From the NCBI GenBank assembly GCA_945833885.1, contig CAMAFY010000034.1, forward strand, positions 1 through 32,848: DNA of 32,848 nucleotides, read 5' to 3'. Positions 1 to 32,848 of this stretch are shown here, one piece after another. The notes under the pieces are model-generated. The model was not told the origin of the DNA. It was given only the letters and a program-made list of their open reading frames with translations, and made no database searches. The stretch is from an uncultured Bacteroidales bacterium. GTDB taxonomy: Bacteria; Bacteroidota; Bacteroidia; Bacteroidales; Bacteroidaceae. Each line of letters starts with the position of its first letter. The stretch's first letter is position 1. The position numbers were made by a program, and so were the translations under genes.

Positions 1-44
1 TAGATGGGGATGATGACGGAAATCTTACATGGCTTTTCGTCCAT
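1..44 (-). CDS. GT2 glycosyltransferase, N-terminal fragment (cut by window edge)
   Basis: An ATG at 44-42 on the minus strand opens a frame that reads MDEKPCKISVIIPI up to the window edge. The KISVIIPIY-type string is the first beta strand of the GT-A fold and is the same opening seen in the other GT2 genes of this cluster. The frame starts inside the last codons of the GT8 gene, an overlap of 20 bases, which fits the tight packing of this operon. Only 14 residues are visible, so the family call rests on this motif and on the neighbours; the sugar and acceptor cannot be told. Confidence 0.6.
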   Translation of the reverse strand, partial: MDEKPCKISVIIPI

Positions 45-972
45 ACACAAAATAGCGTATCAATATTTTTATCCGCTTCCAAAGCGGCAACAGGTCGTAC
101 TCGTTCAGACGGCTATAGAAGAAGTCGAAATAAAACTTGGCATCGAAGAACGGACTCTTGCGGTAATACTCCCACCAGATGTCGAAGTTTACGCAATATC
201 CTTTCCAGGGTTTCTGACCATTATAATGAACAATGCCATTTTGCAATGCCTCATCAATTTCCCTTTCTGTCCAATAAGCATTCAGAGCTTTTTTTCGATG
301 CAACGCGTAATCCGTAAAGTAAGTGGTGACGCAAAAAGAAGGTTCCAGATACTTGATGTGCCCAGCACAAACCAGGTTTATGATATCCATATCCTGAAAG
401 CGGTATCGCTTTTGGGCATGCTCCTTAAAACGATGGACAATTCCATCTTCTCTCATCTTCTTTGAGTTGATAATAAGATTTCCGGAATAAATGATGCCTT
501 TGGCCGATACCCCAAGGGTCTTCTCATAATATTCCCTTGTATCTTTGTCAAATTGTGCCAAAGAGTCCACGCCTGCAACGTATGCATCAACCAATTCTAT
601 GTTATTATAAAATGCAGACAAATCCGCACGGAATATCACATCCACATCGGAATACAGAATCTTTTCGTATTCTGGTATAAGTTCCGGTATCAACAACCGA
701 TAATAGGCCATGGTCTTGATGCCACGTATTTCATACGATTGGTCAAAGACACGTTCTACCGTACGATATTGAATATTGCAATTCCCGTAATGTTCCTGCA
801 ACCTGTTCAAAACTTCCTTGTCAAGATGCTCATCAGGGGAACACAACACGAAAATATCATAAAACGTATCCTCGTGCGCATGATGCAACAATGAAGAAAT
901 GCAAATACAAGCCGGCAACAACCAATCATTTCCAAATGCAAATGCAATCGGAACGATTTTCTTTTCCACCAT
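25..972 (-). CDS. GT8-family glycosyltransferase
   Basis: A 315-residue protein that should transfer a hexose from a nucleotide sugar to the growing polysaccharide repeat unit on the cytoplasmic side of the membrane. It has the GT8 layout (LgtC/glycogenin-like): a start strand VPIAFAFGNDW, a YSDVDVIF segment with the metal-binding DVD at residues 109-111, YSGNLIIN at 162-169 and HYNGQKPW at 249-256, the last matching the conserved HxxGxxKPW of GT8 enzymes. Length is normal for the family. Its ATG follows directly on the TAG of the upstream GT2 gene, with no spacer, so translation is probably coupled. The donor sugar (often UDP-glucose or UDP-galactose in GT8) is inference. Confidence 0.9.
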   Translation of the reverse strand: MVEKKIVPIAFAFGNDWLLPACICISSLLHHAHEDTFYDIFVLCSPDEHLDKEVLNRLQEHYGNCNIQYRTVERVFDQSYEIRGIKTMAYYRLLIPELIPEYEKILYSDVDVIFRADLSAFYNNIELVDAYVAGVDSLAQFDKDTREYYEKTLGVSAKGIIYSGNLIINSKKMREDGIVHRFKEHAQKRYRFQDMDIINLVCAGHIKYLEPSFCVTTYFTDYALHRKKALNAYWTEREIDEALQNGIVHYNGQKPWKGYCVNFDIWWEYYRKSPFFDAKFYFDFFYSRLNEYDLLPLWKRIKILIRYFVYGRKAM

Positions 973-1935
973 CTATCCTTTTATTTTGGGGAGTTTGTGA
1001 TAAGAAGTACTCTTGAGAAAGCCCTGTGCATCATATATGGCTCTTTTCTTCAGTTTGAAAATCTCCCACTGTCCTTTCAACAATGATATGCCCAAAGTAA
1101 AGCCTAAGGCATAAGCAATGCAGATACAACTCCACATTTTCAATAGCAAGTTGCGCTCGGGAGTAAAGATGAAGCGATGCCAGAAAATAGTTTTGAAACG
1201 GAAATCACTATATATTAATGTCCGTTCCTTTTCGGGATTCCTATTTCCCCCTGCATCCAAATGAACAATGCCACTATTAAAAGACGTCAGCTGTTTTTTA
1301 CCCATCAAAAACATCTTGTAGTACATCACCTGGTCTTCTCCCAAAGGGTAAGCCAGTTCATCCATCCACAGTTCCTCTTCAAAATGGATTTTCAGAAAGT
1401 CATTCTTCCGACAGAAGAAGCAAGGACCAGCATTGGTCTGTGACCAATAGGTAGGAAGTACAGGGTTGGCATTATAGGAATATCCGGCTGTACGCATCAC
1501 CTTATATCCCCACTTGTCATCCCCACGTCGTGCTCGCATCCGTCCCGAAAGGGTCATCATCAGTTCTGCAGCAAAAGGACGCTTTGCGTTTGGAAAGACA
1601 TCGGGTGAAATCACATCCGCCCCCTTTTCCTGTAACTGGTTATACAACGTTGCTACAGCCGAAGGCGGCAGATAGACGTCGTCGTCCAGGAACAGCATCC
1701 ACTCCGTCTCCACCTCATCGTACGGCAGGGCACGTTGTGCCACCATACCTTTCTTAACATAGACGTAACGCTCCGTACCGATGGTCCCCTTCGGCAAGGG
1801 ATAGCCCTCGGCAATATAGACGATAATGGTATTGGGAGCGATGGTTTGTGCCTGCAGCGAATCGAGCAACTGCTGGTACTTCGCCCCGGCAGTGCCGAGA
1901 GTGCGGATAACGGCGGTATATTCAAATTCTGCCAT
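973..1935 (-). CDS. GT2-family glycosyltransferase with C-terminal membrane segment
   Basis: A 320-residue inverting GT-A transferase. After an opening strand (YTAVIRTLG) come a region typical of GT2 enzymes and the metal-binding motif LFLDDDV with DDD at about 84-86. A long hydrophobic stretch near residues 265-285 (LLLKMWSCICIAYALG...) suggests anchoring to the inner membrane, next to a lipid-linked acceptor. The sequence differs clearly from the three following GT2 proteins: the opening lacks VxxIIPVYN, and the acceptor half is rich in aromatic residues. The start overlaps the end of the upstream GT2 gene by 14 bases. It is the second-last complete gene of the visible operon. Donor and acceptor cannot be told from sequence. 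Confidence 0.85.
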   Translation of the reverse strand: MAEFEYTAVIRTLGTAGAKYQQLLDSLQAQTIAPNTIIVYIAEGYPLPKGTIGTERYVYVKKGMVAQRALPYDEVETEWMLFLDDDVYLPPSAVATLYNQLQEKGADVISPDVFPNAKRPFAAELMMTLSGRMRARRGDDKWGYKVMRTAGYSYNANPVLPTYWSQTNAGPCFFCRKNDFLKIHFEEELWMDELAYPLGEDQVMYYKMFLMGKKQLTSFNSGIVHLDAGGNRNPEKERTLIYSDFRFKTIFWHRFIFTPERNLLLKMWSCICIAYALGFTLGISLLKGQWEIFKLKKRAIYDAQGFLKSTSYHKLPKIKG

Positions 1936-2875
1936 GACGTAGTTTTCGTAGGTTCAACATCAATCTTGAAATCCAAGACAGATGGTGAGTCAAGCACCAC
2001 ATATTGAATTTCAATTTCAAATTGATATAGGGACAGTCCCAAATATAATGTTTCTTCTCCGGAACCATCGTCAGGAAATCCTTCCACGTTTCGCGTTCCA
2101 ACACCAATTCCTGTGTGGATTTCAGCATCCGCCAGCACATGGTCTTGCGGTAGTCCTCGTAGACACCCTGCTCCTTGAAGAAGCGGATGATGTCCTGATA
2201 TACCCACTGTTCGTCACACTCCGTCTTTTTGTTCAGATTGTGCATCACACTCCCTCCCTGCTGGCGGTAGTGGTAGAACGGACGGTGTACATTCGCCACC
2301 TTACGAGCAAAATAACACAGACGGACTATCAGATGGAAATCCTCACAGTAAGTAACACCCTGCGGGCTTTGTAACTGATGCTCTTCGTAGAGGGAACGCT
2401 TATGGATTCCCCCCCACACACACGTCCATACAGAGGTGATGTAGCGGTTCAACGACGTGATCTTGCAGTCATCCCAGTCCGGAAACCGGTAGGGCACGTC
2501 CCGGTCTGGATAAGCAAACAGAGAGTCGCCCATTACGATGTCGGCCCCAGTCTCTTCGCCCTTCTGGAGTAACAACTCCAACATTTCCGGCTCTATCCAG
2601 TCATCCCCGTCCAAATACATCACCCACTCTCCAGAAGCCATTGCCAATCCACCATTCCGCGCAGAAGTTAATCCGCCATTGGGTTTATGAATGACCCGGA
2701 TGCGCCCGTCTTTCGTAGCATATTCATCACAGATGGAACCACAGGTATCCTTGCTACCATCGTCAACCAGAATCAATTCCCATTCGGTAAACGTTTGGGC
2801 AAGGATGCTATCAATGCAGCATGGAAGGAATTTTTCAATATTATATATAGGAACAATAATAGAAATCACACACAT
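1922..2875 (-). CDS. GT2-family glycosyltransferase
   Basis: A GT2 enzyme of 317 residues if it starts at the ATG at 2875. This start gives MCVISIIVPIYN and overlaps the stop of the upstream gene by 10 bases. An in-frame ATG at 2905 would add 10 residues but overlap the upstream gene by 40 bases, so I prefer 2875. Visible motifs are the first strand ISIIVPIYN, LILVDDGSKD at about 35-44 and the metal site YLDGDDW at about 87-93, where most relatives have DSDD. The C-terminal half (HYRQQGGSV, residues near 200) resembles EpsJ/WcaA-type transferases. It probably adds one sugar of the repeat unit; the specific sugar is unknown. Confidence 0.88.
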   Translation of the reverse strand: MCVISIIVPIYNIEKFLPCCIDSILAQTFTEWELILVDDGSKDTCGSICDEYATKDGRIRVIHKPNGGLTSARNGGLAMASGEWVMYLDGDDWIEPEMLELLLQKGEETGADIVMGDSLFAYPDRDVPYRFPDWDDCKITSLNRYITSVWTCVWGGIHKRSLYEEHQLQSPQGVTYCEDFHLIVRLCYFARKVANVHRPFYHYRQQGGSVMHNLNKKTECDEQWVYQDIIRFFKEQGVYEDYRKTMCWRMLKSTQELVLERETWKDFLTMVPEKKHYIWDCPYINLKLKFNMWCLTHHLSWISRLMLNLRKLRHGRI

Positions 2876-3870
2876 ATCTTGCCTTTCATATACGTAACCA
2901 ACCATCTACACATATCATACAAATCATACAAACGCATATCAAGCATTTTTACAAGCATCTTCGTTTTCAAAGAGTTTGGATAAATATTGTGTACGTAACA
3001 ATCTATATCCAGATTCCGAAGGACTATTCTCCTGCTTTTGCACGGTATCTCTTGTATATACAAAGCATTCAACACCCGATTGATATAGGAAGCTTTTAAC
3101 CAATTCAATTCTTTTCGTGCCTTTGGCGATAACTTTTTGTTACATACCATTTGGTCTACTAACGAATGAATTTTTTGCATTCCCGACAACTCACTTTGTA
3201 GGGAATTCACTCTCTTCGTCAAAGAACCCGCAATCTCGCTTCTGTAGCAATAGTCAGTATAACATACAATCTTTATTTCATTCGCCTGCAACATATAGGA
3301 ATAAAGGAATATGGCATCCTCCCCTATATGTACATCTTCTTCAAACCGAAGTCGGTAAGTCTCAATGATTTTTCTTTTGTAAAGTTTGCTCCATGGCGAT
3401 GTATGCCAACTCATCGCATTTTGCTCAAACAAAAGAGAGAAGTTTTCGGCAGTGATATCATGCTCCGGATATTCTTCTTTAACACCTTTATTGTCGTTGT
3501 CACTGAACACAGTAGCATAGGTAATCACCAAATCCGACGTATGGGCACATATCATTAAATGCTCTAAATACAAAGGCTTAATCCAGTCATCACTATCCAC
3601 AAAGGTCACCCATTCTCCCCGCGCATTATCCAGTCCCAGATTTCGTGCTGAACTCACTCCCCCATTCTCCTTATGGAATACTCTCACGCGGGCATCCTTG
3701 GCTGCATACTCATCACAGATGGCGCCTGAGGAATCCTTGCTGCCATCATCTATGAGCAGTAATTCCCAATTGGTAAAGGTCTGGACCAACACACTGTCTA
3801 TGCAGCGATAGAGGTACTTCTCTGCATTATAGACCGGAATGATTACTGATATTTTAGGGATATTGGCCAT
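2866..3870 (-). CDS. GT2-family glycosyltransferase (paralogue of the next gene)
   Basis: A 334-residue GT2 enzyme. The GT-A motifs are SVIIPVYN at 8-15, LLLIDDGSKD at 37-46, GGVSSARNLGLDNARGEW at 70-87 and the metal-binding DSDDW at 92-96. The first 100 residues are almost the same as those of the neighbouring 3870-4823 product, and the DNA is nearly identical over 3585-3670, while the C-terminal acceptor halves differ. This suggests a local duplication or gene conversion of the donor-binding half. Its ATG shares one base with the upstream stop (TAATG), a sign of translational coupling. The coding sequence is AT-richer than the flippase and Fe-S genes, as is common in polysaccharide clusters. 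Confidence 0.9.
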   Translation of the reverse strand: MANIPKISVIIPVYNAEKYLYRCIDSVLVQTFTNWELLLIDDGSKDSSGAICDEYAAKDARVRVFHKENGGVSSARNLGLDNARGEWVTFVDSDDWIKPLYLEHLMICAHTSDLVITYATVFSDNDNKGVKEEYPEHDITAENFSLLFEQNAMSWHTSPWSKLYKRKIIETYRLRFEEDVHIGEDAIFLYSYMLQANEIKIVCYTDYCYRSEIAGSLTKRVNSLQSELSGMQKIHSLVDQMVCNKKLSPKARKELNWLKASYINRVLNALYIQEIPCKSRRIVLRNLDIDCYVHNIYPNSLKTKMLVKMLDMRLYDLYDMCRWLVTYMKGKICV

Positions 3871-4823
3871 TAATATTTATGTTTATTTGCCTGATGCATT
3901 TTCAGACGATAAAGGAGATGGAAGGATAACCAAGTCCTTACCCATGCTAAAATGCCCAAATGAGCAGAACGGCGAAGACAGAGCCTTTCTACATCCTTAT
4001 TCTTGTACCACAGGTATCCATGCTTCGGTAAATCATTCATACAACGTTCATAAAAGGCCTGAACATTGAAGACTTCAAACCCTTTATCTCTAACACCAAT
4101 ACTTTGATATGTTTTCTCTAAAGATAAAAGATGATGAACAGAAGATTCTACAGATATCTGGTATTTTGCATCTGTTGATTGAGACGGAGCTATATATACA
4201 TATAAACAATTTTCAATTGCAGAATTTGCTAATACTCTTAAGCTCCTTGATCTTGATATAAAGGAAAACACATATTTTGTATCTTCACTGATACACATGC
4301 TTTCATCAAAATGCAAGCCCAATACTAACTGTCTTCGAAACATCTTCCCCCAAGGAGCTAAAAAGCACAAGTTCGTCAAACAATTTGTTACTCCAGACTT
4401 TATATCATTATAATAGCCAGGTGAAATTTGTGAGCCAACCTCTTCTGCTTCTTGTTTCCTTATCATCTGAATATTCCCCACCACTAAATCCGCATCCAGA
4501 TTACCATCAAAGGACTTGAGATAGTTTTCTTCTATATAGTCATCACTATCCACAAAGGTTATCCATTCTCCCCGCGCATTATCCAGTCCCAGATTTCGTG
4601 CTGAACTTACTCCCCCATTTTCCTTATGGAAGACCCTTACGCGAGTATCCTGGGCTGCATACTCATCGCAGATGGTGCCAGAAGAATCCTTGCTACCATC
4701 GTCTATGAGGAGCAGTTCAAAGTTCGTATAGGTCTGGGCGAGGATGCTGTCTATGCAACGGTGCAGGAATTTCTCCGTATTATAGACCGGGACGATAATG
4801 GATACAACAGGTGTGGGTGTCAT
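3870..4823 (-). CDS. GT2-family glycosyltransferase (paralogue of the preceding entry)
   Basis: A 317-residue GT2 enzyme starting MTPTPVVSIIVPVYN. The donor-binding half carries LLLIDDGSKD at 37-46, the long shared block at 70-87 and DSDDY at 92-96. The acceptor half is AT-rich and unlike its paralogue. It is the first GT gene after a 239-bp gap from the pyruvyl transferase gene, the only real gap in the operon. That gap holds a dispersed repeat element (see 4876-5001), so the gene may be read through from the flippase promoter or have its own start; I see no clear -7 box in the gap. Family assignment is firm; specificity is unknown. Confidence 0.9.
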   Translation of the reverse strand: MTPTPVVSIIVPVYNTEKFLHRCIDSILAQTYTNFELLLIDDGSKDSSGTICDEYAAQDTRVRVFHKENGGVSSARNLGLDNARGEWITFVDSDDYIEENYLKSFDGNLDADLVVGNIQMIRKQEAEEVGSQISPGYYNDIKSGVTNCLTNLCFLAPWGKMFRRQLVLGLHFDESMCISEDTKYVFSFISRSRSLRVLANSAIENCLYVYIAPSQSTDAKYQISVESSVHHLLSLEKTYQSIGVRDKGFEVFNVQAFYERCMNDLPKHGYLWYKNKDVERLCLRRSAHLGILAWVRTWLSFHLLYRLKMHQANKHKY

Positions 4824-4875
4824 AAATCTTATTATATCTAAGAATGGAAAAGGTGACTTTTACCTCTCCACTCTC

Positions 4876-5001
4876 CAAAAAAAGTTTTTGAAAAAAACCT
4901 ACATTTCCTACACCACCTGCGGAAAACATCTGTATATATTAGTAATTTCCGGTGAAGGATTGGGTGTAGGATTCAGCATGGGTGTAGGATTATCCTACAC
5001 C
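4876..5001. repeat. Dispersed intergenic element, copy A (GGTGTAGGAT units)
   Basis: An A/T tract (4877-4897) is followed by CTACATTTCCTACAC (4899-4913), then 37 nt, then three related units: GGTGAAGGAT (4951), GGTGTAGGAT (4963) and GGTGTAGGAT (4981), with start spacings of 12 and 18. The last unit forms a perfect 21-nt palindrome with the inverted ATCCTACACC at 4992-5001. The same order and spacing occur in inverted orientation at 27339-27450. It lies in the gap between the GT2 and pyruvyl transferase genes. The palindrome could end or pause transcription, but no T-run follows. Confidence 0.75.
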
Positions 5002-5062
5002 ATTTGCTCTTTTACAGTCTCGAAAGCATATGAAAACGTACGAATCGCGTACCTTTCAGGTA

Positions 5063-6184
5063 TTAACATCCCAATGCCTCGGCAAGGAACTGGCGCGAGG
5101 AGATGCGCATCTGCTCCAACCTTTCATTGACATCTTTCCAGTTAATATTGGTATCGGGAAGCGAAAAGTCCTCTGCAGATATCAGACGGTCCGAAAGGCC
5201 GAGAGGTTCCAAAAGGGAATGGAAACGTCCCATCCCACGCCAGCGATTTCCCAAACAGACAAATGGTTTCTGGAAAATGATGGAAAACACACACCCGTGG
5301 AAGGAGTCCGTCACCACGAATTCGGCCTGGTCGAACTCTGCCAACCATTGGGAGATTGTCAGCATCTTTCCTCCATGGGACTCGGCACTGAAAGTCTTTA
5401 CAGGAAGATGGAGTTGGGAACCCAGTCTTGACAGACACTGCTGTATCTGCTCAGAAGTGTCAAGAATATAGGCAGCAATATGCGGATTGAAGCCCCTATC
5501 CTCATCTTTAATCTTTGTCCTGTATTTTTCGGCAGGAAGGAGGAGTGTGGGGTCCAAGACCTTCACCCCCTTGGAATAGCCGAAATCGCGCTCCAGAATT
5601 TCGAGTCCTTCATATTCGCGAACGGATACCGCATCGAAACGATGGAGCAAATCACGGCACACAGGTAGCATAGCCTCAGAAATAAATTCGCGCGACTTAC
5701 CAAATGATGCGGCATAGGCTATACGAGGCCGAGGGTCGTTCATGGCAAGGAAATCGAGGAAATACCTCGAAATTGAAGGGGAATAGTCTTCACGCCACAC
5801 CTGGTCACTCCCTACTACAAATGCATCATATCCACGGTTTTCTACAAAAAGGCCCAAATCCACATCAGCAAAAAAACGTTTTGTCTTATGAATTTCCCCG
5901 ACGAACGCAGAATCTACATACTGCGGAGCAACGGGGGTGTATTGTGGGGTCAAAGGCGAATGGATGTAGACGCCGCCACGTCGGAGCAGGTATTTTTTTA
6001 TCAGACATTTGACCACACTTAGGCAACGCCTCGCCAGAAACCTTCTTCCAGGACGCTTTTCATAACAAAGAAAAATCATCTCCGGTTGATGCCCCATGGC
6101 AAGGAGCACCTGCTGCAAGGCCCAATTCTGAAGTATACCGCCATAATTATGGCGAATAGGCAATGTGAGAATACCTATCTTCAT
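5063..6184 (-). CDS. Polysaccharide pyruvyl transferase family protein
   Basis: A 373-residue protein of the WcaK/CsaB/EpsI family, which adds pyruvate as a ketal from phosphoenolpyruvate to a sugar of a surface polysaccharide, giving it negative charge. Visible signatures are the start KIGILTLPIRHNYGGILQN (NYGG at 13-16), FVVGSDQVW at about 122-130 and TDSFHGCVF near residue 290. The length is typical. Its start overlaps the end of the Fe-S protein gene by 4 bases (ATGA). In many Bacteroidetes clusters these two families sit side by side, and a joint role in modifying the polysaccharide is likely but not proven here. Some family members use other ketal donors or acceptors, so the exact reaction is inference. 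Confidence 0.92.
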   Translation of the reverse strand: MKIGILTLPIRHNYGGILQNWALQQVLLAMGHQPEMIFLCYEKRPGRRFLARRCLSVVKCLIKKYLLRRGGVYIHSPLTPQYTPVAPQYVDSAFVGEIHKTKRFFADVDLGLFVENRGYDAFVVGSDQVWREDYSPSISRYFLDFLAMNDPRPRIAYAASFGKSREFISEAMLPVCRDLLHRFDAVSVREYEGLEILERDFGYSKGVKVLDPTLLLPAEKYRTKIKDEDRGFNPHIAAYILDTSEQIQQCLSRLGSQLHLPVKTFSAESHGGKMLTISQWLAEFDQAEFVVTDSFHGCVFSIIFQKPFVCLGNRWRGMGRFHSLLEPLGLSDRLISAEDFSLPDTNINWKDVNERLEQMRISSRQFLAEALGC

Positions 6185-7416
6185 AATAATCTATAAAGCT
6201 TCCGCCAGAGACGGAAAGGAAGAGAAGGGTGGGTTGTTGCGCCAAGAGCCCGGAAGAAACCGGAACGTCTGAGCATCATAAAGAAGAACTTACGGTTAAT
6301 GGGGCGACTGACGGAGGCGGAGATGCTGGTGTTGTGGGCATGTACCCGCTCGAAAGGTTGGGAATGGAATGCAATGGGGAGGGAGGAAAGTAACTTTTGT
6401 CCGCGTTCGCTGTTCACAAATACCAGACTGGTGCCACCGTCATCGTCGAGGTGGGGAGCCTCACGCTCCACACCCCAATAGTCGCCGAGGGTCAGGTCGC
6501 TGCCGCTGCGGAAACACTTGGCCGGACAGGCATAACACGACGGGCGGAGAATCAGGTCGCGGAGAAATGCCTGCATAAAGGCATTTTCCGTAAAGCCATT
6601 AAGAGCGCAAAACTGAATTTTCTCTCCTGCAGCCGAGGCTTTGGAGAGGGAGAGCGCAAAACGGTATTTTTTCCAACCGTTCGTCTTGTCCCGAAAGCGG
6701 ATGTCGTCGATGCGGCATCCCAAACGTGCCGCGAGGGCATCGGCTTTCGGGATAGAGGGAATAGTGGAGAACGCAAAACGGTATTTTTTCTCGCCCTTAC
6801 GGGCGATTTTCGTCATTTCCTCTGCCAGATAGGCCCGGAAGACTCCGGGGGAGGGGACACCATGGCAGACGAAGTCGACACAGAGCAGGTGGTCGTAGTC
6901 GCGCCGCAGGAAACGCCGCAGCCCGGCAATCTGACAGGGGGTGCCGGAAAAGAGGACCTGGCGCCCGGACTTCAGGAAACGTTCCGCCTGCAGGAAGGTA
7001 TCGCCGATGACACTCTGCACATATTTGCTGCCGCGGAATGCCGCCAGCTCCTCGCGCGTCTCGGCATAGCGGTGACAGACTTCCCAATGTGCATCGAACG
7101 CGGCTCCGAACACCACACCCCCAGCATCGATTACCACCTCGGCAAGGGCGGTAAACACACCGCCCGAACTGCTGGCAAGACGCACCCCGGCATCGGGATT
7201 GATGGCAGCGAAGGTCTGCAGAGGCTGGCGTTCGGCATCGGGATGCAGCTCGGGACAGACCTGTTCGCACAGACCACAATTGACGCAGTGCGATGTGTCG
7301 ACCTCGGGATAGAGAAAGCCTTCGGCATCCTCGCGGAGGGATATGCACTGCTTAGGGCAACGCTGCACACAGGCACTGCAACCGCAACATCGGGAGGAAT
7401 CGGAAATTCGAATCAT
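6181..7416 (-). CDS. Coenzyme F420 hydrogenase/dehydrogenase beta-subunit-like Fe-S protein
   Basis: A 411-residue protein with two N-terminal [4Fe-4S] ferredoxin motifs: Cys10, Cys13, Cys16, Cys20-Pro and Cys44, Cys47, Cys50, Cys54-Pro. The FrhB-type domains follow (for example SSSGGVFTALAE near residue 80 and GTPCQIAGLRRFL near 160). Bacteria of this group do not use F420 as a rule. Homologues in polysaccharide clusters are usually found next to pyruvyl transferases, so a redox step on a sugar or a supporting role is likely, with no proven reaction. It overlaps both neighbours by 4 bases (ATGA), so the flippase, this gene and the pyruvyl transferase form a tightly coupled unit. GC content is higher than in the GT2 genes. 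Confidence 0.9.
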   Translation of the reverse strand: MIRISDSSRCCGCSACVQRCPKQCISLREDAEGFLYPEVDTSHCVNCGLCEQVCPELHPDAERQPLQTFAAINPDAGVRLASSSGGVFTALAEVVIDAGGVVFGAAFDAHWEVCHRYAETREELAAFRGSKYVQSVIGDTFLQAERFLKSGRQVLFSGTPCQIAGLRRFLRRDYDHLLCVDFVCHGVPSPGVFRAYLAEEMTKIARKGEKKYRFAFSTIPSIPKADALAARLGCRIDDIRFRDKTNGWKKYRFALSLSKASAAGEKIQFCALNGFTENAFMQAFLRDLILRPSCYACPAKCFRSGSDLTLGDYWGVEREAPHLDDDGGTSLVFVNSERGQKLLSSLPIAFHSQPFERVHAHNTSISASVSRPINRKFFFMMLRRSGFFRALGATTHPSLPFRLWRKLYRLL

Positions 7417-8990
7417 AGGAAACGGTGTATGGTTTCTTTCGCCTTGGCAACCAGAAAACGACGCTCACCCTGCGTGCATCCCAAACGCCAGACACTGAAA
7501 ATACTACATACCACACAGACTACAGAAAGCATCAGGAAACGCTGCCACCCCTCAAGAGGAAGGGTTCGAAGCAAAGCGAAAGGCAGAATGGCGGCGGCGG
7601 CGGAAACTATCCACACATTGAGATAAACGTTGCGCAGGAAACGCCGCATGGACAATCCTGCCATCCGGCGTAGGAACCACAGACGCAACATCATGCAGGC
7701 AAAGGACACACCCAAACCCACATAATACACATATTCCGGCGCATAGCCCAACTTCAGGCAAATCCACGAAAGCGGGAAGTTCATCAACAACATTCCGCCC
7801 ACGACAATCTGATAGTTGCGAATCTTCCCAGTGGCATTCTGCAAGGTGATGAGGGTGTTGGAAAGGATGTCGGACATGGTAAGCAACAACACCAGCCGCA
7901 CAAAACTTACACTGTGGGCAGGATAATGCTTCAGCCAAAGCGTGAGCACGAAATCCGTTTCGAACAGGATGGGAAGGGCCAGAATGAGCAGAATATAGAA
8001 CGAAAACCGCGAACCGCGTTCCACGATGGAAAACATATAGTCGCGGTCATCGGCGGCATAGGATTTGGTAATCTGCGGATTAAGGGCTGCCATGAAGTTT
8101 CCGGCAAAGCCTCCCACGGCATTGTTGACCGAAAGGGCGACACCACGGGCGGCATTGATGACAGGACCTCCGGCATAAAGGTTGAGGAGGAGATTGACGC
8201 CCTGGTCCTTGAGCAACCCTGCCGTACAGCCTATAAAATTCCAGGTAGCGAAACCGCTCATTTCCTTCCAATACGAACGGTCGAAAAGAAAACGAAGGCG
8301 ACACTCCTCGAAATGACGGCGGCAATAGGAAAGGTATATGCCCTGCATGGTGACACTCAACGAAAGAAGGAGAAGAGCGTAGACTATCAACTTGTCGAAC
8401 TGCCATGGGGCATAGGCCACAAACAGGATGATGAGCAGACGGGCAAGGACATCGAAAATGCCGAAATAGGCAAAGGCCGACATCCGCTCATGGGAGATGA
8501 TGGAGGCATTGAAGGGTACGCTGAAAAGACCCAGCATGAACGAGAGGATGGAGGTCTGGAACACCCAGTTGGCTGCCACAAGACGGCTGGGGGGAAGCAC
8601 AAGCTGGGTATTGAGGAACCACAGACCAAGGGTCTCCGTAGCCACAAAGATAATGGCGGCAAGAGAGACATGGATGACCAACGAGGTGGAGAACACCAAC
8701 TTCAGCCGTTCCTTGTCACCACGTCCGAGCTCAAAAGTCAGGAAACGCCCCGTTGCAGAACTAAGCGAACTTGAAATCAGCGAAAACATTCCCACAAAAC
8801 CTCCCACCACGTTCTGGATACCGTAGTCCTCGACTCCGAGCGTATTGAGGATGACGCGGGAGGTGTAGAGCGAAACGAGCATGCTAATAAGCATGCGGAC
8901 GTAGAGGACGAGGGTATTCTTGGCGATGCGTTTGGTGTTTTCGCTGTGGGTGGCGTCCATAAAAGAATGAGGCGGGAGGATATACGTCAT
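7413..8990 (-). CDS. wzx: Polysaccharide flippase (Wzx/MATE-like, MOP superfamily)
   Basis: A 525-residue integral membrane protein with about 12-14 hydrophobic segments. It starts with the typical helix order KNTLVLYVRMLISMLVSLYTSRVILNTLGVEDYG. This class moves undecaprenyl-linked repeat units across the inner membrane. The string VEDYGIQNVVGGFVGMFSLIS is characteristic of the Bacteroidetes type. Two starts are possible: ATG at 8990 (used here) and ATG at 8960 (MDATHSENTKRIAKNT); the second loses nothing conserved. It is the first gene of the leftward operon and lies 255 nt downstream of a -7 box set between inverted repeats. No Wzy polymerase is visible in the window; it may lie beyond the left edge. 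Confidence 0.9.
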   Translation of the reverse strand: MTYILPPHSFMDATHSENTKRIAKNTLVLYVRMLISMLVSLYTSRVILNTLGVEDYGIQNVVGGFVGMFSLISSSLSSATGRFLTFELGRGDKERLKLVFSTSLVIHVSLAAIIFVATETLGLWFLNTQLVLPPSRLVAANWVFQTSILSFMLGLFSVPFNASIISHERMSAFAYFGIFDVLARLLIILFVAYAPWQFDKLIVYALLLLSLSVTMQGIYLSYCRRHFEECRLRFLFDRSYWKEMSGFATWNFIGCTAGLLKDQGVNLLLNLYAGGPVINAARGVALSVNNAVGGFAGNFMAALNPQITKSYAADDRDYMFSIVERGSRFSFYILLILALPILFETDFVLTLWLKHYPAHSVSFVRLVLLLTMSDILSNTLITLQNATGKIRNYQIVVGGMLLMNFPLSWICLKLGYAPEYVYYVGLGVSFACMMLRLWFLRRMAGLSMRRFLRNVYLNVWIVSAAAAILPFALLRTLPLEGWQRFLMLSVVCVVCSIFSVWRLGCTQGERRFLVAKAKETIHRFL

Positions 8991-9094
8991 TTTCCCGTCG
9001 GTTATACTAATTTATTGTATAACAGACGGTTACAATAAAAACAAGGCGAACTTGGGAAAAAGTTCCGCAATTTATGATAAGGGCTGTCAATCAG

Positions 9095-9135
9095 ATTGGA
9101 GTATCGGCTGAAGGACGCCGAACTAATTCTCCAAT
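9095..9135 (-). promoter_or_regulatory. Nested hairpin in the leader of the polysaccharide operon
   Basis: On the transcript the outer arms ATTGGAG and CTCCAAT (7 bp) enclose the inner arms TCGGC and GCCGA (5 bp) with an 8-nt loop and an asymmetric internal loop (7 and 2 nt). No U-run follows, so this is not a simple terminator. It lies about 105 nt before the flippase start, in a leader of about 255 nt. Bacteroides capsule operons have long leaders controlled by NusG-like UpxY proteins, so a role in processive antitermination or translation is possible (inference). Confidence 0.55.
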
Positions 9136-9221
9136 TCCTGAGTTTATACGACTCTTTGAAGCGGTTATCGAAACAGCAAAAACATTGCTGAATGCGGACA
9201 AAAAATCGTGTTTATCTGCCC

Positions 9222-9245
9222 TTTCTCTTAATAAGAGAAATTCAT
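9222..9245. repeat. Inverted repeat, left arm, flanking the polysaccharide promoter
   Basis: This 24-nt arm (a 19-nt palindrome with arms TTTCTCTTA and TAAGAGAAA around one base, then TTCAT) is repeated perfectly in inverted orientation at 9393-9416. Between the arms are 147 nt holding the -7 box of the operon. The layout matches that of invertible capsule promoters in Bacteroides. Because each arm is itself palindromic, a pair of regulator-binding sites is the main alternative. Confidence 0.75.
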
Positions 9246-9253
9246 TAACGATG

Positions 9254-9261
9254 CAAAAGTA
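9254..9261 (-). promoter_or_regulatory. Promoter (-7 box) of the polysaccharide operon
   Basis: On the minus strand this reads TACTTTTG, an exact match to the Bacteroidetes -7 consensus TAnnTTTG, followed by CATCG. A weak -33 element (GTTG) lies 17 nt upstream at 9279-9282, shorter than the usual spacing of about 19-21. Transcription would start near 9247 and run left into the flippase gene. In this orientation the promoter faces the operon, so the state seen here would be ON if the segment inverts. Confidence 0.65.
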
Positions 9262-9392
9262 CGAAACTTTTTGCAAAACAACGCGGTTTTCCAAAGATTT
9301 TTTTGCATTTGTGGGGAAACTGTCAATAGATGCCACACGAATATTTCAATTCACCGATGCCGACATGCCTAATAATCAGCGTTTTACACGGC

Positions 9393-9421
9393 ATGAATTT
9401 CTCTTATTAAGAGAAATTCAT
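9393..9421. repeat. Inverted repeat, right arm, flanking the polysaccharide promoter
   Basis: A perfect 29-nt palindrome (arms of 14 nt, ATGAATTTCTCTTA and its complement, around one T). Positions 9393-9416 are the exact inverted copy of 9222-9245. The extra symmetry on the outer side (to 9421) is absent from the left arm. The stretch from 9422 to 9568 holds only AT-rich sequence with no convincing gene. Confidence 0.75.
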
Positions 9422-9568
9422 TTCAATATTTTCGTCTTTTTCTCTCCCATTCATCCCTCACAAAACCTTCTCAATATCAACGTATTAAAGAAATTTTGTT
9501 AATCAAATGTATATTGATTTTCGCGCACAAAATATAATATGGGGCGGAAATTATCATTATAGGAAGGT

Positions 9569-9645
9569 GCCAGATGAGCAGAACGGAAGCGTGTGCAACG
9601 CGCTTACGATATGCCATGGCGAGAAAACGAAGGATGGAATCCAAC
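9569..9645. repeat. Left inverted copy of the cassette-flanking repeat
   Basis: The 77-nt stretch is the reverse complement of 11116-11192 with 8 differences (69 of 77 identical). Together the copies bracket the three-gene DUF3791/DUF3990 cassette. In the plus direction it contains an open stretch reading MSRTEACATRLRYAMARKRR, and the right-hand copies keep a very similar reading, so it may come from a decayed coding segment or carry a small peptide. Confidence 0.8.
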
Positions 9646-9646
9646 A

Positions 9647-9687
9647 AAAAACTGCGGCACTTTCACATGGAAAGCACCGCAGTTTTT
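9647..9687. terminator. Bidirectional terminator-like hairpin
   Basis: Arms AAAAACTGCGG (9647-9657) and CCGCAGTTTTT (9677-9687) pair perfectly over 11 bp around a 19-nt loop, giving A/T tracts on both sides. It sits just after the left repeat copy, between the leftward cassette and the polysaccharide promoter, so it would insulate the two units. Confidence 0.7.
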
Positions 9688-9754
9688 ACATTTTACAAGT
9701 ATTGAGGAGGGCGGATCAAACACGAACCGCGTGGATATAGTCCAGGAGGAACTA

Positions 9755-10006
9755 ACACGAATAAAACGAATTTTACGTATGTTTGCGCTCAATGGCGCAT
9801 CCGGGGGCGCTGCCCCCTTATCATTCTTTTGCCCTTGCCTTTCCCTTCAGCCGGCGACCTATGGTTCAGGGCGTGGACTGTGGGGTGTCGTTTACACTCA
9901 GGGTGCCGCTTCGCTCTGCCCTGGGCTATGGTCTTTTGCGTCTTCAGCGCGAAAACATCACGCCACACCCATGAACCCACATTCGTATAATTCGTGCAAT
10001 TCGTGG
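9755..10006. repeat. Repeat cluster: ATTCGT motifs and a two-hairpin direct repeat
   Basis: This stretch downstream of the cassette has no convincing gene. It begins with CACGAATAAAACGAATTTTACG (copy start 9755), continues with the two-hairpin repeat at 9781-9836 (TGCGC/GCGCA, then GGGGGC/GCCCCC with a 3-nt loop) and ends with ATTCGTATAATTCGTGCAATTCGTGG-type repeats (9981-10006). The two-hairpin unit recurs at 11468-11524 in the same orientation. Related ATTCGT strings are at 11441-11467, 11559-11578 and 14604-14667. Long open frames here are by-products of the repeats. Confidence 0.7.
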
Positions 10007-10063
10007 TTTCTCCCCCCCATAACATCCCACATGGCATTCACCAATTCACCACCCAGGGTGCCG

Positions 10064-10270
10064 TTATTGGGATTCTCTCAATTCCGCTATCAGTTCTTCC
10101 AAAATATAATCGTCGCTCATCAGTTGCAAGCCATACTTGGGTTCCGACAACTGCTGATAGACTTTCGTAGAATAAAACAGGTCGAGCGAGCGCTCCGCAT
10201 CTATATGTAAGGCTTCTGCCAGCAACATGATGATTCGACTCTGTTTTCGCCACAATACGGTATCTCTCAT
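10064..10270 (-). CDS. Small DUF3791-like protein (last gene of the cassette)
   Basis: A 68-residue protein (MRDTVLWRKQSRIIMLLAE...) predicted to be all helical. It resembles the short DUF3791-type proteins that accompany DUF3990 genes: the strings LLAEALHIDAERSLDLFYSTKVY and LMSDDYILEELIAEL fit that pattern. The ATG lies two bases beyond the DUF3990 stop, so it is co-translated or closely coupled. It is probably a partner or antitoxin of the DUF3990 protein, by analogy with small genes beside ADP-ribosyltransferase-type toxins; this is inference. Family membership is from memory of such cassettes and is less certain than for the first gene. Confidence 0.7.
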   Translation of the reverse strand: MRDTVLWRKQSRIIMLLAEALHIDAERSLDLFYSTKVYQQLSEPKYGLQLMSDDYILEELIAELRESQ

Positions 10271-10272
10271 GA

Positions 10273-10779
10273 TTATTCCTCCACCTTTAATATTTCAGAC
10301 AAAGTATACGTGAGGTATTTGTCCACAATCTCTTGATTCAGGATGCAAATCTGATGATTCACTTTCTTATAGCGTAGTTGTCCCAATGCCTGTTCTGCTG
10401 TGATAATGCCGTTTTCATAGTCTTCCACGGTATCGATGACATTATCATTTGCCACACCACCTTCAACAATGTCATATTGGCATTGTTTATTGCCACCTCT
10501 GCGGCAATCCACAACGTATCCCAACCATTCGATATTGTAACTCTCAAACACCTTTATCCTATATCCGGCAGACTTTACAGATTCAAAGTCAAAAGTAAAA
10601 GTTGAAACTACAGGTTGGGCATTGCGACCTTTTCTTTCTGCTATCGTATATGCCCACGACTCTGCCTGCTGGCGAAGTCTGGTAAGGTAAAACCCTTGTC
10701 CGAAATCCACCTTCTTTCTGCCTAACTTTACAAGAGGGGTTTGAACGGGTACGTACGACCCATGAAAAAGAGTAATCAT
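10273..10779 (-). CDS. DUF3990 protein, probable ADP-ribosyltransferase-fold effector
   Basis: A 168-residue protein starting MITLFHGSYVPV. This ATG (10779) overlaps the stop of the upstream gene as ATGA, and it suits the family better than the in-frame ATG at 10794. Conserved features are LFHGS at 4-8 (His6), DFGQGFYLT at 25-33 (Tyr31), a YDIVEGGVAND block at 102-112 and NHQICILN at 141-148. His and Tyr in these places recall the H-Y-x signature of ADP-ribosyltransferase folds, to whose clan DUF3990 is assigned. A NAD-dependent modification of protein or nucleic acid, held in check by the small flanking proteins, is the likely role, but target and activity are unknown. Confidence 0.85.
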   Translation of the reverse strand: MITLFHGSYVPVQTPLVKLGRKKVDFGQGFYLTRLRQQAESWAYTIAERKGRNAQPVVSTFTFDFESVKSAGYRIKVFESYNIEWLGYVVDCRRGGNKQCQYDIVEGGVANDNVIDTVEDYENGIITAEQALGQLRYKKVNHQICILNQEIVDKYLTYTLSEILKVEE

Positions 10780-11009
10780 GCCTCTGCCTCCCAATTTAAC
10801 AATGTTTCGCTAATGTCGTCTGCTACCCATTCAATACTCTGGGTGTGAAGTTCTTCATAACGCTTGATAAGTCGGCGGTGAATCAATCCTTGCTTTAGTA
10901 GCCTGTCGTGCATCTCTTTACCCGAAATGCCTAACTTGCGTGCTCCGCTTTCTATCGCCATGACAGCGAAATGAATGCGTTTATATGTATCGTCATCGGT
11001 ATATTGCAT
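10776..11009 (-). CDS. DUF3791 protein (first gene of the cassette)
   Basis: A 77-residue protein if it starts at the ATG at 11009 (MQYTDDDTYKRIHF). A GTG at 11069 would extend it to 97 residues, but the added part lies in sequence related to the flanking repeats, so I prefer the shorter form. The core AVMAIESGARKLGISGKEMHDRLLKQGLIHRRLIKRY...ELHTQSIEWVADDI has the DUF3791 pattern: a helix, GxSGKEV-like turn, and HTQG-like segment followed by an acidic DDI. It overlaps the DUF3990 gene by 4 bases. It is probably the regulatory or neutralising partner of the DUF3990 protein (inference). Confidence 0.82.
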   Translation of the reverse strand: MQYTDDDTYKRIHFAVMAIESGARKLGISGKEMHDRLLKQGLIHRRLIKRYEELHTQSIEWVADDISETLLNWEAEA

Positions 11010-11115
11010 ATCGTGTTCCGTAATTGCTGTTTGACTTGTGTTTGTTGGACTTCGTTCTTCGTTTTTCACGCTCGGCAGAACAAACCAATTTGCTCTGCTC
11101 TCACTTAATCAAAAC

Positions 11116-11294
11116 GTTGGATTTCTTCCTTCGTTTTCTCGCCATGGAATAACGTAAGCGTGTTGCACTTGCTTCCGCTCTGCTCATCTGGCTTAACGAA
11201 AACGTTGAACTTTGTTCTTCGTTTTCTCGCCATGGCATAACGTAAGCGTGTTGCACTTGCTTCCGCTCTGCTCAACTGGCTTAACGAAAACGTT
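11116..11294. repeat. Tandem repeat, period 88 bp, in the cassette leader
   Basis: Two copies of a 78-nt unit (11129-11206 and 11217-11294) differ at only 2 positions and are spaced 88 bp apart. A diverged partial copy starts at 11057 and reaches the cassette. The unit is the inverted partner of 9569-9645. All copies lie upstream of the leftward DUF3791 gene and would be transcribed as part of its leader. Confidence 0.85.
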
Positions 11295-11361
11295 CAAAAA
11301 AAGAAAACCCGGATTCATCACCAGCACAAAGTCTGGGAGAGGAATTACCGGGACTGCACCG

Positions 11362-11369
11362 CAAAGATA
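11362..11369 (-). promoter_or_regulatory. Probable promoter (-7 box) of the DUF3791/DUF3990 cassette
   Basis: On the minus strand this reads TATCTTTG followed by CGG, an exact match to TAnnTTTG. No good -33 element is seen at the usual distance (a TTG lies about 24 nt upstream). It would give a leader of about 345 nt containing the tandem repeats before the ATG at 11009. Confidence 0.45.
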
Positions 11370-11440
11370 TGAAAACATTTCGATTTGCGTTAACAATTTG
11401 AGTAAAAAAACTGTATTTCTTAAACACAAACGCTTTAACG

Positions 11441-11578
11441 AACACGAATTATACGAATTGAACGAATGTTTGCGCTCAATGGCGCATCTGGGGGCGCTGC
11501 CCCCATGGCCATTCTTTTGCCCCTGTAGGTAGGGGCGTTTTGCCATCCGGGCGACCAGATTCGTCCAATTCGTATAAT
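11441..11578. repeat. ATTCGT repeats with the second two-hairpin direct repeat
   Basis: ACGAATTATACGAATTGAAC-type repeats at 11441-11467 run straight into the second copy of the two-hairpin unit (11468-11524: TGCGC/GCGCA, then GGGGGC/GCCCCC), followed by ATTCGTCCAATTCGTATAAT at 11559-11578. The hairpin unit matches 9781-9836 at nearly every position in the first 36 nt. It fills the 3' side of the next ATPase gene and has no convincing coding content. Confidence 0.75.
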
Positions 11579-11598
11579 CCGCTTTCAATAAACCGAAC

Positions 11599-12945
11599 TC
11601 ATAAAAACATGGTCATGAAGACGGGGAGGAGGGTAGTTTCGACGTCTTTCCTCAAATCTTTCGTGTAGAGGAGATAGCGGTTTTCAATGTAGCCGGAGTA
11701 TTTCCTACAGAACTCATCGAGAGATTTGTGGGTGTTATACCCCGATGATTTCACCTTGATGGGCCATAACTTCGCTCCTCGCGAAAGGAGGAAATCTACC
11801 TCATAATTGTGGTTCGATGTCTCGCTTGGCCATGTGTGATAAAAAAGTTTACTACCGGCGGCTATAAGCATCTGCGCAACAACGTTCTCATAAACATAGC
11901 CGAGATCCGCGGAAAGTTTGTCACTGAGAAGTTTCTGGTAAATGACGTTCTCCGTGATATCCTTATCCCAAAATGCCAACGTGACGAACAAACCTGTGTC
12001 TCCCATATACATTTTGTATTGGCTGTAGTCGGTATGAGCCGGAAGTCCTACACTCGGATTGTCGGAATGGTGGGCGAAGTTTACCGTGAGGCTGTCTTCC
12101 ATATCCCGTAAGAACTCATCTATCGTCTCTGCCTTTTCTTTCTTCCCTAAAACACTCGTCTCTTGAAACCTTGACGCGTTTCTGCTCAACTGAGCAGGTA
12201 TTGAACTGAACATCCTGGAAATCTTTCCGGAAGGATCAATCTTCAGAAAGTCATCGATATATACTTCAAGGATTTCCCTCTTTGTAGTGTCGACGTCCGA
12301 CAGATTGTTGGTGTCGATATAGGTGTTGATGGCCTGCGGCATACCGCCCACCAACATATATAACCGGAAATCGCGCAACAATTTTCTGGCGACAGCATCG
12401 CCCAAAGAGCGCTTCTGCATAAAGGCATCCCGCAACAAGGGGATAGTTACCTCGTCGCCCAACGCCCAACGAAACTCCTCATAGTCCATCGGATACATGG
12501 TGATTCGCGTCTCCTCACTGGGGATGACGATGCCCACGGTGTTCTTTTTGATGGAAAGCAGCGAGCCGGTTTCAATGTAGTCGTACCGATGGTCTTTGAC
12601 CAAATACTTTATGGCCTCACGAACTTTCGGACACTTCTGTACCTCATCAAAAATAATTACCGATTTCCTCTCATAGAGTTTTACACCGTAGATGAACTGT
12701 AGGCGAAGAAAGAAATTGTGCCTATCGGAAATGTTTTCAACAGCCTCCCATAACGCTGCGGGAGCATCGGCAAAATCCACAAGGATGTAACTGTCATATT
12801 CGTTACGGGCAAACTCTTCCGCAATGGTTGACTTGCCTACACGTCGCGCTCCTTTTATCAATAAAGCGGTGGAGCCGTCCTTCGACTCTTTCCATTGCTT
12901 CATTTTCTCATAGAGTTTTCGCTTGAATATCCTCTGCCGTTCCAT
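11599..12945 (-). CDS. AAA ATPase with C-terminal DUF4143 domain
   Basis: A 448-residue P-loop ATPase of the AAA_14/DUF4143 group. Walker A is GARRVGKST at 32-40 and Walker B is VIIFDEVQ at 96-103; sensor-type and arginine-rich strings follow (ETGSLLSI near 146). The DUF4143 end resembles a PD-(D/E)XK nuclease core: VDFLLS with Asp384, then PIKVKS at 395-400, where the usual PIEVKS has Lys397 in place of the catalytic Glu. The nuclease would thus be inactive. These proteins are very common in Bacteroidales and their role is unknown (defence or toxin-antitoxin links have been suggested). It has its own promoter at 13068-13098. Confidence 0.9.
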   Translation of the reverse strand: MERQRIFKRKLYEKMKQWKESKDGSTALLIKGARRVGKSTIAEEFARNEYDSYILVDFADAPAALWEAVENISDRHNFFLRLQFIYGVKLYERKSVIIFDEVQKCPKVREAIKYLVKDHRYDYIETGSLLSIKKNTVGIVIPSEETRITMYPMDYEEFRWALGDEVTIPLLRDAFMQKRSLGDAVARKLLRDFRLYMLVGGMPQAINTYIDTNNLSDVDTTKREILEVYIDDFLKIDPSGKISRMFSSIPAQLSRNASRFQETSVLGKKEKAETIDEFLRDMEDSLTVNFAHHSDNPSVGLPAHTDYSQYKMYMGDTGLFVTLAFWDKDITENVIYQKLLSDKLSADLGYVYENVVAQMLIAAGSKLFYHTWPSETSNHNYEVDFLLSRGAKLWPIKVKSSGYNTHKSLDEFCRKYSGYIENRYLLYTKDLRKDVETTLLPVFMTMFL

Positions 12946-13067
12946 ACTTGTAATGAATAGTTGAAGGTGAATCCTATAATTGTAAGTGAGCGAACCGAAT
13001 TAAACGTATTTAGTCAAGGTGGGTTCTATAAGCATAAATTACTTTTTCCACTCACTTATTTTGGGTG

Positions 13068-13098
13068 CAAAGGTAAGCATCCTGACCAAATCCCCAAA
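13068..13098 (-). promoter_or_regulatory. Promoter of the first DUF4143 ATPase gene
   Basis: On the minus strand a -33 TTTG (13098-13095) is followed by 19 nt and a -7 TACCTTTG (13075-13068), an exact fit to the Bacteroidetes consensus. The leader of about 115 nt contains AAGTGAG and CTCACTT, which could pair over a long range. Confidence 0.75.
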
Positions 13099-13141
13099 TT
13101 TATTTTGGGAAAAAGGGGAAGAATCCCCAATTTTCGCAAAA

Positions 13142-14398
13142 TCAGGGCATCAAAAGCCATTCCCATATCGGGAGCACCTGGATAGTGTGACCCGAGGATA
13201 CTATGGTTTCTTTTTCGTCCTTCGTGATGATAAACATCTGTTTTACGTCACAGTGTTCCGACATCTTACACAAAGCGTTTATCTCACGTTTGCGCGTCTC
13301 ATCATCGGCAAGAGAATAGGCAACCTGAATGGCTGTCTCTTGCTCCCAGAGATAGAAGTCTACCTCCACATTATGGTTGTAGAAACACACGTCCTCGTAC
13401 TTGCTGTGCAGGGAGATGGCAACCAGATTTTCAAGCAGAGAGGTTTCGGGGTCAAACAAGAAGAGATTGAGAATACCATTATCCATAAAGTAATACTTCT
13501 TGTTGGTCACCTTGTCCACAATCTTTCCCGCATAATTCTCAAAACTGAATATCAGACAACTCTCTTCTATATATTCCAAATAGTCGGCAACGGTCTCGAC
13601 ACGGATCTTCTTCCCTACCGACGACACTATATTTGCCAACCTGTTATAGGAAGAGGGTTGCTTCACGCTCTCTGCAAGTTTTTTTACAAGGGTTTTCAGC
13701 GCAATGATATTACGGATATTAAAGCGTGCCAGGATGTCTCCGAAAAATATCTTGTTGTACAGATTGTTCAACCATTGACGCCTCATCACGGGCTCTACAG
13801 GCTGCACCTCGGGAAGACCACCACTCCTGAAATAGACTTCAAACAGACGCGCCACCTCAGAACGCACGGGAGAATACCGCCAGTTGGCCGGGAGTTGAAC
13901 TTTGGAAGCCATAAGGTATTCTCTGAAAGAATAGGGGAAGACACGCTGAATCATGTACCTGCCACCTAAGGTACCGGCAATCTCCATGCTGAGCATCTTG
14001 GCATTGCTTCCGGTAAGATAGACGCGATACTTCTGGTCGGCTAATCTGCGAGCGAAATGCTCCCAACCTTGAACATTTTGAATCTCGTCCAAAAAGAATA
14101 CAGGCTTGTGGGCATACAATTCTTCATAACAAACCTTGAGGAGGTCAAGATCCTGCAATGTAAAACCGCTCAAACGGTCATCTTCAAAATTAAAATACAG
14201 GATTTCTTCCGATGAATATCCCTTATCGATAAGATGCTGTATATGCTGATAGAGCAGATACGATTTACCAACACGACGCAATCCTACCAAGACGTAGTTA
14301 AAATCGTCCGAAAGGATGATGTCGCGGGGGATAAGTTCCATTCGGGTTACCAGTTGTTGATATTCCAGAATCAACCGCTTCAATAGGTCTTTTTCCAT
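13142..14398 (-). CDS. AAA ATPase with DUF4143 domain (second copy)
   Basis: A 418-residue ATPase starting MEKDLLKRLILEYQQ. This ATG (14398) is the common start of the family; an in-frame ATG at 14434 adds 12 atypical residues. Walker A is GLRRVGKS at 39-46 and Walker B is VFFLDEIQ at 100-107. The DUF4143 part ends with VEVDFYLWEQETAIQVAYSL, where the nuclease-like motif is again not canonical. It shares only the fold with the preceding ATPase, so the pair is not a recent duplication. Its promoter overlaps three 33-bp-spaced operator-like repeats, so the gene is probably repressed, perhaps by its own product or a regulator elsewhere. Cellular role unknown. Confidence 0.9.
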   Translation of the reverse strand: MEKDLLKRLILEYQQLVTRMELIPRDIILSDDFNYVLVGLRRVGKSYLLYQHIQHLIDKGYSSEEILYFNFEDDRLSGFTLQDLDLLKVCYEELYAHKPVFFLDEIQNVQGWEHFARRLADQKYRVYLTGSNAKMLSMEIAGTLGGRYMIQRVFPYSFREYLMASKVQLPANWRYSPVRSEVARLFEVYFRSGGLPEVQPVEPVMRRQWLNNLYNKIFFGDILARFNIRNIIALKTLVKKLAESVKQPSSYNRLANIVSSVGKKIRVETVADYLEYIEESCLIFSFENYAGKIVDKVTNKKYYFMDNGILNLFLFDPETSLLENLVAISLHSKYEDVCFYNHNVEVDFYLWEQETAIQVAYSLADDETRKREINALCKMSEHCDVKQMFIITKDEKETIVSSGHTIQVLPIWEWLLMP

Positions 14399-14471
14399 AT
14401 TTTTCAGATTATGGTGGAATATATAAATTACCACCTTACCATGTACCGTTGCCTGACAATTTGCGTTTTAC

Positions 14472-14552
14472 CGCTTATAACCGATACAAAATTATGGTTT
14501 TTATCGCTTATAACCGATAAAAACTGGCGAATTCTTTCGCTTATAACCGATA
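14472..14552. promoter_or_regulatory. Three phased operator-like repeats (33-bp spacing)
   Basis: CGCTTATAACCGATA occurs at 14472-14486, 14505-14519 and 14538-14552, with exactly 33 bp between starts (about three helical turns). Each forms an imperfect dyad with TTATCG and CGATAA arms around a central TTATAA (most complete in copy 2). Copy 1 abuts the -7 box at 14487-14494, copy 2 covers the -33 zone and copy 3 lies upstream. This is the layout expected for cooperative repressor binding. Confidence 0.8.
14487..14494 (-). promoter_or_regulatory. Promoter (-7 box) of the second DUF4143 ATPase gene
   Basis: On the minus strand this reads TAATTTTG, a match to TAnnTTTG, directly next to operator copy 1 and 19 nt from operator copy 2. 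No TTTG is found at -33; that position lies inside copy 2. The leader is about 85 nt to the ATG at 14398. Confidence 0.6.
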
Positions 14553-14603
14553 AAAATCATTTTTTCGTCAGAAAATGGCTTTTCGGAGGGCAATTTTTAC
14601 CAC

Positions 14604-14667
14604 ATTCGTGATAATTCGTGGTTGATAAAACCAATTCGTAGGACGCGGAGATTCGTATAATTCGTTC
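14604..14667. repeat. ATTCGT repeats at the right edge of the accessory island
   Basis: ATTCGTGATAATTCGTGG (14604-14621) and ATTCGTATAATTCGTTC (14651-14667) belong to the same family as the repeats at 9755-9780, 9981-10006, 11441-11467 and 11559-11578. A TTTGGCGCATAT string follows, recalling the hairpin arm of the two-hairpin unit. From here to the purL terminator (14668-14852) I see nothing coding. Confidence 0.6.
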
Positions 14668-14852
14668 TATCCGTGTTCTTTGGCGCATATATTTCCTTTG
14701 GTTTCGGTCATATAGCCCGCTATACTTCTTCAACACAAAGCAAAAATCTGCATCCAAATACCACAGAACTTATGTTAAACTAATTGTTGAAACCTACTTA
14801 CGAATAAAAAGAATCTTTCGCGTCTAATGAAATGGCAGAACTCCTGAAAATG

Positions 14853-14905
14853 AACGGACGCCATCGCTATCCCGCTGATGTTGGTGGGGAAGGATGGCGT
14901 CCGTT
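14853..14905 (-). terminator. Terminator downstream of purL
   Basis: AACGGACGCCATC (14853-14865) pairs with GATGGCGTCCGTT (14893-14905) over 13 bp, with a further CCC/GGG pairing in the loop. On the minus strand TTCATTTTC follows the stem. It lies about 75 nt after the purL stop. Confidence 0.7.
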
Positions 14906-14977
14906 TCAGGTATTCAACTTATGGATTCCGGGGAATTTTCCGAAAATTCATACGGAAAAGTAAAGATTCGCAGGGCA

Positions 14978-17900
14978 TCATGCGCGGTGTGCCTCCACCC
15001 ACTTGCGGGCATTGACGAAGGCTTCAATCCAAGGTGTGACGTCGTCGGTGAGGACGCGGTCAACGGGATAGTAGCCGCACTGCCAGGGGAAGATGGTGCG
15101 CTCGGGATGAGGCATGATGGCAAGGTGACGGCCGTCGGCACTGGCAATGGCGGCAACATCGTAACTGGAGCCGTTGGGGTTGCCAGGATAGCCGGAGCGG
15201 TCGAACTTGGCAACAACGTGGTATTCCTTCTCGTCGAGGGGGAGGTTGAACTTGCCCTCGCCGTGAGCCACCCATGTTCCTATCTTGTAACCTGCCAGAC
15301 TTCCGAACATTACGCTATGGTTTTCGGGGATGGCGAGGCTGACGAATGCGCTCTCGAACTTATGGCTGTCGTTGTGGAGCATCTGGGCGAAGTCGCGGGC
15401 ATCGGTCACAGCATGGTCGTTGTTGAGGAGACCAAGTTCCACCATCAGTTGGCAACCGTTGCAGACACCGAGGCTGAGGGTGTCAGGACGGGCATAGAAA
15501 GCGTCGAGGGCTGCCTTCGCCTTGGGGTTGAAGAGGAAGGCACCTGCCCAACCTTTGGCGCTGCCGAGGACGTCGCTGTTGGAGAAACCTCCGCAGAATG
15601 CGATGACGTTCACGTCCTCAAGGGTCTCACGGCCCGTGATAAGGTCGGTCATGGTGACGTCCTTCACATCGAAACCTGCAAGCCAGAAGGAGTATGCCAT
15701 CTCACGTTCGGAGTTCGTTCCCTTCTCACGGATGACGGCGGCACGGATGCCACTCTCCGTCTTGCGGTCGGGATTGAGGCCCCACTGTGCGAGTTTACCC
15801 GTAAATTCCGCACCGAAACGGATGTCAAGAGGTTGCTTTCCGAGGTTGTCGCGGCGCTCTTCCGCCTTACCGTGGAACGACTGTCTTCGGTCGAGGAGGT
15901 AAGATGTCTCGTACCAAACCTTGCGCATCTCGTCGATATCGAAGTCGAAATGACGGCCCTTCATGCTGACGCTGAGGGTATGTGCCTCCTGCGGAACACC
16001 AATCTTGACGTATCCCACACCGGCATCGTCGAGGATTTTCTTTACGCGGGCACTGTCGGCATCGCTCACCTGTACGACCACTCCGGGATTTTCCGCAAAG
16101 AGGGCGGGGATGAGGTCGGCACCATTGAACTTGTCGAGGCAGACGTTGATACCGCCCTTCGTGTTGGCGAAGCACATCTCAAGCAGGGTCGTCACAAGAC
16201 CGCCTGCGGAGATGTCGTGACCTGCCATGAGGAGGCCTTCCTCAATGAGTTGCTGGACGGCCATGAAAGCGTCGCGGAAATATTCAGGATTCTGGACAGT
16301 GGGAACATCGCTGCCGACCTTTCCGAGGGTCTGTGCAAAGGCTGAACCGCCAAGTTTCAAAGCGTCAAAGGAGAAATCGATATGGTAGAAGCGGCTTTCG
16401 GCAACATTCCGCATCACGGGGCTGACAATCTTGCGGATGTCGCTCACCTCACCTCCGGCACTGACGATGACGGTTCCCGGGCTAATAATCTTGTCGCCGT
16501 TGGGATACTTCTGGGTCATCGAGAGTGAATCCTTACCCGTGGGGACGTTGATCTGCAGGGCGCAGCAGAAGTCGCTGAGAGCCTTGACGGCGGAATAGAG
16601 GCGTGCATCCTCACCCTTCTGAGCGCGGCAGGGCCACATCCAGTTGGCGGAGAGGCTGATGCTTTCCATACCCTGTGCCAGCGGAGCCCATACCAGGTTG
16701 GTGAGGCTTTCGGCAACGGAGAGGACACTTCCGGCGGCGGGGTCGGCAAGTGCGGCCTGCGGAGCATGACCGATGGCAGTGGCGATACCGCTCTTTCCAC
16801 GGTAGTCGAGGGTGACGGCGCCGCAGTCGGAGAGGGGAAGTTGAAGTTCTCCCTGGCACTGCTGGCGGGCAACGCGGCCCGACACGCAACGGTCCACCTT
16901 GTTCGTCAGCCAGTCCTTGCAGGCAACGGCTTCCAGACGGAGGACATTCTTGAGATATTCGTCGACATTACTGTCGTTATATGCCGCCACCTCATAAGGA
17001 CGTTCTACGGTAACATCCTCCATCACCGTCTTCGGACTGGAGCCGAACATCTGCTCGACAGCGAGGTCGAAGGGACGTACGCCGTCAGCCTGCTCGAAGG
17101 CGAAACGGTGGTCGCCGGTGGTTTCACCGACGGTATACATCGGAGCGCGTTCGCGGTCGGCGATGCGCTGGACGTGTTCGATGGACCTTTCGTCAATCAG
17201 AAGCCCCATACGCTCCTGACTTTCGTTGGCGATGATCTCCTTGGCGCTGAGGGTGGAATCGCCCACGGGGAGTTTGTCCATGTGGATGAGTCCGCCACAT
17301 TCCTCGACAAGTTCACTCAGACAGTTGACGTGACCGGCGCTACCATGGTCGTGGATGGAGACGATGGGGTTCTCATCTTCCTCGCAGAGGGCACGGACAA
17401 CGTTGTAGGCACGCTTCTGCATCTCAGGGTTGGCACGCTGCACGGCGTTCAGTTCGATGCCGCTGCTGTAGCGTCCCGTCTCAACGGAACTTACAGAACC
17501 TCCGCCAAGACCGATGCGGTAGTTCTCACCACCCATCACCACAATCTTGTTGCCCGGCTGCGGCTCGCCCTTCAGGCAGTCACGTTTTGTACCATATCCC
17601 ACACCGCCGGCAAGCATGATGACCTTGTCGTAGGCGTAGCGCTCATTGGCTTTTTCCTCATTATGCTCAAACGTCAGCACGGAACCGCAGATAAGAGGCT
17701 GGCCGAACTTGTTTCCGAAGTCGGATGCTCCGTTCGAAGCCTTGATGAGAATCTGCTCCGGGGTCTGATACAGCCAGGGGCGTTCGGGCAGATTGTTCTC
17801 CCACTGCTGGACACCGCCCTCCTTACGGGGATAGGACGTCATATAGACCGCCGTTCCCGCGATGGGCCAACTGCCGACACCGCCACCCATACGGTCGCGG

Positions 17901-18706
17901 ATTTCACCGCCGGTTCCCGTAGCGGCACCGTTGAAGGGCTCCACGGTGGTGGGGAAATTGTGGGTCTCGGCCTTCAGGGAGATGACGCTCTCCACCTCCT
18001 TGGTGCGGAAGAAGTCGGGCTTGGAGTGGTCTGCGGGCGAGAAGAGTTCAATCATCGGTCCCTGTGCAAACGCCACATTGTCCTTGTAGGCGGAGAGGAT
18101 GCGTCCGGGATTCTCCTGCGTCGTCTTCTTGATCATGGCGAAGAGGGAGGATTCCTTTTCCTCACCGTCGATGACGAAGGTGCCGCCAAAGATCTTGTGA
18201 CGGCAGTGTTCGGAGTTGATCTGTGCAAATCCGAATACCTCAGAGTCCGTAAGTTTGCGGCCCAGTTGTCCTTCCACCTTGTGGAGATATTCAATTTCTT
18301 CGGGTGAGAGTGCCAGACCTTCGGCCTCGTTGTACTCCTCAAGATTCTCGATGCTTACAATGGGCGCGGGCTCGATGTCCACGGTGAATATCTGTTGGTT
18401 CAAGCCATTGTACATGCGTTGCAGCATGGGATCGTGTTCAGCGTCGCCGCTGTTTACGGGGAAATACTCTTCAATGCGTGCGATGCCATGCAGACCCATG
18501 TTCTGGGTGATTTCCACGGCATTGGTGCTCCAGGGCGTGATCATTTCACGGCGGGGACCGACATGCCAACCTTCGATTTCGGTGGCGTCGAGGGCCTCGG
18601 CCTGTCCATAGAGCCAGCAGAGTTCCTTGACTTCGTCAGCATTGAGGGCATGGTCAACGCTGGTGGCAATGATGCTTTCGGCAGGGGTTCGGAAAAAGCG
18701 TATCAT
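14978..18706 (-). CDS. purL: Phosphoribosylformylglycinamidine synthase (single-chain)
   Basis: A 1,242-residue enzyme of purine synthesis that converts FGAR, glutamine and ATP to FGAM in the cytoplasm. It is the long single-chain form (PurL fused to the glutaminase), as in E. coli. The N-terminal and linker parts are followed by the first synthetase signature (INSEHCRHKIFGG near residue 208), the FGAM synthetase core with glycine-rich loops, and a C-terminal class I glutaminase. There the catalytic Cys1082 (LGVCNGCQ) is followed by His1200 and Glu1202 (MPHPERT), with spacing like the E. coli triad. The start at 18706 gives the family's usual MIRFFR-type beginning. It seems to be transcribed alone. 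Confidence 0.98.
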   Translation of the reverse strand: MIRFFRTPAESIIATSVDHALNADEVKELCWLYGQAEALDATEIEGWHVGPRREMITPWSTNAVEITQNMGLHGIARIEEYFPVNSGDAEHDPMLQRMYNGLNQQIFTVDIEPAPIVSIENLEEYNEAEGLALSPEEIEYLHKVEGQLGRKLTDSEVFGFAQINSEHCRHKIFGGTFVIDGEEKESSLFAMIKKTTQENPGRILSAYKDNVAFAQGPMIELFSPADHSKPDFFRTKEVESVISLKAETHNFPTTVEPFNGAATGTGGEIRDRMGGGVGSWPIAGTAVYMTSYPRKEGGVQQWENNLPERPWLYQTPEQILIKASNGASDFGNKFGQPLICGSVLTFEHNEEKANERYAYDKVIMLAGGVGYGTKRDCLKGEPQPGNKIVVMGGENYRIGLGGGSVSSVETGRYSSGIELNAVQRANPEMQKRAYNVVRALCEEDENPIVSIHDHGSAGHVNCLSELVEECGGLIHMDKLPVGDSTLSAKEIIANESQERMGLLIDERSIEHVQRIADRERAPMYTVGETTGDHRFAFEQADGVRPFDLAVEQMFGSSPKTVMEDVTVERPYEVAAYNDSNVDEYLKNVLRLEAVACKDWLTNKVDRCVSGRVARQQCQGELQLPLSDCGAVTLDYRGKSGIATAIGHAPQAALADPAAGSVLSVAESLTNLVWAPLAQGMESISLSANWMWPCRAQKGEDARLYSAVKALSDFCCALQINVPTGKDSLSMTQKYPNGDKIISPGTVIVSAGGEVSDIRKIVSPVMRNVAESRFYHIDFSFDALKLGGSAFAQTLGKVGSDVPTVQNPEYFRDAFMAVQQLIEEGLLMAGHDISAGGLVTTLLEMCFANTKGGINVCLDKFNGADLIPALFAENPGVVVQVSDADSARVKKILDDAGVGYVKIGVPQEAHTLSVSMKGRHFDFDIDEMRKVWYETSYLLDRRQSFHGKAEERRDNLGKQPLDIRFGAEFTGKLAQWGLNPDRKTESGIRAAVIREKGTNSEREMAYSFWLAGFDVKDVTMTDLITGRETLEDVNVIAFCGGFSNSDVLGSAKGWAGAFLFNPKAKAALDAFYARPDTLSLGVCNGCQLMVELGLLNNDHAVTDARDFAQMLHNDSHKFESAFVSLAIPENHSVMFGSLAGYKIGTWVAHGEGKFNLPLDEKEYHVVAKFDRSGYPGNPNGSSYDVAAIASADGRHLAIMPHPERTIFPWQCGYYPVDRVLTDDVTPWIEAFVNARKWVEAHRA

Positions 18707-18868
18707 AGTTTATTATGAAGTTTGTGATTTTCAGTATGTTTTTCGGAATCTTGCAGGTGGATGTATAAACCACCACCATAATCATTTCTGTTTTTTGCGG
18801 GTGACGTTTGCCGTCATTCTACCTCCTTCCGGCATTTCCTTCCGGCACAGGTCCGCACAATTTGGATG

Positions 18869-18876
18869 CAAATATA
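18869..18876 (-). promoter_or_regulatory. Promoter (-7 box) of purL
   Basis: On the minus strand this reads TATATTTG followed by CATCC, matching TAnnTTTG. The -33 region has only T-rich sequence. The leader is about 155 nt and contains a small GGTGG/CCACC hairpin (18756-18774) and repeated CTTCCGGCA strings; I do not recognise a riboswitch. Confidence 0.5.
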
Positions 18877-18949
18877 CTGTTTTTCCGTGAAAATCGATGA
18901 AGGCACCGCCATTATTCATCTATCTTATACACAGGCGGGCGCGATTTTA

Positions 18950-20569
18950 CTATGCTTCCTTGTCTTTTTCGCCTTCATAATCATCTTCAACATTGTCTTC
19001 TGAGGTTCCGGGCAGGGCCATTTCCTCATCGATGCCCGGGAGCATCTTACGGTTTTTGAGGGTGTCGTCCTCCTTGGCACCGTACTTGATGAGTTTCTTC
19101 GCCGAGGTGATGATGCCGCGACCCATGGGAGAGAGGGTGACGTTCAGTTTATTGAAGGCATCGTGAGTCTTCTGGAACTTATCTTCCACATCCATCATCC
19201 TCGTATAGAAGTCCTGCACGCGCTGAACAATGACGTTGGCCTCCTTGATAATCTGCTGGATGTTCTGCGTCTGACGCTGGCGGTCCCAACTCATAAGTAC
19301 AATGCGGAGCATCATATACAGGTTGTGGCTGCCTGTGATGAGCACGTTTTTCTGTGCCGCCTCCTGCCAAAGCGAGGGTTCGGCTGAGAGGGCGTGCTCC
19401 AGCATGTTGTCGTAAGGGATGAACATGACGACAAAATCCACCGATTCACGCCTGCCTGTGATGTACTGATGATACTTCTTCTCGCTGAGTTCATCGACGT
19501 GTCGGCGAATACTTTCAACATGATTCTTCAGAGCCGCCTTACGTTCGTCGTCATTCTCGGCATTGATGAATTCGGTATACGCCTTGAGACTCATCTTGGA
19601 ATCGATGATGATGTCGCGGCCTTCGGGGAAATGGACGACGACGTCCGGAATGAGTTTCTTCCCCGTCTCGTCGTGCGTGACGGGATTTCCCGCCTCATCG
19701 CGGATGAGGTACTGCTCCTCAAATTCCACGCCCTCGCGGAATCCCATGTTTTCGAGGATGACGCGGAGACGGAGTTCCCCGAAATCGCCCTGCGGCTTGT
19801 TCTCCACAATCAGGGCATTCGCGAGTTTGTCGGCACTGGCCTTGACGTTGTCGGCATGCTGCAACGTTGTCTTGATGGTGGTGTTGAGGGTCGCCATCTT
19901 CTCAATCTGCTCCGTTCGTGCCTTCTCCACCTGTTCGCGCATATTTCGCAGGTTGTCGTTCAGGGGATTCAGGATGTTCTCCAGTTCCTTCCGGTTGTGG
20001 TCGAACTGCTCGTTGTTGGCGTTCTTCAACTGTTCGCTGCGCTGTTCCAGCACGTGCTGCGTGACGTTCAGCATCTCGCCCTTCAGCATCTCCATCTGCT
20101 CACGGTGGTATTTATCCTGCTGACGCGCATTCTCCTCAGCACGCTTCTCGTAGTCCTTCTTCAGCGACTCCATGCCTTCGGCATGCTCCGCCTTGAGCGC
20201 CGCGATGCGTTTTTCGTAGTCTTCCCTGACATGTTGCAACGTTTCCGAGGCCTCGCGTTTGGCGTTTTCGAGTGTCTTTTCCGCTTCATGCTCCGCCTCC
20301 TCCAACCTCTGCTGCATGCTCCGCTGGCGCTCCTCGGCATGTTTCAGCGTCAGGTCGCGCTCCTTTTCCGCCGCCGCCAGAGCGGCATTGGCCTGTGCCC
20401 TGGCCTCCAACGCCTCATGTTCCGCGGCATTGCGTCCCGCGGTGTGACCTTCCTGCCGTGCATTCTCGCAGGCTTTCTGCAATTCGGCTTGGGCTTGTCC
20501 ACGCTTGACGAGGAAACCGACGACGAAGCCGATGACGATGGCGCCAATGGCGATGAGTACTTCTGTCAT
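18950..20569 (-). CDS. rmuC: RmuC family DNA recombination protein
   Basis: A 539-residue protein with one N-terminal membrane helix (IAIGAIVIGFVVGFLV, about 5-20), a long highly charged coiled coil rich in Ala, Glu and Arg (about 25-220), and the conserved RmuC core: NKPQGDFGELRLRVILENMGF near 255, PDVVVHFPEGRDIIIDSKMSLKAY near 310 and FVVMFIPYDNMLEHAL near 385. The core has a restriction-endonuclease-like fold. RmuC limits inversions at short inverted repeats in E. coli, which is notable beside a region rich in such repeats, although no link is shown. The C-terminus is acidic. It is a single gene with no clear -7 box found upstream. Confidence 0.95.
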   Translation of the reverse strand: MTEVLIAIGAIVIGFVVGFLVKRGQAQAELQKACENARQEGHTAGRNAAEHEALEARAQANAALAAAEKERDLTLKHAEERQRSMQQRLEEAEHEAEKTLENAKREASETLQHVREDYEKRIAALKAEHAEGMESLKKDYEKRAEENARQQDKYHREQMEMLKGEMLNVTQHVLEQRSEQLKNANNEQFDHNRKELENILNPLNDNLRNMREQVEKARTEQIEKMATLNTTIKTTLQHADNVKASADKLANALIVENKPQGDFGELRLRVILENMGFREGVEFEEQYLIRDEAGNPVTHDETGKKLIPDVVVHFPEGRDIIIDSKMSLKAYTEFINAENDDERKAALKNHVESIRRHVDELSEKKYHQYITGRRESVDFVVMFIPYDNMLEHALSAEPSLWQEAAQKNVLITGSHNLYMMLRIVLMSWDRQRQTQNIQQIIKEANVIVQRVQDFYTRMMDVEDKFQKTHDAFNKLNVTLSPMGRGIITSAKKLIKYGAKEDDTLKNRKMLPGIDEEMALPGTSEDNVEDDYEGEKDKEA

Positions 20570-20861
20570 ATTCTATATATGTATTGTTGGTTATACGGGA
20601 CTGTCTTTAAGTAACGATAGGCATTTACAGCACACACCGGAAACGAATTGTCAGCGTTCCGCAAAGGGAACAGGTTCTTCCGGAGGGATGAGGTGTGGAC
20701 GGCAGTATGGCAAAACGCCCCGGCGGAGCGTTCACCATGTGGACAAATTCGACCGATTTATGGTCCATCGTCCCATCGATGGCGCCTCATCGGCATCGAA
20801 CTGTCCGTTCTGTTCACGATATCCGCACCACCGACGTTGCCGTGGGAATGCGGTGATGATG
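20570..20861. other. Intergenic stretch between rmuC and the cysN terminator
   Basis: About 290 bp upstream of rmuC. I see no convincing gene, RNA or consensus promoter. It is GC-rich with short local palindromes (CCATCG and CGATGG near 20765-20780). Long antisense frames crossing it come from the GC-rich codons of cysN. Confidence 0.4.
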
Positions 20862-20906
20862 AAAAAAGGATGGATGTCCTGCCAGAAATCTTGCGGACAC
20901 CCATCC
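20862..20906 (-). terminator. Rho-independent terminator of cysN
   Basis: On the minus strand GGATGGGTGTCC pairs with GGACATCCATCC around a 15-nt loop and is followed directly by six T (positions 20867-20862). It lies about 125 nt after the cysN stop codon. Confidence 0.88.
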
Positions 20907-21031
20907 GGTGTATGTCGTTCCTTCCCCGAAGATGGAAAAGGCTTCCGATGCCCATCAGCGGACAGACATCAGAAAATTTTCGGAATGTTGTGGCCGGAAA
21001 CAGCGAAGCCGACCGATGGTGGTTGACGGAA

Positions 21032-22516
21032 TCAGCCCTTGATGACCTTCACTTCCAGTCCCTGACGTCCGAGTTCCCTGACGGCCTTCTCGATGGCATC
21101 ATAGTGCTCGGGGCCGATACCCAGTTTCCCGAGGTCGAGGGTGGGAAGGGCGATGTCGGCGGTCATCAGGTCTTTCTCCTCAACGGGGGCGATAATCATG
21201 CCCACCGCCGCCGTGTTGTTGGTGATGGGGTCGATGAGGATGAACGCACCCGTCTGCTTGTTTTCGGCGTAGGCGTCGTACATGAATTCCTTGGCGGTGG
21301 TGAGGACGACGCGGCCAATCTCGTTGAGAACGAGATGTTCCACCTTACTGTGTTCGAGCGTGTTGACGTCGACCTTGTACTTGATCTGGTCGATGTGGCA
21401 ACGGCTGGTGTTCGTGGTCTGCTTGATGAAGAAACTTTTCGCGCGGTCCATAGCCTCCTCGTCCATCCATACAAGGTGCGCCTCGAAGTGTCGGCCGATG
21501 GTGACGGGATGTTCCTCATCGGTCTTTACAATCATCTCACCACGGGAGATGTCGATTTCATCCTCAAGGGTGATGGTGACGCACTGCGGAGGGAAGGCGT
21601 AATCGAGTTCGCCCTCATAGGTGACGATGCTCTTGACACGGCTCTTCTTGCCGCTGGGAAGGGCTGTGACGCTGTCGCCCTTGCGGACAATGCCGCTCGC
21701 CACCTTTCCGCAGAATCCGCGGAAATCGAGGTTGGGGCGGAGGACATACTGCACGGGGAAGCGGAAATCGGCGAAGTTGTGCTCGTTACCGGTGTCGACC
21801 GTCTCCAGCCAGTCGAGGAGTGCGGGACCATCGTACCAAGGCGTGCGCTCGCTACGCTCCACAACGTTGTCGCCATCCTTGGCACTGAGGGGGAAGCACT
21901 TCACGTCGATGGACTGCTGGCCGGCGGTGATTTCCTCCACAAAGCGCTGATAATCAGCCACGATGCGGTCGTAGACGTCGCGATCGAAGTCCACAAGGTC
22001 CATCTTGTTCACGGCAAGGGCAATGCGCTTGATGCCGAGAAGGGAGCAGAGGAAGGTGTGGCGGCGGGTCTGGGTGATGACACCTGTACGGGCATCGACA
22101 AGGAGTATGGCAAGATGTGCCGTGGAGCCGCCGGTTATCATGTTGCGGGTGTACTGCTCGTGTCCCGGAGTGTCGGCGATGATGAACTTGCGGCGGTTGG
22201 TGGAGAAGTAGCGGTATGCCACATCGATGGTGATTCCCTGCTCACGCTCCGCCTTCAGACCGTCGAGGAGAAGCGCGTAGTCAATCTCTCCGGCTCCGGC
22301 ATTTCCCACGCGCTTGCTGTCGCGTTCCAATGCCGAAAGTTGGTCTTCGTAGAGTTTCTTGGAGTCGAACAGCAGGCGGCCGATGAGGGTACTCTTGCCA
22401 TCGTCCACACTTCCGGCGGTAAGCAGGCGCAGAAGATCCTTCTTTTCGTCCTGGTCGAGATATTCTTCTATTGAAAGTCCTCCGACAATGCCGGAGGGGG
22501 TATTCTGGAGTTCCAT
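21032..22516 (-). CDS. cysN: Sulfate adenylyltransferase subunit 1 (GTPase)
   Basis: A 494-residue GTPase subunit of ATP sulfurylase, which with CysD makes adenosine 5'-phosphosulfate from sulfate and ATP. The start at 22516 gives [20 protein letters not shown]; the frame extends upstream to 22753 but that part is GC-rich and lacks conserved sequence. GTPase motifs are GSVDDGKST at 35-43, DTPGHEQY at 115-122 and NKMD at 170-173, followed by two EF-Tu-like beta-barrel domains ([12 protein letters not shown] near 255). Length is close to that of E. coli CysN (475). It ends at a strong terminator. No cysD, cysC or cysH is next to it in this window, which is unusual because cysD normally precedes cysN. 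Confidence 0.95.
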
Positions 22517-22790
22517 ATAATGTTGTTTTACGTATACGATATTTGGATGGGGAATGACGCCGGGCGCAACATGCCCTCCATGGCGGTGCCCCGGCATTTT
22601 GCCGGAAAGGGGCGCGGCGGACGGCATGTCCGGGAGGTGTGCGAACGGGCGTCGGGGAAAGGAGGGACGTCTCTGCCGACGCTCGGGGGACGGACGTCGA
22701 CGCTGACGGATACGCCACAAAACGGTGCGATGATGTGCCATCGTGTGCGTCAATGAGGCGAAGCGGACGGCGTTTTCGGCCTTCCGACTG
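22517..22790 (-). promoter_or_regulatory. Long GC-rich leader of cysN
   Basis: About 270 nt between the -7 box and the ATG, far more GC-rich than other leaders here. It holds a perfect CCGGCA/TGCCGG hairpin (22591-22605, loop of 3) and repeated GACG and CGTC strings. The minus-strand frame open through it (start at 22753) shows no recognisable protein. It may be a regulatory leader or the remains of an upstream gene such as cysD; neither is proven. Confidence 0.4.
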
Positions 22791-22798
22791 CAAAATTA
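22791..22798 (-). promoter_or_regulatory. Probable promoter (-7 box) of cysN
   Basis: On the minus strand this reads TAATTTTG followed by CAG. It lies 35 nt from the oppositely oriented TAATTTTG of the YfhO gene, so the -33 zones of the two promoters overlap and could not be bound at once. Confidence 0.55.
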
Positions 22799-22833
22799 CG
22801 AGATACTTTCCACATATCCACCATTTTTTTCCT

Positions 22834-22841
22834 TAATTTTG
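22834..22841 (+). promoter_or_regulatory. Probable promoter (-7 box) of the YfhO-family gene
   Basis: TAATTTTG followed by CAGG, an exact -7 match, about 75 nt before the ATG at 22916. The -33 zone (near 22811) has no clear TTTG. It is the mirror image of the cysN box at 22791-22798. Confidence 0.6.
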
Positions 22842-22915
22842 CAGGCTGAAGCGGTTAATACGCACATTGTATCAACGCGCATACGCATTTGTCAATCAAA
22901 GAACATAATCCCGAT

Positions 22916-25615
22916 ATGCAAAAATTTCTTCGAAAATCATGGCCCGATGTGCTTGTCGTCTTGGGCTTTCTGCTGCTCAGCCTCCTCTATTTCTTCACTC
23001 CGCTGAGCCAAGGTCTTGTCCTGGGCGGCCACGACACCGTGGCTGGTATGGGACAGGGGCATGAACAGCAACTCTTCAAAGAGGCAACGGGTGAGATGAC
23101 CCGCTGGACAAACAGCCTGTTTTCCGGTATGCCCACCTATCAGATTGCCCCATCTTACGGTCCCTCACACCTGTTGGACAACATTGGATGGGTGCTCGGC
23201 CTCTTCACAACCGGGCCGCTGCGCTACGTTTTCTTCTACCTTTTCGGATTCTATCTGCTGATGCGCAGCCTCTCCCTGCGGCCGGCCATCAGCGCCCTCG
23301 GCAGCATGCTCTGGGCTTTCAGCAGTTATTTCTTCATCATCATCGCCGCCGGCCACATCTGGAAGGTGAACACTTTGGGATACATTCCTCCCACCATTGC
23401 CGGACTCGTGCTTGCCTATCGCGGCAAATACCTTTGGGGTTGTCTGGTGACGGCGCTGTTCACGGCGCTGCAGGTGCTCTCGAACCATATTCAGATGAGT
23501 TACTATTTTGCCTTCCTGATGTTCTTCATCTGCGGAGCATACGGCGTGGACGCCCTGCTGAAGCACCAACTCAAAGCATGGGGAAAGGCGACTGCCGCCA
23601 TTGTACTTGGCGGACTGCTGGGTATCGCCGCCAACCTCCCCAACCTCTACCATACCTATGAATACTCGCAATATTCCATGCGCGGCCCTTCGGAACTCAA
23701 GGCTCCGGCTTCCGCCGAGGGGGCAGAAGGCATGGCGCGTCCCACCGACGGGCTCGACCGCGACTACATCACGGCGTGGAGTTACGGCATCGACGAGACG
23801 ATGACGCTCCTCATCCCGATGTACAAGGGTGGCGGAAGTTCGAGCATCTTCGACCGCGAGGATGTGGAGGATTTGGAAGGCTTCGACGACCTCAACCAGC
23901 ATTGCGGAGCCTTGTACCAGGCTATGGGCGGACAGGGTGGATATCTGCCGGGAACATCGGCGTACTGGGGCGAACAGCCCATGACGGTCGGACCCGTCTA
24001 TGTCGGCGCAATCGTCTGCTTCCTCTTCGTCCTCGGACTCTTTGTCGTGCGCGGGCCGCTCAAATGGGCGCTCCTCCTCGCCACCATCCTCAGCCTCCTC
24101 TTCTCGTGGGGCCGCAACATCATGCCCTTCACCGACTTCCTCATCGACCATCTGCCGATGTACAGCAAGTTCCGCACGGTAAGTTCGGCACTCGTGGTGG
24201 CAGAGTTCACCATGCCTCTACTTGCCGTCCTCGCACTTTCTGAGGTGCTCCGCCACCCCAAGACGCTGCTACAATCCCTCCGCGGCCGCATAGGACTGGC
24301 TGTCAGCCTCGTACTCACCGCCGGCAGTTGCCTGCTCTTTGCCCTTGTGCCATCGCTTGCCGACTGCATCAGCGGGCAGGATATGCAGATTCTCGCGCAA
24401 CTCGAGGCGATGGGAATTCCCCAGGATTTCACCCAGGGTTACCGCGCCGCCATCATTCAAGTCCACGAAGGCATCCTCTCCGCCAGCGCATGGCGCAGTT
24501 TCTCCCTCGTGGCCGTCGCCGCCACCCTCATCATCATTTATGCCTTGAAGTTCCGCAAGCGTGAGGAGGGCGACTGCAAGATGTCGCTCGCCATCGTGGC
24601 AGCCCTCTTCGTCATCTGCCTCGGGGATTTGTGGAACATCAACAGCAATTACCTCAACGAGCAGAATTTCCAGAGCGAGAACAAGCGCCTTGAAGGTTTC
24701 CGCCCGACGCCCGCCGACGAGGTGGTGCTGGCGGACAAGACGCCGGACTTCCGCGTCCTGAACCTTACCGCAGGGAATCCCTTCAACGAATCCACCAACC
24801 AGACATCCTACTGGCACAAGAGTGTCGGCGGATACCACGCCGCAAAACTCCACCGTTACCAGGACCTCATCGACCGGTACATGAATGCCGAGGTGCAACG
24901 CCTGAACGATGCCGTGCAGAAGGCCTATGCCATGGTACCCGACAGTGCGGCGTTCGAGCAGATACTTGCGGAACGCCTGGCGACTGCGGGGGCGGATGCC
25001 GATGTTAACGCCGTACAATGCCAGATTGTACGCGACGTTGTGGCGGAGAATCTTCATGCCGACAGTGTGGCTCCCGTGCTCTGCATGCTCAACACCCGTT
25101 GGATAATCGCCGGACAAATGGCGCAGACGGCATTCCTCAACACGGGTGCCAACGGCAACGCCTGGTTCGTGGAGGAGATGCAATATGTCGACGACGCGAA
25201 TGCGGAAATCGCCGCCTTGGGGGCTATGGACCTGAAACGTTCGGCCGTTGCCGACGCTAAATTCCGCGAGACACTCGGCGAGGCGGGTGGCAATGGTAAG
25301 GTGGAACTTACGCATTACCAGCCCAACGAACTGCAATATACCGTAGAAAGCGAGAAGGGCGGCATCGTTGCCTTCAGCGAAATATACTATCCCGGATGGA
25401 CCGCCACGGTAGATGGCAAGGAGGTTCCCGTGGGTCGCGTCAACTATGTGTTGCGCGCACTACGTGTAAGTCCCGGCAAGCACAAGGTGGTGATGGAGTT
25501 CCGTCCCGCCTCCGTTTCCGCAACTTCCGCCGTGGCATACGGCAGCATCCTCATCATCATCGCCGGTTTCGCTTTCGGAATCTACCGTCGTTTCCGTCTC
25601 CAGAAGAAGGCCTGA
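22916..25615 (+). CDS. YfhO-family multi-pass membrane protein
   Basis: An 899-residue protein starting MQKFLRKSWPDVLVVLG; a TTG at 22889 would add nine residues, but the ATG fits the family. It has about 12 membrane helices in the first two thirds, with large extracytoplasmic loops, and a soluble C-terminal domain ending in a final helix (ILIIIAGFAFGIY). The sequence GLVLGGHDTVAGMGQ near the start and YYPGWTATVDGKEVPVGRVN near residue 825 are typical of YfhO proteins, which are GT-C-like. In Firmicutes YfhO has been linked to glycosylation of lipoteichoic acid; in Bacteroidetes the role is unknown. It is probably a glycosyltransferase using a lipid-linked donor at the outer face (inference). 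Confidence 0.93.
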   Translation: MQKFLRKSWPDVLVVLGFLLLSLLYFFTPLSQGLVLGGHDTVAGMGQGHEQQLFKEATGEMTRWTNSLFSGMPTYQIAPSYGPSHLLDNIGWVLGLFTTGPLRYVFFYLFGFYLLMRSLSLRPAISALGSMLWAFSSYFFIIIAAGHIWKVNTLGYIPPTIAGLVLAYRGKYLWGCLVTALFTALQVLSNHIQMSYYFAFLMFFICGAYGVDALLKHQLKAWGKATAAIVLGGLLGIAANLPNLYHTYEYSQYSMRGPSELKAPASAEGAEGMARPTDGLDRDYITAWSYGIDETMTLLIPMYKGGGSSSIFDREDVEDLEGFDDLNQHCGALYQAMGGQGGYLPGTSAYWGEQPMTVGPVYVGAIVCFLFVLGLFVVRGPLKWALLLATILSLLFSWGRNIMPFTDFLIDHLPMYSKFRTVSSALVVAEFTMPLLAVLALSEVLRHPKTLLQSLRGRIGLAVSLVLTAGSCLLFALVPSLADCISGQDMQILAQLEAMGIPQDFTQGYRAAIIQVHEGILSASAWRSFSLVAVAATLIIIYALKFRKREEGDCKMSLAIVAALFVICLGDLWNINSNYLNEQNFQSENKRLEGFRPTPADEVVLADKTPDFRVLNLTAGNPFNESTNQTSYWHKSVGGYHAAKLHRYQDLIDRYMNAEVQRLNDAVQKAYAMVPDSAAFEQILAERLATAGADADVNAVQCQIVRDVVAENLHADSVAPVLCMLNTRWIIAGQMAQTAFLNTGANGNAWFVEEMQYVDDANAEIAALGAMDLKRSAVADAKFRETLGEAGGNGKVELTHYQPNELQYTVESEKGGIVAFSEIYYPGWTATVDGKEVPVGRVNYVLRALRVSPGKHKVVMEFRPASVSATSAVAYGSILIIIAGFAFGIYRRFRLQKKA

Positions 25616-25684
25616 TGCCTGCTTCCTGTAAGTGCAGCGTGGCGGAACTGCCGCTAAAACGCTGACGGACAATCCGGAAAAACA

Positions 25685-25740
25685 AAAGGAAATCCCGTTC
25701 TTCTGATGCCGAATGAGCATCGGGAGAACGGGATTCCTTT
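25685..25740. terminator. Terminator after the YfhO gene (probably bidirectional)
   Basis: AAAGGAAATCCCGTTCT (25685-25701) pairs with AGAACGGGATTCCTTT (25725-25740) with one bulged A, and the loop contains a further GATGC/GCATC pairing. A-rich and T-rich ends on both sides allow termination in both directions. It lies about 70 nt after the YfhO stop. Confidence 0.8.
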
Positions 25741-25773
25741 ATGGTCAACTCCGGAAAACGGAAAATTTTGGGC

Positions 25774-25838
25774 AAAAAAAATGGGATACCGCTGTACCCC
25801 AATCTTGTTAACCTTAAATCTAATACTATGAAAAACAC
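25774..25838 (-). ncRNA. Candidate small RNA, about 65 nt
   Basis: A complete transcription unit without a reading frame: consensus promoter just upstream (25843-25874), start expected near 25838, and a Rho-independent terminator at its end. The terminator is GGGGTAC, tetraloop AGCG, GTATCCC, then A and eight T (25781-25774). The fourth pair is G-U only on the minus strand, and would be an A/C mismatch on the plus strand, which fixes the direction. The body contains ATAGTATTAGATTTAAGG and TTAACAAGATTGG. I recall similar strings in other Bacteroidales intergenic regions, unverified. Function unknown; it lies between the YfhO terminator and the next rightward gene. Confidence 0.7.
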
Positions 25839-25842
25839 GATG

Positions 25843-25874
25843 CAAAGGTACGGACCTTTTGGACATTTTGCAAC
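25843..25874 (-). promoter_or_regulatory. Promoter of the candidate small RNA
   Basis: On the minus strand GTTG (25874-25871), 20 nt, then TACCTTTG (25850-25843), a close match to the Bacteroidetes consensus. The only leftward element it can serve is the short RNA ending at 25774; the next leftward gene is cysN, more than 3 kb away behind a convergent gene. Confidence 0.75.
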
Positions 25875-26065
25875 AAAAAGTGAGAGAAAGATGTGAAAAT
25901 GTAACTTTTTTAGCGTTTTTTGAGCAGAGAAGTTTACATTATGACAACCTCAACTCCAACATCGCTTGCAGATTCTTCCGCATTTTTCCACTGTACTTTG
26001 CCGCCATTCTGGAGAAAAAAGGGCGTTTTTTGGCGGAAAACACCCCTTCTGTCATATCTTTTTGC

Positions 26066-26073
26066 TACATTTG
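26066..26073 (+). promoter_or_regulatory. Possible promoter (-7 box) of the methyltransferase-like gene
   Basis: TACATTTG followed by CCGCC, matching TAnnTTTG, 29 nt before the ATG at 26103. No -33 element is seen at the usual spacing. Confidence 0.4.
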
Positions 26074-26102
26074 CCGCCAAATTTTCCAATATCCTCCTTC
26101 CT

Positions 26103-26774
26103 ATGCTCGATTCCGAATACCGTCTGACGGCACGCTGCTGGCGCTGGTTACGCCGATTCCGCCATCGCCGTGGCTATGGTGTGCATTCCCCTTATGCCTT
26201 CCGTTTCATCACGGATGTGGTATATCAGGAATCGGCTTACTATGCCTACGCCACGATACACGAGCGTCTGACGACCGCCAACTGGTATGCCATGCGCTAC
26301 GATGCGGAGAGCGGCATCAGCGAGAAGGACTTGCGCCTCCTCTTCCGCCTTGCGAATTTCTGCCAACCGCGACAGATTCGCCTGCACGGAAGCAGGGATA
26401 CCGTGGAGAATTGCCTGCGCCTTGCTGTACCCCTGGCCTTCGCTTCGGCAAAAACTCCGGACTTTGCCCACGCGGATTCCGGTACTCATGAAGGGCGCCA
26501 CGGCGACAATCTCCCCTCAAAAACCGATGTTTCCCGCGCGCGAATATATATATATGTAGAGGATGCCCGAAACTGTCCTCCCCCTCCCCCGACATTCCCC
26601 GCCGGCAGCATGATGGTGGTGCGGGGAATACACCGCAACGCCGAGGCAGAAGCCCGATGGAAAGCGCTGAAAGAGAGCGAAAAGGTGACGCTGACATTTG
26701 ACCTCGGACGCTTCGGAGTGGCACTTTCTGTGGAGAAAATGGTGAAACAAGATTATATCGTCTGCTATTTTTGA
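26103..26774 (+). CDS. Conserved Bacteroidetes protein, methyltransferase-like
   Basis: A 223-residue protein starting MLDSEYRLTARCWRWLRRFR at the ATG at 26103; an in-frame start further upstream would add 61 residues of low-complexity sequence that overlap the promoter-like box. The segment HRRGYGVHSPYAFRFITDV near residue 20 is the hallmark of a Bacteroidetes family annotated as class I SAM-dependent methyltransferase, and the C-terminal GIHRNAEAEARWKALKESEKVTLTFDLGRFGVALS matches its end. The central glycine-rich SAM loop is not convincing here (it reads RLHGSRDTVENC), so the enzyme may have lost SAM binding. A run of prolines (about residue 160) is odd. Function unknown. Confidence 0.7.
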   Translation: MLDSEYRLTARCWRWLRRFRHRRGYGVHSPYAFRFITDVVYQESAYYAYATIHERLTTANWYAMRYDAESGISEKDLRLLFRLANFCQPRQIRLHGSRDTVENCLRLAVPLAFASAKTPDFAHADSGTHEGRHGDNLPSKTDVSRARIYIYVEDARNCPPPPPTFPAGSMMVVRGIHRNAEAEARWKALKESEKVTLTFDLGRFGVALSVEKMVKQDYIVCYF

Positions 26775-26813
26775 CATTTTTTAGTGCTTCAACGTGAGTT
26801 TTCAGACGAAAAA

Positions 26814-26846
26814 TTTGGAGAGTTGCTGAGGAATGATGTAATTTTG
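26814..26846 (+). promoter_or_regulatory. Promoter of the DUF2795 gene
   Basis: TTTG (26814-26817), 21 nt, then TAATTTTG (26839-26846), close to the Bacteroidetes consensus. Transcription would start near 26853, giving a leader of about 110 nt that contains the hairpin at 26897-26927. Confidence 0.75.
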
Positions 26847-26896
26847 CGCCTCAATTACACAGAGGATATCCGTGTGTCACTCAAAGACACCTCCGG

Positions 26897-26927
26897 TATA
26901 AGGACCCATTCGTTGGTGGGTTCTATA
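26897..26927 (+). promoter_or_regulatory. Structured leader hairpin upstream of the DUF2795 gene
   Basis: TATA and GGACCCA (26897-26908, one bulged A) pair with TGGGTTC and TATA (26917-26927) around an 8-nt loop, giving 11 pairs including one G-U. A shorter GTGT/ACAC pairing precedes it. No U-run follows, so it is not a terminator. It may be a Bacteroidales leader RNA that acts on translation; I cannot match it to a named Rfam family without a search. Confidence 0.55.
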
Positions 26928-26961
26928 AATGTAAATCAAAAAAAACAAAACCCGAATAACC

Positions 26962-27183
26962 ATGTATTGGACTCTTGAACTTGCATCAAAACTCGAAGAT
27001 GCTCCCTGGCCTGCTACAAAGGACGAACTGATTGACTACGCCATGCGCTCCGGCGCACCTATGGAAGTGGTAGAAAACCTTCAGGAATTGGAGGATGAAG
27101 GCGAAACCTACGAGACCATCGAGGACGTTTGGCCCGACTATCCCACCAAAGAAGACTTCCTTTTCAACGAGGATGAGTATTAA
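26962..27183 (+). CDS. DUF2795 protein
   Basis: A 73-residue acidic protein widely conserved in Bacteroidales. The start MYWTLELASKLEDAPWPATKDELIDYAMRSGAPMEVVENLQ and the end WPDYPTKEDFLFNEDEY match the typical single-domain form over its full length, so the start is secure. The APWPATKDELIDYA segment is the DUF2795 core, a small helical fold. Function is unknown; its strong conservation, own promoter, structured leader and strong terminator suggest a well-expressed single gene. Confidence 0.93.
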   Translation: MYWTLELASKLEDAPWPATKDELIDYAMRSGAPMEVVENLQELEDEGETYETIEDVWPDYPTKEDFLFNEDEY

Positions 27184-27212
27184 GCCTCGGCCAGGTCTGA
27201 CAACCTAATACC

Positions 27213-27254
27213 AGCGGATTAAACAAATTTCAGTTTGTTTATCCGCTGTTTTTT
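27213..27254 (+). terminator. Rho-independent terminator of the DUF2795 gene
   Basis: AGCGGATTAAACAAA (27213-27227) pairs with TTTGTTTATCCGCT (27234-27247) with one bulged T, followed by G and six T. It starts 29 nt after the stop codon. Confidence 0.9.
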
Positions 27255-27338
27255 ATCAGTATTTACGGTTCCGTGTTTCGGAATTTTACCAAATGCAGGA
27301 GCGTTTTGAACGGACATTCCCCACGGAAATGCAGGTTT

Positions 27339-27460
27339 ATCCTACACGTCGAGCCTCATCCTACACTCCATCCTACACCAGGAGACAGCCAGTTCTGATT
27401 AGTCATTTCTCCCTTCCGTGTAGAAAATGTAGAAGAAAATTCAAAAAAAATTATTTTGAG
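27339..27460. repeat. Dispersed intergenic element, copy B (inverted relative to copy A)
   Basis: Read on the minus strand: an A/T tract (around 27460-27436), CTACATTTTCTACAC (27432-27418), 38 nt, then GGTGTAGGAT (27379-27370) and two GTGTAGGAT units (27366-27358 and 27347-27339), with start spacings of 12-13 and 19. Copy A at 4876-5001 has the same parts with gaps of 37, 12 and 18. The bases between the parts are not conserved. Confidence 0.75.
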
Positions 27461-27526
27461 AGAGAAACAACACCATCAAAACATCCGCAAAACGGATGCC
27501 GAACCACGGCATTTTCTGCCCGAAAT

Positions 27527-27561
27527 TGCGGCATTTCCTCCCGGAAAGTCCCGCACTTTTT
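27527..27561 (+). terminator. Terminator-like hairpin
   Basis: TGCGG and TTTCC (27527-27538) pair with GGAAA and CCGCA (27543-27555), followed by CTTTTT. It resembles the hairpin at 9647-9687 in arm sequence (CTGCGG/CCGCAG) and context. No gene ends directly before it on the plus strand; it may back up the DUF2795 terminator. Confidence 0.45.
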
Positions 27562-27630
27562 CACATTGTCACAAACTACTCCCATTTGATTTCTGGGCAT
27601 ACCGTCATGCTTTTAAGGACGACTATGTAA

Positions 27631-27670
27631 AATGCGCTCCACCTTGTCAACCGACTTGGTGGAGCGCATT
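27631..27670 (-). terminator. Probable terminator of the M60 peptidase gene
   Basis: AATGCGCTCCACC (27631-27643) pairs with GGTGGAGCGCATT (27658-27670) over 13 bp, and a GTC/GAC pair extends it into the loop. On the minus strand TTTTACAT follows. It lies about 120 nt after the stop of the leftward peptidase gene; 27671-27787 holds nothing I recognise. Confidence 0.7.
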
Positions 27671-27787
27671 GGTTGTAAAGAGGAGCCGGATGCTTTCCAA
27701 CATGCGGAGGATGGCGGAAAGCGATGCGGCAACAGTTATCCCCCCGTGGCGGAAAGAAGTGCCTTAGAGATAGGAAACAAATACAAA

Positions 27788-30700
27788 TCAAGGTGCAAGG
27801 ATGAGACTGCGGAGAGCCTCTACGTCAAGACTATCGCTGGCACCATCGTTGTTGAGATCGGAAATCTTGGTGGTTTCCGTCAGCGTGCCGTTCATGATAG
27901 CGATGAGGGTTGCGACATCTACGATGTTCACCTTGCCGTCGTCGTTGAAGTCTACCGTACCGAGCATGGCCAATCGCAAAGCATCGTAGGCATATTGCAG
28001 GCCGTTGAGGCGGTTGGTGAGTTGGTATACGCTGGCGTTTGTGTAGTCCGGCTCGTTGATGATGGCCGTTGAGAGGTCCTTGTTGTAGGCGGCGAGGATG
28101 ATGAGGAGATCGCTGACCGTGGCATATACCGTGGATTTCACCGCATCAAGACGACGAGGGACGACCTTCGTCAGGCTAAACTCTCCGAGGGCGAAAAACG
28201 GATGTCCGTTGGACGAGCCGTTAAAATTCGTTGCTGTCACCGACAATTTCAGATAACGGTATGCGTCGTTCTGGTTCCCGAGCATCGGAGACGTGAAGGT
28301 GCTGACGCTACCCATGGCTGTGGGAAGGCCGTCGGCTGTGGTAAGGGTGGCGATTTCGCTGAAATCGGTGCCGTCCACCGACCCTGCAATGATGATATTT
28401 GTTGGAGAGTTCTGACCCGAATAGGCACTATTGTTATGCTGGCGGTTGGAGAACCAGAAACTGAACGTTCCGAGTACATCAGTCTCGCCCATATCGATGA
28501 GCAGACAATGGTCCTCATCCGGACCGTTGGCGCTCCACGTGGTATGGAAGAAAGTGCCGGTGTCGCCATCGATAAGATTGGCAATGGGACCCTCAGTGGG
28601 TTCTTGTGCGTTGGTGCTGATATAGTATGCGGCGCCGGCATCGGCAACCTGTAGGGGAACTACCTCGCTCTCCAATCCGCTATTGTAGTTGCAATCTCCA
28701 ACGATTACCTTTGACAATAGCGTTTCGGTATCGGCGATGAGTTGCTCCAATCGCGTGCGAAGCGGCTCCTTCGCTCCGGCAGCGATGGCTTCCAACAAGG
28801 CGTTGTAAGCCGCCTGAAGTTCCTGAGCCTCCGCCGTTTTTTCCTCCGCTGTGCCGCTCACCAAAACGTTTTTGGCATCGTTAAGTTCGTCTATAGCCGT
28901 GATAACGGTTGATGGCTCTACTCCTGTATATGCCGTCTGCGGGGTGAAAACCGTTGGATGACGATAAAGTTCAAACTCACCAAGCGCAAAGAAAGGATGA
29001 TTGTTGAACACATTGCCCGTATTCGTTGCCGTCACCGTCAGCCGCAGATAACGGCATGTGTTGCCGTTGGCGTTCAGCATAGGAGACGTGAAGGTGCTGA
29101 CGCTACCCAAGGCTGTGGGAAGACCATCGGCTGTGGTAAGGGTGGCAACCTCCGAAAAAATCAATCCATCCTCGGATTCCTCAATGACGATATTCGTTGG
29201 AGAATTCATTCCCGACCATGAACTGGCGCTGGCGTTCTGGCGGTTGGAGAACCAGAAACTGAACGTTCCGAGTTCGTTAACCTCGCCCATATCGATGAGC
29301 AGATAATGGTCCTCGTCCGGTCCGTTGGCGCTCCAACTGCTGTGGAAAAAGGTGGTAGTGTTGCCATCGATAAGGTTGGCGATGGGTCCCTCAATGGGTT
29401 CCTGTGCGTTGGTGCTGATATAATATGCGGCGCCGGCATCGGTAACCTGCAACGGAATGTCCACCTTCTCCACACCATAGGATTTGCAGACCTCACCCAA
29501 AAGGATTTCCGTTTTGCTGATGATGTCCGCCAATTCCTGGGAAGCGGCATTCTCTTCTGACTCTTCAGCAAGCACGATTTCCCATTGTGAAGCCGATGCG
29601 TCGCCCGTCCAACCTACAATGGTATAACTTTGTGATGCGGCACAATGCAGGAATCTGTAGCCTTGAGCGGCATGGGAGTTCAGGGAGAAGACGCCCGTTT
29701 CCGTCTCATCCAAAGTGAACTTGAAGGCATCGTCCGTCGATTCCGCCACAGCCGTTGCCTGCGTAGACGTGCCCAACGTGCTGATATATTTACCGTTCTG
29801 CTTGTTTTGTATGTAATATTCACCGTCGTTTCCGGTACTTACGAACAACCATGTTCCAGCATCTCCCGGTGTGGATGTAGCGGAAGTCAGTTTATCATCA
29901 TCGGTGATGATGGCATATCGTCCGTCATAGTAATGGCTTTTCAACGTGTAATAGTTTCCACTTACAAGCCCTACCTTGTAGACATCGCCCTGAATCTCAA
30001 CGGTCGCCATCGCGCTGTTCAGCAACGTTATCATTTCACTGTAATATGCGGCATGCTCCATGTCGAGGATTTCCTGCGCGTTTGCGGCAAGTTCCTTCAA
30101 CTGCACCATCGCCTCCGCCTTATAGAATCCCACACGACTGTTGTCCTCCACGGTGGTTTCCGTTAGCGCCTTCAGTTTTTCAAGGCAATTTTCCAGGACC
30201 GCACGCTTGTCCTCATCGCTGCCAACCTCAGAGATGCTCTTTACCTCCACCATTGTTCCGTCGGCATTCACAGCAAAGACGGTAAAGCCTTTCTGAATGG
30301 CTTCTGCTGGCAGGCTGAGAGAGCGGCTGTTTTGGAAAGTCTGCAACAGTCCGTCAGCATCGTAAACCAAGAAACCGACACCGCCCTCTCCATTCATTGT
30401 GAGGCTGTTACCCTCGATTTGGTAACTGCTATATGCGGCAGGAGTGGCACTTGCCCCATCCGCATACTCGTCGACGCTGCCAAGTTCTCCGCAAGAGCCG
30501 ATGGCATGGCTGTGGGTGGGGCGCATATCAGTGGTACCATTTGCCCACGCATCCCAACGTAACGAAGGTTTTATGCGGTCCTCTATGAAGATGATGCTCT
30601 TGTTCTCGGCAAAGCCCATTGCCTTTACCTCCGCTATGGCTGCATCTATCTGGCTTTGCGTCAGAGAGAGCGTACGAGAGGTGTAGTCTCCAAAGACCGT

Positions 30701-32671
30701 ATTCTCAAAGGGTACAAAGAATCCCCACGCACGGAAGAATTCCGTAAGGTCCTCTTCCGCGGCCTGACATACCTTTTTATAGAATTTCGTGAAGCACTCT
30801 CCCGTATTCAGTTCCAAAGGATCCTCCCTCAAACTTTCGAAAAGCGTGGGATAAAAATCGGTTTTCCGCGCTGCTTCATGGTAATAAAGGTAGAGTTGCC
30901 AATACATTCGGTGCGTTGAACCAATGTCGCGCAGGGCAAATTGCTTACCGTTGCAGTAGTCGGTATTGGTGGTTGACACCGGTTCTCCACGGCTAAGCCG
31001 GTATCCGTGCAGATAGGTCACCACGTTAGAGAACAAATTGTTGCTGGCTTCCGTGCTGCTGGGAAGATTGATGAGCCCCTGATTGTTGTGTCCACTTTCA
31101 TGTCCTGCACACCAATTATCAAAGTCTGCGCGCTCGGCATTGTAACTTGACTCCACTCCTCCTATGCCAGGCATGGCGGTATATCCCGTCGTAGAATAGG
31201 GATTTCCACCGTCTACCTGAAGCGTTAAGGCCAGATTGTTGCAGTAGGTGGGATAAAGGTCGTTGCCACCTGACACATTTTCATGCGCATCAGTCTCATG
31301 GTTCACCACACGTTTCATGAATCCCATCAGACTCCATTCCCATGCCAAGACGTTGTCAAACCAATGTATACTCTTATATATATTATAGTTGGTGGTGTAG
31401 TTTCTGCTGGAATATGCTGTTGTCCCCCAAACCTGCTGGTAAGTGTCGAGGGGGAAATAGAAGAGACCGTAGTTGCCCTTCACAACGAAATTTATATCTG
31501 TTGCCGCCGTACTGTTCGCTGCCGCAACCGTACTCGCATGGGACATCATGGTGCGATATTCAGCATTTGCCGCCGAATCGTTCAGTCCTGTCACATCACA
31601 ATATCCGTAGGCTTTTCCGCCCTCAATATGTATTTTGAGCGTCGGCATCTCCTGAATCCTGGTGTTTTCCTGGCCAGTATAAGTGTACATCACCCAAAGA
31701 TGCGCATTATCCTTGCCCATGATGGCCACATTGTAGCCTTCTTGTAAGGCGATGCCCTCGTCATATCCTGCCCGACTGTTGCCGTCAAGCGCGACAAGAC
31801 GTAGTGAACATCCGTCAGGAATGCTTCCGCCCACAAAAACAGAAACTTCCTCCATACTGTTCACAAATATGCCAGTAGGATTGTTCATGTCGGTCAACTG
31901 AGTGGCATTCAACTTGTTGCGCCAAAGATATGCCGGAGTATAAGCCTTATAATCATTCACTCGCAGACGTTTCGTCACCTCAGAATCGGTCTCATCCGCC
32001 CATTCCCGCTTCACCGTCAGCGCTACTTGTCGCAAGGCTTCCGGCAGACTCGCGGCTTCCATTGCCGCTACCAGAGCATCTTCCGTCATACTTTGAGCAG
32101 AACCCGTCAATTCAGAGCAGGAAAGATCTGTAAAAAACTGTGAAAGTGCCGTATTATAAGCGGTACTATTCGCGCGGCGGCTTTCAAAGTCTGCGTACTT
32201 CGCCTGGATTTCCTCCACCTCGCTCTCCGTAAGCGTCACCTCCTCAGTTGTCCATATACTGGCGGTACTGTTGGGATCCCACCAGTTGACCACCATATAT
32301 CCTTGCGACGCCGAGCAGTGCATGTAACTACCACTGTTGAACATCCAGCCGGAACCATTGGAACTGAGCGTGAATTCTACGGCATCAGTGCCAGTCTTAA
32401 ATTGCGCGGATGTCAAACTTTGCGTCTGGGCATAGTGGCCAGTAAACAGGTTCTGTAACGTGACACTGCTACCATTCACCGTCAGTTTCCACAATTTGTG
32501 ATACTCCTCATCACCGACTTCTGGCGTAGTGAATATGCCGCCATTCGAAAGGTCTTCATACATATAGCGGTCATAACTGGTGCTTTTCAACCGATAGATA
32601 CCGGATGAAAGTTGCGCGTTTGCAGTTATCGTTGTCAAGAAGCAAACAATCAGGGCGAGAATGTTCTTCAT
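27788..32671 (-). CDS. Secreted M60-family metallopeptidase with F5/8C and dockerin-like domains
   Basis: A 1,627-residue secreted zinc peptidase, probably acting on O-glycosylated proteins such as mucins. A signal peptide (cleavage near ANA-QL, residue 19) leads into a ricin-like beta-trefoil segment (about 20-140), then the M60 unit (about 245-680) with His524-Glu525-x-x-His528 (AGHESGHNNQG) and a second Glu541 (STEASNN), the gluzincin-like metal site of the family. A second ricin-like segment lies near 900-1030 and two F5/8C carbohydrate-binding domains near 1080-1237 and 1350-1495. The end (about 1570-1627) has two Ca-binding loops, DFNDDGKVNIVD and DLNNDGASDSLD, as in dockerins. Related M60 enzymes degrade mucin O-glycopeptides; substrate here is inference. 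Confidence 0.93.
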   Translation of the reverse strand: MKNILALIVCFLTTITANAQLSSGIYRLKSTSYDRYMYEDLSNGGIFTTPEVGDEEYHKLWKLTVNGSSVTLQNLFTGHYAQTQSLTSAQFKTGTDAVEFTLSSNGSGWMFNSGSYMHCSASQGYMVVNWWDPNSTASIWTTEEVTLTESEVEEIQAKYADFESRRANSTAYNTALSQFFTDLSCSELTGSAQSMTEDALVAAMEAASLPEALRQVALTVKREWADETDSEVTKRLRVNDYKAYTPAYLWRNKLNATQLTDMNNPTGIFVNSMEEVSVFVGGSIPDGCSLRLVALDGNSRAGYDEGIALQEGYNVAIMGKDNAHLWVMYTYTGQENTRIQEMPTLKIHIEGGKAYGYCDVTGLNDSAANAEYRTMMSHASTVAAANSTAATDINFVVKGNYGLFYFPLDTYQQVWGTTAYSSRNYTTNYNIYKSIHWFDNVLAWEWSLMGFMKRVVNHETDAHENVSGGNDLYPTYCNNLALTLQVDGGNPYSTTGYTAMPGIGGVESSYNAERADFDNWCAGHESGHNNQGLINLPSSTEASNNLFSNVVTYLHGYRLSRGEPVSTTNTDYCNGKQFALRDIGSTHRMYWQLYLYYHEAARKTDFYPTLFESLREDPLELNTGECFTKFYKKVCQAAEEDLTEFFRAWGFFVPFENTVFGDYTSRTLSLTQSQIDAAIAEVKAMGFAENKSIIFIEDRIKPSLRWDAWANGTTDMRPTHSHAIGSCGELGSVDEYADGASATPAAYSSYQIEGNSLTMNGEGGVGFLVYDADGLLQTFQNSRSLSLPAEAIQKGFTVFAVNADGTMVEVKSISEVGSDEDKRAVLENCLEKLKALTETTVEDNSRVGFYKAEAMVQLKELAANAQEILDMEHAAYYSEMITLLNSAMATVEIQGDVYKVGLVSGNYYTLKSHYYDGRYAIITDDDKLTSATSTPGDAGTWLFVSTGNDGEYYIQNKQNGKYISTLGTSTQATAVAESTDDAFKFTLDETETGVFSLNSHAAQGYRFLHCAASQSYTIVGWTGDASASQWEIVLAEESEENAASQELADIISKTEILLGEVCKSYGVEKVDIPLQVTDAGAAYYISTNAQEPIEGPIANLIDGNTTTFFHSSWSANGPDEDHYLLIDMGEVNELGTFSFWFSNRQNASASSWSGMNSPTNIVIEESEDGLIFSEVATLTTADGLPTALGSVSTFTSPMLNANGNTCRYLRLTVTATNTGNVFNNHPFFALGEFELYRHPTVFTPQTAYTGVEPSTVITAIDELNDAKNVLVSGTAEEKTAEAQELQAAYNALLEAIAAGAKEPLRTRLEQLIADTETLLSKVIVGDCNYNSGLESEVVPLQVADAGAAYYISTNAQEPTEGPIANLIDGDTGTFFHTTWSANGPDEDHCLLIDMGETDVLGTFSFWFSNRQHNNSAYSGQNSPTNIIIAGSVDGTDFSEIATLTTADGLPTAMGSVSTFTSPMLGNQNDAYRYLKLSVTATNFNGSSNGHPFFALGEFSLTKVVPRRLDAVKSTVYATVSDLLIILAAYNKDLSTAIINEPDYTNASVYQLTNRLNGLQYAYDALRLAMLGTVDFNDDGKVNIVDVATLIAIMNGTLTETTKISDLNNDGASDSLDVEALRSLILAP

Positions 32672-32705
32672 ATAAACATTGTATTTTCTGTGTTTTACTG
32701 TATTT

Positions 32706-32848
32706 TTACCCCTTTTCGCAACGCTCGATGGCGTAATCCTCGATGGTTCCGGTGTCGGAGGAGAAGTTGATGCCGAGGAGGATGACGGGACGAGGGTCGG
32801 AAAGGTAGGGCTTGAAGTAGCCCTTCTCGCGGATCTGTGCCATGGCGT
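32706..32848 (-). CDS. AAA-ATPase-like / PD-(D/E)XK nuclease protein, C-terminal fragment
   Basis: The last 46 codons of a leftward gene whose start is beyond the window. The reading AMAQIREKGYFKPYL, then RPVILLGINFSS and TGTIEDYAIER matches the C-terminus of the large Bacteroidales family annotated as AAA-ATPase-like with a PD-(D/E)XK nuclease domain (DUF1703 type), where a QIxxKGYxxPY string is followed by a GVNFSSxTRxIxD-like strand. Its stop lies only 34 bp from the M60 start, so read-through into the peptidase gene is possible. Such genes are often mobile or accessory; role unknown. Confidence 0.75.
   Translation of the reverse strand, partial: AMAQIREKGYFKPYLSDPRPVILLGINFSSDTGTIEDYAIERCEKG

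Follow-up and report, generated by a model that had tools for sequence, protein, structure and literature searches.

A predicted invertible promoter of a polysaccharide operon in an uncultured Bacteroidales bacterium, with a tyrosine recombinase as its probable invertase

The stretch of DNA that we analysed, here called the window (32,848 nucleotides), contains a short intergenic segment at 9239-9399 that is, on the sequence evidence, highly probably an invertible operon promoter flipped by a tyrosine recombinase, the likeliest enzyme being one encoded on a separate contig (C33) and acting in trans. Invertible promoters in front of polysaccharide operons are a known kind of switch, as described in text passages of PMC8375218, PMC12118408, PMC12691588, PMC8748976, PMC11892184 and PMC12632263, and the window is a new example. 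The original prediction was that this segment switches. Membership in a family of similar segments supports this strongly; inversion of the window locus itself was not seen, the locus being known in one orientation only, from a single assembly. Inversion here is nevertheless predicted to be very likely, because the window fits the family in its inverted sites, matched central triplets and outward-facing promoter box, and because both orientations occur in that family. That the window copy flips, that the C33 enzyme flips it and that the OFF state means no expression are points that we infer.

The features of the locus are collected in Table 1. Inverted repeats enclose a short intergenic segment, and the repeat finder returned the arms as predicted, 24 nt long, 100% complementary and 147 nt apart. 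Each arm had also been described as a palindrome, which holds: the left core (9222-9240) reads as a palindrome of 19 nt about a single central base, and the right palindrome is 29 nt long (9393-9421), extending past the end of the arm at 9416. The core TCTCTTnnnAAGAGA is present in both arms, and the central triplet of the pair is AAT/ATT. With up to three mismatches the 19-nt core occurs twice in the window, where 0.01 occurrences are expected, and the whole 3.1-Mb assembly has only these two arm copies. Single sites are found elsewhere in the genome, two of them exact (C16:4716 and C41:22963) and four with one mismatch, and none has, within 1.5 kb, a partner with two or fewer differences. 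The best candidate partners of these single sites have four differences and were rejected as sites.

Table 1. Positions of the candidate switch, of the operon in front of which it lies and of the proposed recombinase gene (window coordinates unless a contig is given)
Feature	Position	Strand	Description
Left arm	9222-9245		operon-proximal; core site TCTCTTAATAAGAGA at 9224-9238 (sequence reading, repeat finder)
Right arm	9393-9416		exact inverted copy of left arm; core site TCTCTTATTAAGAGA at 9400-9414 (repeat finder)
Candidate invertible segment	9239-9399		between core sites; 161 nt, commonest length class in the searched range
-7 box TACTTTTG	9254-9261	minus	15 nt from left core site, directed outward to the operon
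Predicted 5' leader	8991-9247	minus	from inferred transcription start to first gene; begins with arm hairpin
Polysaccharide flippase (PF01943)	7413-8990	minus	first operon gene; Pfam
FrhB/FdhB-type iron-sulphur protein	6181-7416	minus	Pfam
Polysaccharide pyruvyltransferase (PF04230)	5063-6184	minus	Pfam
Glycosyltransferase family 2	3870-4823	minus	
Glycosyltransferase family 2	2866-3870	minus	
Glycosyltransferase family 2	1922-2905	minus	
Probable glycosyltransferase	973-1935	minus	weak PF00535 match, under the curated cut-off
Glycosyltransferase family 8	25-972	minus	
C33 tyrosine recombinase	C33:862-2079	minus	apparently intact; SAM_5 and Phage_integrase domains

The -7 box was found between the arms on the minus strand, as originally claimed; the only other TAnnTTTG in 8950-9650 lies at 9511, also on the minus strand and outside the segment. 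The predicted promoter reads out of the segment to the operon, its box spaced as in the relatives described below, and the orientation in the assembly is the predicted ON orientation, with the putative promoter directed at the polysaccharide genes. These genes had been part of the original prediction too, and they form an operon of eight minus-strand genes headed by the flippase, five of them coding for known or probable glycosyltransferases, after which the contig ends. The locus is not a UpxY/UpxZ capsule locus, since its first gene codes for a flippase, in the place where capsule loci commonly have a NusG-like gene of the UpxY type. The predicted leader folds far above shuffled sequences (z = -4.6), with a long hairpin right before the start codon, and this structured leader may be an extra layer of control, possibly attenuation. 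Two ORFs overlapping the segment and leader have no Pfam match and were therefore treated as non-coding. A plus-strand ORF (9593-10210) and a short minus-strand ORF in the same place also have no Pfam match.

Core sites of this kind were sought, at up to two mismatches, in 399 genomes of the same taxonomic family. The single-site pattern matched 53 of the 399 genomes; a backwards control also matched often, so single sites carry no weight and only pairs were considered. Several of the matches were inverted pairs about 180-370 nt apart. Twenty stretches containing pairs or single sites were extracted and their pairs read. All 12 loci displayed, the window included, have two palindromic sites with inverted central letters and an inner -7 box directed outward over one arm; the outliers are locus L058, where 35 nt separate box and arm, and L057, with a span of 763 nt.

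A larger scan covered TCTCTTnnnAAGAGA pairs with a gap of 158-188 nt in named genome contigs, and 80 of the 119 stretches were analysed. By title, 73 of these 80, among the matches listed, are from Bacteroidales; three are from unnamed bacteria and four have other titles (Lachnospiraceae, L081; a Clostridium MAG, L144; Ignavibacteriales; Zixibacteria). Complete examples are present in L081 and L144, contigs that may have been mis-binned. The central triplet is inverted-identical between the arms in 79 of the 81 pairs among the matches listed, direct in none and neither in two, these two being the Ignavibacteriales and Zixibacteria records. There are 33 different triplets among the 79 listed segments. 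TAnnTTTG occurs within 30 nt of an arm and directed outward in 72 of the 81 listed pairs, compared with 4.0 in shuffles; 70 of the 79 segments have the outward -7 box 9-20 nt inside the arm, mostly at 13-16 nt. The window has the half-sites, the inverted-identical triplet, the gap class and the box at 9-20 nt that characterise this family.

Potential targets were taken as ORFs of 100 aa or more that read outward and lie no more than 900 nt from an arm; both sides were counted, apart from a side with an adjoining recombinase. The 86 outward proteins near the listed segments include 11 NusG-like proteins, seven AraC-type regulators, five DUF3575 proteins and three TonB-dependent receptors; because ORFs from either side were counted, some of the 86 are not targets. 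Several loci have unusual arrangements. At L055 (8809-9382) the site centres of two neighbouring segments differ. At L145 (4675-4898), and also in genomes G242 and G122, one arm has a doubled site with copies tens of nt apart, which are perhaps spare crossover sites. The segment at L137 (1820-3387), whose inverted arms are 51 nt long or more, lies between two outward 203-aa ORFs at equal distances and is possibly a single promoter choosing between two genes.

The lengths of the segments cluster at steps of about 11 nt. The gap is 158-164 nt in 39 of the 79 listed segments (a class whose lower edge was set by the search range), 169-175 nt in 23 and 177-188 nt in 17. In a Rayleigh-type test of the 79 gaps with periods of 10.5-12, in which kinship between loci was ignored, none of 5000 uniform draws was equally strong. 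A search of the 399 family genomes for gaps of 189-219 nt gave 24 places in 16 genomes, some of them overlapping or near-duplicate, with gaps of 192-197 nt in 19, 199-201 nt in two and 213-216 nt in three. The triplets were inverted-identical in all 24 (both strand rows compared), and a reversed-pattern control gave none. Helical length steps are expected if recombination takes place in a complex with a short DNA loop, yet would also fit looping by a regulator.

A recombinase gene of one clade lies within 900 nt of 17 of the 79 listed segments, and in all 17 its 3' end is toward the segment. The promoter is directed toward the adjoining recombinase in 11 of these loci, away from it in four and unclear in two, so both orientations occur among such pairs. 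When related loci were compared, the segment was found flipped against a common flank in L071/L124, L112/L142, L131/L142 and L125/L128; two more flipped pairs, L067/L097 and L091/L110, rest on short matches, and the other listed locus pairs with matching flanks agree in orientation. Six loci on viral contigs that have the pair were used in the recombinase listing and left out of this comparison. Thus the family inverts, but not every copy shows inversion: in L047-L052, six almost identical copies of a related element from three genera, the orientation is always the same. This element has one plasmid match, in an unannotated record, with the orientation of the query over all 1001 bases, and has no match to phage sequences.

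The original prediction noted no recombinase gene in the window, in agreement with a tblastn search of it with 11 relatives, which gave nothing significant (best E 0.12). Control by an Mpi-type enzyme had also been suggested. Mpi is a serine recombinase, and the serine recombinase family PF00239 has no match in this genome. The assembly is 87% complete, so a further enzyme may be missing from it. The repeat quoted in the text of PMC8375218 is by eye absent from the arms, and the recombinases adjoining TCTCTTnnnAAGAGA pairs are tyrosine recombinases of about 405 aa. An Mpi-type mechanism is thus left without support.

There are five tyrosine recombinases above the cut-off in the assembly, two of which match best with XerD/XerC models. 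One, on contig C33, is a homologue of the enzymes that adjoin the pairs, and would be the cognate invertase if it acts on these sites. It scores 242-326 bits against the unbroken recombinases adjoining such pairs, and it differs from 18 relatives at 11 of their 94%-conserved columns, with four of the differences in the C-terminal catalytic half and seven in the N-terminal half. The residues that we take to be catalytic appear intact. A search of the PDB with this protein gave no match.

Homologues of the C33 protein were found by protein search and, where there was sufficient downstream sequence, inspected for an inverted pair with one mismatch permitted per site. The pair lies just downstream in 15 of 34 homologues of at least 200 bits and in none of six weaker ones; the other 19 close homologues have no downstream pair, and in several of these, different inverted repeats are present. 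Within the genus, a pair with a gap of 156-186 nt is present in four of 58 genomes, this one included. All four are among the 19 genomes, again including this one, whose best homologue has E of 1e-50 or lower (chance 0.009, with the threshold chosen afterwards and the 19 genomes counted by hand). With four more members that have gaps of 189-219 nt, from a search that took in 34 of the 58 genomes, the proportion is seven of eight, genome G326 being the exception (chance 0.001).

A clear TCTCTT pair was not found beside the C33 gene. The nearest candidate is an imperfect inverted pair 590-800 nt downstream. Its arms match at 86% over 22 nt and are separated by 160 nt; the right one has a site with two mismatches, and no -7 box lies between them. 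With the gene on a separate contig and a clear TCTCTT pair missing at home, we can only infer the site preference of its enzyme. The imperfect pair lies in a repeated tract with a degenerate TCTCCTCAAAAGAgA site, seen at 60-330 of L046 (on contig C33 of this genome, G000) and at 60-260 of L190 (on contig C14); the tract could be a decayed target of the C33 enzyme. Near-repeats around GCGCGCGCATA occur at 540-700 of L046, downstream of the recombinase gene.

No recombinase of the clade lies within 900 nt in 26 of the 38 listed family members with good flanks, which makes orphan segments a common form in the family. Since the window segment likewise has no adjoining enzyme, action in trans is the simplest reading, and the C33 recombinase is, judged from its sequence, most likely the best candidate. 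A B. fragilis invertase with one local and one distant target, named in a title in a reference list, is reportedly a precedent.

We propose that the tyrosine recombinase, most likely the C33 enzyme acting in trans, would bind the symmetric half-sites TCTCTT/AAGAGA of both arms, and that the arms would recombine across the short central stretch, which is identical between them in inverted order, so that the segment flips. In the ON state the promoter would point left, across the left arm, and drive the polysaccharide operon. After inversion it would point right, to the opposite-strand DUF3990/DUF3791 genes and the plus-strand ORF without a Pfam match; the operon would be deprived of the segment promoter and would presumably be silent.

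The segment might instead be a decayed, locked promoter that has lost its own recombinase, so that its sites are unused and the operon is fixed ON. The lack of a significant recombinase match in the window and of a clear matching pair beside the C33 gene would agree with such decay, but the arms remain perfect over 24 nt, the genome encodes an enzyme of the right clade that appears intact, and orphan segments are frequent in the family. We consider a locked promoter unlikely. The arms might also be operators for a dimeric repressor or activator, a caveat raised in the original prediction: both are palindromic, with the left at the predicted transcription start and the other 176 nt upstream, an arrangement that allows looping, for which the steps of about 11 nt would also be needed. 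A dimer site, however, needs no inverted copy of the triplet, and with the triplets inverted in 79 of 81 listed pairs, direct in none and of 33 kinds, with recombinase genes adjoining 17 of the 79 segments and with orientation varying among loci, the family argues strongly against operators, which are now very unlikely here.

It is less probable still, to the point of being scarcely credible, that the arms belong to a small mobile element of the MITE type or form a chance hairpin pair. Terminal inverted repeats do enclose a short non-coding segment, as in such elements, but the assembly has no further copy of the core, no target-site duplication is visible by eye next to the arms, and a 601-nt region of the locus matched only its own genome among 61 searched (its own and 60 relatives). 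The site, gap and box spacing moreover match the family of invertible promoters.

The nearest published likeness to an inversion by a tyrosine recombinase is with the tyrosine-type invertase promoters described in the text of PMC12118408, at capsule loci of B. thetaiotaomicron, B. xylanisolvens and P. distasonis. These are also short intergenic segments in front of polysaccharide operons, with a Bacteroidales promoter and palindromic inverted repeats. In that text, however, an invertase/integrase gene adjoins, the repeats are of the GTTAC/GCTAC type where the window has TCTCTTnnnAAGAGA, and the P. distasonis promoter regions are 314-345 bp. The operon in the window, moreover, does not begin with a UpxY-like gene. 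In the text of PMC8748976, antibiotic-resistance genes of Bacteroidales ICEs have invertible promoters derived from glycan-synthesis loci, with a promoter near TTTG/TANNTTTGY similar to the box in the window. There the invertase adjoins the invertible region and resistance genes are driven, whereas the window segment is predicted to drive a polysaccharide operon; the ICE repeats are given as figure logos.

The Mpi capsule promoter segments of B. fragilis and its relatives are 174-186 bp (text of PMC8375218 and PMC12691588), and one enzyme of B. fragilis acts on distant segments (reviewed in part of PMC12632263). The window resembles these in its polysaccharide operon and in length, with 147 nt between the arms and 195 nt with them; it differs in its repeat and in the lack of a serine recombinase match in its genome. 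Published inverton groups based on repeat homology have linked invertases beyond the reach of their promoter, as in the window family. The letters TCTCTT and AAGAG are absent from the main text of that work, and an NCBIfam scan of the C33 protein did not return its invertase label. The window repeat differs from every published repeat that these sources spell out in the text compared. A literature search for the letters AAGAGA in connection with Bacteroides phase variation and inverted repeats gave a single paper, in which they belong to sequencing adapters.

The window has other features. An 88-nt repeat (9569-9645, plus; 11099-11280, minus) is inverted around the DUF3791/DUF3990 gene pair (10273-11069); it is dispersed in the genome and locally tandem, with parts on contigs C6, C16, C22, C37, C41, C46 and C69. 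Three 33-nt tandem copies with GCTTATAACCGATA at 14466-14564 are perhaps an operator array; they lie immediately upstream of a minus-strand AAA/DUF4143 gene (13142-14434). The only Rfam match in the window is a FopS small RNA (RF04319) above the gathering score at 25771-25838 on the minus strand, away from the segment.

A broader reading, which we offer tentatively and regard as doubtful in its full form, is that one invertase clade flips many dispersed promoters in trans, with the variable triplet as a locus address matched between arms and the length set by helix turns (about 160, 171, 183 and 194 nt). In this genome the module would be split, with one enzyme and its single known target, the polysaccharide operon, on separate contigs. 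The triplet as a strict address is weakened because several loci share one triplet in some single records, for example in Phocaeicola massiliensis (AGT).

What was a suggestive repeat has become a well-supported phase-variable surface switch in a Bacteroidaceae-like species. The signature, a pair of TCTCTTnnnAAGAGA sites that are inverted and matched in their triplets, with a -7 box some 14 nt in from an arm, detects such switches in assemblies without reads. The finding points to a tyrosine invertase working at a distance from its own gene, and the matched variable triplet, the helical steps and the orphan targets of the family are open to direct test.
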